This document shows, piece after piece, positions 1 through 64,000 of a DNA stretch of 64,000 nucleotides. The position numbers and the translations under genes are program-made. This stretch comes from Meghimatium bilineatum. Taxonomy: Eukaryota; Mollusca; Gastropoda; Stylommatophora; Philomycidae. Below the pieces are notes generated by a model. That model worked only from the letters and a program-made list of their open reading frames with translations. It did no database searches and was not told where the DNA came from. The stretch covers positions 9,364,391-9,428,390 of the forward strand of contig CM067319.1 in assembly GCA_034231615.1 (NCBI GenBank), read 5' to 3'. How positions within the stretch are numbered: position 1 is the first letter of the stretch; each line of letters opens with the position of its first letter.

Positions 1-211
1 GTGCTGCCACACTAAAGAGAACAGTCCGCCAGGGTCGTAGTGCTGCCACACTAAAGAGATCAGTCCGCTAGGGTCGTAGTGGTGCCACACTAAAGAGATC
101 AGTCCGCCAGGGTCGTAGTGGTGCCACACTAAAGAGATCAGTCCGTCAGGGTCGTAGTGGTGCCACACTAAAGAGATCAGTCCGCCAGGGTCGTAGTGGT
201 GTCACACTAAA
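1..211. repeat. 39-bp minisatellite, about 5.4 copies, derived from a LINE 3' end
   Basis: Direct 39-bp period with few substitutions, running off the left edge. On the - strand each unit is 13 codons reading A-P-L-R-P-W-R-T-D-L-F-S-V. V-P-L-R-P-W-R-T is the last coding segment of the family G LINE at 45225-45900 (-), so the array looks amplified from a LINE terminus. Confidence 0.95.
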
Positions 212-779
212 GACATTAGCAGGTAAATTTCTCTAAACATGTATAACCTCAGCCATTCGGAAACAGCGTTAAAAAAATCACGCCCAGACCATTCCTAGAT
301 GTTATTGATCTATGATTTTTCTCTCTTCTCTTCTCCTTCCACTCTCAACTGTTCCATTTGGAGAATCGAATAACTAAACAAATAGGTTTTTTGACGCTAT
401 ACCATGCGAAATAAGCTATATACGGCCTGCTGACCACAAAAAGTTCTCCTCTGCTGATGAACAGTAATTTCTGATGCTACTGTTTCTCGGACGTTTAACA
501 AGTAAAACGGAAGAATGTTTAAGACAGTGGAACTATCATTAAGTCTATTATTACTTTGAACAACATTTACTTCAACCATTCTGTCCGACTACACCAGATT
601 TCAGATACGTAGTTTATTCTTTGATCTTTCGCTAAAAAATAGCGTAAAAAATAAATGCCTTTTCTTATTTGCTATTCGATAAACGGATTTCCTCCTGAAA
701 GCAATGGCAAACTACAAAAGTAATATGCCTAGTAATTATATTTTGTATATTCTGAACATATCATGGGCATTATATAAAA
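212..779. other. Unassigned AT-rich stretch
   Basis: Nothing recognisable on either strand; only short chance open frames such as 397-579 (-) without family resemblance. Confidence 0.5.
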
Positions 780-1125
780 CAATAGCAAAAGGAATCGCTG
801 CTTTCGAAATGAGATGCTACAGAAGAATTGTGCGTATACCACAAAAACAAATGAAGAAGTGTTAAGATCAATAAACTTCGACGGCTCCTTAATATCTTAA
901 CAAGAAAGCTGTGGTTTTTTTTTTTTTTTTTGTTGGTCATATAAAGACATAACAGAATGGAAAGATTAATAATGAAGGCAGAGTTAACGGCAACAGGGGA
1001 AGAGGTCGCCCAAGACGACGATGGTGCAGTTATATATCAGATTGCTTAACTAAACATGTCTCTAGCTGCGGCTGGTCGCCTCGTACAGAATCGCAGTGTT
1101 CAGAAAATGCATAAGGAAGACCACG
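780..1125 (+). mobile_element. LINE fragment, family J (reverse transcriptase C-terminal region)
   Basis: Conceptual translation shows F-E-M-R-C-Y-R-R-I-V-R-I-P, then V-G-H-I-K, then G-R-G-R-P-R-R-R-W-C-S, and a terminal Q-N-R-S-V-F-R-K-C. This is the order seen in the region after the reverse transcriptase domain of many animal LINEs. There are several stops and frame changes and a poly-T insertion near 915-931. The piece ends around 1125. A related fragment lies at 59783-60185. Confidence 0.8.
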
Positions 1126-1219
1126 TTCTGAAAAGAATATATCAAACGAGAGTTTTTTTTGTTTGTATCACTTACATTTTTCTTCTTGTTTTATACTTGT
1201 TCTGTTGCTGTTCATTTTA

Positions 1220-1223
<4 letters not shown>

Positions 1224-1254
<31 letters not shown>

Positions 1255-1256
1255 AC
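1224..1256. repeat. (CT)n microsatellite
   Basis: Uninterrupted CT dinucleotides followed by CACTCACTTTT. Two overlapping open frames crossing it are artefacts of the low-complexity tract. Confidence 0.95.
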
Positions 1257-1679
1257 TTTTCTTTTTCTTCCGTATCTCTTTTTTGGTTCATTACGGGAAG
1301 CAGTGGAAGATTTCCACTTTTTAAATATGATGCGTAGTTGCATTCACCTTTCGTGACCTCGCTGAACTCAGATCGATAGGTCTGCATCGATCTGCGCGCT
1401 ACGTACTAGGAGCCCCTCCCCGTGCTAAAGGTCATCAAGAGCCGGGAGAGGCATTCAGTGTGTAACGGGCAGACCGCTGGATTCGTCAGTAGTCTTAGCT
1501 ACTGTAAAATGTGTCTGGGTCGATATTTCGTTTCGATTTAATGTACGTATTTGTTTCGATAAACATGTGACCACAGTTTTTTTTTATTTCTCTCATCTTA
1601 TCTCCCTTATCATTTTCTTTTGCTCCCCTCTTACATCATGATTCTCTGTTTGTAATATTAATTTCTTGATGTTCTTTTT

Positions 1680-2199
1680 TGTCTCCGATGAGGACTTCTT
1701 AGTCGAAACGTCGTTTGTTTCTGTTGATGTCGTTAGTGCGTTGTGTATTTTGCTGTAACATTACCTAAGTATTTCTGTATTTACCCTCTTTACAATGTGT
1801 GCAACGTCACTCGCAACTTTAGTACGTTAGGTTGTTATCTAACACTGAGGATTTCTCCTTCTATCTTTAAGTCCCTGGTTCGAATCAGAGTTCATTAATT
1901 ATATTAAGAATTTCAGGAGTTCAAGGGCGTATATTGATTGACTTAATTGTACTTAAGCTTTCCCATAATACTCTGAAATTCTCAACGAACCGGCACGCAT
2001 ACTAGGAAGATTACAAGTCGTAGCAAGTGAAATCTTACCTTCAAGCAATTGTCTCAGAAGATCTTCGAAAAATTAACTTTGTAAATGAAACGTAACGAAC
2101 CGGAATATACGCGTGAGTTCTTGAGACAAGGCGAATAGCCAACAACTTCACTACGAAGACCCTCATTGTTAGTTTTGTAGTGACTTCTTTTTCTTTCGT
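1680..2199. repeat. Composite repeat: Penelope-like end plus tRNA-like SINE bodies (copy 1)
   Basis: On the + strand a hammerhead-like motif (CCGATGAGGACTTCTTAGTC then GAAACG) at 1688-1713 begins a dispersed retroelement-end family. A tRNA-like segment with a B-box GGTTCGAATC follows at about 1828-1900, and then a - strand tRNA-SINE body (about 1950-2150). The whole block recurs in inverse orientation at 9545-10090, next to the same LINE A 3' end, so the assembly was copied as a unit. Confidence 0.75.
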
Positions 2200-2705
2200 T
2201 CACTTGAAACATGTCTATATCTGTAATTCTGCCGCCTGAATAAAACTCACTGTCTTTTGTAGTTCATACAGTGTCCAATGGAGCTTTGATTCCAGTGTTG
2301 TTTCCTCTAACCAATACAAACAATATGACTGCCTCAGCGTTTTATACACAGAACACTCTTGAAGTATATGTTTGGCACTCTGTGCTGTCTGTCCACATGT
2401 ACACATGGCCGTGTTGTCAATCTTGAACTTTGTATACATGTGACTGCGGAGTCGGTTGTGTCCTGTTCTGAGACGTAGAATTATAACTTGTTCTGGTCTG
2501 TTCATAATGTGATAGTCATCTTGTGTTGGTGTTTGTTGCTATTTTTTATTGCCTTGATCATCTGTTTTTTTTCTGATTGTAGGTGATTGGTACATCTGGT
2601 GGTCTTTGGCAGCACCTTCCTTGCCTAATTGGTCTTTTCATTTCCTAGTATTCCACAGTGAGAGGGTATCCACCGCATAGTTACCCTATACTCGTGAGAC
2701 AGTTA
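2200..2705 (-). mobile_element. LINE fragment, family A (RNase H end and Cys-rich C-terminus)
   Basis: Reading leftwards: the end of an RNase H domain (W-I-P-S-H-C-G-I type), then R-P-E-Q-V-I-I-L-R-L-R-T-G-H, then C-T-C-G-Q-T-A-Q-S-A-K-H-I-L-Q-E-C (a C-x-C-x8-H-x4-C motif), ending near 2215. It is the same family as 13899-14612 and 24740-25800, 5'-truncated and frameshifted between the RNase H and C-terminal parts. Confidence 0.9.
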
Positions 2706-3307
2706 CTAGGTAGTTTTTATAAGTATGTTAGTTTTCCACTTGCATCTATCAAGAATACCACGGGAATGTGGGCTAGAGTAGTTTAGTGTAGTGACTCCTG
2801 TTGATGTGGGTTGCATATAAACTTGTGACTTATTTTTTTAATGAATTCTTTTTAGTTCATTTGGGATTACCGATAGAATCTACAATGTTACGTTCTCAAT
2901 GTAGTACTCTCGACTAGTGTTCACGCACAGCTGCTCTACCATGCGCTAGCGTACACTATTTTATCTATTGGCGCACATAGTTTGGACTTTACGCACACTG
3001 CTTGAGTATATAAATGTGTGTAAAAGTTCCTATAATAAAATGTCGAATTATTGTAAATTTAACATTTTGAAGAAGATGAGCTATTTTTAGGTAACGTTTT
3101 GCCAAGAAAAACTATTGTTCAAAACTTCTAAACACATGCGATAGATGTCTGCTCACAAAGACTCTTTTCTTAGAGGGGAAAAAAATTTACACTAAAAAAT
3201 GCTGATGTTTTCGACTCAAGTATAAGGAACCCAATCTTCCATGCATTTTGACCACTTTTGTTACTACAAGTTTATTTTAATAAGGAGAGCTGTATTTGTT
3301 ACTCGTC
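2706..3307. other. Unassigned stretch
   Basis: No coding or repeat family recognised. The text 2900-2960 (ACGCACAGCTGCTCTACC...) is weakly tRNA-SINE-like but too decayed to call. Confidence 0.4.
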
Positions 3308-3500
3308 TGATGATGATGTTCCTCCTCCGCAAGCGAAGATGAGCATGGCATGAGGAACAATAAATGCGATGAGGGGGGGAGTGTCTAATTTGGTTTGTGA
3401 GTTCGTAGGTGTCCAATGAGTCCGATTCGTGCACGGAAGGTTCTATTGCAGTGCATGCAGGAGTGCTGAAGGTTCGGGGTAGGAGAGTTTTCGGGTTTAT
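3308..3500 (-). mobile_element. LINE 3' end, family D (zinc-finger-like C-terminus)
   Basis: On the - strand the peptide C-M-H-C-N-R-T-F-R-A-R-I-G-L-I-G-H-L-R-T-H is followed by a stop: a C2H2-like terminus characteristic of one group of animal LINEs. The 3' tail downstream reads CATCATCAGACGAG. The same end is seen at 7078-7215 (-), and divergent ones at 13115-13350 (-), 13520-13875 (+) and 34480-34640 (+). Confidence 0.85.
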
Positions 3501-3734
3501 TCTTCTTTCGCTTGTTACTCTTCTACCATAGTCTAACCCAGTTTATTAGGACATGCGGACTTGCTAGAGTAGCTTCTTGAACTTTGATTTATCTACAACT
3601 TTCATTGACAAGCACCACAACGTATACGCAAAGTAACTAATGAAAATCGTGAATCAGCCATGATGAGTGACGCATTTCTCAGTCGCCTATCTCTAAAGTA
3701 GGTCCTGGCCACGACCGTCTTCCCCAAGACCTGT

Positions 3735-3905
3735 TATCTACAAGTGTCACGTGACCGGAAGGGGCTCTAATTGGGCTTTCGGTTGGCCACTATTTATATA
3801 CATGGAATCTACTTGGGTATTTTTCGCATCCGATTCCAAGTATGTAAATAGTGACCAATCGACTGCCTAAAAATAATCAAAATCGTAACGAATGGGGTAC
3901 TCATT
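3735..3905. repeat. Dispersed hairpin repeat, copy 1 (imperfect inverted repeat)
   Basis: GGTTGGCCACTATTTATATA and the inverse of TGTAAATAGTGACCAATC form imperfect arms of about 30 bp around a 35-bp centre. Similar sequences occur at 4375-4545, 40200-40400, 41925-42085 and 44585-44770. No terminal duplication is clear; it could be a small foldback element. Confidence 0.6.
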
Positions 3906-4374
3906 AATTAAATTGAAAGGTCTTTATGGAGACGGTCATACTCTGGCTGTACCCACTCAGGTTACGACCTGGTTCCCGTAAAAACGTTTACTCAGTTCCC
4001 CGTTTCCCTCGAGTAATTCTCTCAAAGAACAGAAATGTTCAATCTACAAATGACACATTAAGGCACATCAGAGAAACAAGCGCAATAACAACCTGGTTTA
4101 ATAACAGTTTGCAATCTTCTACCATACAGTCTAGACTGCAAAACCATAAACCCACATAAATCATATGTATGTGTTTGATGTAGGACACAAGTCAACACTA
4201 ATTGTACACTAATTGTAAACTTGTGCGATTACAGAAAAACATGCATGGATTACTTGATACAAGGAAATCAATCGGGGTTAGCACGTCACAGTTACAGTTG
4301 GTTGAAAACTAAAAACATTGCTATCGACCGTAAAGGCTTGCGAGCAGAATCGAAACAAAATTTTTAAATGTCAC
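3906..4374. other. Unassigned stretch
   Basis: Contains a 77-codon open frame (3926-4159, +) with no recognisable domain or splice context; probably chance. Confidence 0.4.
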
Positions 4375-4545
4375 GTTTTGGATTATTTCTATGCATTTCC
4401 TTGATCAGCGTTAGTAGATGACACAAAGTATATACACAGTGATCAACGAAAAGAACGGAAATAATATATCACGTACGAGGGCTTCTTTTCATTCTGCTTT
4501 TAGGTCTGTTATGACAATATCCACGCCAAAAAAATGCACGTGGCT
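4375..4545. repeat. Dispersed hairpin repeat, copy 2
   Basis: Shares TATATACACAGTGATCAACG and the GGGCTTCTTTTCATTC block with the other copies of the 3735 family. More decayed; the inverted arms are weak. Confidence 0.45.
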
Positions 4546-4786
4546 CCCTTACATTATATACTTACATTCATGACTGTCTGTAATATAAAACCTATTGGCT
4601 GATGGCAAAACAGCCTCCTAAAATGACTAATTTAAAATTCCTCGTGATTTTCATTCGTCACCAGGATTAAACTTGCGTGGACAGCCAATCACGGTGAAAG
4701 TCAAGTAAGATAGTTTAGAAGGCTGTTTCCCAATTAGAAAATGTCTTAGAATGTCAACTTATACTGTGGAATCGCTCTATAGCGCA

Positions 4787-4940
4787 TCATTTTATAACAA
4801 GTTTCCCTATATGACATCATTTTATAACAAGTTTCCCTATATGACATCATTTTATAACAAGTTTCTCTATATGACATCATTTTATAACAATTTTCCCTAT
4901 ATGACATCATTTTATAACAAGTTTCCCTATATGACAACAT
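4787..4940. repeat. 30-bp minisatellite, about 5 copies
   Basis: Unit ACATCATTTTATAACAAGTT followed by TCCCTATATG, with a few substitutions. Because 30 is a multiple of three, both strands stay open across it and give spurious repetitive open frames. Confidence 0.95.
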
Positions 4941-5426
4941 TTTTCAAAACTCCCAGTTATATTTATTATATAATCTGTGTCTTGTATATAGCTAATTTCT
5001 CATATAACAAACATATATTGTCAGTCCAGACCAAGTTGTTATAACGAGATTCCATTATATTGTCATAACAAATGACCAAATGACATATGGACTTGTATCT
5101 TACGTTCAAAGAGTCGTGGCTTCGGAATAGGCGTTACTCCCATATCAAACATACAAAGAAATATGGAAGAAATTCTATAATATAACAGCCGGCAAGAACG
5201 TATGTCAAACTCTTGGCTCACAAACAATAACAGGAACAAGTACATCTAAAGTAGAAAGAAAAGAAAGTCGTTAACGAGAGAAAACAATAAATCGTGATTT
5301 TTTTTTTACCTGATTTCACCTTCTTTTTCTGTGACATGAAAAATAACTCAACCAGAAAATGCTTAATTTATTATTCCTATCCCAGAATTATATTTTTGTG
5401 TGTAGTTATTTTAGTAGTTGTTTCTA
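4941..5426. other. Unassigned stretch
   Basis: AT-rich; no coding or repeat family recognised. Confidence 0.4.
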
Positions 5427-5652
5427 GGAGCCGCGTAGCGCAGTGGTTAGCGCACTAGCTTCGCATATGAGTGGTCCTGGGTCATTCCCCAGTTGAGGCA
5501 AACGGCTCCCGGGTCGACCCAGCCTTAAATGGGTACCGGATTAATTCGGGAAGTAAAGACTGCGAGGGAGAGGAGATGGCTACCGCCTTCATTTGCAGAG
5601 CCTCTGAAATGTGAAACGGAATTAATGGGTTACTTTACTTACTTACTTACTA
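5427..5652 (+). mobile_element. tRNA-derived SINE with (CTTA)n tail
   Basis: The head has a clear polymerase III A-box, TAGCGCAGTGGTTAGCGCA, and a degenerate B-box region (GGTCCTGGGTCATTCC where GGTTCGATTCC is expected). A non-tRNA body follows and the element ends in ACTTTACTTACTTACTTACT. It appears full-length and comparatively young. Confidence 0.9.
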
Positions 5653-5714
5653 TTTTAGTGACATCAATTATAACTTCACCATACTGAAGTAGCATGTTGT
5701 GTCAGAAAAAAAGA

Positions 5715-5910
5715 CCGTAAACCCTGATACAACGCATTCTTTCTCCTGACTACATCCTGCTAATTTGCAGGAGTCTGAGAGAGACTACAGAAGAAAAAAA
5801 AAATCCTTCCTAAAAAATACTTAGCCGAAGTGTATTATCTATAGTACTATGTCTTCTTCTACTGCCTTCGTTCTCAAACTCCTGCAGATTAGCAGCATGT
5901 GGTCCGAAAT
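5715..5910. mobile_element. Two inverted partial copies of the (GAA)-tailed SINE family B
   Basis: 5720-5805 (+) carries ACAACGCATTCTTTCTCCTG and an ending like TGCAGGAGTCTGAGAGA. 5855-5910 (-) carries the same end read from the other strand (TTCTCAAACTCCTGCAGATT). Both are truncated relative to 9092-9250. Confidence 0.6.
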
Positions 5911-6104
5911 GTTCTCCTGTGTACACTGAAATCTTTCGTAATCATAATATGTAAACGTGGCAGCTTCTCGTATATTCCTGTTTCTAATCGGTAGCTACAC
6001 ATTGTATCAGGAAGGAAGTGTTCTGTCTTTAGACGTCTGCCATTACTTATCTGCCCCCGTATCTTATCCATTACTTGTCATATACTTTTGTAAAGTAATG
6101 ATAC

Positions 6105-6620
6105 GGTAACTACTGAGTCATTTCGAATTCTTCCTGGTAGCGGGTCCAAACAGCCAGGCAGTCAATCTTCCAGCACATAAGCACTTTATCTGTATACTGG
6201 TGTTGACAGCTCAACGATCGCATCACATGTTATTTCATCGATCTGTTGAATGTATGGCTATTTTCATATTTTATTTAGCAGGTGACGTCTGTTGTAGAAA
6301 AACGCTAAAAACTGCCAAGATCTTTGCTTTATTTGTATGTCATTTTTGTTCACGTTTGTCTCTCAGAAGTGCTCTAAAAGTTCCTGCACCTTTGCCTAAT
6401 ATCGATCTCCATATACCTCGGTTTCCAATCAAATTTTTCCGGATATTATAGTCATTAGATAAGTCTTTCATTACTGCCTTGCCTATATCTTTGTATCTCA
6501 GTAGTCGCCTGACTAAAACTCATTTCCCTTTCGAAAGTTCGTCAAATAATATTTGCTTTAGAATACGGTTGTTGATTGCACCACTTTTGAAGGGTGATGC
6601 CCAATGATTCAACAAGACTG
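6105..6620 (-). mobile_element. LINE fragment, family D-like (region after the reverse transcriptase)
   Basis: Leftward translation gives E-L-S-K-G-K-R-V-L-V-R-R, K-D-L-S-N-D-Y-N-I and N-R-G-I-W-R-S, in the order typical of the region after the reverse transcriptase in D-type LINEs (E-L-x-x-G-K-R ... W-R). Stops and frame changes are present, and the zinc-finger-like end is decayed. Confidence 0.65.
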
Positions 6621-6666
6621 TATAATTTGCTTTTGACGATTAATATGGAGCTGTTGAATGTAGTTC

Positions 6667-6825
6667 CGCCAAAGATGGATGTGTCGGGCAATTGGCGCAA
6701 ATAAAACGGCGACACAACGCATTTCCATTCTCTGGACTACATCCTACCCAAAATCTAGTGGGACCATGGTCCTCTACAAAGGAGATCCAGCTGGAGTTTG
6801 AGAATGAACACTGAAGAAGAAGAAT
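6667..6825 (+). mobile_element. SINE family B, (GAA)n tail
   Basis: About 160 bp beginning GCCAAAGATGGATGTGTCGG and ending GAGTTTGAGAATGAACACTG then (AAG)n. The same order is seen at 9092, 12285, 18518 and 62010. No tRNA head is visible in these short copies; the 3' end resembles that of LINE family A. Confidence 0.8.
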
Positions 6826-7077
6826 CTAGTAATATTAAAAACCATCCAGAACAGGAGCAGTGCTTCGGATTGTTGCGAGTGCAAAAACTACAGCATCATT
6901 CGGTACTTAATCAGAATGTCGGTGATTATGTCACTAGAAACATATATGACCGTGCGTGTAGTTCTATCACACACTATTGTTTTTTATTGTTGATGTCACT
7001 ACAAACATACACGGTCTTGTGTGTAGTTTCATCATAAACAACTTTTATTTGACAAGTTTCTATGAAATTCTATATTA

Positions 7078-7215
7078 AAGGCAATGGTGTTCCTACTCCG
7101 CAAGAGAAGATGTGCATGACATTAAGATGGAACAAATTTGTTTTGAGTGTTTGTGAGTCCTCAGATGGCTGATAAGCCAATCCGCGGTCTGAAAGAAGGA
7201 ATACAGTAGGCCCTA
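7078..7215 (-). mobile_element. LINE 3' end, family D
   Basis: On the - strand W-L-I-S-H-L-R-T-H-K-H precedes the stop, and the flanking tail (CTCCGCAAGAGAAGATG on +) matches that of 3308-3500. Confidence 0.75.
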
Positions 7216-7636
7216 AGATGAGTAAAAACAGTCTGAACTCATCTGTTATTTGATCACCGTTGAATCATCTGTAATGTTCTAGGCTGTTCGTAATCTTTAA
7301 TACCCGATCTGACTGACTGTTCCAGGCTGGATGGTCAAGATTTATGGTTTCCCAAGAGCTTCGGTCAACCCTGAAATGTTAGAGAAATGTCTTCAAGTAG
7401 TCATTGTAACGTTTCTTCTGTCGTCCTGTTGAACACTTATCCCTCACAGAGTTCAACGTAAATAAACCGTTCATAATAAACGTTACATGAGATATGAACC
7501 AGAGTCTCAGAACACGGTTTCTCATGAGTACTCAGATGCCGAGTCAGTGGGGGTTGACCAGAATGCTAGTGCCTGACTAGAAGTAGCAATATCGCCATTT
7601 CTAGACCTTTGCAGAACGTAAACCCTGATATCCTGT
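7216..7636. other. Unassigned stretch
   Basis: No family recognised; decayed sequence between a LINE end and a minisatellite. Confidence 0.4.
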
Positions 7637-8600
7637 TTTCAAGTGGTTGTTTGACCAACTGAAGTCATGTTTATTTCAAGTGGTTGTTTGAACAACTGAA
7701 GTCATGTTTATTTCAAGTGGTTGTTTGACCAAGTGAAGTCATGTTTATTTCACGTGGTTGTTTGAACAACTGAAGTCATGTTTATTTCAAGTGGTTGTTT
7801 GAACAACTGAATTCATGTTTATTTCAAGTGGTTGTTTGACCAAGTGAAGTCATGTTTATTTCACGTGGTTGTTTGAACAACTGAATTCATGTTTATTTCA
7901 AGTGGTTGTTTGACCAACTGAAGTCATGTTTATTTCACGTGGTTGTTTGAACAACTGAATTCATGTTTATTTCAAGTGGTTGTTTGAACAACTGAATTCA
8001 TGTTTATTTCAAGTGGTTGTTTGACCAACTGAATTCATGTTTATTTCAAGTGGTTGTTAGAACAACTGAATTTATGTTTATTTCAAGTGGTTGTTTGAAC
8101 AACTGAAGTCATGTTTATTTCAATTGGTTGTTTGAACAACTGAATTCATGTTTATTTCAAGTGGTTGTTTGACCAACTGAAGTCATGTTTATTTCAAGTG
8201 GTTGTTTGAACAACTGAATTCATGTTTATTTCAAGTGGTTGTTTGACCAACTGAAGTCATGTTTATTTCAAGTGGTTGTTTGAGCAACTGAATTCATGTT
8301 TATTTCAAGTGGTTGTTTGACCAACTGAAGTCATGTTTATTTCAAGTGGTTGTTTAAACAACTGAAGTCATGTTTATTTCAAGTGGTTGTTTGAACAACT
8401 GAAGTCATGTTTATTTCAAGTGGTTGTTTGACCAACTGAATTCATGTTTATTTCAAGTGGTTGTTTGAACAACTGAAGTCATGTTTATTTCAAGTGGTTG
8501 TTTGAACAACTGAAGTCATGTTTATTTCAAGTGGTTGTTTTACCAACTGAAGTCATGTTTATTTCAAGTGGTTGTTTGACCAACTGAAGTCATGTTTATT
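7637..8600. repeat. 37-bp minisatellite, about 26 copies
   Basis: Unit TTCAAGTGGTTGTTTGAMCA followed by ACTGAAKTCATGTTTAT. Units differ mainly at two places: GACCAA/GAACAA and GAAGTC/GAATTC. The variants are interspersed, so the array is not a simple recent amplification. Confidence 0.97.
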
Positions 8601-8859
8601 CCCGAGAACGAATGACGAATGAAACTGAAATCAGGGTCATATTTTTTATCTGCAGCTTGGGAGGGAGAATGACCTAACATTACAGTAATAAAAGTAAGAC
8701 CCATAACCGGTTTGGATCGTAAGCGTGCCATGATGGAGACATCGGAACAATAAGCTTTCCAATCGCATGTGTCTTCAGCTATTCAGACGAGTTTGTAAAA
8801 ATCATGACCAGTCCTTTCTTTGATGTTTTCAATACGTTATTTTCTTTGTCCACAACTTT
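8601..8859. other. Unassigned stretch
   Basis: No family recognised between the minisatellite and the next SINE. Confidence 0.4.
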
Positions 8860-9075
8860 GGGACATTTCTGGCTTAGTGGTTAAGCCGTTCGCGCTGTGC
8901 TCAAGAGGTCGCGAGTTTAAATCCGCCTCGCGTCGTCTTGTTTATAAGTTCACTTTTTTCTGGGATTATCCATTGAAGTTACGGGGTACTATAGCTATTA
9001 GTGGTACTTTCGACTAGCGGTGCGCCACTTTGTTAAGAGCTATGGAGCACATATGGAGTAACCAGATTACAGTTA
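8860..9075 (+). mobile_element. tRNA-derived SINE, family S2
   Basis: tRNA-like head: TTAGTGGTTAAGCCGTTCGC (A-box region) and GTCGCGAGTTTAAATCCGCC (B-box region). A conserved body follows (TCGTCTTGTTTATAAGTTCA, GTGGTACTTTCGACTAGCGG, GGAGCACATATGGAGTAACC). Other copies: 9610-9800 (+), 21375-21575 (-), 34675-34880 (+), 40430-40690 (+), 44880-45032 (-), 1950-2150 (-). Confidence 0.88.
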
Positions 9076-9091
9076 AGCAAATCTCTACCCC

Positions 9092-9250
9092 GCCGAAGAC
9101 GGATGTGTAGGGCCATTGGCGCAAATAAAACGGCGACACAACGCATTTCCATTCTCTGGACTACACCCTTCTGGAAATCTAATAGGACCATGGTCCTAAT
9201 ACAAGAGATATCCAGTGGGAGTTTGAGAATGAACGATCAAGAAGAAAAAG
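9092..9250 (+). mobile_element. SINE family B, (GAA)n tail
   Basis: Begins GCCGAAGACGGATGTGTAGG and ends GAGTTTGAGAATGAACGATC then AAGAAGAAA. Close to 6667-6825 and 18518-18678. Confidence 0.85.
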
Positions 9251-9469
9251 AGAAATCTCTACATTTTCTCTTACCGTCTCTTCTCCTTTCACCCTCGACT
9301 GCTCTTGCAAAAAAAATTTATAAAGTGAGTTTTAGATATCTCATTACGTGTCGAAGCCAAACACGTTTACGCCGTTTCACCACTGCCATAAGTGGTTTTT
9401 GATAACCTGCAAGTTTGTGTAGTTGCCGACGGATATATTTGTCTTGCATTCTATATACACCTTGTGAAC

Positions 9470-9560
9470 CAAAGCTCTATGGGCCACTGTGTGAACTAAA
9501 AAAGACAGGGAGTTTTATTTAGGAGATAGAATTACAGATATATACATGTTTCAAGTGAAT
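9470..9560 (+). mobile_element. LINE family A, last 90 bp only
   Basis: Encodes the terminal K-L-Y-G-x-L-Y-E-L-K-K ... E-L-Q-I equivalent and the 3' UTR GTTTCAAGTGAATGAAAGAG. Severely 5'-truncated. It is followed at once by the composite repeat 9561-10090, as in copy 1 (1680-2705, inverse). Confidence 0.85.
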
Positions 9561-10090
9561 GAAAGAGGAAGAATAAGTCACTATAACACTAAAAAATGAG
9601 GGTCTTCGTAGTGAAGTTGTTGGCTATTCGCCTTGTGCACAAAAACTCGCGCGCAGATTGCGGTTTGTTACTTTTTGTTTACAAAGTTAATTTTTCTAAT
9701 GTCTTCTGGGACAATCGCTTGAAGTTAAGACTTTACTTGCTATGAGTTGTAATCTTCGTAGTATGTGCCACGTCGTTGAGAGTGTCAGAGTACTGTGGAA
9801 AATCTTATGTACAATTAAGTCAATCATCTGCACCCTTTGAGTCATAAGATCCTTAATATAATTAATGAGCTGAGATTCGAACCAGTGACGTAATGATAGA
9901 GAGGTAAATCCTCAGTGTTAGAGAACAACCTAACGTACTAAAGATGCGAGTACTGGTGCAACACAGAGTAAAGAGAGGGAAAATAAAGATACGTAAGGTG
10001 TGTTGCAGCAAAATACAAAACACACTAACGACATCAACAAACCAAATGACGTCTAAGATGTCTTCATCGGAGACAAAAACGAACATTAAT
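9561..10090. repeat. Composite repeat, copy 2 (inverse of 1680-2199)
   Basis: Contains a + strand S2 SINE body (about 9610-9800), a - strand tRNA-like piece with a B-box read as TTCGAACCAG at about 9876, and a - strand Penelope-like end with the hammerhead-like motif at about 10040-10080. Element order and spacing match copy 1. Confidence 0.8.
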
Positions 10091-10139
10091 ATTAAACTAC
10101 CGTCACTCCCAGTTCTATAGTAACCCAAATGACTCCATA

Positions 10140-10194
10140 TTATACACACGCGCACACACACACACACACACACAAACACACATATATATATATA
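10140..10194. repeat. (CA)n and (TA)n microsatellite
   Basis: CACACA tract passing into TATATATATATA; it forms the left flank of the transposon at 10195. Confidence 0.95.
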
Positions 10195-10358
10195 CAGGGC
10201 CGGTCTTAGGCCATTGCAACCTATGCGGCCGCAGTGGGTCCCGCACTTCATAGGCCCATAAATTCATATTAGAATTTATTTTATTATCCTCTTCCCTACC
10301 CAGACTGGGCCCCGCGCAATACGTTTCGCATTGGGCCCCCCATTTGTTAGGGCCGGCC

Positions 10359-10361
<3 letters not shown>
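10195..10361. mobile_element. 167-bp hAT-like MITE
   Basis: Starts CAGGGCCGGTCTTAGG and ends with the inverse of CAGGGCCGGCCCTAACA, giving terminal inverted repeats of about 15 bp. CAGGG-type termini are typical of hAT elements. TATATATA flanks both ends and is compatible with an 8-bp target duplication, although the surrounding TA tract makes that ambiguous. No coding capacity. Confidence 0.85.
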
Positions 10362-10418
<57 letters not shown>

Positions 10419-10433
10419 ATATATATATACTTT
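10362..10433. repeat. (TA)n microsatellite
   Basis: Long TA tract with one AAGG interruption, on the right side of the MITE. Confidence 0.95.
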
Positions 10434-10739
10434 CCACATAGATAACCATAACATTGTGTTAGAAATCTGATGTGCAGTTCGGAAAAAATACATTGTCTAC
10501 TGCCTTTCCCCATGTGAAGGATGATTGGTCGTATCCTCATGTGCCAGTAAGAGTAGGTGTTGGAGCCAGATTTTGTTGTTCCAAGGCCAGAACTATCATC
10601 TAGTTGCTTTGGAATCCATGTTTATTCAATGCTGTATTGGTGTTTTCTATCAACTGTGTCTTAGTCTACCTTTGACTGTATATCCAGATGTTCTTTCTTA
10701 TGTGCTCTTATTGGTATTTGAATTTAGACATAAAGTTTA

Positions 10740-10975
10740 TAAAGCCAGAGACAAGTCCATGTAATAGATAGATCACAGAAATTAAAGAAGGCACAGTAAC
10801 AAGCTTACAAACAGCGCACAAGAAGACCATCTACTGAGAACTCTTCCATCCACCCCAGACGCCGCAAGGCAAACAAGAGCCACAGCGTGTAGATAGATAG
10901 ATAGGTATCTTGTTTGGTTTATTCTCATAAGTTGGTTAAATCATTATACTTGTTGTCTTTTGATATACTCAATAC
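10740..10975 (+). mobile_element. LINE fragment, family C (RTE-like 3' end)
   Basis: GATCACAGAAATTAAAGAAG, then ACAAGCTTACAAACAGCGCA, then AGACGCCGCAAGGCAAACAA match the 3' ends at 48640-49090 and 55620-55795. An inverted scrap of the same family (TTGTTGTCTTTTGATATACT) follows at 10920-10975. Confidence 0.7.
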
Positions 10976-11714
10976 AAGGTGTTATGCCTACTCTTCAAAT
11001 ATCTTTCTTCCGAAACGGTGAAATAACAAAATACAAGTTGTAAACCTGGACGCAATGCGTTCTACGCATCCGAGTGAAGCATAATTCATAATAACAGACA
11101 CACACAGAGAAATAATTATTGGGAGAATTTAGAAGTGACAGAAAGAAGAAACACAATTTAAACATAAAATACTATAAGTCACGCAATGATAGCGATGTGC
11201 TTTGAAAACATTTGGAAGGAAATAATGACGACAGTTGGCTAAGACAAGATCTGGCTATACGGAATAAACATCAAGACGAGAAAATATAGCAATCATTTAA
11301 AGGTACAACCAAGCATAATACGGTAAAGATTTGCTGATTAATTTAGCAAACTTCTCATGGAGAACGGCGTTAAACGTGAAGTAATCGTGTTAACAGCAAC
11401 TTCCAAGTATTCGATTAATTTAGTAAAATTCGGATCGATAAATAGCTTCAATATCGAAGTAGTAGTGGTATGGATAATTCAATAACACAAATACCATTTA
11501 TAATTATTGTTATTAGGACATGCACAATATTCTAGTAATATTATAAATGTATAATTAGGACATGAACAAGATACAAATCAGACTCTAAACTCTAAATGTG
11601 TAATAAACTCTAAATGTGTAATAACTAAAACATATCGTGTATAATATATTTGCTTTTCTATAATTCTTTAATTTTAGGCATCAAAAATATTTACACAAAA
11701 CAAAGAGTACCGCC
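10976..11714. other. Unassigned AT-rich stretch
   Basis: No coding or repeat family recognised. Confidence 0.45.
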
Positions 11715-12150
11715 AACATATAATACTGAGAGTGTACGCACTGTTCACATGTAACACTGAGAGTGTACTGTTCACATGTAACACTAAGAGTGTACTGTTC
11801 ACATGTAACACTGAGAGTGTACTGTTCACATGTAACACTGAGAGTGTACTGTTCACATGTAACACTGAGAGTGCACTGTTCACATGTAACACTGAAAGTG
11901 TACGCACTGCTCACATGTAAAACTGGGAGTGTACTGTTCACATGTAACACTGAGAGTGTACGCACTGCTTACATGTAACACTGAGAGCGTACGCACCGCC
12001 TACATGTAATACTGAGAGCGTACGCACCGCGTACATGTAATACTGAGAGTGTACGCACTGCTCACATGTAATACTGAGAGTGTACGCACTGCTCACATGT
12101 AATACTGAGAGTGCACGCACGGTCTACATGTAATAATGGCACGCACCATA
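11715..12150. repeat. 27/31-bp minisatellite, about 15 copies
   Basis: Left half has a 27-bp unit (CACATGTAACACTGAGAGTG then TACTGTT). Right half has a 31-bp version with an extra ACGC (TGTACGCACTGCTCACATGT). The array changes unit length part-way, consistent with a 4-bp insertion that later spread. Confidence 0.95.
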
Positions 12151-12284
12151 ACATATAACATTAAAGAAAAAGTGAAAGTAAAAGATTAAAGTTAAAATTG
12201 GTCATATAACTATATTTTTTTGCACCTACACAGCCCCCCCCCCCCATATATTTTCTACAAAATCATAGATTCTGAAACTTTATT

Positions 12285-12447
12285 TACGGATGTGTCGGCT
12301 CATTGGCGTAAATAAAACGGTGAGTTAAAGCATTTCCATTCTCTGGACTATATCCTGCTGGAAATTTTTTTTCATCATGTCCTGATACAAGAGAGATCCA
12401 GCGGGAGTTTGAGAATGAACACTGAAGAAGAAGAAGAAGAAGAAACA
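12285..12447 (+). mobile_element. SINE family B, (GAA)n tail
   Basis: ACGGATGTGTCGGCTCATTG to GGGAGTTTGAGAATGAACAC followed by (GAA)6. Its longer tail suggests a later insertion than the other copies. Confidence 0.85.
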
Positions 12448-13076
12448 ATATTTGTTCATATTTATACAACACAGTTTGAATTGCAAAGGAAAATCATGAT
12501 TGTTAGTGCTAGTCGGCTCTTCTTAACTCGCATTTCAGGAGCAGCACCACAAGAAGTCATCACTAGAACACCATCGAGTTTGCCAACATAGGGTTGAGAA
12601 CGTCTTCCTTAGCATAAAAACAATATTTAGTCGACGCCTCTCCTCCCCCACCCCCAACCCCCGTCCCCCTTCTCAATAAAATTGAGAAATTCGATTAATT
12701 ATTTTTCCAGTAAATCACATTTCATGGGACTAACAAGTTCAGAAGATGGAGCTGATTGCTGTATATACATACACGGATCGAGATGAATAACTGTTAACAC
12801 ATACAAGTATATTGATAAATAATTGTGAACAAATACAATGATAAGGGTAAATAATTGTGAACAAATACAACGATAAAGCTGAATTTGTACAATCTTTTAA
12901 AGCAAACATGTTTTTGAGGTAACGTAAATTTTACCCATTATGGTGAACTACGTTTCTTTCAACCGCAAACGTTAATCCAGTATGGTTATATCAGATCCAA
13001 TAATAATAGCAGGCTTCTTTGTGAGTCTGTGAGCATGGAACCTTGATTACAAATGAATATATACGTCCATATGTGC

Positions 13077-13080
<4 letters not shown>
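12448..13080. other. Unassigned AT-rich stretch
   Basis: Contains a short imperfect duplication around ACAAATACAAYGATAA (12780-12880). Nothing else recognised. Confidence 0.4.
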
Positions 13081-13112
<32 letters not shown>

Positions 13113-13114
13113 GT

Positions 13115-13350
13115 ATTGTTGTTGTTCGTCCATCACATGATGATGATGATGACCATTTGTTACATCCACTTTTGAAAATTCAATTTGAGTTATGTCCTTG
13201 ATTATGAGTTCGTAGATGGCTAATGAGCCCTATTCGAGCTGTAAATGTCCTTGGACAGTTTGGACATGGAATAACGACAGTAGACGGATCTTGGTCTATC
13301 CGTGACTTTCTCGTTGCTCTCCGCTGTTGAGCTGCTGCATTTCTTCTCTT
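13115..13350 (-). mobile_element. LINE 3' end, family D with (ATC)n tail
   Basis: - strand peptide C-P-N-C-P-R-T-F-T-A-R-I-G-L-I-S-H-L-R-T (a C2H2-like LINE terminus), then a 3' UTR ending in ATCATCATCATCATGTGATG. Nearly the same UTR and tail are at 34545-34630 (+). Confidence 0.85.
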
Positions 13351-13519
13351 CTCACAAGAAGAGTGAACATCACAATATTACTTTAATACTATGATACTAA
13401 TAGTAATAGTAATATCACAGTATTACTTTACATATATATATATATATATATGTAAAGATGTATGCTTTCTTGAAAGATTATGTTGTTTAAATATATATAT
13501 ATATATATTTATTTTTAAA

Positions 13520-13875
13520 TATTTATTGTCCGTATGCCAGACAAGCGCCTTCCACAGAGATTAATCTGTGAGGAGCTGTGCGATAGCAAATGTTTAAGCG
13601 GAGGGCAGAAAAACCGCTTCAAGGATCACCTAAATAAACTATCTCCAGTACTGCTGCATTGTTCCTAGCTCATGGAAGACTACATCACTTGATCGCTCAG
13701 CTTGGCACACCCAGATTACTGCTGGAAATTTACAAGCCACGGAAGCGGAAGGACAAATCTGAAAACTCTCCTACTCCGAGCCATCTACACTTCTGCATGC
13801 ACTACAATAGAACTTTCCTGGCACGAATCGGGCTTATCGGGCTTCTACGAACTCACAAAGTAAATTAGTCAATCA
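13520..13875 (+). mobile_element. LINE fragment, family D (3' part)
   Basis: V-R-M-P-D-K-R-L-P-Q-R-L, then G-G-Q-K-N-R-F-K-D-H-L, then the finger-like C-M-H-Y-N-R-T-F-L-A-R-I-G-L-I: the canonical succession in this LINE group. Three frames are needed, so it is dead. The next element, LINE A, starts about 25 bp later. Confidence 0.85.
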
Positions 13876-13898
13876 CAAATCTTTTATTGCTTTCATAC

Positions 13899-14612
13899 AA
13901 GCCTAGAGATACAATCAGAACACCAACAGGAAAATTCTGCAATAATTATGATGCAGAAATCCAGACTATTAGTGTGGCAGCTAAAAAACTGCTGAACTCC
14001 AACTCTGACCTACAGCCTATGGTATTCCTGACAGTTGCAAGGTCAGTCCTTCAAGCTCTCCAGTCTGGAAAACTAACAGACTTGAAAAAACTACTTAGCG
14101 AATTGTCTTACCAGTATAGGGTAACCATGCAGTGGATAACCTCTCACTGTGTAATACAAGGAAATGAAAAAGCAGACCAACTGGCTAAGGAAGGTGCTGC
14201 CGAAGACCAACCAGATATACCAATCACCTACCATCAGAAAAAAACAGATGATAAAGTCAATAAGAAAGCCACAAACACCAACACCAGATGATTATCACAT
14301 TATGAACAGATCAGAACAAGTTATAATTCTACGTCTCAAAACAGGACACAACCTACTCTGCAGTCACATGTATGCAAAGTTCAAGATTGGCAACACGGCC
14401 ATGTGTACAGGCAGCACAGAGTGTCAAACATATACTTCAAGAGTGTTCTGAGCATGAAACGCTAAGGCAGACATATTGGCCAGAAGAAACAACACTGGAA
14501 TCAAAGCTCTGTGGGACACTGTATGAACTACAAAAGACAGTGAGTTTTATTAAGGAGACAGAATTACAGATATAGACATGTTTCAAGTGAACGAAAGAAG
14601 AAGAAGAAGAAG
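13899..14612 (+). mobile_element. LINE fragment, family A (RNase H and C-terminus, (GAA)n tail)
   Basis: RNase H remnant with N-Y-D-A-E-I and N-E-K-A-D-Q-L-A, then the C-terminal R-S-E-Q-V-I-I-L-R-L-K-T-G-H and H-I-L-Q-E-C, then GTTTCAAGTGAACGAAAGAA and (GAA)n. Compared with 24740-25800 it has the catalytic third Asp changed (L-T-V-A-R-S instead of L-T-D-A-R-S), H-C-V-I in place of H-C-G-I, and a small deletion in the Cys motif. Confidence 0.93.
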
Positions 14613-14659
14613 ATTGTTTTTCATACCATGCCCATCTTCACTTGCGACGGAGCAACCAA

Positions 14660-15095
<436 letters not shown>

Positions 15096-15164
15096 CTTTA
15101 ACAGACTGTCTAATATATGGAGGTCAGTCAATCAGCACACGCACGAAAATACGCTTATTTAATT

Positions 15165-15625
15165 CCTGCGTTATTCCGGTGCTATCATATGGATGTGAGA
15201 GCTGGAAAAGCTCTTTATCTTCAGAAAAGAAATTACTGAGTTTCGAGAACAAATGTCTTCGTAAGTTAATTAACACCCATTGGAGTGAATTCAAATCGAA
15301 TCAGAGAAGAGACACATCAAAGTTTCAGCACAAATTTATCAGACGTTATCAGAAAACGCCGTTGGTCCTACATTGGGCAAAGCCTACGCGCAGACATCAA
15401 CAGAATACACCACCAATCTCGTGCATGGATACCTACAGGCAAAAGAGCCAGGGGTAGACCAAAATAAACACTCAGTACAACAATACTTAGAGAAAGTAAA
15501 ACAACCAATATTCATACTGTTCAAGAACTGCACAGAATAGCTTTGAACAGACAGAATTGGAGATATGTGACCTCTGCCCTATGAGCTAACTTCAGCGCAA
15601 AAGGAAAATGAATGAATGAATGAGT
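15165..15625 (+). mobile_element. LINE fragment, family F
   Basis: Y-G-C-E-S-W, S-F-E-N-K-C-L-R-K-L-I-N, R-A-R-G-R-P-K and a terminal W-R-Y-V-T-S-A-L: a post-RT LINE region. Ends in (GAAT)n. Related to 21885-22300 and 46655-47135. Two overlapping frames show a frameshift near 15300. Confidence 0.88.
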
Positions 15626-16527
15626 ATATATATATAATATAATACCTATCACCTAAGCAAGAGAAATTGCATGACTGTTTTGCAAAGAATAATAGGAAAA
15701 AAGAACAAAGTCGAGGTTGTGAGCAACTGATCTTTATCAGGCACAGGGCAGACAGAAAATTGTCACACATGAAAATAATTGGTAAAGGGAATACACAGAA
15801 CACGAATCACATCACGCGACTTGTAACTTTACTTGAGTGAGGCTATGGGGAGGGCTGTGGAAGAGATGAACTAGTGGGAAATGGATTGCGGGATGGTGTG
15901 CTCCAGATTTGGAATAGACTTGAATTTTTTCAACTTCCATTGCTAACATCAAGTAATGTGATTTATATTACCATAGTGTGGGAAACTCTCAGTAAAAAGA
16001 CATTTAGTCGAAACGTTGGCTTTTCCCTTTCCTTGTCATTATTAAACCATAATTCGTCAATATGAAATCTTCAACCAATCAGCTTACTTCAGTCTACCCA
16101 GCAATCGATTATAGAAGTGAATCGAACTAATTGCCTTTTCCATTGGTTCTCCCTTCATCTTTACCAGTGTTGCCATTTTGGCAGACTACCATTTCACAAA
16201 TTATACCTTTTTGGAATGATGCTAGCCAAAACATTTATGTTTGGTATTTTTCAAATTAATTTTTACTCAAAATTTTCTCTTCATAATTTGTTCTCTTAAA
16301 AGTGCATCAATTTTCTTATTTTCTTCACTGAATTGCTGAAAATGTTAAAACGTCTAGTCACACAAACATGTGATGTTGTTGTTTATATAACTCTTTCTTC
16401 CGAAACTGCTGTCAAAACTATTAAATAAAATAATATAACTTAATCCATAGTATGAATTTATTATTAGAACTATTGATTGCATTTCGCTAATTCAAATTCG
16501 TTTTGTGATGATTTCATTACTTGTAGT
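15626..16527. other. Mostly unassigned; one Penelope-like end motif
   Basis: 15985-16030 (+) contains AAAAGACATTTAGTCGAAAC, a decayed version of the hammerhead-like end motif. A related - strand scrap (GATCTTTATCAGGCACAGG) lies near 15730. The rest is AT-rich with no family. Confidence 0.4.
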
Positions 16528-17560
16528 AATTAGACTTACGTAAAACACAGGTTTATATTTCGTTTCAATGGGACACGATAGACTATATCTAAAACTAGTG
16601 GGTAATGATGGGCAATGATGAGCACACAAGAAATCATAAAAATTACAATACACAAATCACATTCAATGTTTCAACCAAAAAGTCTTTATCAAGACACAAA
16701 CAAAACATTAAAAGACGACGAATAGAAAAATTATCACAACGTCCAACGGAAATATGGAAATGATATGCCGGAAGGTCAGAAAGTACATAACAACGTAAAT
16801 ATATGTGGAAACGAAACGAACAAAAAGATGAGTAAATGACGGAACAAAAAGAATAAATACAAAAACCATACCAACCCAGTACTAGACATAAGAGTGGTCG
16901 GAATTGAGTCCAGAAGGCTTGAGTGTACCCAATTCGAAAATGAGACGATTTTCTAGAGCATACCTAGATCTATCATCGGGGGTGCAAGATCTGATGGCAG
17001 TGACCTGAATATCCAACGCACCATGATGATATTCAGGATATTCGTTGGATATTCAGGTCACCGCCATCAGATCTTGCACCCCCGATGATAGATCTAGGTA
17101 TGCTCTAGAAAATCGTCTCATTTTCAAATTGGGTACACTCAAGCCTTCTGGACTCAATTCCGACCACTCTTATGTCTAGTACTGGGTTGGTATGGTTTTT
17201 GTCTTTATTCTTTTTGTTCCGTCATTTACTCATCTTTTTGTTCGTTTCGTTTCCACATATATTTACGTTGTTATGTACTTTCTGACCTTCCGGCATATCA
17301 TTTCCATATTTCCGTTGGACGTTGTGATAATTTTTCTATTCGTCGTCTTTTAATGTTTTGTTTGTGTCTTGATAAAGACCTTTTGGTTGAAACATTGAAT
17401 GTGATTTGTGTATTGTAATTTTTATGATTTCTTGTGTGCTCATCATTGCCCATCATTACCCACAAGTTTTAGATATAGTCTATCGTGTCCCATTGAGACG
17501 AAATATAAACATGTGTTTTACGTAAGTCTAATTGTTGTTACGTTTCACGCAGTTACCTTG
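16528..17560. mobile_element. Penelope-like element ends in a 491-bp-arm inverted repeat
   Basis: Arms 16528-17018 and 17043-17533 are reverse complements with about eight mismatches by eye, around a 24-bp centre. In each arm the centre-proximal part encodes the C-terminal tail of a GIY-YIG-bearing Penelope-like protein (R-L-I-F-K-L-G-T-L-K-P-S-G-L-N then S-Y-V and stop). A 3' UTR with the motif GATAAAGACCTTTTGGTTGA follows outward. The right copy continues about 25 bp past the left one. Both copies are 5'-truncated retroelement fossils lying 5' to 5'; the arms look young. Confidence 0.85.
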
Positions 17561-18429
17561 TATTACTAGTAGTACACAATTTAGGAGTTCGGTAATTTTC
17601 TGGCCATTTTTTACTCAACATTTGTCCATAAACAAACTCAAAAATATGGCATAACTATTATTTAGAGTTTAGAGAATGGACGTCAGTATTGCTATCTGTT
17701 GGACAAATTTGCAATCTACGTATTTCGCGCAAATTGTCAAACAACACTCAGCGTATACTTATGTTATGCTAAGATTCCTTCAATCTGACGAATTCTAGAA
17801 AAAAAATGTTCCATTTATTGACACTGATCATAACGTTTATAAAAGGCCAAACGACCAGACTATATCATTTCAGCAATAAATTTTGACATTTGTTTGACGT
17901 AGGTTGAAACTTCTACGAACTAGCCTTCTTGTTTTAAATATAAATATATTTGAACATGTCACATATTTATATGAGTCCAAACACCCAACCCATTAGATCA
18001 CATTTAAATAAAAGCTAATACGGCCTGATATAACCAAAATAGACTTCTGTCTTAGGTTGAAAGTGGCGTGCCTCAGCTAAGAGGCTTTAATCTCCCATCT
18101 AACAAATAAACAACAAAATTTATATGAGTCGACATTACTCAGTATTTTTGCGCTGGCTTCTTAGTTCAGGAGTCCATTTTCGATTTGCAGTTAAACTAGA
18201 AGTGTTGCAAGAATAAACGCTTCCATGTCAAACCAATGCCAAGAATAGGAACACGATCTTCTTGCTACGTAAAGATAGCAAGTGCACATATCTAAGTCTG
18301 TCGTTGGTCAAGGAAAAATAAGGTATCAGACAAAGACACTTTCTCCAGATTACTAGGACCATACAGTTAATCTCACCTAGTAGATGACCTGTAATTGATC
18401 AATATTTCTTTAGCGAATGCATCAAAGCA
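17561..18429. other. Unassigned stretch
   Basis: AT-rich; nothing recognised on either strand. Confidence 0.4.
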
Positions 18430-18517
18430 TCAAAGGTTGGCTGCATCGGACCTCCAACATTCTCTGTTCCTTACTGTGGTAATATACTCTGATAGTGAAT
18501 TGTATATTGTCAATTCT

Positions 18518-18678
18518 GCCGAAGATAGATGTGTCGGGCTATTGGCGCAAATAAAACGGCGACACAGCGCATTTACATTCTCTGGACTACATCCTGCTGG
18601 AAGTCTAGTCGGACCATGGTCCTGCTATAAGACTGATCCAGTGAGAGTTTGAGAATGAACGATGAACAAGAAGAAGAT
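18518..18678 (+). mobile_element. SINE family B, (GAA)n tail
   Basis: GCCGAAGATAGATGTGTCGG to GAGTTTGAGAATGAACGATG then AACAAGAAGAAG. Just upstream (18430-18500) is a - strand scrap resembling the last bases of LINE family G (GGTTGGCTGCATCGGACC). Confidence 0.85.
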
Positions 18679-18902
18679 ATGGTAAATCGTGTGATGTTTC
18701 CCTCCGATTTGTATCTGTCTATCCCACTTGTATCCCATTTATATCACTTGTATCTTGCCACCCCTCAACTTTACCTTCCAGTAAGATCTCCAACACAAGT
18801 ATTACACAAAGTTACCAATGAAAAAATATAATCAGCAACGAAGGTTGGTCGACTGCTGATCCAGCGGTCCATTAGCCAATTCCATTGGACCCAATGTCAT
18901 TG

Positions 18903-19815
18903 TACGATATTCTTCTTCTTCTTCTTCTTCATCGTTCTTCAGTCAGATATCAGGTTACATCACCAATGGCTTCAATGAATTGTGTGATTCGCTTCAGGTC
19001 ATCCATGGAACCCCTCAAGTCTGGAAGCAGTGCCGTCTCATTAGGCCATATTTTCTCCCTCTCTTCTTGGTAGAGTTGACAGGCATGAAGAATGTGTTCT
19101 GCAGTCTCTGGGCTCAGTCCACAGTTGCACAGGTCTGTCTCACCAATCTTCAGCTTTCGGAACATGTGACTTCTCAGTCTGTTGTGACCAGTTCGTAGTC
19201 TGAAAATGATAGTTTGTTCCTTGCGTGACATTTGGTGGTAGGGGTCATTTGGTTCTGCAGTTGGGTGCATTTGCTTCCACTTTTTCTTATATTCTGCTTT
19301 TAACATGGTCTTACTTTCATAGTACGTATTATCATTTTCTATTTGTTCTAGTGATCCCCCTTTCCTTGCCAGTATAAAGTGCAACATTTATCTGGCACTG
19401 GAGGGCGAAGCATTTTTATCTTCTGCGCTGGGCATTCATAAAAGGTGACGGTCGATAATTTCGTAAGAATGAGTGCACAGCCGGCACCCTGAAATCTATT
19501 GTAATTGTATTCTGTTCATGTATGTTAAGTGTACATTATGTGTGCCAACTCAAAAGATGGTACTCTGGTCTGTCCTGTCAAGGGAGTTTATGTTCTCTTT
19601 GAGATTTGAACTGGCCATTTATTTGTAGCTTTATCTCCCAGTGTTTCCCATGGCTAGCGAATTCTCTTTGTTCAGATTTCAACATATTTTTAACTGTCTG
19701 CATTGTCGTTAGTGTGTATGGTTGTTCTTGTCTTGCTCCCTTCATTGCTAGTACGTCTATACTGCTATTCCCAGTTGTATTCGAATGGTCAGGAATCCAC
19801 TGCATAACAATAGTA
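18903..19815 (-). mobile_element. LINE fragment, family A2 (RNase H to C-terminus, (GAA)n tail)
   Basis: Reading leftwards: M-Q-W-I-P-D-H-S-N-T-T-G-N (RNase H end), a linker, then R-K-E-Q-T-I-I-F-R-L-R-T-G-H, then C-N-C-G-L-S-P-E-T-A-E-H-I-L-H-A-C, then I-E-A-I-G-D-V-T and a stop. The tail is AAGAACGATGAAGAAGAAG. The C-terminal 145 codons are open. Subfamily distinct from A, but with the same domain order and a similar 3' end. Confidence 0.9.
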
Positions 19816-19984
19816 ACTACGTGAGATGTGATAAGCGGGTTGGCACCGTGATATATATGAATTAATTCAGTCTTGCAATGCCCAACACATTCTAATTAAC
19901 ATAGATGGATGATATAGATCTGTTTTTTCTGTCAGATTACATTTACACTGAAGTACGGTCTTGCTCATACCATACATACATATA

Positions 19985-20652
19985 ATATCCCACCGATATG
20001 TGTGCACTAACGCCCTCTTATACGTCCACTAATGCCCAAATATTTGTACACTAATGTCCTTTTATACGTATACTAATGCCCTCTTATACGTCCACTAATG
20101 TCCTCTTATACGTCCACGAATGTCCTCGAATACGTCCACTAAGGTCCTTTTATATGTATACTAATGTCCTCTTATACGTCCACTAATGTCCTTTTATACG
20201 TCCACTAATGTCCTCTTATACGTCCACTAATGTCCTTTTATATGTATACTAATGTCCTCTTATACGTCCACTAATGTCCTTTTATACGTCCACTAATGTC
20301 CTCTTATACGTCCACTAATGTCCTTTTATACGTCCACTAATGTCCTCTTATACGTCCACTAATGTCCTTTTATACGTCCACTAATGTCCTCTTATACGTC
20401 CACTAATGTCCTTTTATACGTCCACTAATGTCCTCTTATACGTCCACTAATGTCCTTTTATATGTCCACTAATCTCCTCTTGTATGTCCACTAATCTCCT
20501 CTTGTATGTCCACTAATCTCCTCTTGTATGTCCACTAATCTCCTCTTGTATATATCCACTAATCTCCTCTTATATATATCCACTAATCTCCTCTTGTATG
20601 TCCACTAATGTCAAATTACATATTCCACTAATGTCCTCACGTATATTCACTC
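19985..20652. repeat. 22-bp minisatellite, left block, with 44-bp higher-order dimers
   Basis: Unit CACTAATGTCCTCTTATACG + TC. Between about 20170 and 20460 CCTCTT and CCTTTT units alternate strictly, giving a 44-bp higher-order period. The far end changes to CTAATCTCCTCTTGTATGTC units. Confidence 0.96.
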
Positions 20653-20935
20653 TGTCTATACTCCGTGGCCCTAGTTTGCCTTGCGGCATCAGGGGTGGCA
20701 GAGTTCTCTGGAGATGCCTTCTTCTGTGCTGTTTGTAAGCTTGTTCCTGTGGCTTCTTTGATTTCTGTGATCAATCTTTTACATGGCTTTATAACCGTTA
20801 TGTCTATCCATGTGTCATGACCATTTGTGGCATGTTATCTGTCGGTAGTCTGGAAGCGTGTGAAAACCACTTGATCTGTTGTCTTTTGATGTGTTCCAAT
20901 ACTGGTATGCATGTTGACTCATGTCCTATTATATG
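20653..20935 (-). mobile_element. LINE fragment, family C, inserted in the 22-bp minisatellite
   Basis: Leftward: GTATTGGAACACATCAAAAG, GATCACAGAAATCAAAGAAG, GAACAAGCTTACAAACAGCA, ATGCCGCAAGGCAAACTAGG, matching 48640-49090. It is bounded on both sides by 22-bp satellite units. Confidence 0.88.
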
Positions 20936-21345
20936 TCCTCTACTGTCTTCTTTACATGGCCACTTATGTCTTTTCATACGGACACTATTGTTCTCTTAAA
21001 TTCCCACTAATGTCCTCATATATGTCCACTAATGTCCTCGTATATGACAACTAATGTCCTATTATATATCATATGGCCTCTCATAAATCTACGAATGTCC
21101 TCTTCGAAGTCCACTAATATCCTCTTATACGCCTACTAATGTCCTCCTATTTGTACACGAAGGTCTTCCTATATGTGTCCACTAATATCCTTTTATCTAT
21201 CCACTAATTTACTCTTATACGCCCACTGATGTCCACTTATACGTCCACTGATGTCCACTTATACGTCCACTGATGTCAACTTATACGTCCACTGATGTCC
21301 ACTTATACGTCCACTGATGTCCACTTATATGTTCAATAATCTCCT
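20936..21345. repeat. 22-bp minisatellite, right block
   Basis: Degenerate CACTAATGTCCTCATATATG-type units giving way to a clean run of CACTGATGTCCACTTATACG units at 21220-21330. Confidence 0.92.
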
Positions 21346-21374
21346 GTTGTGTATCCTCTTAAAAAATATTTAAA

Positions 21375-21575
21375 AGGCTTTAGCGATATACTTGAGATTC
21401 CCCATACATGATCGCCCTCTCAACGAAACGGCACGCCGATTGCACCACTTATAACACGTACTCTGTAGCTTTAAGCAATAATGCTCATTTTCTTTGAAAA
21501 ATGCACATGTAAACCAGTCACAACACGGGATCGAACCCACGACCACCTGAACATAAAGTACATAAGTTATAAATA
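21375..21575 (-). mobile_element. tRNA-derived SINE, family S2
   Basis: On the - strand a perfect B-box GGTTCGATCCC follows CAGGTGGTCGT. The body includes GTGGTGCAATCGGCGTGCCG and TTTCGTTGAGAGGGCGATCA. The A-box half is decayed. Confidence 0.75.
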
Positions 21576-21884
21576 TTCCGCGGAGATCTCCAACACGTCT
21601 GTTCTTTAAAACTTCCTGACAAGATTTCTAATGCCCCGCTCATATATCCACTTACATACACCTTAAATGTACCCTGACCCTCCCATCTGTATCATAACCC
21701 TGTCTTGTGTCCCTCTCAACCATTTTTAACTATACAATTTTTGTGTGTGTTCGCTACTTGATGTCTACACCGTCTGACAAATCTCATGGATTTATTCCAC
21801 CGTTATCTGGAGCTCTTAATTTGGTTCAGTGTAGGCTTCTCTTTTGTTTGCAGGATTAGAGTTGAATCTCTTAATTGTTCATAT

Positions 21885-22300
21885 TGGGGACGGTTCTGCT
21901 AAAACTAAACAGCTTCGAAAACAAATGTCTTCGCAAACTGATGAACATAAAATGAAGCGACTTCGTCACAAATAGTGATCTAAGAGACAAAACACACCAA
22001 GAGTATGTTTCAAACATCATAAAAAAACAAAGATGGAAATACCTTGGTCACGTTTTACGACTAGATGTAAACAGAATAAACCAACAAGCCCTTATGTGGT
22101 CACCTGAGGGTAAAAGAAAAAGAGGAAGACCTAAAACAACCCTTAAAACACCATTCTTAAAGAAAGGGAATTAATAGGCTATAAGACCATCCAAGAACTA
22201 AATCTGCAGGCAGCGGACCGCATCATATGGAGAACCACAAACTCTGCCCTATGTGTCGCTTGCGGCACGAAAAGACAAACTAACTCTGCAGTATCTGTCA
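21885..22300 (+). mobile_element. LINE fragment, family F
   Basis: S-F-E-N-K-C-L-R-K-L-M-N-I-K, R-W-K-Y-L-G-H-V-L-R-L-D, G-K-R-K-R-G-R-P-K-T-T-L, and a decayed A-L-C end followed by CGGCACGAAAAGACAAAC. Broken by frame changes. Confidence 0.85.
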
Positions 22301-23384
22301 GAGGTATGTTCATTTATTCCACAAGTGACCAGCGGTATAAAAGACATACTAACACAATACTAAAAATACGTAATTATCTTAAAATGTCCTCACTCGCGGA
22401 CAAACACACGCAAAATGTTGTTAATGACAACAAATTCAAGAACCTCGGTAACGAGGAAACAAGTAAGGAAACGACTTCAAGAGTACGAAGGGTAAACAAA
22501 TTAAAAACAAATTTCTGACTGGACGACTTATGTGTTGGTATAGTGATGCGATGATGAAAGGGTAGATTGATGAGTAACTGAATTTGAGGGTCAGATTTGG
22601 ACGAGGAGATCGATAAGACGAGAAGATTGGAGGCGTGTAAGAAAAGTTAGGTAAACAGAAGAATAACGTGCAGATGTATGGGTAGGTCTGGAATGTAAGG
22701 AGTATTGGATAGATGGATGTATGAATGGATTAGTGAAGTGAAAAATTATTGAATGGAACAAGAAATAATTGATAGATGGTTGAATAGATGGATGGATTAG
22801 TACATGGATCAGCCGTTTTTAAGGATAGTAGTGTGCAATGTTTCCATCCAATATCGCTTATCTTTGCCTGGTGGATGTAATAATTAATATTTTCATTTAT
22901 CAATTAATTGGTGGTTTCTCATTTAACAAGTTGCCAGTGAGGATTTTCAGACAAAAACTTGTTTATATTAACCCTAACAGTAAGCAGATGCTGTGAATAG
23001 TATATCAAAGAAGGATAATAAACTCGTGTCACATGTTCGTTTAATTGTTTGTTTATACTAGGAAAATTCAGAAAACAATAATAGTATAAGCAAATTTCCT
23101 GGCAACAAACATAAATTTAATAATGGCAGGCTGAAAAATAACAACGTGAGCTGGACAGTAAATTACCTTTTTTTATGATTCCTTACACATAAGTCAACAA
23201 CACACCCAAAAAATTCAGATATCTGAGACATTTGCAGTGCTGTAGATATGTCTTGGATATGGAATTGTAGTTGTTTCCTAAGTTATTTTCTCGTTTACGT
23301 GCGTAAATCGTTTCTTTTCGTGAGACTTCTCGTAATGTTTTCCTCCCCATTTCCTATCTATCTGTCTATTTCATAAATGATGTT
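22301..23384. other. Mostly unassigned
   Basis: 22540-22810 is purine-rich with scattered GATGGATG-like motifs, possibly an old minisatellite. The 70-codon frame at 22306-22518 has no recognisable features. Confidence 0.4.
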
Positions 23385-23687
23385 AGGCGTCGTGGGGAGT
23401 TTAAGTTTTCTGTCTCTGGTCATCTTTGTTACGCTTGCCATGGTCAAGACGTGGTTCTTAACTATCTCTTTAATTGAATCTTTCCATTTTGTTCTTGGTC
23501 TTCCTCTTGCTTTGTAACCGTTCTTTCTGCTGCTGTATGTCTAGATGACTGGTTGTGATGGTTCCATTCGCATTAGGTTGCCAAACCAGTTGATCTGTTG
23601 ACTTTCTATATATTGTTTGCATATGTTCTTTACTATTTCTCATGTCTTCATTTCTCATTCAGTCTCTTCTGGTGACGTTTATAGCCT
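23385..23687 (-). mobile_element. LINE fragment, RTE-like (family C group)
   Basis: Leftward translation gives N-V-T-R-R-D, M-R-N-E-D-M-R-N, S-T-D-Q-L-V-W, K-R-K-T-K-N-K-M-E and a decayed terminal region, the standard order after an RTE-type reverse transcriptase. The upstream part of this LINE is the amplified peptide of the adjoining minisatellite. Confidence 0.85.
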
Positions 23688-24057
23688 TTCTCAGACATTT
23701 CATCTCACATGTTGTAATCTTTCTCAGACATTTCATCTCACATGTTGTAATCTTTCTCAGACATTTCATCTCACATGTTGTAATCTTTCTCAGACATTTC
23801 ATCTCACATGTTGTAATCTTTCTCAGACATTTCATCTCACATGTTGTAATCTTTCTCAGACATTTCATCTCACATGTTGTAATCTTTCTCAGACATTTCA
23901 TCTCACATGTTGTAATCTTTCTCAGACATTTCATCTCACATGTTGTAATCTTTCTCAGACATTTCATCTCACATGTTGTAATCTTTCTCAGACATTTCAT
24001 CTCACATGTTGTAATCTTTCTCAGACATTTCATCTCACATGTTGTAATCTTTCTCAT
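23688..24057. repeat. 33-bp minisatellite, 11 copies, amplified inside a LINE coding region
   Basis: Near-identical units TTCTCAGACATTTCATCTCA + CATGTTGTAATCT. On the - strand each is 11 in-frame codons reading E-M-K-C-L-R-K-I-T-T-C. E-M-K-C-L-R-K-I is the natural LINE peptide just before N-V-T-R-R-D at 23665. All six frames stay open because 33 is a multiple of three. Confidence 0.97.
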
Positions 24058-24194
24058 GAGTTTTTCGTTTTTCCAGAGACCATGGCGCTGGTAACATTTT
24101 CAACAACTTTTTTCAGATTCTCCCCCCCCCCTTAATTGCTGATATAATTTATTGACTACCCTTATAACAACCAGCACGTTTTTTTTTAAAATAA

Positions 24195-24515
24195 TTCCCT
24201 AGAAGTTCCGAAGAAAGTATTGACTTCTTTGAAGTTTCGAAGAACGTGTCGACTTCTTTAAAGTTTCGAAGACATTATCGACTTCTTTCAAGTTTCGTAG
24301 AAAGTGTCGACTTCTTTAATGTTTCAAAGAAATTATCGACTACTTTGAAGTTTCGAATAACGTGTCGACTTCTTTGAAGTTTCGAAGAAAGTATCGACTT
24401 CTTTGAAGTTTCTAAGAAAATATCGACTTCTTTGAAGTTTCGAAGAAATTATCGACTTCTTTGAAGTTTCAAATAACTTAGCGACTTCTTTGAAGTTCCG
24501 AAGACATTAGCGCCG
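24195..24515. repeat. 29-bp minisatellite, about 11 copies, rich in short palindromes
   Basis: Unit GACTTCTTTGAAGTTTCGAA + GAAAGTATC. Each unit contains ACTTC-TTT-GAAGT (5-bp arms, 3-nt loop) and the palindrome TTCGAA. Confidence 0.93.
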
Positions 24516-24739
24516 TAAATGATACCAGAAAACAGTGTATCCATTTAAATTAGACCAAGACAAACGTCCAGCAATAATGGCTTTGAGCACCGAATGTCAC
24601 GCGTGGGCAGTATCTTATAACCCTAGTCTAAACTAATTATGTTCAACTTTAAAGTGAGTTAACAACTACATTTTACATTTCGGTTCATGGGGAAACAAAA
24701 TCATACCGGCCAGTCAAATATATCCGAATATGATGTGCA

Positions 24740-25800
24740 GGGTTTCCGTACTTTACGCAACGTGACTTTTTAAAGATAACAGAAATTCGGGGACACCGAA
24801 TTGAGGAGAAAGACTTGAAGTTGACAGCCCCTGAAGGCCTGTACCAGAACAAACCCCGTGGAGTGAAAGGCATGGAATGCCAATATACATTCAGACCCAT
24901 GTGAAAGGAATACTAAGCGAGGACGAACAGAACAGTGTGCAGCGAAGGACAGTCACCCTCAGTTTCCTGGATGAGGAATATCCTCAAGATATATGGGTCA
25001 GAGTATACAAAGATGGGCCAGCACAGAATGCCGTGAGGAATGGAGGTGCAGGTGTATATATAGAATATCCACACAAGCCTAGAGATACAATCAGAACACC
25101 AACAGGAAAATTCTGCAATAATTATGATGCTGAAATCGAGGCAATTAGTGTGGCAGCTAAAAAACTGCTGAACTCCAACTCTGACCTACAGCCTGTGGTA
25201 TTCCTGACAGATGCAAGGTCAGTGCTTCAAGCTCTCCAGTTTGGAAAACTAACAGACTTGAAAAAACTACTTAGCGAATTGTCTTACCTGTATAGGGTAA
25301 CCATGCAGTGGATACCCTCTCACTGTGGAATACCAGGAAATGAAAAAGCAGACCAACTGGCTAAGGAAGGTGCTGCCGAAGACCAACCAGATATACCAAT
25401 CACCTACCATCAGAAAAAAACAGATGATCAAGTCAATAAGAAAGCCACAAACACCAACACAAGATGACTATCATATTATGAACAGACCAGAACAAGTTAT
25501 AATTCTACGTCTCAGAACAGGACACAACCGACTCTGCAGTCACATGTATACAAAGTTCAAGATTGGCAACACGGCCATGTGTACATGTGGACAGGCAGCA
25601 CAGATTGCCAAACATATACTTCAAGAGTGTTCTGAGCATGAAACGCTGAGGCAGACATATTGGCCAGAGGAAACAACACTGGAATCAAAGCTCTATGGGA
25701 CACTGTATGAGCTACAAAAGACAGTGAGTTTTATTAAGGAGACAGAATTACAGATATAGACATGTTTCAAGTGAACGAAAGAAGAAGAAGAAGAGGAGAA
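24740..25800 (+). mobile_element. LINE family A, best copy (RNase H open frame, C-terminus, (GAA)n tail)
   Basis: The 196-codon frame 24877-25467 is an RNase H type I domain. V-Y-K-D-G carries the first Asp, Y-D-A-E-I-E the Glu, F-L-T-D-A-R-S the third acidic residue, and H-C-G-I-P-G-N-E-K-A-D the terminal His and Asp. A frame change near 25450 leads to the C-terminal region with R-P-E-Q-V-I-I-L-R-L-R-T-G-H and the C-T-C-G ... H-I-L-Q-E-C motif, ending E-L-Q-I and stop at 25759. The tail is GTGAACGAAAGAAGAAGAAG. The reverse transcriptase is missing. The RNase H after RT suggests the I/Nimb/Loner-like branch. Confidence 0.95.
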
Positions 25801-26014
25801 AGAAATAATAGATTATGTCTTATGCACAGATGTTAAAGATAGAGATTTTCAGTTAAATAATTCTCAAACAATGCGTCATCATCAATTATTTCTAATCCTT
25901 CAATTGGTCTGAAGCCAGCGCTCTACACCAGCGTGGTAGATATTTAAAGATCAACGGGTCTTCCAGCTTGAGCTATACATTGCATTACATGACGCCATTT
26001 TCCCTTATGTCATA

Positions 26015-26291
26015 TACTTTGGGGGAGGGGAGGGGGAGCGGCACCTAAAATTCTTGGAGTCAAACTTGCAGTGTAGATAAATAGTTTTATTTATAGACGC
26101 CAAAGGCCTTTGGCTTCAAACTGCAGAGGCGGATACATAGTTAATGTATTCCTCAAGCTGTAAAATAACAAATAAATCAGCTATTATCTTTCTGCAATGT
26201 TTATAGCAAATAAATATTAATTTGTGTGGGATATTTACGTTTTTTAAAGAGGACGCCGAGCGTTTAGGCGTCTGTTGACACTACGCCACTG
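26015..26291 (-). mobile_element. hAT-like DNA transposon end(s), decayed
   Basis: The right end, read on -, is CAGTGGCGTAGTGTC, a CAGTGGCGTAGC-type terminus common in hAT elements. Inner sequence matches that of 32948-33130 read on +. A second end-like block (AGGGGGAGCGGCACCTAAAA) at 26030 may be a neighbouring copy. Confidence 0.55.
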
Positions 26292-26402
26292 GAATTTATT
26301 TAGTGGGAAAACACGGATGATGTATATTTTCTCGTGGTGTATATTGTGTTCTGTGTATGACACAGAATGGCGGGTTTATTAATGTGAATACGTGCGTTAA
26401 AT

Positions 26403-26403
<1 letters not shown>

Positions 26404-26441
<38 letters not shown>
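26404..26441. repeat. (AAT)n microsatellite
   Basis: ATAATAATA tract, about 12 units. Confidence 0.95.
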
Positions 26442-26444
<3 letters not shown>

Positions 26445-26846
26445 CACACACATAATCTTTCGTTAGAGCAGCTGCTAGCAATTAGACACAGTTCATGACG
26501 AAAGGATTACATTAGAAATAGTAGATATGTTTATAAGGTGTAGCAGAAACGTTACAGAAAATAGTGATATTATCCCATTAATCGATTTTTTCAAATGTGT
26601 TCTCCCAACATTACATTACAATGTATTATAATGAAAACCGTCGTACACACCAGATTCGGACACATTTTACAGGTTGATATTATTTTGTTCCACATGCACC
26701 TATATTCCAAGATGGTCAGGGTGATGCATATTTCAAAAACGAACTATTGAAGGCATAATACGTCAAATGAGTTTCAATTCAGTGAAATTGATTAAACGAT
26801 CGAAATCTAACAATTGAAAATAAAAGAAAAAGTTACAGTCTGTTTT
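26442..26846. other. Unassigned stretch
   Basis: AT-rich; nothing recognised. Confidence 0.4.
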
Positions 26847-27150
26847 CTTAGCTTTGTTATGATTGTAGACATTATACTACTTGAATCGCCAAGAACAAGT
26901 AACTATATTTCTTAGCTTTGTTATGATTGTAGACATTATACTACTTGAATCGACAAGAACAAGTAACTATATTTCTTAGCTTTGTTATGATTGTAGACAT
27001 TATACTACTTGAATCGACAAGAACAAGTAACCATATTTCTTAGCTTTGTTATGATTGTAGACATTATAATTACTTAAATCGACAAGAAAAAGTAACCATA
27101 TTTCTTAGCTTTGTTATGATTGTAGACATTATACTACGATTTGTAAGTGT
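26847..27150. repeat. 64-bp tandem repeat, about 4.7 copies, in a LINE 3' UTR
   Basis: Units start CTTAGCTTTGTTATGATTGT at 26847, 26911, 26975, about 27039 and about 27104. The last partial unit passes directly into the LINE coding end at 27150, so the repeat is an expansion of the 3' UTR of that (- strand) element. Confidence 0.93.
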
Positions 27151-27960
27151 GACGTTCAGGTGGTCTCTGATTTCTTTCGTCCAACTTCTTCTTGGCCTGC
27201 CTCTTTCTCGCTGCCCTAGCATCATCCCATCCACTGTGGACTTTCTAAGCTTTGATTTAGCTCGATATTGCAAAAATGTTTGTAATTTCCTTGAGAGAAC
27301 CTTGTTATTTAGATCGTTTTACTTTCAATTCTCTCAGAATCTTCCCATTCGTCATATTGTATGGAAACTATGAGATCACCAAATTATGGATATTTTGGTA
27401 CATGGCATTCTGACGAATTCTCTCAAACATTTTGTTTGAAATGCTGGAATTATGTTTCTACCCTTTCGGTGATTACCCAAGATTCACATCCATATATTGC
27501 AACTGGGATTATGCAGATTCTTAATAATATTAGTTTTGTGTTTTATTGAAGCCCGGTCATATTTTTCTTATTTGTATAAGTTTCTTTGATGCAATGGTCA
27601 ACTTTCGCCTCACTTCTTCATAACATTTCCGTTGTTGCTTATACGAGTAAGAGAGCAAAGGTATTCGAAACTTGCAACTTATTCTAGTTCTCTGTTATTG
27701 ATCAAGATTGATAAAGAGTTAGTGGTTTTTTTTTTTTTTTTTTTTTTTTTAAACTTTTTGGTCGCTGGTCCCAATCTTGATCTTTCGTTCATAAATAAAT
27801 TTTGGCTTTCACTATGTTCTTTGATGGAGTTTATGAGGTGTTCATTGCATTTCTTGGTGTGCGGTGTTTGGTGTTATATTATCGGCTTAATTCTGATATA
27901 AATTATTTCATCAGATTTTGAGTTAGTCAAATGTATATCGATGCTAGTCATTTTTTTTTA
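27070..27960 (-). mobile_element. LINE fragment, RTE/CR1-like (RT C-terminal part)
   Basis: Leftward: I-P-V-A-I-C-G-C-E-S-W-V-I-T, then Y-R-A-K-S-K-L-R-K-S, G-Q-R-E-R-G-R-P-R-R-S-W and D-H-L-N-V. A poly-T (poly-A on -) tract at 27729-27751 interrupts it. Multiple stops. Its 3' UTR is the 64-bp tandem repeat. Confidence 0.82.
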
Positions 27961-28340
27961 CATTGCTCACGATTTCCATTTCATTGCTTGAAAAAGTGAT
28001 GCATTTTCAAATTGATCACAAATATAAAAATGGTCAAAACATACAAGTTATAGCTAGTGACACTTCAATATGTCAAAATGTGTATAATGTATACGTGAAA
28101 TGGCAACTATGAACAGGATACCAATAAAGAAATAGCTTTTGTATTCGAGTTACATTAAATTACGAAAGAAAGATAGTGTGTTTCGTACGTGCAGTGAAAA
28201 TAGGAGCATGGATTCATCCAGGGCTTTTTCTCTTTCTTGCCAAGATGGCGTAAACTCTTAACGGTATGCAATGCTTAAGATGTAACATCCTACTCAGAGC
28301 GGTGAGATACTTCTATAAAATTAGACGAATTCAACGATGT
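27961..28340. other. Unassigned stretch
   Basis: No family recognised. Confidence 0.4.
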
Positions 28341-28545
28341 TAGTTCAAATCCTGCCCGGTTCTGTAGCTTAGCGGTAGTTGCAGATGAGTCTGCCCGGAT
28401 CTATGGCTTAGTGGTATTAGTCCAAATCCTGCCCGGTTCTGTAGCTTAGCGGTAGTTATAGATGAGTCTGCCCGGTTCTGTGACTTAGCGTTAGTTACAT
28501 ATGAGTTTGCCTGGTTCTGTACCTTAGCAGTAATTACAGATGAGT
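28341..28545 (+). repeat. About 39-bp tandem repeat of tRNA-like half sequences
   Basis: Units CTGCCCGGTTCTGTAGCTTA + GCGGTAGTTACAGATGAGT. TAGCTTAGCGGTAGTT resembles a polymerase III A-box and GTTCAAATCCTGCC (28347) resembles a B-box, so the array looks like an amplified or permuted tRNA-derived head. Confidence 0.75.
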
Positions 28546-28973
28546 CTACATCGGTCAAGAAGCCAGGTTCATTCTGCGCCGTAATCGAATGTGCTTCTGC
28601 GCCGTTCACACAGCAATGGCAACCTGCTGAACACATATACATTGCCTATTAAATAGCTAGAGCGAAGCAATGAGCTCATCGTTACATCCAGAATATCTTC
28701 TTCTCGATCTCTATGTTAAATATGCGGGTTGCATGATACCATCCACGGATGATAGTGTGTCTCTCGGACTGGTATCTCTGACTTCAGCACCAAAATCTTG
28801 CTTGAACAGGACTGTAGTCCTCATCATCATGTTGTGCATGGCCAGACAAATATTAGTTTCCAATGTCTGTTGGCTGAGCTAAGTCCCATCTCCCCTTCAA
28901 GGAATGGCCTCGATGGAAATATAGTATGCTGCTTAGTTTAGTTAGTTTGTTCCTTTCATAGTTTAGCTCATGG

Positions 28974-29305
28974 CCGAGCGGTTAGAGCGTTTTCTCACAT
29001 TAATGAGGTCTAGAGTCGATTGCCGGTAAGGACTGGGTTTTTTATTTCTGTCGGAGGGTAAATTAAAAAACTCACCCTAGACATGACGTGGCGACAGCAA
29101 GAGCATGCGGCCTTTATCACACAGCTAAAAAGATCCTCACTGCAACTCATTAACGGGGAAAATGCAGTATTTGACAGTTTTTACTGTTCCTTTTGTGCTT
29201 CCGGCTGCATATAGGAGACAGCTCGTAGTGTTGCTGTCCGCTGTCTGCAGTTTTAGTTCTTGAATGGTATTGCAGCCTATTATTTCCCCTTTTTTAAGTA
29301 TGGTG
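28974..29305 (+). mobile_element. tRNA-derived SINE (Leu/Ser-like head)
   Basis: ATGGCCGAGCGGTTAGAGCG is a textbook A-box of class II tRNA type, and GGTCTAGAGTCGATTGCC is the degenerate B-box. The body (GACATGACGTGGCGACAGCA; CTGTCCGCTGTCTGCAG) runs to about 29300. Confidence 0.78.
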
Positions 29306-29868
29306 TTGTTTTTTTTAAGATTGCTTTAGGCCTTCCTTAATATGCTAATGTCAAGTCAAAATCTATTAATACATTTTTAACACCCCATACTGACATGAAT
29401 AATCTAACCCAAACCCCCAATCCCCCCCCCACCCTTCAGATAAGATAACAAAACAATTCTTACATTGCAAGCGACATTCATTCGGTGTTATCAAAAGCAT
29501 GATAGCTCCAAAAGATTCAACAATTCCTACCTGATAAATGTTTTCAATTTCCACCGTAAAAAAATATAAAACAGGAGTAATCCACAGAGTATTGAACGAT
29601 CAGTTGCAAGTACCACACGTTGAACTCCAGTTAGTTTTTCAATTTTGCAACTTATTTCAAACAAGAAACGCGGGAAGCGATGGTATCTGTCAGGATCAGA
29701 GTTGGCGGGGATTTGTGGCATGCTCTGATCACAGGCAGTTTCAGCGAGGTGAGTTCCACTTCAAAGGAATCAACCACACGCCGCCAAATTGTTGAAGCTA
29801 GTGGATTTAAGTTCTTTCAATATCGGCATTTGACATGCATCTGTGACGGTTAGAGATGTACATTTTTT
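29306..29868. other. Unassigned stretch
   Basis: Short open frames on both strands near 29527-29795 have no recognisable domain. AGGTGAGTTCC at 29745 resembles a splice donor, but no supporting exon is evident. Confidence 0.35.
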
Positions 29869-30262
29869 TAATAAACATTCCTTATGGCTGGCGCTAAACT
29901 TGTTTTATAAACATTCCTTATGGCTGGCGCTAAACTTGTTTTATAAACATTCCTTATGGCTGGCGCTAAACTTGTTTTATAAACATTCCTTATGGCTGGC
30001 GCTAAACTTGTTTTATAAACATTCCTTATGGCTGGCGCTAAACTTGTTTTATAAACATTCCTTATGGCTGGCGCTAAACTTGTTTTATAAACATTCCTTA
30101 TGGCTGGCGCTAAACTTGTTTTATAAACATTCCTTATGGCTGGCGCTACACTTGTTTTATAAACATTACTTATGGCTGGCGCTAAACTTGTTTTATAAAC
30201 ATTCCTTATGGCTGGCGCTAAACTTGTTTTATAAACATTCCTTATGGCTGGCGCTAAACTTG
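29869..30262. repeat. 36-bp minisatellite, 11 copies
   Basis: Unit TATAAACATTCCTTATGGCT + GGCGCTAAACTTGTTT, nearly identical throughout (two variant units near 30145-30170). It has the high identity of a recent expansion. Confidence 0.97.
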
Positions 30263-30404
30263 TAGAATTTATTTTTATTTTTTGTATTTGTGCAATTGTT
30301 TTGTTTTGCAATTGTTCATGAATATCTAATATATTTATATATTCAATTTTTATGTCTTTCAGAATCTCTCCCCCCCCCCCAGATATTATCATTAAGTGCC
30401 GTCT

Positions 30405-30895
30405 CCGCATTGAAGGTTGGCTGCAACGGAACTCTAACGCCTTCTGCCTCTCGTTTTAGTTGTGCACTCTATTCGACTGTATCCTGTCCATTTCATGATA
30501 TTTTCCTCTTACCGTTGGCTAACTTATACCTGGCAGTCTCTACCATCCCAAGGAAAAGAGTACGCCTACTGATAGATCCAGCAGCAGGTGTTTGCACACC
30601 TTCTCGCCTGTTACTTCCAGGGCCCGAAGAGAGAGCAAAGAATAGCAAAATTGTTTACTGTTAATGCATGTTGTATGAGACGAAATCGGAGGTTCTTATG
30701 GTGGAGTTTGCTACTCCATAACTTATAGGGTCAAAGTGAATCAGAATCTATCCTGAGGTCGGATGTGTTAGGCCGAAAGACGCAGAAATCACAGCTAAAC
30801 TGTAAATCACGTCAAATTGGATTCCGTTCTTCCGATTACATCATGCAAATCTACAGGAGTTTGAGAACGATCACAGAAAAAAAGAACGACACGCA
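30405..30895. mobile_element. LINE G 3' scrap (-) followed by a long form of SINE B (+)
   Basis: 30405-30520 read on - gives E-N-I-M-K-W-T-G-Y and a G-type end. 30670-30890 (+) matches 63310-63545 over more than 200 bp (GGTGGAGTTTGCT; GTCGGATGTGTTAGGCCG; GGAGTTTGAGAACGATCAC), which suggests SINE B has a longer parent form. Confidence 0.6.
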
Positions 30896-30949
30896 CTCCT
30901 CAAGCAGCCAACTCCTCCGCTCACGCCCTCACAAAATGTGCAATTAGCG

Positions 30950-31068
30950 ATTTTACCATATCATTATAATTGTTAATTAACTCCCCTAAACCCGAGAAGT
31001 GATGTCTATTTTACCATGTCATTATAGTTGTTAATTAACTCCCCTATACCCTAGAAGTGATATCTATT
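30950..31068. repeat. 58-bp direct duplication
   Basis: ATTTTACCATATCATTATAA at 30950 and ATTTTACCATGTCATTATAG at 31008 start two copies with few differences. Confidence 0.9.
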
Positions 31069-31268
31069 TTTGTTAAAAGGGCCGTAGACATGTCTTTAAT
31101 AATTGGGTATGGGGTGATTCATATTATTCTTCCCCTTCCTTGTGTAATTCCTACATTTTCATAAAATTTGTATGACTTATTGTGGGGAAATCGTTGAAAA
31201 GGGAGGTCTATTAATGGGACGTGAGGGTCGTTACCCACCTTTTGGCTACACTCCAGTAATATATATAT

Positions 31269-31938
31269 CTTGTTTTAATGTTCCAATAAATGTCTTGTTT
31301 TAATGTTCCAATAAATGTCTTGTTTTAATGTTCCAATCAATGTCTTGTTTTAATGTTTCAATAAATGTCTTGTTTTAATGTTCCAATAAATGTCTTGTTT
31401 TAATGTTCCAATAAATGTCTTATTTTAATGTTCCAATAAATGTCTTGTTTTAATGTTCCAATAAATGTCTTGTTTTGATGTTCCAATAAATGTCTTGTTT
31501 TAATGTTTCAATAAATGTCTTGTTTTAATGTTCCAATAAATGTCTTGTTTTAATGTTCCAATAAATGTCTTATTTTAATGTTCCAATAAATGTCTTGTTT
31601 TAATGTTCCAATAAATGTCTTGTTTTGATGTTCCAATAAATGTCTTGTTTTAATGTTCTATAAATGTCTTGTTTTAATGTTTCAATAAATGTCTTGTTTT
31701 AATGTTCCAATAAATGTCTTGTTTTAATGTTCCAATAAATGTCTTGTTTTAATGTTCCAATAAATGTCTTGTTTTAATGTTCCAATAAATGTCTTGTTTT
31801 AATGTTCCAATAAATGTCTTGTTTTAATGTTCCAATAAATGTCTTATTTTAATATTCCAATAAATGTCTTATTTTAATGTTCCAATAAATATCTTGTTTT
31901 AATGTTCCAATAAATGTCTTCTTTTAATGTTTCAAGGG
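31269..31938 (+). repeat. 25-bp minisatellite, about 27 copies, each with AATAAA
   Basis: Unit TCTTGTTTTAATGTTCCAAT + AAATG. Almost every unit contains AATAAA followed by a GU-rich TGTCTTGTTTT on the + strand. Variant units (TTTCAA, TTATTTTAA) are interspersed. Confidence 0.97.
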
Positions 31939-32149
31939 GCAAACCTTTAATTGAGGTTATAAATCCCCCTCCCCTACAGTTGACTCATATTCCCATTTCC
32001 ACACCATTATCTACGAGCTTGCCTCCAAGCCATATTATCTGCTCCCTCATTGCCACGAATCCCCATATTTTAATGATAATAAATCTACAGGAGTTTCCAA
32101 ATGTTCATATAAGAAATTCACTCCACTCACTCATTCCTGAGTCACTGAT

Positions 32150-32480
32150 TCAACACACTCATTCCACCCACTCATTCATCAATCACATATTCCACCCACT
32201 CATTCATCAATCACACATTCCACCCACTCATTCATGAATCACACATTCCACCCACTCATTCATAAATCACATATTCCACCCACTCATTCATCAATGACAC
32301 ATTCCACCCACTCATTCATGAATCACACATTCCACCCACTCATTCATCAATCACACATTCCACCCACTCATTAATCAATCACACATTCCACCCACTCATT
32401 CATGAATCACACATTCCACCCACTCATTTATCAATCACATATTCCACCCACTCATTCCTAATCACACATTTCACTCGCTC
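32150..32480. repeat. 28-bp minisatellite, about 11 copies
   Basis: Unit CCACCCACTCATTCATCAAT + CACACATT, with ATGAAT/ATCAAT variants; degenerate outer units. Confidence 0.95.
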
Positions 32481-32649
32481 ATTCCACCCACGTACTCCTA
32501 ATTACTCTTTTTTTTAATCTTTCGAAGCAAGCCCATAGTTAAGGTTTATGGGGAGGTTGCCCTTAGACCCTGTAGTAAATCAGAATTGTCTTTTAATACC
32601 AGGAATTCCTACAAAATGTAGGTAAAACCCCTTCTCGTAACGATTTTTC

Positions 32650-32825
32650 ACCTAAAAATACATCAAATTTCTCATTAAAAAATACATCAAATTTCTCATT
32701 TTTAGAAATGCATCAAATTTCTCATTAAAAATTACAGTAACATAAAACATACTTCAAAGTTTTCATTTAAAAAATACATCAAATTAAAACATACATCAAA
32801 TCTCTCATTAAAAATGGAATTATAC
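32650..32825. repeat. Irregular AAATACATCAAATTTCTCAT repeat
   Basis: Four to six imperfect copies with variable A-rich spacers. Confidence 0.8.
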
Positions 32826-32947
32826 ACGAAAACGTGTGAATGATCTTTTTTTCAATTAAATCTCCCATCCTTGCTGAAATCCTATCTATAGCTCTGTTTC
32901 TAGGCAGGAACTTTCTGTGACTAACTCATTATTGTTGTGATAGGCGT

Positions 32948-33200
32948 CAGTGGCTTAGCGTCAATAGACGCCAAAATTCTCCGTGCCCCCTCCTATGATT
33001 AAACGACGTAAATAGCTCACACAAAATTTACAGTGCTATTTACTATAATCATTAGTAAATATGTAAATATAGAAACGAATATTTCGTCGTCAATTTACAA
33101 CAAAAAAGTAAACTTTAATCTTTACAGAAAGATAATCGCAAGTTTATTCTTGTAGTGAAAGGTATCTGTCCTGGACGCCAACACTGTCTAGCGTATGTTT
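32948..33200 (+). mobile_element. hAT-like DNA transposon end, decayed
   Basis: CAGTGGCTTAGCGTC at 32949 resembles the CAGTGGCGTAGC terminus, and the following 110 bp matches the inverse of 26190-26291. The far terminus is unclear. Confidence 0.5.
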
Positions 33201-33429
33201 CCAATGAGATATACAATTTTCATAGGCTGCATAAGACCTTACGTTTGATCTGTAATAGCGATTGCATCATCTTTCAAACGCTGGCTTAAGAAAAATCATA
33301 CGTTTAGAAATAATTTAGTATGACGTGTATTTCTCAGAACTTTACTAGGAAATCCCCTATTTGTTACAATATTTAAAAATAAATAAAATAAGAGAGTACC
33401 TTCTAGTAGAATGTGTGTCGTATAAATTG

Positions 33430-33990
33430 TATTTCGACAGACTAAGCTGAAAGTTTACAGAGCAATGGTACTTTAAGTGTTGTTATACGCTGTTATACGC
33501 TCAGATAGAGAGCCGAACATCACAAGCCAAATCAGCATTCCAAAAATGAGAACCATATTGTGTAATGGAACACTATCAATGCAGACCCGAATTTAAGTGT
33601 TGAGATGTTATATCGAACCGATTTTTTATGGATGTGAAGCATGGACTATAAACACAAAAATTCAACAGGAACTGGAGGCTACAGAAATGTGGTTTCTGAG
33701 AAGAATGATGAATATACCATGGACAGCAAAGAAAAGTAATGCAAATGTTCTTATTGATGCTGGCGTAAAAATATCAAACATTAGGGGCAGACAGTCAAGG
33801 TTTCTTGAACACTTAATAACAACTGCAAAGATCATGGGGAAAAGAGATAGGGGACGACAAAGAGAGAAGTTGCTGGATGGACTACTATTGTAGGACGGTA
33901 GAAGTGCACCAACTGAGCTTATTCACAACACAATAGACAGAGAGTCGTAGTGAAACATGATCGACTACGCCAGTCGGCATGGCACTTGAT
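33430..33990 (+). mobile_element. LINE fragment, family E
   Basis: C-Y-I-E-P-I-F-Y-G-C-E-A-W, T-E-M-W-F-L-R-R-M-M-N-I-P-W-T and K-R-D-R-G-R-Q-R-E-K-L-L-D-G: a classic post-RT LINE block with 98 open codons (33597-33893), then A-W-H and the GGCATGGCACTTGAT 3' end. Directly abuts the LINE D fragment. Confidence 0.92.
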
Positions 33991-34640
33991 TGATTGAAAC
34001 ATGGACTGTGTATAGACGTCATGTGAGGAAACTCAATCACTTTCATACAACTTGTCTCAGAAAAGTTATGAACATCAGATGCCAAGTCAAGATTGCAGAT
34101 ACCACTGTCCTTGACATATCTGGCATTCGTAGTATTGACCCTATTCTGATGCAGACATATATTCTTTGGGAAAGCCATGTGGTACGTATGCCTGATTATC
34201 GCCTGCCACAGATACCTCTCTATGGTGAGTTGCAGAAAGGCATACGTTCTCAAGAGAACGAACAAAAGAACCGGAAACAAGGAATCGGTAAATACGTAAC
34301 TGAAAGTTTTTGAAATAAATCAAGATAAATAGGAAGAACTTGCACAAAATAGATCTTCATGGCGTTCTACGGTCATCTTGTTTAAATAGTAGAACCTAGG
34401 CAGCTAAACAGTGAAGAATAGTTACAAAGTCACGGGTAGGTCAAAAACCATCTACCGTGGTCATCCCATACCCGAATCGTCCAAGGATATTTGCGGTCAG
34501 AATATGGTTCATTAGCCATCGCGAACTCATAGTCAAGGGCATAACTCTGAATTTTAAAAGTGGATGTAACAAATTGTCATCATCATCATGTGACATCATC
34601 ATCATGTGACATCATCATCGTGTGATAGACGAACACCAAT
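33991..34640 (+). mobile_element. LINE fragment, family D with (ATC)n tail
   Basis: E-T-W-T-V-Y-R-R-H-V-R-K-L, H-T-T-C-L-R-K-V-M-N-I, V-V-R-M-P-D-Y-R-L-P, W-E-E-L-A-Q-N-R-S-S-W-R, then the finger-like terminus (C-P-R-I-F-A-V-R-I) and a tail of ATCATCATCATGTGAC repeats. Frame changes after 34290. Confidence 0.92.
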
Positions 34641-34674
34641 TTTAACGATTAGTATAAAGCCAAATATTAAAAAA

Positions 34675-34880
34675 CGGGGATAACTCAGGCATAGTGGTTA
34701 AACCATTCGCTCTGTGGTAATTAGGTCGCGGGTTCGAATTCCACTAGCATCGTCTTGTTTATAAAGTGGATTTTTCGGAGATCCCTGGGGATTATCGCTC
34801 GAAGCTAGAGAGGTACGTGCTATGAGTGGTACTCTCGACAGATGACTGGCTGCTTCATTGAGAGGTGCGTAATTCATAAC
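34675..34880 (+). mobile_element. tRNA-derived SINE, family S2
   Basis: A-box GCATAGTGGTTAAACC and B-box GGTTCGAATTCC in good order, then TCGTCTTGTTTATAAAGTGG and GTGCTATGAGTGGTACTCTC. One of the best-preserved copies. Confidence 0.92.
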
Positions 34881-35119
34881 CCGAGTTTAGTGAAATCAAT
34901 CCTCTACTTATGCCTTTCAATCCGTCTTTTATATGGCCAACTATTTTTTTTAATGTTTTTGTGTTTGATGTTCTATAGATGGTCAAAATAGTTGTGGTCA
35001 AGTGCAGTATTCGAGTACATAAGTCAGATGATGTGGTCTGTTTAAATCAACTTAACTGACCAATTTCGAACCCAGTGCTGCATTTTGCTCACTCCTGACC
35101 TAAACAGACCGAACACTAA

Positions 35120-35498
35120 CGGTACTTACTAACATCATGATGTATAGTTTGTAACATCATGATGTATAGTTTGTAACATCATGATGTATAGTTTGTAACA
35201 TCATGATGTATAGTTTGTAACATCATGATGTATAGTTTGTAACATCATGATGTATAGTTTGTAACATCATGATGTATAGTTTGTAACATCATGATGTATA
35301 GTTTGTAACATCATGATGTATAGTTTGTAACATCATGATGTATAGTTTGTAACATCATGATGTATAGTTTGTAACATCATGATGTATAGTTTGTAACATC
35401 ATGATGTATAGTTTGTAACATCATGATGTATAGTTTGTAACATCATGATGTATAGTTTGTAACATCATGATGTATAGTTTGTAACATCATGATGTATA
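35120..35498. repeat. 22-bp minisatellite, 17 copies, each with a 12-bp perfect palindrome
   Basis: Unit AACATCATGATGTATAGTTT + GT, virtually identical copies. ACATCATGATGT is its own reverse complement in every unit. Confidence 0.98.
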
Positions 35499-36544
35499 TA
35501 CTTTTCATCCGTATACTATTTATTTGCGCATCTCTAAGCTTCCATTACCCCCGTATCTGTTCTCTGTTATTCAACGCTATTCACTCTTTCATCACAGTCG
35601 CTGATCGGCACCAACCTCAACACGTCATCAACCAGCATTACCAATCACCTGTCAATCATTCTCATTCAACAATAAAAGGGAACTTCCGAGTTATAAACAG
35701 AACCTACTATTATCTATTCCACGGCACTCAGACTGAAACTGAATTTATAATCCCTCTGTTTCAGTATCGCGTTCTAACTACTCGTTATGCTTAAAAATGT
35801 AATCGATCTGAGATCGATCCCTATCATCATGTACTTACCACTTCCGGTTCACCGATGGCTCATGACAACATCCGGTTGATAATTATCCGCCATATTCTTC
35901 AATCATGTTCTTTAAAGCTCATAGCTTAACGCCCATTTGCAGTTTTTCCATTGGTCAGTTCATTTAAAATTTCAGTATGTTTTCATCAAGATTTTCTCCG
36001 CAATAGTCCTGCCAGCCGATCTCAACCAGTCACTGGCGTTCATAAAATTACTACAACAAATATTTTGCCAATTTTTGACCCCCTCCATTTGTTTACAAGA
36101 ATTCAAGCACCCCCACAGCTGCTTAATCATGTTCAAACATTCCATACACTCGCAACAATTGTTTTGCACAGAAAGAAAGACAACAACAAAATTTTAAGTA
36201 CCCATTTTATTTAAGAATTGTACAAAAAAATTTGAAATTCGAACAATTTAACTAGTGTATAAAAAAAAACAGAGGCCTATTGTTAACGTCAACTTGTCAT
36301 CAACACCATTAGCCTTGTCAATAACTATCACACGTTTTCAGACGCGCATTAGCTTGGCTAATTTAACTTTTCCCTGTTGTTCTCATTCGCTGTAAACATA
36401 AAGCAAGACTTTCTCCGTAATATCTCAGAGTGGAAATCCGAATGAGCGTCTTTTATTGACCCGATATTTTCCCTTTGATTATATATATATATATATTACA
36501 TAATATTCTTATATATATATATAAGAATAAGACAAATGTATACA
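35499..36544. other. Unassigned stretch with a (TA)n at 36478-36530
   Basis: The 101-codon frame at 35489-35794 starts in the satellite and shows no domain. No repeat family recognised. Confidence 0.4.
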
Positions 36545-36790
36545 CAAGACACAAATAGACATGCATACAGGGTCAAAAGCATCACTACTTTCAATGGAGA
36601 AACGACGAGAACTTTACGTGTTTGGCCATGCATGATGTCATGGTTCCTTGTAAAAAAAACGATATTGCAGGAACAGTCGAAGGTGGAAGAAACAGCAGTG
36701 GTATAGAAAATCATGAATAAACATAGTTATAAATTAGACAGATCAAGATTATTTCTCACTCTTCCGTGTGACTGAGGATATAAATCACTG
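36545..36790 (+). mobile_element. LINE fragment, family G
   Basis: L-S-M-E-K-R-R-E-L-Y-V-F-G-H-A and a decayed R-N-S-R-R-W-K block; the same region as 59380-59780. Confidence 0.65.
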
Positions 36791-37189
36791 GACAACTTTA
36801 TGTCTATCCACCCAGTGTTGTATTTATACGACTCTAACTTGTTACAGGCTTATGGATATATTGATATATATATAAATTAATGCCGTATATAAAGGTAAAG
36901 TGTTTGAGGGATTCAAACCCATGCCAATAGCAGAGTGTAGTATGAAATTTTATTCTGACGAAATATATTAACAGGATTGCAAAATCCTTTAGTTGCAACC
37001 CTAGCCCCAACAAAAAACACACTAATTATATTTCTCCCAAAAGCAAGGTGGTTTATTCAACAGATTTACATATTGTGTATGTATATATATATATTGGTGT
37101 TTGCAGCATGATAAATGTATATAAATTGAGTAAACGGAGGACTGTTTACTAAAAATAATTATAGAAAAAGTGTTGAATAGCAATTTTAC

Positions 37190-37300
37190 GTGGAACAATA
37201 CACAGAATCGATGTTTCGACCAAAAATGTCTTTAACAAGATAGGGACAGACAAACGCAGACTAGGAACCAGAAATTCAAGAGCAGGCTATATGTCAGTCA
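37190..37300 (-). mobile_element. Penelope-like end motif, decayed
   Basis: TCGATGTTTCGACCAAAAAT + GTCTTTAACAAGATAG, the inverse of the GATAAAGAC...GGTTGAAACATTG motif of 16528-17560. Confidence 0.5.
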
Positions 37301-38700
37301 TGTGAGAGCAGACAGGTCAGGAATGCAACGAAAAGACGATGAGAGACGAGAACGACTGGAATGTGAATGGTTACATGTAAAAAAAAAAGGGAGAATACAT
37401 TTTCTTAAAATACAGAAGAGAAAACAAAATAAAGTAAAAATCAACTAAGGATCGTAAAGTTAGTAAACTAAATTGTTTGATAAACATTATTACCATAAGG
37501 TAATATTTCTCAATAATCTATATCGATTTCACAAAAAGCGTGTTTCAGTGCCTGTCTTCTTGTTGACATTTCCTTGTATGAGATGAACATTAAAGAAATG
37601 CATACAACCAGCCACAAATCTTCAAATATCAAAAGAATACATTACGGCTAAAAATTGGAAACACTGAAAATTAGATGAAATATAATTTTTCTCACATAAA
37701 TCTATCATTTTTTGTGTGTCTTCACTGGCCCAGAATTTGCTTTCTGAAAAATGAGGAATAGTTTTTAGATATTTCTGGCACACGGTTATTAAGTTGGGTA
37801 TTTGAGAAAGTTGCCAGAAAAGACGAGAAATGAACAAGCAGAGAAGATAATGGATTGAAAATGTTAAATAAATTTTTGGTTTCATCTTCTTCATTCATGT
37901 TTAGACTTCACCATTGATGACTCTAACAAAGGTAGCAATCAACCCCAAGCCCCTAGCAATAAAGCGTAGAGTTTTTCCTTAAAGGATATAGGATATGATC
38001 AAGTGTCTCTTTGTTCTTTATCGTACTTTGGATAGATCTGCAAATATAAATAACCAAAATGTCAAAGGATGTCCGACAAAATGGAGAGTGCCGCAGTGAC
38101 CAAACGGAAAAGTGGTACATACTGAATAAAGTAAAAATGTTACTATAGAATCCTAACCATCAATAAAATATACATAAATAACAACAGAACAAAGAATAAG
38201 GACAATTTTCCAGGTTACGGTCCAACAGGGAGTTTTCTCAAGAAACACATAACAATTAAAAACACACAACAATAAAAATATTCAAATTAGAATTACAAAT
38301 TACATGGACATTTTTGTCTCACCAAACACCATTGCCAAGTGAAAATAAACAACTCATATCTAGTAAATGACAAATTACGTGCGTTCAATATGTGAGCATA
38401 TATTTGCACACTATTGATAGAAGTACACAGAGATCAAAGAACAATTGCTAGGGGTAATGAAATATTAAGTAATAGATAAGATCAAGTGGAAGCCCAACAT
38501 GAAAGAATAAAAATGCAAAAACAGAGTATGGGGCTACCAATGAGTAATGTCATGATGGTGGAAGAAGTAAAGAGGGAAGGAAAGAAAATATAAAATGTTT
38601 TTTTAAGGAAATTAGTAGCTTGGCGGGGGTGGGATACCAATAGACACAGAGACTGTATAAATGTGTTGGGAGGATCAGCAGTTGGCAGCGTCTGGAATAG
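37301..38700. other. Mostly unassigned AT-rich stretch
   Basis: 37990-38130 shares AGGATGTCCGACAAAATGGA and adjoining bases with the LINE E tail in RSK intron 1 (56757-56800) and is probably a LINE remnant. The rest is unrecognised. Confidence 0.4.
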
Positions 38701-39170
38701 ATGATGACATAGATGGTTGATTTGTTGGTTGTTGATCCAGCGGTCCATGGGCTCATGCCCTTTGATCTAATGCGATTAAATGGCATTATATTGCTGGGAA
38801 GTCTGTGGATTTTCGGCCCACCCCGGGACAGAGCCAGAGAATAACTATCACACCAACAGGAAAGTAGGTTTCGACCTATGCACTGCTCCTAGCCACTGTA
38901 GCCAAGATAGGGTTCACTGTGCTCATTCCCTGCCACCAATTGACTACTGGTTATGCCGAACTTCTCTATTGCTCCAGGCATGAAACCAAATGTTCAAGTA
39001 AAAAGGATTGTCACGTCCTGAGTCACTGTGCCTCTATGATGGGTCTCAGCCATAGGAAAAAAACAGTGCTGTCAGTTTCCTCCTCCCTAGTGCTGCACAT
39101 TACTTCTCTGGCTCCATCCCAACCACGGAGGGTGCATACATATATATTCAGGTAAACATGAAACACATTT
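38701..39170. other. Unassigned, higher-GC stretch
   Basis: Less AT-rich than its surroundings. TTGATCCAGCGGTCCAT at 38738 recurs at 18858, which suggests an unnamed repeat. Short open frames, no domain. Confidence 0.35.
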
Positions 39171-39289
39171 CAACAACAAAATAAATGCATAATTGTATAA
39201 ATGACGTGCCATGAAGCTTCTCTAAGAAGATAACCTCAATATAACGGCATGTCATCCACTAAGGTTTTCTGTTGCATGTGTGGTATGTC

Positions 39290-39570
39290 TAGTGGGCCAT
39301 TGGTGAGACCCACAGACGCAACCACATGCGTAGATGAAATAGATAGATCTGCAATAAGTGTTCAGCTGTTATAGGGCTGGTCCATATGTGTATAAGTATG
39401 TTGTGCTGATCTTTCATTTGTCATATAGATGCTGTAGTTGTCCGTTATGTCCAGTTCGTAGTCGAAAAATGATCATCTGGTCCTGTCTGAAGAGTTGAAT
39501 GTAGGCATCAATATTTTTACTTAGCCAGTGCGATCACGTTCCAGCTCTGATTCAAGAGTGGCGTTAATTG
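39290..39570 (-). mobile_element. LINE fragment, family A relative
   Basis: Leftward: D-Q-M-I-I-F-R-L-R-T-G-H-N then T-A-E-H-L-L: the C-terminal Cys region of an A/A2-type LINE, decayed. Confidence 0.75.
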
Positions 39571-39763
39571 CTTCAGTGGATGCACTTACGTATCTCCCGT
39601 AAATTGTGGTTTGAAAATGGAAGAGAAAGTATGGTGTAAACCCAGAATATTTAATACGTTTTCACTTGAAAACAAGCGACTTTCTGTCAAGAAATACAAA
39701 ACGATGAAGATGATTAGAATGATGACAGTGACAGTGTTGGTGATTATAATGATGACGATGAGA

Positions 39764-40022
39764 GGATGATGAGGATGGCAGCTTCGGTCGCAGAGGTAAT
39801 GATGATGAGGATGGCAGCTTCGGTCGCAGAGGTAGTGATGATGAGGATGGCAGCTTCGGTCGCAGAGGTAATGATGATGAGGATGGCAGCTTCGGTCGCA
39901 GAGGTAATGATGATGAGGATGGCAGCTTCGGTCGCAGAGGTAATGATGATGAGGATGGCAGCTTCGGTCGCAGAGGTAGTGATGATGAGGATGGCAGCTT
40001 CGGTCGCAGAGGTAGTGATGAT
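39764..40022. repeat. 36-bp minisatellite, about 7 copies
   Basis: Unit GATGATGAGGATGGCAGCTT + CGGTCGCAGAGGTARTG, followed by degenerate GATAATGTTGATGATAATGT sequence. Unit length keeps several frames open; not a protein gene. Confidence 0.96.
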
Positions 40023-40199
40023 GGAGTTGCTGCAGAATATGCTGGTAATGGGGATGACAATAACAGTAGTTGCTAGTGGGATTATTATAATGTTGATGAT
40101 AATGTTGATGATAATGTTGATGATAATGGTAATGATGATCGTGAGGTCGAAGAAATAGAAAAAAATGATGACGATTAAGGTCACATACACCGTGGCCAT

Positions 40200-40400
40200 C
40201 GACAGAGTACTAACATGCCTTCTAGCGGAATGAAAGAGACCTTCTTTCGTTACTTCTCTTGATTATTTCCATGTTTTCCGTTGGTCAATATTTATATACT
40301 TGGAAAATCATGCTAAAAATAGCCAAGGCTACTCGATGTATATAAATGATAACCAATGGAAAACGTGACAATAATTTTAAAAAACGTACCGAACGAAGGT
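40200..40400. repeat. Dispersed hairpin repeat, copy 3
   Basis: CCGTTGGTCAATATTTATAT pairs imperfectly with TATATAAATGATAACCAATG. Flanked by AGACCTTCTTTCGTTACTTC and a divergent inverse (GAACGAAGGTCTG), so the hairpin extends to about 200 bp. Confidence 0.65.
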
Positions 40401-40429
40401 CTGTTTACGTTTAGCAGCTAGGTCATCTA

Positions 40430-40690
40430 TTATCGGCACGGCACTTGATGATGATGATGATGATTGGTAAGCCAGCAATAAACATTCTTGTATTATCTAC
40501 AAGAGATGACGGGTTCAAATCCGGCACGCGACGTTTATAAAAAAAAAATTCCTGAGACAATTGGATAATAGCGCTTCAATCTACGGAGTCGCGTGCAATG
40601 AGGTGTATTCTCGACAAGTGGCGTGTCGCTTCATTGAGAGGCATGAGGTACATATGGGGGTAACCTGGATACTAGGAAGTCAAGCATATA
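40430..40690 (+). mobile_element. tRNA-derived SINE, family S2, preceded by a LINE E tail
   Basis: GGCACGGCACTTGATGATGA at 40437 is the LINE E 3' end. The SINE has a B-box GGTTCAAATCC and the S2 body (TCTCGACAAGTGGCGTGTCG, CATTGAGAGGCATGAGGTAC). Confidence 0.8.
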
Positions 40691-40734
40691 AGCCTTTTGA
40701 GAAACTTCACTCCAATCACTTACCACTACTATCA

Positions 40735-41335
40735 CCTAACCACACACCTACCATCACTGTAACCACTCACCTACACCACCACTGTAACCACTTGTCTAGA
40801 CCATCACTGTAACCACTTGTCTATACTACCACTGTAACCACTTGTCTACACCACCACTGTAACCACTTGTCTACATCATCACTGTAACCACTTGTCTACA
40901 CCATCACTGTAACCACTTGTCTAGACCATCACTGTAACCACTTGTCTACACCATCACTGTAACCACTTGTCTAGACCATCACCGTAACCACTTGTTTACA
41001 CTATCACTGTAACCACTTGTCTAGACCATCACTGTAACCACTTGTCTACACCATCACTGTAACCACTTGTCTACACCATCACTGTAACCACTTGTCTACA
41101 CCACCACTGTAACCACTTGTCTAGACCATCACTGTAACCACTTGTTTACACTATCACTGTATCCACTCACCTACACCATAATCTAACCACTCACCTACAC
41201 CATCAAGTAACCACTTGTCTACACCATCACTGTAACCACTTGTCTACACCATCACTGTAACCACTTGTCTACACCATCACTGTAATCACTTGTCTACACC
41301 ATCATTGTAACCACTTGTCTACACCATCACTCAAA
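40735..41335. repeat. 25-bp minisatellite, about 24 copies
   Basis: Unit CCATCACTGTAACCACTTGT + CTACA with CTAGA/CTACA and CCACCA/CCATCA variants. Confidence 0.97.
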
Positions 41336-41924
41336 CCATCAGCCTGCTCCATCGTAATAATCCCTGAAACTTTGTAGAAATATATTCGAGTCATTAAAAT
41401 AGAGAAATCTGCAAACATATTAATCTCAAAGCAGCTTTCTAGAGATTACTGCCAACGAACTACAAAATCGATGCACAAAAGGAGTTTCGATCGCGCTGGA
41501 TTAACGTAGACGACCGAACTGCACTCACAGCAGACATTTGCTAAGATTTTCCTATTGGATACTGAGTGACATGCACATTTAGCTCCCACCGTTTGCAGAC
41601 TATACACACTTATTTAGCTTGTCTAGCCAGTGCTCCGACTTCGCTTCAGCAAATGTTAAATTCACAATTCCAGTAATGGCAACAAAATTATATTTCCATT
41701 ATCGAATCATCGTCCAAACCAATGATTCTCGGCCCCCAGTTTACTGCAGTATGCTACCGGACCGAGACAGCTTCAATTTGAAATGATAATTTTTGTTGTT
41801 GTAATGAGTATATATAATTTTTTTGGCCAAACTATGGTCTTATAAAGAGAATTTGGCATGTGTTCCTAAATAAGACTGGTCTATGAGACATGTGTACACA
41901 GACTTCCGTCATTGCTCTCGTCAA
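41336..41924. other. Unassigned stretch
   Basis: CAATGATTCTCGGCCCCCAG near 41720 is faintly like a hAT terminus, but no partner end was found. Confidence 0.35.
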
Positions 41925-42085
41925 AAGAAGACTTACGTGCGGGCATCAAAACACGCCTTTGTACGTCATACTTTCAATTAGTTCCGTGCGTTTCATTGGT
42001 TGACGTTGGTAGGCGACACAAATTATATACATAGTGAACAACGAAAATCACGATAGTAATCTAAATTGTCACGTATGATGACTTG
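41925..42085. repeat. Dispersed hairpin repeat, copy 4
   Basis: TCATTGGTTGACGTTGGTAG, TTATATACATAGTGAACAAC and GTCACGTATGATGACTTG match the other copies, especially 4375-4545. Confidence 0.5.
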
Positions 42086-42774
42086 TTTTAGTTATTCAAT
42101 TTTGCAAAGCGCGGATGACGTAACATCGTTCCGTAGTGTTTTGTTGTATTTGTGTACAGCGCAAATTGCAGAATACAAATTATTGAAGGAACGACGGGTT
42201 TATTAATATGAAAGATTGCATTTAATTTGTTTAAAAATCAATGTGACATGACTACCCTTGCCCTTTTATTTGAATAGTCTAGAATAATTCGTCATAATTC
42301 ATGATGATGGGTTGTGATTAGAATTAGCAGGTGTGTTTATAAGCTGTGGTAGAATTAAAGCAAAAAAATAATGGCGTATGCACATTTTGAGTAGCCACGT
42401 GAACCACAATTTACTCTACGGAAAGCCGTGTAGACAAACATGCAGAGTCCGCTGTTATTTTAGAAGCATGTACCAAGTTATTTTATTTTACTAGGTCATG
42501 GACTCACAAATATATAGAATCAGCTTGCTAGACCAATGGCTCCGAACCTGTTTTCAACAGAGCCCCCTCCCCCCAACCACGCATCGTTATTTAAAAATTG
42601 CTCCATGTGCCAACCTGAAACATTTTTTTTAAACGGCTTCAACTTTCTTCTTGGCTTATTATAATTTATCTTTTTTTATCATCTGCGTAATTTCAGATAC
42701 TTGCTTCGCTTTGGTTTCCTACTATCACGGAAGTTTTCGTGACTTCGCAATTGACAATGTTTCTGAATCCACTA
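42086..42774. other. Unassigned stretch
   Basis: AT-rich; no family recognised. Confidence 0.4.
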
Positions 42775-42975
42775 ATACACAGACACATAACAAAATGTAT
42801 TTTACGTTGACGATATACCGGAATTGACATTGTCTTTATCAAGATAGAGAAAAACAAATGCAGAAGATGAAAAAAAAATCGAGTTTATCATTATCCTGAT
42901 AAAAACTGTTTGATTGAAACGCAGATTTTGTGTATTTCGTCAACATAAAACTTCATTTTAACGCTTATTTTATTA
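42775..42975. mobile_element. Penelope-like ends, short inverted pair (decayed)
   Basis: Left (-): ACGTTGACGATATACCGGAA + TTGACATTGTCTTTATC. Right (+): CCTGATAAAAACTGTTTGAT + TGAAACGCAG ... TATTTCGTCAACATAAA. The two are inverses of one end type with a centre of about 30 bp. Confidence 0.6.
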
Positions 42976-43339
42976 TTTTATATACTTACAACATGGTACA
43001 CAGTATAACTGCAGTGTTCCGCTAATTCCAGTTATTCACGATGTAGCAAATCTTCAAAATATAATGTTCAAAGGTGGACTGGATAAATAAGAAATATTGG
43101 TGTGCGTCTGTGGCAATGTCGATAGCGAAGTAAAACAGCAGCAAAATGGTTAAGCATGTGTGACCATGGCTTCGAGTTTTATAACCAGCTTGTTCTTCCA
43201 TTTTCCTTGTTCTCAGCTTGAACGAGAGCCAGTTCTTCCATTTTGCTGGTTTACTGCTACTAGTGACATGGTTTCAGACGTAAACCGTTCAGTGTATGTG
43301 GTAAAAGCATCGAACGTATCAGTTACCAACTCCGAAGTC

Positions 43340-43475
43340 GAAGTCATTGATGAAAATAAAACGCATGCACGACGCATGTCTATTCTCTGAATTACATCCT
43401 TTTAAAAATCTAGTAGGACCGATGTTCTACTTTAAGAAAGATTCGGTGTGAGTTTTAAAACGAACAGGAAATTAA
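43340..43475 (+). mobile_element. SINE family B, diverged
   Basis: GAAAATAAAACGCATGCACG then TCTATTCTCTGAATTACATC and GTGTGAGTTTTAAAACGAAC, collinear with 9120-9240. Confidence 0.65.
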
Positions 43476-43834
43476 AATCGGACAACAAGAAAACAAATTG
43501 AGGTAGCAATAACAGCTATTATATAAACTTGTATTTTTGTGTGACATAGATATATATTTCTGTTATCAATTACACCATATATGTTCTACATATTACAGAA
43601 TATTACATAACTACTACACAATGTCAGTCCATTATTGAAAATAAACCCGGATTATGGAGGCAGCAGTAGTGTAGTGTTGAGTTACTCTCCTGCCGACCAG
43701 CAGAGGTTGGTTTCTAGTTAGCTTGTTGTTCGTGGTTTTAAATAAAAATTACTACCATGATTTATTCAATCACAAGGAAGTATGATAACATGAATAATTA
43801 GGTTCTGGGATTATCGATAATCAATATCAGATAA

Positions 43835-44215
43835 TACTGCGTGAAACGGAACAACAATAGTACTTACGTAGAACACAGAACTACTTTCATGACTACATAC
43901 TTACGTATGAACCATTACGTAGAACCGTTTCCATGACTACATGTTTTCACATACATCATTGTCACCTTGAACTTTGTATTGTTTGCATGTTAATAGTGTA
44001 TTTAGTGCCTCTGTTGTTTGTGCTGGTTTAATTGTTTTTCACTGTTCCTTTCGTATATTCTTGAGAACGACTTAGCTGTTTGAAACGTTGAAAATGTCTT
44101 GTGTATTGTCATTTGCATGTTTTCATGTTTACACTTCATAACCCCTTAGGAATAATCCTTCTTATTCAAGTGAAATTTTCCAAAACCTGTGTTCTAGGTG
44201 TAGTAATGGGATTAT
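43835..44215. mobile_element. Penelope-like ends, inverted pair (decayed)
   Basis: Left (-): CTGCGTGAAACGGAACAACA + ATAGTACTTACGTAGAACACAG, the inverse of 17505-17560. Right (+): GAGAACGACTTAGCTGTTTG + AAACGTTG ... CCTGTGTTCTAGG. Older than 16528-17560. Confidence 0.6.
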
Positions 44216-44384
44216 CGAAGATCGCGCCACCGGTGCTGAGCAAATGCGAAAGGTGACGTTACTCAAACGGTTTCTGGCCAACAACTGACCAGGCAGCTGA
44301 ACACTTATGGAAAAACCGTATGCTATGACACCGGTTCACATCTCAGGTTGTCTTACCAGCTTACGCCGCATGTTAGTTCTCTTG

Positions 44385-44460
44385 CCAACATCCTGCTGGA
44401 AATCTAGTAAGACTCCTGCTATAAGAGATATTCAGCAGGAGTTTGAGAATCTCTCTTGTA
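44385..44460 (+). mobile_element. SINE family B, 3' fragment
   Basis: ACATCCTGCTGGAAATCTAG and CAGCAGGAGTTTGAGAATCT. Confidence 0.65.
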
Positions 44461-44584
44461 GAGTTTGACTCTAAAAAAAAGACTATACTTCGCAGTGGCG
44501 AGCAACAAAAACTATCATTAGGGCCGCTGTAACTGATTAAATTTACTTTACGTAGAGCAAGATCAAGACAGTCAAGGGTAAAGA

Positions 44585-44770
44585 CCTCGGTACCAAAAGT
44601 AAAGAAGCCTTCATTCGCTACATTCTTGATTATTGTCGTGATTTTTGTTAATCATTATTTATACACATGAAGTCGCATGCCAAAAAACCCAGAACCGACC
44701 AACGAGATGTACGGAAATAATAAAAATCAGCCTGTCAAGTAATGTTTACGTTCTGTACACAGGTCTTTAC
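44585..44770. repeat. Dispersed hairpin repeat, copy 5
   Basis: GAAGCCTTCATTCGCTACAT, TTGATTATTGTCGTGATTTT and ATCATTATTTATACACATGA match copy 3. Confidence 0.5.
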
Positions 44771-44879
44771 TGGAGCCCGGTTGTGGCCGGAGAGAGAACT
44801 AGTTTCAGAGCTGACGGAATGCAAGGGTTGAAAATGTGTAGAGTATTGACTTCACTGTGCTCGGGTTACTATATATTTA

Positions 44880-45032
44880 CTCAGTATTTGCAACCAACTA
44901 GTAAAATCCGTAGTTTAAAACAATCTCAAGTTCTTCGGAAAAATAGTCCACTATATTTAAACAAGACGTCGCGAGTGGGATTCGAACCGGCAGCCTCATG
45001 AGAAGAAAGCAAACGGATTAACCACTACGTCA
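44880..45032 (-). mobile_element. tRNA-derived SINE, family S2
   Basis: On -: A-box GACGTAGTGGTTAATCC, B-box GGTTCGAATCC, then the S2 body GTCTTGTTTAAATATAGTGG. Confidence 0.9.
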
Positions 45033-45224
45033 TGCAAGTAATATATAGAAAATACAATTTAAAAAATAATTTTTAAATTGTAAAATTATTTGGTTTTCGG
45101 TATTTTATATTTTTAGGTGAATATTGTTTTCATAGGTTGTTTTCCGAAGTCAATTTTTCAGGCCATTGGCGCAAATAAAACAGCAAAACAAAACAGCATC
45201 TAGTTTTATATCACTTTAACTATA

Positions 45225-45900
45225 AACTCGTAGTCCGCCAGGGTCGTAGGGGTACAGCATTTGAGGTCCCAGCATACAGAGACCTCCAGAAATTTCTGTC
45301 TTCAACGATACGGATGAGTTAAGAAAATTTTGTTTTGTCCAGCCTTTGATGTTGTCTGTTCATGCTTTTATTTCACCTCATCTGCTTCTTCCACCTTCGA
45401 CGGTTCCCTACAGTATTGATTTGACAAGGAATCATGTCAACATACATATTCAAGTCATGAAAGATTTCGTCCTTTCACCAATGGTTCCTGTAGACCTGTA
45501 TACATCTCTATGTTATTTCTTACGTACACATTTGTCTTATGTTCTCTATATTAAATTTGTAGGATGTATCTGTAGCCTTTGTATTGGAAGGCATGTGGTC
45601 GTCTCTCCGTATCCGCAATGTGTGTCCAACTTCCACAACCATATAGCACATTGAAAGCGCTAGTGAATTATAAAGTGTAATTTTCACTCTGACACTGATA
45701 TTGCTTTTCCAAATTAAGTTTAGACTTGACATAAAAACTAAAGCCATCTCCAGCCTTATTTTTAATTATGTTTTGCATGCATTTTCCATCGCTGCATATG
45801 CTAGATCTGAGGTATTTGAAAATATTCACCTCCTCAAGTGTGTATCCATTCATTATGATGTTGGTCTGTTCTTCTGTCTCTGCTTCTAACCAAGACCATT
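45225..45900 (-). mobile_element. LINE fragment, family G
   Basis: Leftward: G-Y-T-L-E-E-V-N-I-F-K-Y-L, S-I-C-S-D-G-K-C-M, I-S-V-R-V-K-I-T-L-Y-N-S-L, then decayed regions ending S-N-A-V-P-L-R-P-W-R-T and a stop at about 45230. Reverse transcriptase thumb and C-terminus. Its last codons are the seed of the 39-bp array at 1-211. Confidence 0.88.
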
Positions 45901-45959
45901 CTCCTTTCTGTGTATTTCCTAGATTTTATAATTTAAAAAAAGGGGGGGCACATAAGTAA

Positions 45960-46265
45960 GTAAGTGGTATTGCAACAATAGCACACTAACAACATCATAA
46001 AAAATAGGCTAACTTTCGTATAAAAGGACAAAAACAAATAACAAAAATGTATATGACAATAATGTACTTTTTTGTACTTAAACTCCTTCTTTTTCTTTCT
46101 CTCCTCTTTTCTCCTTTTTTTCATCTGCTTTTGCTCCTCTCTTGCAGTGTATTAATGTTTCTATTATATTACTGCTTGCTGTTGTCCAGATGAAGACTTT
46201 TTAGTTGAAACATCGTCTGTTTTTGTTTATGTTGTTAGAGTGTTATGAACTTTGTTGAAATACTC
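45960..46265. mobile_element. Penelope-like ends, inverted pair (decayed)
   Basis: Left (-): GTATTGCAACAATAGCACAC + TAACAACATCATAA. Right (+): CCAGATGAAGACTTTTTAGT + TGAAACATCG ... TTATGTTGTTAGAGTGTTAT. The same end type as 1680-1775. Confidence 0.6.
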
Positions 46266-46654
46266 TTTATTTATTCATATTTTTTCCTTATTGTCCTGTT
46301 GCACAAGCCCTCATATCTTTAGAGCATTGGGTTCCAAAAACACTGAGACTTTATCCATATATAGACTACACCGTGCTGGAAATTTGATAGAAACGTACTC
46401 TTTGATTCTTCATCAGGAACTAGCAACACCGCACAATTGACATTCACATGAATTCCCTTCTTGTCATTCCGTCAGTCATATAATACATACTAAACATTTG
46501 GTTCAATCTCAAAATAAGGGACTACCTTTTTACGGATAGCGAAACGAAATAAATGTCAAACGGTGAGACAATTTTTTTCCGTGGTTATTTTTCTTGCCTA
46601 TAGTTCCAGATCACTGGTTGGTTGATCAGGTTGTTTAACTCAAATCAGGGTGTT

Positions 46655-47135
46655 TAACACAAATCAGGTTGTTTAACTCCAACATCATCCCTATTCTATC
46701 ATATAGATGCGAAGGTTGGAAAGCCACAAAAGCCACAGATAAGAGACTAGACTCCTTTGAAAACAAATGCCTACGTATCATTCTGAATGTTAAGTGGAGT
46801 GACTTTAAATCTAACAATACTATAAGAGAGGAAAGCAAACAAACCTATATATCTTCCTTCATTAGACAAAGGCGTTGGACTTACATCGGCAATGTTCTCA
46901 GAATGAACAGCCTAAGAATTCCCCAGCAGTCACTATATGGGGTGCCACCTGGAGTAAGAAGAAGAGGGAGACCTAGAGAAACTCTACGAAGAACCATTAA
47001 AAGAACGCATGTCAATGAACCTAAACAACACGCAAGAATTGAAAGACCTGGCAACACAAAGACAGAAATGGAAAGATATCGTTTCTGCCCTATGCGCTGC
47101 CTGTGGCCCTGGAGGAACATAACATAACATAACAC
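46655..47135 (+). mobile_element. LINE fragment, family F (longest open frame)
   Basis: 152 open codons (46669-47127). I-P-I-L-S-Y-R-C-E-G-W, S-F-E-N-K-C-L-R-I-I-L-N-V-K-W, R-R-W-T-Y-I-G-N-V-L-R-M and R-R-R-G-R-P-R-E-T-L-R-R-T-I, then A-L-C-A-A-C-G in another frame. The near-intact C-terminus suggests a fairly recent insertion. Ends in (CATAA)n. Confidence 0.92.
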
Positions 47136-48639
47136 TGGTTGGAGATCGAGATATTTCATTTAGGAGGGTTGCATGTGTGCGTCTCAGTGGGTAGCGACAA
47201 AACGGGGAGGGGGCCTTTCAGTGGATAGCGCGCACATCTTTCTATCCGGTAGCAGTCCTTACGACTGTAACATGTGTACTGTAGCTTTATCCGTCGTGGG
47301 TAAACTCAATAAATGTAGTCATTTTGTATTCAGAACTGAACCAATATTCAGTGACGTCACAAAATTGCTGAGATTTTATCAAAAGTGTGAAGGTATACCC
47401 TTATTTTGGAATTGTATCACACATTCTTGCTACAAGATAAAGCATAATAAAAAGCAAATACAATGCAAAAACACAAATAAATAATACTAAACTTTTCACA
47501 CAGCAATAGTATATTAAAAGCAAATTTATTACCATCCACACTATATGTACGAACAATCTTTTGAGTTCACTAGATGATTGTGCAGACATATCCATACTAT
47601 CTTCTTCGTTCAAGACGGTAATAAGCTGTTCATAAATTACAACAGCAATTTTGTGGTCTCATTTTACCCCATCACTCTGCTTTTTCAACAGAATTCAGGG
47701 ACTCAGTACTCCCTGTTTAACTATGCACGACATATTAACCTTCCTCCCCGAAAATAAAAATGTTTACGCAGAAAAATGACCCACCATATGATTTTTTTCC
47801 CACCTTTTTATAATTTAATGTTTGTTCCAAATTCAAGAATTTAATTGAAATGTAAAAATATAGTTGCTGATGTCAGCTTCCATCAAACTGTCACCAATTT
47901 TTCCGGACCCCTATACACTCCCCTCCACCCTTCCCCCCCCCCCCCCAAAAAAAAATATTTATTATTGTTTAGCGTAACTTATTGACACAACTGCTAGATA
48001 AGTGTGTGAAGGGATGTGAGGCATTTTAGTGCTTAAAATATATCTCACGTTTAGGCAAATAGAATATGTAGAACAGAGAAATAATAAATGAAGATACTGT
48101 AAAACTGTTAGACAATTGTACTTACCTAAAATACAAAGTCCATCAGCTTTGCAATGAACACACAGACTATCTTTAATGGACTAGTGGGTACGTGTATGAC
48201 AAAATACAGATAATCGAATACTAAAGAGCTTCAACTTTAAGGTCTGTTTCAAGATAATATAAAATAAAATGTATTTGAACACACAACAATAAAAATAAAG
48301 GCACTCTCATAGAAGCATTAGACGGCAGATATTTAACCGCAGAGACATTCAATGCAACAATGACGTTCGTATATTTTCATAGAGACGTGCATTAAAAAGT
48401 ATAGGGAGTGAGAACAAAATAAAACAACTATGCCTGGAAATAACATGATCGACAACACAACAAAAGACCCATACAAATCCAAGTAAATGAATGATCTGTA
48501 TTAAGACCAAATGACTTAATTGTTCCACAATGTACTAGTATCGATTCTCAAGAGTGTACTTAGCTCTATCGACTGTGCTGCAAGATAGTATTGCAGTGAT
48601 TTATATGTCTATATCGTTGCCGAATATAGATAACCGTAA
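47136..48639. other. Unassigned AT-rich stretch
   Basis: Contains a poly-C/poly-A run at 47933-47957. 47205-47290 (TTCAGTGGATAGCGCGCACA) is faintly tRNA-like but lacks a B-box. No gene recognised. Confidence 0.4.
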
Positions 48640-49089
48640 CAAATCAGGAACAAGACTATTATTATTATCCAATCACTGTGCTACCATTGCCAAACCTGTA
48701 CAATAACAGCACACACAATAAAAATAAAAATAGTTACAGCAGAAATGACTTGTCTACGAAAGATACTCGGAGTGTCATTAAGATATAGAATTAGAAACGA
48801 GACCATCAGACAGATAATCAAAACAATACCAGTATTGGAACACATCATAAGACAATAGATCAAGTGGTTTTCACATACTTCCATACTACCAACAGACAGC
48901 ATGTCACAGATGACCATGACACATAGACATCGCAGCTATAAAGCCAAAAGTAGATCATGCAAAAGATGGATCACAGAAATCAAGAAGCCACAGGAACAAG
49001 CTTACAAACAGCACACAACAATGCCATCTCCAGAGAACTCTACCAACCCTAACGCCGCAAGGCAAACAAGGGTAACAGCTTATAGATTG
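48640..49089 (+). mobile_element. LINE fragment, family C (best copy of this end)
   Basis: T-C-L-R-K-I-L-G-V-S-L-R-Y-R-I-R-N-E-T-I-R, I-K-W-F-S-H, C-K-R-W-I-T-E-I-K-K, Q-A-Y-K-Q-H and N-A-A-R-Q-T-R: an RTE-like post-RT region. One stop and a frame change. It abuts LINE A at about 49090. Confidence 0.88.
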
Positions 49090-50700
49090 GAACAGATGGT
49101 GTGTCAACATCAATATAGATAACTGCAGCGCTACTCTCTTCACTCTCTCCCCAAAACAAAAAGCATGTGATATCAAGATAAATGAAGAGCGTTTGAAGGA
49201 AGACAAACAACCAAAATATCTTGGAGTCACATTTGACAGTAAACTTACATTGAAGGAAACAAATTCAATAAAGCAACAACAAAGGCCAGAAGAAAGTTAG
49301 CCATCCTGAGAAAACTAAAAGGAACCACATGGGGAGTAAATGGGCAAATATTTAGAATTCATTCCACATCTGGAATGTCGGTCTACTGCATGGTGTCCAG
49401 CATCAAATACTACATTACATGTAGTAAGGTGCAAAAACAGGCACTTAGGATCATCACAGGAGCAATAACATGGAGAAAATGGGGAGGATAAAAACACGAA
49501 GCCAACGAAGAGACACAAAAGTGCTAATGGTCCACTGTATGCCAAGTCATTTGGTATTCATCAGTTTGGAAACGTCATAATTATGATGTAGAAATCCAAG
49601 CAATCAATGTGGCAACTGAAAAAAAACTGATGAATACCAATTTCCACTGCATGAAAGATTTCAAAACATAGTAATGGGGCGACTAAAGAGAAGAAGATTT
49701 ATTCATCAGGCCAAACGACTCTGTAGAAAAATCCCAGACTTGCCTGAAGTTGACAGTCCCAAAAAAGTCTGTATCTGAACATACCTCTTGGAGAGAGCAT
49801 AGTGGATTATCCATTCATGTCTAGACTTAAGTGAAAGAAAGAAATTTTTCTGTGAGAAGGAACAGAACATAACGTAAGACAATTACTCTCAGTACACTGG
49901 ATGGTGAATATCTACAAGACATGTGTATCAGAGTATAAACTGATGTATCATCAGAGAAAGCAATTTAAAAAATGGAGGAGCAGGAGTATATATAGAGTAC
50001 CCAAACAATGTCTAGGATACAATAAAAATACCAACAGGAAAAAAACGTCATAATTATGATGTAGAAATCCAAGCAATCAAGGTGGCAACTGAAAAAACTG
50101 ATGAATACCGATTTTGGCCTACAGCGTATAGCATTCCTGACAGATGCAAGATCAGCATTCCAAAAGCTGCAATCCAAAAAAAATAAAAATAAAAATAAAA
50201 AAAAAAAAAAAAAACCAGACCTGCAAATACTACTGGCGGAACTAAGCAATCAGAGTAATTTGGCAATGCAGTGGAAAGCATTACATTGTAGAATACACGG
50301 AAACGATAAAACCGATTTTTCTGGTTACGGACCGAGCTGCTGATGATAAAAAAAGATGTGCAAGTGACATACCATCAACAGAAACGGATGATCAAGAAAA
50401 GCCAACTCCAACACAAGAACTTTTCTTTTCGCTTTATATCCCTTTACAAAATAAACAGACCTGACCAAGTTGTCATTAATCCACTCAGAACATGGCACAA
50501 TCTACTCAACAACTACCTCTAAACAAATTTTAAGATTTACAATAACAGCCATGTCTACAGAGCGTATTCTCCAGGAATGCCAGGAATATGAAATGATGAA
50601 ACAAATGCACTGACCCAGAGAAACAACAGTGGAAAAAAAAACTCTACGGACCTCCGTACGAGTTATAAAACACAATAAAGCTTATGGTTGTATGCAAAAA
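49090..50700 (+). mobile_element. LINE fragment, family A (RT end, RNase H, C-terminus), rearranged
   Basis: RT thumb: L-S-P-K-Q-K-A-C-D-I-K-I-N, Q-P-K-Y-L-G-V-T-F-D-S-K-L. Then RNase H: N-Y-D-V-E-I-Q-A-I, F-L-T-D-A-R-S-A-F, M-Q-W-K-A-L-H-C-R-I-H-G-N-D. Then L-Q-E-C-Q-E-Y-E. An A-rich expansion lies at 50178-50215, and a displaced extra copy of the RNase H segment at 49572-49650. Many stops. It is the longest LINE remnant in the window. Confidence 0.88.
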
Positions 50701-51092
50701 CTCAATGCATAAATAAATTAAAGTGATATCGATACTGAATATTTTTATAAAACTAATTAAAGTGATATCGATACTGAGTATTTCATTTTATAAAACTAAT
50801 TAAAGTGAAACTCAATAAGAAATACCTTGTACAATACCTTTTACAATACCTTGTAAAAATGAACAAAAAAGTATTAACACAATGTTTAAAAAAATTGCTT
50901 TTACAAATTTAAAAACATGCAGAATATCATACAAGTTATGTATATCATACTGAACATTTCAAGGATACATATAAAAGCATATGACTTTAAAGGGAAATAA
51001 CCGTTAAAATTGTAAGCAAAAAAATGTCGAAGCTAATTTGGTCGGATTGGTTTGTTGTAAAAAAAAATAACTACATCGTGTAATATAGAGTT
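50701..51092. other. Unassigned AT-rich stretch with short duplications
   Basis: AACTAATTAAAGTGATATCG + ATACTGA occurs twice (about 50718-50790), and AATACCTTGTA is repeated near 50820-50860. Otherwise no feature. Confidence 0.4.
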
Positions 51093-51093
51093 A

Positions 51094-51300
51094 ATGATTG
51101 AAACTATCTTGCTTGCTGTTATCTGTATTTGTTCATACAGGTACCCAAAGTTTATTAGAGATACTCTGTGCGCTCATTGTACATCTGATCCTTCTTGTGT
51201 TTTACCTAATTACTATAGAACAGAGAAAGGAAAATATATAGATTGCAAACTCCCTTACATTAAACTTGTAACACTACATAAAGAGGTTGGCTCGCTATGA
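51094..51300 (+). other. Cys-containing open frame with possible splice acceptor (unassigned)
   Basis: 68 codons ending in TGA, with AATAAA 10 bp after the stop. TTTGTTCATACAG at 51128-51140 would be a good 3' splice site, leaving an exon encoding Y-P-K-F-I-R-D-T-L-C-A-H-C and two more Cys. The pattern faintly recalls the Y-P-x-x-L-x-x-A-x-C-x-C region of IL-17-like cytokines, but the usual C-T-C end is absent. It could equally be a chance frame. Confidence 0.2.
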
Positions 51301-51551
51301 AAGGATCTCAATAAAGGATGAAAAGGAGGTTTCTTTTCTATAACCACCCCCCGGCCCTAGGTAATATAATTCTTTATTCTTGATTACGACCCAGCATTGC
51401 AACACTGGGGACATCACATACGTGCTCAGCAAACGTATACTTTTCTGTAAGTACAAGTAGACTACGTATTATGTTGAGTAATGCTTCTTTCAATCGAGAA
51501 CATTTAAGCTCGATTTACGTGATATCAGATCCTTTAACTATTACAAAAATA

Positions 51552-51686
51552 ATGGAGGTCGTGATTCTGATGATTCAGTCACCGCGACCTCCGAAGATAG
51601 ATAGGCATAATTTCCCCAGTCTTAGTTCGGTTAAGTAAAATATTCTTCATATGGTGAGAGTTCGATTCTTTCATCCTCGGACTTCA
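51552..51686 (+). mobile_element. Possible tRNA-like SINE head preceded by a hairpin
   Basis: GGAGGTCG...CGACCTCC (51555-51591) forms an 8-bp stem. TTAGTTCGGTTAAG and GAGTTCGATTC about 40 bp apart resemble A- and B-boxes. The body is not recognised. Confidence 0.4.
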
Positions 51687-51735
51687 TTCCAATTTGGTTT
51701 TATCAGTATGGTTATATTTCGTATAGACAACGAAA

Positions 51736-52130
51736 ACAATGCTGGAGTTGAAATTTTTCTTCTTTTTTTGGAGGGGGGGGGGACATGCAGGAGTCTGGGG
51801 TAATGAGAGAGCAGTTAGGTTGGTTGCATACGCGGCTAATACGGCTGTTGGCGGTGCAATGGATCGAGCCGACATTTTGAACGCCCTACGAGAAAACGCA
51901 CGAACAAATGACTGTATAAGTGACGATGACTTGTTCCATGACTAGAATAAGGGAGCTTGGTTTGAAATGTGGTGTCGCTAGAAAGGAGCGGTTTCGTGGG
52001 CAAGAAAGAATGATGGTCAATCAACGACGTCCTGGGGCCGTTAGTAAACGTGTAGTGGCAGTTACACTCAAGGAGAGATCTGAGCACATATGAACTAGTC
52101 CGGAGTGCAATGACGACGATTCAACGACTA
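51736..52130 (+). mobile_element. LINE fragment with RNase H end (family I-like)
   Basis: G-G-G-H-A-G-V-W-G-N-E-R-A is the RNase H terminal block (H-A-G-V-x-G-N-E-x-A-D, with Asp replaced by Val), then D-R-A-D-I-L-N-A-L-R-E-N-A-R, R-F-R-G-Q-E-R-M, and E-H-I-W-T-S-P-E-C-N-D-D-D. A frame change lies near 51935. A second copy of the end lies at 52700-52920. Confidence 0.82.
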
Positions 52131-52699
52131 ACTAATTAACGAGTATAAATGATAACTTAGCTGTCAGAGTATGTCATATGAAATTTTGATTAGTATTAAA
52201 TTCCTGTCTCCACGAGGATTATGAAGGTTTCCTGTGATGCTTCCAGTGGCCTGCTGTACCATACCTAATATTTAATTCTTCAAGTCTCATTCTAGATGTG
52301 TCAAAGAGGTGTCTACATCAATCTACACGGACATCCCCTAAAAACGACATCTGGCGTAACATGAAAATAGAGGCTAGGGAAACCAGAGATGGAATAAGTA
52401 AAGTTTATCAGAGTGAACCATCAACGCTGAAGATGTATAATATTGGATGTCCGTTGTAACGAACTTTTGATGCGGAGATGACATTTTACGGTGATAATGA
52501 AAATCTGAGGGGGGCGACACGAATGAGGAAATCATTTATACCAATTTAACGTAATACAATCGACAAATTATAATCTGCGAGAGCTGCACAAATCGGACAT
52601 AAGACGGTTTGTGATCATTTACATACATCGGACTGTTATGATATTTAGAATTCAATCATGGGGATAGATCAGCTGGGTGATGTGGTGCATGTGGCTAGA
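52131..52699. other. Unassigned stretch
   Basis: An uninterrupted piece near 52330-52440 reads D-I-W-R-N-M-K-I-E-A-R-E-T-R-D-G, vaguely like the region next to FLYWCH fingers in MULE-type transposases. Not enough to call. Confidence 0.3.
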
Positions 52700-52920
52700 A
52701 TGCAAAGACCTATGAGTAAAGAATGATGTTGTAAGAAACGAGAAGTATAAAAGAATCAAAAGAAGAGATATCAACCAAAACAGAACAGGAACAGTCAGTT
52801 GCCACACACTGAAAGACATAGGCCTACTGAATATGAGATTGGAACATCCGTGGACATGTTCGGAGTGCAACAATATGATCTTTTCAACTAACTAAACATT
52901 CGGAGCGGAGACGGCGATCA
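52700..52920 (+). mobile_element. LINE 3' end, same family as 51736-52130
   Basis: N-R-T-G-T-V-S-C-H-T-L-K then L-E-H-P-W-T-C-S-E-C-N-N (C-x-x-C), and the 3' UTR TTCAACTAACTAAACATTCG. Confidence 0.75.
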
Positions 52921-54359
52921 ATCTGATTGAACAAACGAACAAAATATGCTTTGTTGCACATCTTCCTGGTTATATATTAAAATAATACATATTTCAAGCA
53001 CTGTATTGTATATAAAAATACACAGTTTCAGCAGTAGACATAAAATATGAGATCCGTGCTTGTTGGACTTCAGACAAGCTTTATTGCTCAAGAGACAAAA
53101 ATTCCAAGAATGCGAGAAGCGGTAGATAGAGGAAGTAGATTCACTATGAAGAACTTTGAAGCACATGCCAGTTTGACTAACTGAAATGAAATCACTATAA
53201 CTATTATTAACTCGACATTTCTTTAATATTCCTGCACATAGAATATAAATAAATGGTGTTATCACACCAACGGCTAAAACTATAATTTGTATACGTTATA
53301 TTAAAGTTATATTTGAACTTTTACAGCCGCACCTGTTGACATCAAGTATTTCTCATCGAAACATGCTGTAACAATATAATGTAATAAATATGATACGACG
53401 TTTTGTAGTTCATTTTATTAGACTTAGTTATTATGTTTGTGCACAATCTGTAGTGACATAACTAATGGTAATAATTGTATTATTTTATATTTTGTGGGTT
53501 AGAATTGAGGAATTAAAGCTTAATTTGGTTAAAGTAAGTGATTTTTACAAATGAACAAGGATTCTCTTTGGTTGTATGGAAGCTTAATCACATTACAAAT
53601 TTAAATGATTGAAGTTGATGTTACAATCACAACGATTAACTGGTCATCAATCTTCTCAGGGGACGTTGGTGGTAGTATTATCGATTGATTGGAGACTATC
53701 CTTTGTGCGCCCCTTTAACAATAGCTCATCTTGGTTTTATTAGGTCGCATGACGTATTCTTACAGGGAATATCCAAATCACTATGAGATTAACAGTTCCT
53801 AATGTTGTATTTAACGTGAGTGCTTATTGTATAGCATGAGAAAATATACAGAAAGTTGTCCACTGTTTTTATTTTGTTTAAACATTTCGTTTTTAAACGT
53901 ATATTATTTAACAGTTGAAAATCATCGCAAACAATGTTTTGCATATCGCAGCTGTTTACATGTAACTTCCTTTTTAATTATGTAATACGTACAATATTGA
54001 AAACAGATTAAATTTCCTAACTTTAATGCCAATTTGCTTGAAATGACTGCCTATTATAAACTGAAAGTATTTAGTAAAGCACATTTTAGCCACAATAAAA
54101 CGGTATTAGGATATAGTCTAATAATCAGCAGACACACTCGTAGAACAATCCCCTCTTCCCCTGTTCTTCAGTGCATTATTGTGCTAGTAAGGAACAATAC
54201 GTGTGTGATCTGTTTATATGAATTGACTCATTCCATGTTTTATTTATCACTAGCTTCCACATACCGTAAACATATAGAAGCAGCTGATTTTCTTTAAATA
54301 GACAACTTTAACAATCCTCTGTACACTTATTATCATATATTTTATGAATGACTTGCAGT
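52921..54359. other. Intergenic stretch upstream of RSK, no feature recognised
   Basis: AT-rich, low in repeats compared with the rest of the window, with chance open frames only (for example 52918-53265 -, 54034-54297 +). It may hold distal RSK regulatory sequence or a non-coding first exon. Confidence 0.45.
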
Positions 54360-54492
54360 CTAACATTTGACTTCCACGGGGAAATGTCCTGGCTATCTGT
54401 ACCATCAGTGCTGCCATATTGTTAGGTTAACACTGTGTCAGAGTGAGGAAAGTTGTAAACATTGTTAAGTACTGCTGCTGTCACAATTAACC
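54360..54492 (+). promoter_or_regulatory. Probable RSK 5' UTR / proximal promoter
   Basis: Sequence immediately upstream of the RSK start codon. It has no TATA box at a useful distance. GCTGCCATATTG at 54410-54421 resembles the YY1 core (GCCATnTT) that often lies near the start site of TATA-less housekeeping genes. The transcription start cannot be placed from sequence alone. Confidence 0.35.
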
Positions 54493-54552
54493 ATGCCTCT
54501 GGCACAGAATGCCGACCCGTGGCGTAGAATAGAAACAGCTAACGAAACAGAG
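54493..54552 (+). CDS. RPS6KA: RSK coding exon 1 (N-terminus of p90 ribosomal S6 kinase)
   Basis: First coding exon of a p90 ribosomal S6 kinase, the serine/threonine kinase activated by ERK and PDK1 that phosphorylates ribosomal and nuclear targets. The exon encodes 20 residues beginning MPLAQNADPW; the MPLAQ start followed by a short acidic linker is typical of animal RSK N-termini. The ATG sits in CACAATTAACCATGC, an acceptable start context. The exon ends at GAG followed by GTATTG, a normal donor, in phase 0. It joins in frame to 57080-57115 and then to the unmistakable kinase exon at 60344. The first exon and its start are assigned by similarity of the opening peptide and by frame continuity; a further 5' non-coding exon cannot be excluded. 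The span to the window end is one gene, transcribed left to right and cut by the right edge. Confidence 0.85.
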
Positions 54553-55619
54553 GTATTGTAAATTGCTACCTACTTCTGAACACAAGTAGTTTATGTAATC
54601 TCTCAAGTACAGGTTCAAGAATTTCAAATTTCCGTTTTGTAGTTGTGAGCCTACAATTATTAAGAACTTTGGTCTATCATCATTTCATTATTTTCAGACA
54701 CTGAACTCCTTTGCCTTTGGCAAATGCATTGAAATTGTTCACTTAGTGTTCTATATCTGCATCCATATTGTTTTACTTGTATGTGCATTGTTGTTCTATT
54801 TCAATTTGTCCGTATTATTTTGTTGGGTTGATAGTTGATGCTAGAGGAAACAGGAAGGAAGGGAAAAGTACACTCAGTAATAAATATTGGCCTAGTTTTC
54901 ACTAGTTAATTCAGTCAATCACATGATTCTTTCAATTTTAGCATTTACTACAACGTTATTAGTTTCCTGCATATGTAAATAACAGAAATTGAAGTGATTA
55001 GAGAGGGAAGAACATTTACTCATTTTGGAAAGAACCAAAGATCATGTAATCAATCAACACCTGGCTGGGACTTTGTAATTGTTTCTATCCAAGTTTGAGT
55101 CTATCATGCACTTGAGAGTCGAATGGCTACTGAAACGGAGAGCGGAGCACTTATGGGAATGTCCTGTGTGCTATGATGCTAGTTTCTAATCAAGAATCAA
55201 TTAAGCCTACCTTGACACTGAATTGCATTATTTTTTGCAGTCATTCATTCATGTCGTAGGCCTAGTGTTCTTCAAATTTGATCCTATCCTGCCATCTCTC
55301 TCCTCCCTTCCAGTATAATTATGAATTATATTATCCTAGATTTAAGATTATTAATTAAGTCTTAGGCCAGTGCCACATTTTGTTTGTATTTCCAGAAATT
55401 ATAAGGAGTGAAGTCTTTTCATTTCTGCAGGAGGAGAGGGGCTTGATCTCCAGAGCTTTATATTATTCCTAGAAGGCTACAACTCTCAGAGATGTTTCCT
55501 ATGCAGAGGTAGTAACAAACCAATGGAAATGATGTAGGGTTTCCGCAAGAGGAAAGTCTCACTATATATCATCAAACCCATAATCCCTCGTTTATAGGAG
55601 TACCACTTTATAAACATTA

Positions 55620-55795
55620 ACACAAAAAAAGGCAGACCATGTAAAAGATGAATCACAGAAATTGAAGAAGCCACAGGAACATGCTTACAAACAGCACACA
55701 AGAAGGCCATCTCCAGAGAACTCTTCTTCCACCCCTGACACTGCAAGGCAAACAGGGCCACAGCGTATAGATAGATAGCTAAAACACAAAAATCC
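55620..55795 (+). mobile_element. LINE family C 3' end in RSK intron 1
   Basis: GATGAATCACAGAAATTGAA, CATGCTTACAAACAGCACAC, ACACTGCAAGGCAAACAGGG, then GATAGATAG. Same strand as the host gene. Confidence 0.85.
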
Positions 55796-56154
55796 AGCAA
55801 TGCTTCTGTGCTCACAATGCCTTGTTTGAGTGTGGAGTAATTTATTCATGTTCAGTCTTTAATATTATCAATTGAAACTTTCCTTTCCCCTTTTCTTCTA
55901 GTAATCGAGTACTTGCACTTTCAGAATGACACCAGCCTTTGTGTTGTAGAGTAATCAAGTGTTCACACTTTACCTCACAAACCGAGAAACAATGACTGAA
56001 AGAAGTGAAAATATTCTATGTATATCATTATATTGGCATTATTCAACATTATCTGACATGATACAGTAATCTTCAGTATTTTATGCCTAAAATCAATGAG
56101 CCATTCCTGATTACAACTTAGCTCTCATCTCCAATTGGTGGCCTTATAATTGGC

Positions 56155-56830
56155 TGCAATCTGGTTAAGAAAGAACAAATATGGAAGTCAATTCTGGTTC
56201 CAAACATGCAGTGAAGACAATGTTTTGTTGAGAGTTTTTAGACATTATATAGAACCAATTCAGATGTATTGTCAAATATCATCAAATAGTAAAAAAAAAA
56301 CTAAATCAGCAGAGATGGGATTTTATAGAAGAATGTTAATAACACCATGGACAGATAAAAAGCGTAATGAAGATATCTTGAAAGCAGTTAATTTAAAAAG
56401 AGAGCTGCTCACTCGCATTAGAGGTAGTCCACATTTTTGGGCAGATCATGAGAAGAGGAAAGATGGAACACTTTATAACGAGGCAAATTGAAGAGCAAGC
56501 GAGGTAGAAGACCAAGAGAGAAGATGCTTGACATTATTACCGGTACATTGTGGCATGGGAGAACATCGGTATAGAAAATGATTGGCAGCACACAAAATAG
56601 AAGACTGCAAAGACATAAAAACCAATGTCGCACAGCATGGACCATAAGAAGAAATGTTGAAAGGTGGAGATATCACAGCCTTGAATTAAACCACAACAGT
56701 AGCAAACTATCCTTTCAAAAGCAAAACAAGTTGATATATATGACACAACCAAACTGCAAGAGGATGTCCGACAAAGTGGAGCGTTGCAGTAACCAAACAC
56801 AGAAGCAATTAATACTATATACATTTAATA
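56155..56830 (+). mobile_element. LINE family E fragment in RSK intron 1
   Basis: R-H-Y-I-E-P-I-Q, A-E-M-G-F-Y-R-R-M-L-I-T-P-W-T-D-K-K-R-N, L-L-T-R-I-R-G and the tail V-R-Q-S-G-A-L-Q. 113 open codons at 56150-56491, then broken. Same strand as RSK. Confidence 0.88.
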
Positions 56831-57079
56831 ATGTTAAAGTCCTTGTTCCTATATTTATTGTTATTTATTTGTTTACATTAATTTTACTATTAGATAGATA
56901 GATTATTCAGAATATTATTATATTTAAATAAAGTATTTATTGATGGTATATATGACAATACCAAACAATAATATGATTGGGAAAAAAGACATTTGAGCAA
57001 TTGATCTGCTGAATAAACAATTTACTAGACAACTGTTATGCTCTGATTAAAGCAAACATTTTCATTTTCTCAATTTAAG

Positions 57080-57115
57080 GCTGGCAGCACTGAAGACATG
57101 CTGGTTGATGATCAG
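57080..57115 (+). CDS. RPS6KA: RSK coding exon 2 (short linker exon)
   Basis: A 36-nt exon encoding AGSTEDMLVDDQ, an acidic linker between the RSK N-terminal peptide and the kinase domain. The acceptor is TTTAAG and the donor is CAG/GTAAAT, both good. Length is a multiple of three and phase is 0 on both sides, so skipping it would keep the frame; it may therefore be an optional exon. The acidic composition fits the poorly conserved RSK linker, but there is no diagnostic motif, so this is the least certain of the four exons. Confidence 0.72.
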
Positions 57116-57954
57116 GTAAATGTCATTGTAATACATGCATTTGTTTCACCGTAGAATCTTGCCTTTTTCTTAGAGAATATATACTCATTGCCTTATTGGA
57201 AATTCAACTGTTATCCCTTTCACTACTATGAGATTTCCTTATTGTCAATCCCCCATCACTAAGATAAGGGTGACAACTACTCCAAATTGTCAATTCGATG
57301 ACGTCAAAAAATGCATTTTCTTTCAAACTGTTATCATATCACGTCAGACTTGGCAAATCAATAGAAAAATTAAGTCTTGCATGAAACTATATCAATGATA
57401 ATTTAATACTTATATATTTTAAAGAATAAACTCTAAAATAATGTGCAACATATTTTTTTATACCTTGTGTGTGCTGTGTAGTGTGGTCATATTGAGGAGA
57501 AAATATAGAGATATATTCTCAAATCTCCTTTTTCCCAAACAGGTTGATATTCCTGAAACATTGAACCTGTCATTTCTACTCAAATACATGCCATACTGAA
57601 GCAGAATGCACAGGCCTATCATAATATAAATATTAAAAAAGATATTTTATTTCATTGGAAGTTACATATGTCCAGCACATGTCTTCTTTCCTTGTTTTGT
57701 TTTTTTGGCGTTATGTGACATACAAATATGTCAGATCAGCAGCAAATTGATAAACTCATCATTGACAATGATGTTCAAGTATTCATAAAGTGTGGCCCTC
57801 TCATCAAGATTATGTACACACCCAATGTTTTCTACAAAATTATCAACTTCTACTTGAAAAACTACATCACTCAGATGACATTCACAATGTCAAAATTAGT
57901 ACCACGAATTTCCTTCTCATTGTTTATCTAACAGGTCTATCAAACAAGGAACTT

Positions 57955-59190
57955 CACTTTCCATGTGGGGTGTAAAGGGAACGCATTGCTCTAGGCGGAC
58001 CCAGGGTTAGCAGATAACCAAGATCCCAAATGTACCTCCACGCGGTGCACCCTGGAAACAGAAATACAGCAGCTCGTGCTGATTCTGGCCAAGTCATTTG
58101 GGGATCGTGTCCGAGAATGTGGAGGTAGCAGATGGAAAGAGATTTGACTGTACAAGAGACAGACAATATCTCAGACACCACCAGCAGCACCACATATAGC
58201 GACACTGTCGACATACAGTGAAGCTAGTCAGTCCAGTCCGAACATTGGAGGGGCGGCTAATGTAAAATGCACGTAAAGGTAGATGCATGGCGAGAGACAA
58301 ATAGATTTCATACCGAGTACACTGAAACAATGAAAGGGCAGAACAGCGCTAGAGGGCAGCGCGAACTGCAAATAGAAAATGAAAAGTTCCTAGGAAAGGG
58401 GAACTTCAAGCTCCGTCAGCTCGAGACGAGCTTCTAGTTACCTGTGTTCCTTACAGGCAGAGACCCAGACCCATTCATTGACGTTTGGTAAAGCAAAAAG
58501 ACCTAATCCAACTCTAATGTCGAGCCTTCCTAAACCGGAAATATGCTCGCGAAGAGAAAGGGTTCCGTACTCGATACGCTCAGGCACAAAAGGGACAACG
58601 ATTTAGCCCTGGCCCAACTCTACTGTCAGGTTTTCCTACGCCGGAAATACACTTAAATAGAGAAAGGGTTCAGTACCTGATGGGCTCAGGCGCTAGTGGG
58701 ACAAGGACGCTCAGTTCGAAAACGCCTTGCTCTCAAACGCGTGCTGTGAGACTCGAACTTGGACAAGGGGTACACGATGTCGGTGAATGGCACCTCGGCT
58801 AAGAGGGCGAGAGAGCCAGGGTCCAACTCCTCTGTTGAGTTCTTCCCCTTAAGGAACCAGGCTCACGGATGAGAAACGGTTCAGTACCCAATGGGCACAG
58901 GCACAGCACGTCCAATTACACGAGGCAAATTCATAGACAGTGGAACACCTCGTTCGAGTCAGACGAGAGCAAAAAATCGTCTGGGTGAAGAGTCTCCACT
59001 ACGCGTGCCTGGAGACAGATATAGAGGCTGTCACAGGCTATGGGTAGCCCACCCGAATTGTCAAGGCATGCCGAAATCGGATGTGCTAGGCCTACAAGGC
59101 GCATAACGGTGGCACAATGTAATCACGCTCCTGGCGGAAATCACACGGATATCCGTGATGGTTACAATGGAGCGAACGAAAAACAAACAA
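57955..59190 (+). mobile_element. GC-rich 1.2-kb repeat-like block in RSK intron 2, SINE-B-like end, (CAAA)n tail
   Basis: Sharply richer in G+C than the surrounding intron. 58500-58950 contains three diverged repeats of about 110-170 bp sharing CCAACTCTAMTGTC, CCGGAAATA and GAGAAAGGGTTCAGTACC motifs. The right end (GCCGAAATCGGATGTGCTAG ... GGAGCGAACGAAAAAC then AAACAAAC) resembles the SINE B 3' half. No protein coding seen. Probably a non-autonomous retroelement. Confidence 0.6.
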
Positions 59191-59379
59191 ACAAACTTTC
59201 CATGTTATATTTGGTATACAAATGACCTACATCGTGCATATTTTGATCGTAACTACACCTGTCACCAGTGTGCATATGAACAAAATCCTTCATTGAAAAC
59301 AATTATGTCAAAACTTTGCAAATTTAGAAAATATCCTAAAAAATCAGTCTAACATTATTTCCATTATGTAAATATGCAA

Positions 59380-59780
59380 AGAATGTGTGAACTCTAAACT
59401 ACACAAAGGTCATGGCCAGGGATTAACTCTGTACAGATTCAAAATAGAATATGGATCTTATATTTTAAAGACAAATTTCGACAAAAGAAATGACATAGAG
59501 ATATATGCAGGACCACAGGAACTATTGCTTTCAATAGTGAAACGACAAAACTAGCATGGTTTGATTCCTTGTCAAAAACAAACTGCAGGAAACTGTCAAA
59601 TGGGGAGAAGAGGAGGGGGGCAAATAAAGAAATGGACAGACAACATCAAAGAATGGACAGGACAAGTATTTTTTTCCTCACTTATCTGCATCGTTGAAGA
59701 TAGAAATCGCTAGAGGACTATGTGTGCTGATACATCCAATGTGGTGCCTATACTACACTGATGGGTTGTGGATTTTTCAT
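59380..59780 (+). mobile_element. LINE family G fragment in RSK intron 2
   Basis: A-G-P-Q-E-L-L-L-S-I-V-K-R-Q-N, G-R-R-G-G-G-Q-I-K-K-W-T-D-N-I-K-E-W-T and a decayed end. Same strand as RSK. Confidence 0.82.
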
Positions 59781-59782
59781 AG

Positions 59783-60185
59783 ATGGATCTTAGCGAAACA
59801 AGTCTAAAAGAGCGACTGCCTGCGACTCTAGTGTTCAACCAATATAAGTTACGCCAGGCGACACTAATGCCCGAATGGTTAAGAAACTATATTTTTATGG
59901 TGGCAACATATGGATGTGAGTTGTGGGTAATGACATCTGCAATGGAAAATAAAATATCAACAGTTGACATGAATTGTTATAAAAAGGTTCTAAGAATATC
60001 ATGGACAGAAAGACGATCTATCTAACACAGATTTCTGTACAGACCTGAATATAGAAGAAGATGGACTCCTCACAACTATCAAACATTTGCAAGAAAATAT
60101 ATTTTGGACATATAAAAAATAAAAGGACACAATAGTTTAGAAAGATTAATAATGGAGGGGGAAGTTCCAAGATGGTTGAGTAGAT
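59783..60185 (+). mobile_element. LINE family J fragment in RSK intron 2
   Basis: A-T-Y-G-C-E-L-W-V-M-T-S-A, N-C-Y-K-K-V-L-R-I-S-W-T-E-R-R, N-S-L-E-R-L-I-M-E-G: the same order as 780-1125. 80 open codons, then broken. It lies 160 bp before RSK exon 3. Confidence 0.88.
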
Positions 60186-60343
60186 GATACCCCTAGTAGT
60201 ATCATCTACTAGGAGTTTACTGTTACATTTAGTTAGTCTGATGGGGACCTGGTGAGTCCTTCAAACATTCCACATGTGGAAGATATGATGATTTATTGCA
60301 GATGTTTTATAATTCTGATGAAATTAATCGTGTAATTTTCCAG

Positions 60344-60454
60344 GCTGAGTCTGAAAATGAGCTGGAGATCACAACTGTCACAAAGGGAGGTCAAAAGGCA
60401 GATCCTAGCCATTTTGAATTGCTAAAAGTCTTAGGTCAAGGTTCATTTGGCAAG
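60344..60454 (+). CDS. RPS6KA: RSK coding exon 3 (start of N-terminal kinase domain, glycine loop)
   Basis: Encodes 37 residues. [20 protein letters not shown] is essentially the RSK signature at the start of the N-terminal AGC-type kinase domain, with the glycine-rich GxGxxG loop (G-Q-G-S-F-G). The preceding segment ([12 protein letters not shown]) matches the RSK pre-kinase region that precedes K-A-D-P-S-H-F. Acceptor is TTTTCCAG and donor is AAG/GTATGG, phase 0 on both sides. An open frame with an upstream Met at 60296 runs into this exon, but those upstream codons are intron and not a start. RSK is preferred over MSK because MSK has GTGAYGKV in this position. Confidence 0.97.
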
Positions 60455-61685
60455 GTATGGCTAGCTCTAGCAACTCACAATGTTCTATTACTTGAATTTA
60501 TATTTTCTATAGGGGATAGATACTAGATATACACATTCCAGTTGCTGCGGCTGTAGTTAGGTATCCTGTATCTATCAGATACAGACAAGAAAGAAGAGAA
60601 CACACCCACCTCCAAATTTGAAACCATGTTAGTGTGAGATCAGAATCACTAAGCAGTGGATTCTTGAATGAAAACTAGCTACAATTGCTTCTCAAGACAC
60701 TTGCTGTAGCTGAGACAGATGGAATGTTTCCCATCACTATTTCAGGATCTTTGGTGTGGTCATTGGCATTAGACAAGGAAAGACCTGGTTATACTGCCAA
60801 ACACTCGTGCCTATATTAAACTGACACGCTTGTGTAGGAGAGAACATATGCTAGTAGCTTATGCTAATATCAGAGCAGATGTTATCTTCCACTGTGATCA
60901 TTTGCACCAGGATGTTAGAGGTTGGGGATTCATTTCTACATTTATGTACTGTGGGTGAGATGTCCACCCCGGACCCTTTATGTTCACACCAACCCCCAGA
61001 GCTTTATTCCTCTTGTGATCAAAACAAAGGTCAAGGATTAAACCCCTCATCATATCTTACCATTAGAAGAGTTTCATTATATGGGATTCCATCAGCGTGG
61101 TATCAGAGTTCATAGTGAGATCGCCTCACTAATAAAACTCTTCAAATTAGCTTGTGGTTTGAAAGGCTGGTCATTTACATTGTACTAGCGATTAAATTGA
61201 TTGTATTAACATCTCCTCAAAATTGAACAATAGTTAAATAGCAATATCCTGTGCAGGATACACTTCAAAATAGGGATATCCATATTTATTTTATTACCTC
61301 ATTGGTAAATGCTTAGCATTAATAACAGCTTATAAAAATAATGAGATGTTTTCATTTAAACCCACAAATACAGAGGTTACAAGAAACTTGAGAATGGAAA
61401 ACTTATCTTTAATGTATGGAGATTGCATTAGATTGCTTAAAATAAACCCCATCGATTCCAACTCCTTGAAGTGGAGATAGGGCATAGTCCAAACAACAGA
61501 GACTGGAAACTACGATTGGTTGGGCCATCCCCAATATCAAGCAACAATGGGTGCTGAAGTTGGGAGATACCAGCTGATGGGTACACCAACAACAATCATG
61601 CAACCCATCTATTTACCACAAATTGCTTGTTGTGTAGATGTATTAAACTGAACGAGAAGAATAATCTTAAAATAGATATTGCTGA
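60455..61685. other. RSK intron 3, first part, no feature recognised
   Basis: Unique-looking intron sequence with chance frames only (60861-61115 +; 61409-61603 -). Confidence 0.5.
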
Positions 61686-61803
61686 GAAGTACAGTGTACA
61701 AATATACCATTCAATAGCACACAAAACAATTGTGTTTTGACTAAGAAGTACAGTGTACAAATATACCATTCAATAGCACACAAAACAATTGTGTTTTGAC
61801 TAA
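61686..61803. repeat. Perfect 59-bp tandem duplication
   Basis: GAAGTACAGTGTACAAATAT starts both copies (61686 and 61745), and the copies appear identical. A recent event inside RSK intron 3. Confidence 0.97.
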
Positions 61804-62009
61804 GAGCTAGTAGGCAATATAAATTAAAGGGTTACTTCTACAGACCTAAATATCTATATATGTGGGTCATTGCAGAATTATAACCCAGATCCTTGATCTT
61901 GTACTTCAGGACTGGCTTGTGTACGGTTTTAAAAAATTTTTTAACGTGATATTGACTTCCAGAACAGAAACAGGAATTATGAAACTACTTGAGAATGGAG
62001 AATATGGAT

Positions 62010-62159
62010 TCTTCTTTTTCATTCTCACACTTCCGCTGGATCTCTCTTGTAGCAGGACAATGATTCTACTAGATTTTTCCAGCAAAATGCAGTTCAGAGA
62101 ATGGAATGTGTTGTCACCATTTTACTTGCGTCCATGCCCCAACACATCCATCTTCGGTA
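62010..62159 (-). mobile_element. SINE family B in RSK intron 3
   Basis: On -: ACCGAAGATGGATGTGTTGG to GGAAGTGTGAGAATGAAAAA + GAAGAA. Antisense to the host gene. Confidence 0.82.
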
Positions 62160-62334
62160 AAGAAAGGGATTTAATCATAGGGACATGCTCAATACATAGA
62201 AGACATGTTCCATATCGTGAGAAATTGATTGATAATAATGTTCCGAAAGAATATAAGTAACGAATACAAATTCATATTTAGATATTCAAATTCATACTGT
62301 CATTTGAACGTGGACAGCGTCATTCTCTGTGAAT

Positions 62335-62400
62335 TAGTTGCGAATGTGTTTTTGATAAAGGACTTTTGGTGGAAACATTGAAACATAGTTTTACAAAATT
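62335..62400 (+). mobile_element. Penelope-like end motif, decayed
   Basis: TTTGATAAAGGACTTTTGGT + GGAAACATTGAAAC. A - strand relative (TTTGGCCAAAAACCTTTTATC) lies at 62870-62895 and another + strand one (CTGGTGAAGGCCTTTTTTGA) at 63140. Confidence 0.55.
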
Positions 62401-62923
62401 ATCCACTTTACCGCACCATGAGAAGAAAATTATGGTCAACTAATGCAGCTCTGACGGACAAGCTCTACTGCCCTGTCTTATTATTCAGTGACCAAAGTGA
62501 AGATACCCATATCAGCACCTGACTCCATCTGGAGAATGAAAAAGAAGAATAATTCTTGACAAATATAACATTCCAGAAACGGAAGGACATGATTGTTACC
62601 TCTAGGGCCGTGTACGTTGACAGAAGGTTTAGCGCATGGATTTCACATTGATCACAACTGTGGATCTAACATAAAAAGATATTCGGCAAATACCATCTTA
62701 AGATGGACTTACATATATAGTTATGTGTCTATAATCCTCACACACAGGGACATTTTAGAGCGAAAATGAAAACATGATAAAATGTAGGACTGTCATAAAT
62801 GATGATCCAATTAGCAAAGAGTGAAAACATACCGGTACGTTAAATGAATCACTAACGGCACATAAAATATATGTTTTGGCCAAAAACCTTTTATCACTGA
62901 TAGTACATGATACAACCGGCAAG

Positions 62924-62926
62924 CAC

Positions 62927-62979
<53 letters not shown>

Positions 62980-62980
62980 A
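62924..62980. repeat. (TA)n microsatellite
   Basis: Two TA runs separated by ACACACATAC. Confidence 0.95.
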
Positions 62981-63309
62981 TCTTACAAACGAACATTAAA
63001 AGACTAAATAAAATACTGATCTTTAATGTTCATTTCTTTGATAAGAATTCATTGCTTCTTTGATTTTTATGCAATTGAATGTCTAGAGTCAAGTCTTTTG
63101 CAATATTAGTTCTATTTTTTGTTTTCTATCTTTATTTTTTCTGGTGAAGGCCTTTTTTGAAGAAAAAAAAGTTGATTCACATTGCAAATGTTTTAGTGAA
63201 CTATACTGAGCTATGTTTTCATTTTCATGGGACAGTTTATTTTGTTAACCTGTAAAACTTAATTATTTTGTCTATGTGATGCCAGTGGCTGAAAAATGAG
63301 CAAAAATTA

Positions 63310-63550
63310 GTGCCATTGTTACCTGCCATGACTTTGTACGACACGACTAAGGAGGTTTGAAGGTGAAGTTTGCTGTCTTATCACATAGAAGGTCACAGTT
63401 ACCCAGAATTCATGCTGAAATCAGATGTGTCAGGCAGAAAGTTGTATATATCACAGCTAGGCTGTTAGCCACAACACAACTCATTACATTGTTTGGACTT
63501 ATTCTGCAATCTGCAGTAGTTTAAGAATGAATGAAGAAAAGAACAAATGC
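63310..63550 (+). mobile_element. SINE B long form in RSK intron 3
   Basis: Collinear with 30670-30890: GGTGAAGTTTGCTGTC, GCTGAAATCAGATGTGTCAG, CAGTAGTTTAAGAATGAATG then AAGAAAAG. Diverged. Confidence 0.6.
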
Positions 63551-63885
63551 AAAATGGAGATTTTGCTGTAAAGAAACTGACATTTGGATTTGCCTTGTAT
63601 TTACAAGGTTGTGGGTTTACAAATGGGCAGTGATGTCTCAAGCTCTTTTTTTCAGAGGTCCTTGGGAAATTACTTAAACCAATGGATTATGTCTTCTGAA
63701 TGATACTCCTGTCTTCAGTCGGTGTACTGCTCTGTTAAGAGGAATGAAGTACCAAGGGAGAACTTGAGTACAGTGAAGTCAGTCCTCTGTACCTCCTGAA
63801 AGAATAGAGGGGTTGTAAAAGTTAACTTTGAAGCAGTTGTACCAATGTTAGTCATTACTATCTACATTGTATTTTACATATTGTT

Positions 63886-63938
63886 GTTTTTTTGCCTTCA
63901 ATCATGCAGGTTTGTTTTTTTGCCTTCAATCATGCAGG
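63886..63938 (+). repeat. 28-bp tandem duplication of the RSK exon 4 splice acceptor
   Basis: GTTTTTTTGCCTTCAATCAT + GCAGG occurs at 63886-63910 and 63914-63938. Each copy has its own pyrimidine tract and CAG/G acceptor. Confidence 0.95.
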
Positions 63939-64000
63939 TTTTTTTAGTGCGAAAGATTACAGAACCAGATTCTGGCACCTTGTATGCAATGAAAGTATTA
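63938..64000 (+). CDS. RPS6KA: RSK coding exon 4, 5' part (ATP-binding lysine; cut by window edge)
   Basis: Encodes 21 residues starting VFLVRKITEPDSG and reaching YAMKVL, where K is the invariant ATP-binding lysine of kinase subdomain II. It follows the glycine loop of exon 3 in frame. The exon continues past the window end, so its 3' limit is unknown. Its acceptor is the second of two identical copies of a CAATCATGCAG acceptor 28 bp apart; only the second gives the conserved VFLV reading. Confidence 0.95.

What the first reader, a model, noticed from the sequence alone, without database searches (positions are those of the whole stretch)
16528..17533. Near-perfect 491-bp-arm inverted repeat made of two Penelope-like ends
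The arms have exactly equal length (491 bp), about eight mismatches by eye and only a 24-bp centre, so the locus could extrude a giant cruciform. The arms encode the C-terminal tail of a Penelope-type protein running outward, so two 5'-truncated copies sit 5' to 5'. The high identity implies a recent origin. Twin-primed or template-switched insertion, or inverted duplication after insertion, would both fit.
Basis: partly seen in the sequence, partly recalled or inferred. Interest (0 to 1): 0.75.

Follow-up and report, generated by a model that had tools for sequence, protein, structure and literature searches.

The report
Two-sided, palindromic Penelope retroelement insertion
A short jumping element of the Penelope type appears to have been copied into both sides of one DNA cut, leaving two nearly equal mirror-image pieces; this kind of structure is known, and its details hint at how these elements insert.

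Summary
In detail: arms 16528-17018 and 17043-17533, 491 nt each, 7 mismatches, 24-nt centre. The arms are 3' ends of a dispersed Penelope-like element (PLE) of an unnamed 1.61-Gb genome.

The palindrome is one insertion: a 12-bp target duplication (11 of 12 match) flanks it, and only the right copy carries a 29-nt "tail". Nested insertion, later inverted duplication and assembly foldback are therefore unlikely.

The anatomy recurs. Of 51 distinct insertions held, 18 have both canonical ends; all 18 pair one tailed with one tailless end and have target duplications. One further case, L007, has tail-like sequence on both sides.

In 8 of 18 the two copies stop within 35 nt of each other; shuffling gives 1.8 (P about 1e-4).

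Best reading: both strands of a staggered cut primed reverse transcription at two adjacent RNA start sites, and one cDNA then folded back on itself, equalising the arms. Two-sided insertion is well supported; fold-back is inferred. Inverted PLE ends, tails and self-priming are already in print, so this is a new member of a known kind.

The parts
16517..16528 (.). Left target-site duplication, 12 bp (TTACTTGTAGTA)
   Evidence: 11 of 12 match to 17563-17574; score 10 against at most 9 in 306 mismatched pairings. Base 16528 can be counted to the duplication or to the element.
16528..17029 (-). Left copy, tailless: element reference 2763-3264 in antisense
   Evidence: 95.8% to the natural tandem unit L052:6101-9404
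16882..17016 (-). C-terminal coding tail of the element protein, left copy (about 44 codons and stop)
   Evidence: Frame; same protein end as the L052 frames
17030..17044 (.). Junction filler; GATATTC occurs at 17028, 17037 and 17048, the last inside the right copy
   Evidence: Read; copy limits. The right arm of the palindrome begins at 17043.
17045..17533 (+). Right copy up to the tailless end position: element reference 2776-3264
   Evidence: 96.3% to the reference over 2776-3295; palindromic with the left copy
17045..17179 (+). C-terminal coding tail of the element protein, right copy (about 44 codons and stop)
   Evidence: Read in the frame of the L052 protein end
17534..17562 (+). Tail, 29 nt, present on the right copy only
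   Evidence: Shared with many dispersed copies; absent left of 16528
17563..17574 (.). Right target-site duplication, 12 bp (TTACTAGTAGTA)

Best explanation
One insertion of a Penelope-like retroelement made from both sides of a staggered cut. The element's nuclease cut the two strands about 12 bp apart. Each exposed 3' end primed reverse transcription of element RNA: one at the inner start site (tailless, left), the other about 30-40 nt further 3' (tailed, right). The two antisense cDNAs point at each other, so both element 3' ends face outward and both copies are 5'-truncated. The near-equal arms are most simply made by one cDNA snapping back close to its own 3' end and copying itself outward until it met the cDNA of the other side; the GATATTC repeats in the centre would be the scar of that re-priming. 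Shown: a single insertion, one tail, a shared template source, recurrence in the family. Inferred: the staggered cut, priming from both strands, the fold-back. My odds: two-sided insertion 0.93, fold-back as the cause of the equal arms 0.55; the figure below is for the whole statement.
For: Target duplication in 18 of 18 two-ended insertions, scores 10-15, against at most 9 in 306 mismatched pairings. One tailed plus one tailless end in the same 18. Position marks on C1 up to 91 Mb: 18 of 18 two-directional insertions diverge; 15 have one exact tail, 3 none, 0 two, P 0.002 against independent tails. Arms share 3 variants seen in no other sampled copy; 0 of 2307 between-locus pairs share 3 or more. 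Near-equal inner ends in 8 of 18, 1.8 expected, P 1e-4. Second copies anchored at the centre but not at the outer end: L022, L040, L003. The anole PLE protein cuts and extends both strands in vitro from two adjacent RNA start sites that bound the tail (PMC11167929 main text).
Against: Two of the 7 arm mismatches are variants seen in 15 and 3 other copies, so the arms may not be copies of one molecule. 10 of 18 pairs differ by more than 35 nt, and at a 20-nt limit the excess is weak (3 of 18, P 0.04). L036 and L043 do not fit fold-back. L007 carries tail-like sequence on both sides. At least 10 insertions look one-sided with a target duplication. Arm divergence does not separate equal from unequal pairs.
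Confidence: 0.6

Rival explanations
1. Two-sided insertion without fold-back: two cDNAs made separately on one RNA, or on RNAs of one source copy, both ran off the same broken 5' end and were then end-joined.
For: Unequal pairs also share exclusive variants (L037, J31, L043, L052), so both cDNAs can come from one source without fold-back. Two segregating differences between the window arms.
Against: Does not explain centre-anchored partial second copies in L022, L040 and L003, nor inner ends that miss each other by 2-35 nt in either direction.
Confidence: 0.33
2. Inverted duplication after insertion, or two independent insertions end to end.
For: Inverted pairs of repeats can arise in both ways (general knowledge).
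Against: One target duplication brackets both copies and the tail is on one side only; the flanks are not mirrored (score 17 of 150 for the window, 8-12 for 11 other loci); 18 of 18 two-directional clusters on C1 diverge.
Confidence: 0.03
3. Assembly foldback artefact.
For: No reads could be examined.
Against: Seven mismatches between arms, unlike flanks, a one-sided tail, a target duplication, and the same anatomy at many loci.
Confidence: 0.02
4. LINE-1-type twin priming, or a foldback DNA transposon.
For: Both give inverted segments (recalled).
Against: Twin priming leaves one element 3' end; two are present here. The arms are ends of an element with reverse transcriptase and endonuclease matches, with inner ends that differ between loci, not fixed terminal repeats.
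Confidence: 0.02

Closest known systems
Endonuclease-bearing Penelope elements with inverted pLTRs, Adineta vaga (PMC3846280; passages and the Discussion read)
   Same: Head-to-head inverted terminal parts, short target duplications, an optional 31-bp tail at one of the inverted ends, partial tandems, palindromic junctions; the authors already propose self-priming on an antisense template.
   Different: There the inverted part usually flanks a longer element; here both copies are about 490-520 nt. The pairing of tailed and tailless ends and the match of arm lengths are counted here over 18 insertions.
Anole Poseidon PLE, PAc (PMC11167929; abstract and main text read)
   Same: Tail bounded by two RNA start sites; the protein cuts and extends both strands in vitro.
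   Different: Host, an anole hammerhead motif not seen here, and no strand difference in start site reported in vitro; the genomic copies here pair one start site with the other within each insertion.
LINE-1 twin priming (recalled; only search listings seen)
   Same: The second target end primes on element RNA and gives an inverted segment.
   Different: One element 3' end in LINE-1; both copies carry a 3' end here.

Membership tests
Penelope-like element, endonuclease-bearing | Reverse transcriptase followed by a GIY-YIG endonuclease in one element | tested here: inconclusive
   L052:7109-9007: RVT_1 E 8.1e-4 and GIY-YIG E 2.5e-3 in that order, both below Pfam's curated scores; the 771-aa frame L052:3430-5742 gives GIY-YIG alone at the limit used; NCBIfam group I intron endonuclease E 0.018
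Penelope-like element, endonuclease-bearing | Tandem or partial tandem copies (pLTR layout) | tested here: met
   Array at C2:98907330 with about 3.27-kb period and a natural unit of 3304 nt
Penelope-like element, endonuclease-bearing | Inverted partial copy at the 5' side, 3' ends outward | tested here: met
   Window, 17 other two-ended insertions and L052; all 18 two-directional clusters on C1 to 91 Mb diverge
Penelope-like element, endonuclease-bearing | 30-40 nt tail on some 3' ends | tested here: met
   Reference 3265 to about 3304; 1845 exact 20-mer tail sites, reversed control 0
Penelope-like element, endonuclease-bearing | Short target-site duplication | tested here: met
   18 of 18 two-ended insertions
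Penelope-like element, endonuclease-bearing | Hammerhead ribozyme motif (reported for the anole PLE; not treated as defining here) | tested here: not met
   No hammerhead family match in the window at gathering score or in 16480-17620 and L052 at E up to 5
Penelope-like element, endonuclease-bearing | RT branching with telomerase and PLE RTs | not tested
   No tree was built
LINE-1-type twin-primed insertion | Only one element 3' end; inverted part lacks it (recalled) | tested here: not met
   Both window copies reach the element 3' end, reference 3264 and 3295

The most novel reading that the evidence does not exclude
PLE insertion is asymmetric at initiation by rule: the two target strands use different RT start sites, perhaps because both cDNAs start on one RNA molecule, and a large share of two-sided insertions is then closed by fold-back of one cDNA onto itself. 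The window palindrome would be a fold-back product with a tail-bearing stub at the other end.
Probability: 0.4. Interest if true: 0.62.

Novelty: new member of a known kind. Interest (0 to 1): 0.42.

Why it matters
How Penelope-like elements finish insertion is open: the purified anole protein primes on both strands, but its authors say that later steps are not yet validated (PMC11167929). This genome holds well over a thousand ends of one family. The one-tail pattern and the matched arm lengths are footprints that could separate models with one RNA from two, and fold-back from end joining.

Tried and rejected
Inverted duplication after insertion, nested insertion and assembly foldback: rejected on the target duplication, the one-sided tail, the seven mismatches and the unmirrored flanks.

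A hammerhead cut setting both inner ends: no hammerhead match, and inner ends differ between loci. The miRNA-family matches on the centre are below gathering score and reflect the palindrome.

L007 as fold-back into the flank: both copies run on into about 255 nt of the same further sequence in inverted orientation. It may be read-through into another repeat; it stays an unexplained case with tail-like sequence on both sides and is outside the 18 (with it, 18 of 19).

Arm divergence as a test of fold-back against two cDNAs: not decisive. In the nearest-copy test 19 of 37 arms have their own locus as nearest sampled copy.

Rows dropped: end sites beyond 90.4 Mb (7 of the 100 listed), 29-mer sites beyond 89.9 Mb on C1 and the C2 sites, and marks beyond 91 Mb. 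In one search the inner end of the L004 stub was entered as 3237; one search puts it at 3239, which changes no count.

Full report
Observation. The inverted repeat is real and where stated: arms 16528-17018 and 17043-17533, 491 nt, 7 mismatches, 24-nt centre.

What the arms are. A 29-mer of the arm, with up to 1 mismatch, occurs 939 times, reversed control 0. An array at C2:98907330 gives a natural reference unit of 3304 nt (L052:6101-9404). One frame of that unit matches reverse transcriptase and then GIY-YIG, both below Pfam's curated scores (E 8.1e-4 and 2.5e-3); NCBIfam adds a group I intron endonuclease at E 0.018; the PDB gives nothing credible. Domain order, tandem layout, tail, inverted partial copies and target duplications together make it a Penelope-like element (PLE) in my judgement; no tree was built. 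Each window arm holds about 44 final codons with the stop and about 350 nt beyond it.

One insertion. The left copy is antisense, reference 2763-3264; the right is sense, 2776-3295. Only the right copy has the tail. TTACTTGTAGTA at the left edge matches TTACTAGTAGTA after the tail at 11 of 12. The arms share three variants found in no other sampled copy; 0 of 2307 between-locus pairs share three or more; exclusive sharing is 2.29 per kb within insertions and 0.068 between. The arms are 1.43% apart; the nearest other sampled copy is 2.04% away over 245 nt. So both arms most likely come from one source in one event.

Recurrence. I hold 56 loci, 51 distinct insertions. By they are: 18 with two canonical ends (the window, L002, L004, L017, L020, L022, L023, L025, L037, L044, L045, L046, L049, L015/16, L031/32, L053, L054, L055); 5 two-sided with a non-canonical outer end (L003, L036, L040, L043, L056); 3 other two-sided cases (L007; L033, which runs off its stretch and whose left tail is known; L052, the array, right end not fetched); 10 apparently one-sided with a target duplication; 11 apparently one-sided with none found; 4 that run off the fetched stretch. 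One of the 11, L028, has a 15-nt tail-like stub (E 0.024) and was not counted. The sample was chosen by an internal 29-mer or by likeness to the window, not by tails; L053-L056 were chosen as close pairs, which favours short copies. Of the 100 exact 29-mer sites listed (C1 and part of C2), 77 clusters form; 15 are a diverging pair and one is the array beginning with a diverging pair; no converging pair is listed.

One tail per insertion. All 18 pair a tailed with a tailless end; at even odds 4e-6. All 18 have a target duplication, score 10-15, against at most 9 in 306 mismatched pairings. L007 is the exception outside the 18: tail-like sequence on both sides, running on into about 255 nt of shared inverted sequence. 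A position-only count on C1 up to 91 Mb, exact matches only, gives 18 insertions marked in both directions: all diverge; 15 have one exact tail, 3 none, 0 two. Seven of these 18 are also among the sequence-level 18; of the other 11, nine have one exact tail and two none. Of the three without an exact tail, L007 and L015/16 have altered tail letters; the third was not fetched. With 36 of 93 ends tailed, 2.7 two-tailed cases are expected, and 15 or more one-tailed of 18 has P 0.002. Of the 100 tail sites listed, out of 1845, the closest two are 29 kb apart. The Adineta paper already says that the tail is optionally present on one of the inverted ends. In my searches of the open library and the texts read I saw no count; subscription papers were not seen.

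Near-equal arms. In 8 of the 18 the copies stop within 35 nt of each other; shuffled partners give 1.83, P 1.1e-4. Other limits: 20 nt, 3 of 18, P 0.04; 50 nt, 8 of 18, P 3e-4; 100 nt, 10 of 18, P 3e-4. Without the window and L002: 7 of 16 within 35 nt, P 2e-4 (all). So the window's equal arms are not a coincidence of one place. Fold-back of one cDNA explains this and also explains second copies anchored at the centre but not at the outer end: L022 (35 nt at 89% beside the centre, joined to a 29-nt tail stub, the middle missing), L040 (40 nt) and L003 (2791-3173). L036 and L043 do not fit. The centre of the window shows GATATTC at 17028, 17037 and 17048 (read), as re-priming on a nearby template would leave. 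Self-priming was proposed for PLEs in 2013. The rival, two cDNAs running off one broken RNA, is not excluded.

Against my reading. Two window mismatches are variants seen in 15 and 3 other copies; both lie within 36 nt of the tailless end, which a separate outer stub could explain, but two sites prove nothing. Ten of 18 pairs differ by more than 35 nt. One-sided insertions exist. The purified anole enzyme showed no strand difference in start site, which neither demands nor forbids pairing within one insertion. No reads and no empty site could be examined.

Verdict. A known kind of Penelope insertion in an unusually symmetric form. Inverted ends, tail and both-strand priming are known; the pairing of start sites within each insertion and the excess of matched arm lengths are the parts worth following.

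Noticed in passing
G000:C2:98907330-98933688 (first part in L052): Head-to-tail array of the element: one site in one direction, then eight in the other at about 3.27-3.30 kb spacing; the listing ends there, so the array may be longer.
   Followed up: partly
L007 with L008 (C1:2350199-2351744 and flanks): Two copies with tail-like ends on both sides that continue into about 255 nt of the same inverted sequence, possibly another Penelope-like end.
   Followed up: partly
window 62345-62382 and 44077-44128: Weak matches to the arm (87% over 38 nt, 79% over 52 nt), perhaps relics of related elements.
   Followed up: no
window 2184-2738, 14066-14606, 25242-25790: A dispersed repeat of about 550 nt, 87-90% alike in inverted orientation.
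   Followed up: no
window 23686-24056, 35130-35498, 7637-8600, 31261-31935: Dense minisatellites, two of them with 100% matching units (33 nt by 11.2 copies and 22 nt by 16.8 copies).
   Followed up: no
window 18950-19387, minus strand: A 145-aa open frame that looks like the end of a LINE-type reverse transcriptase protein by eye; not searched.
   Followed up: no
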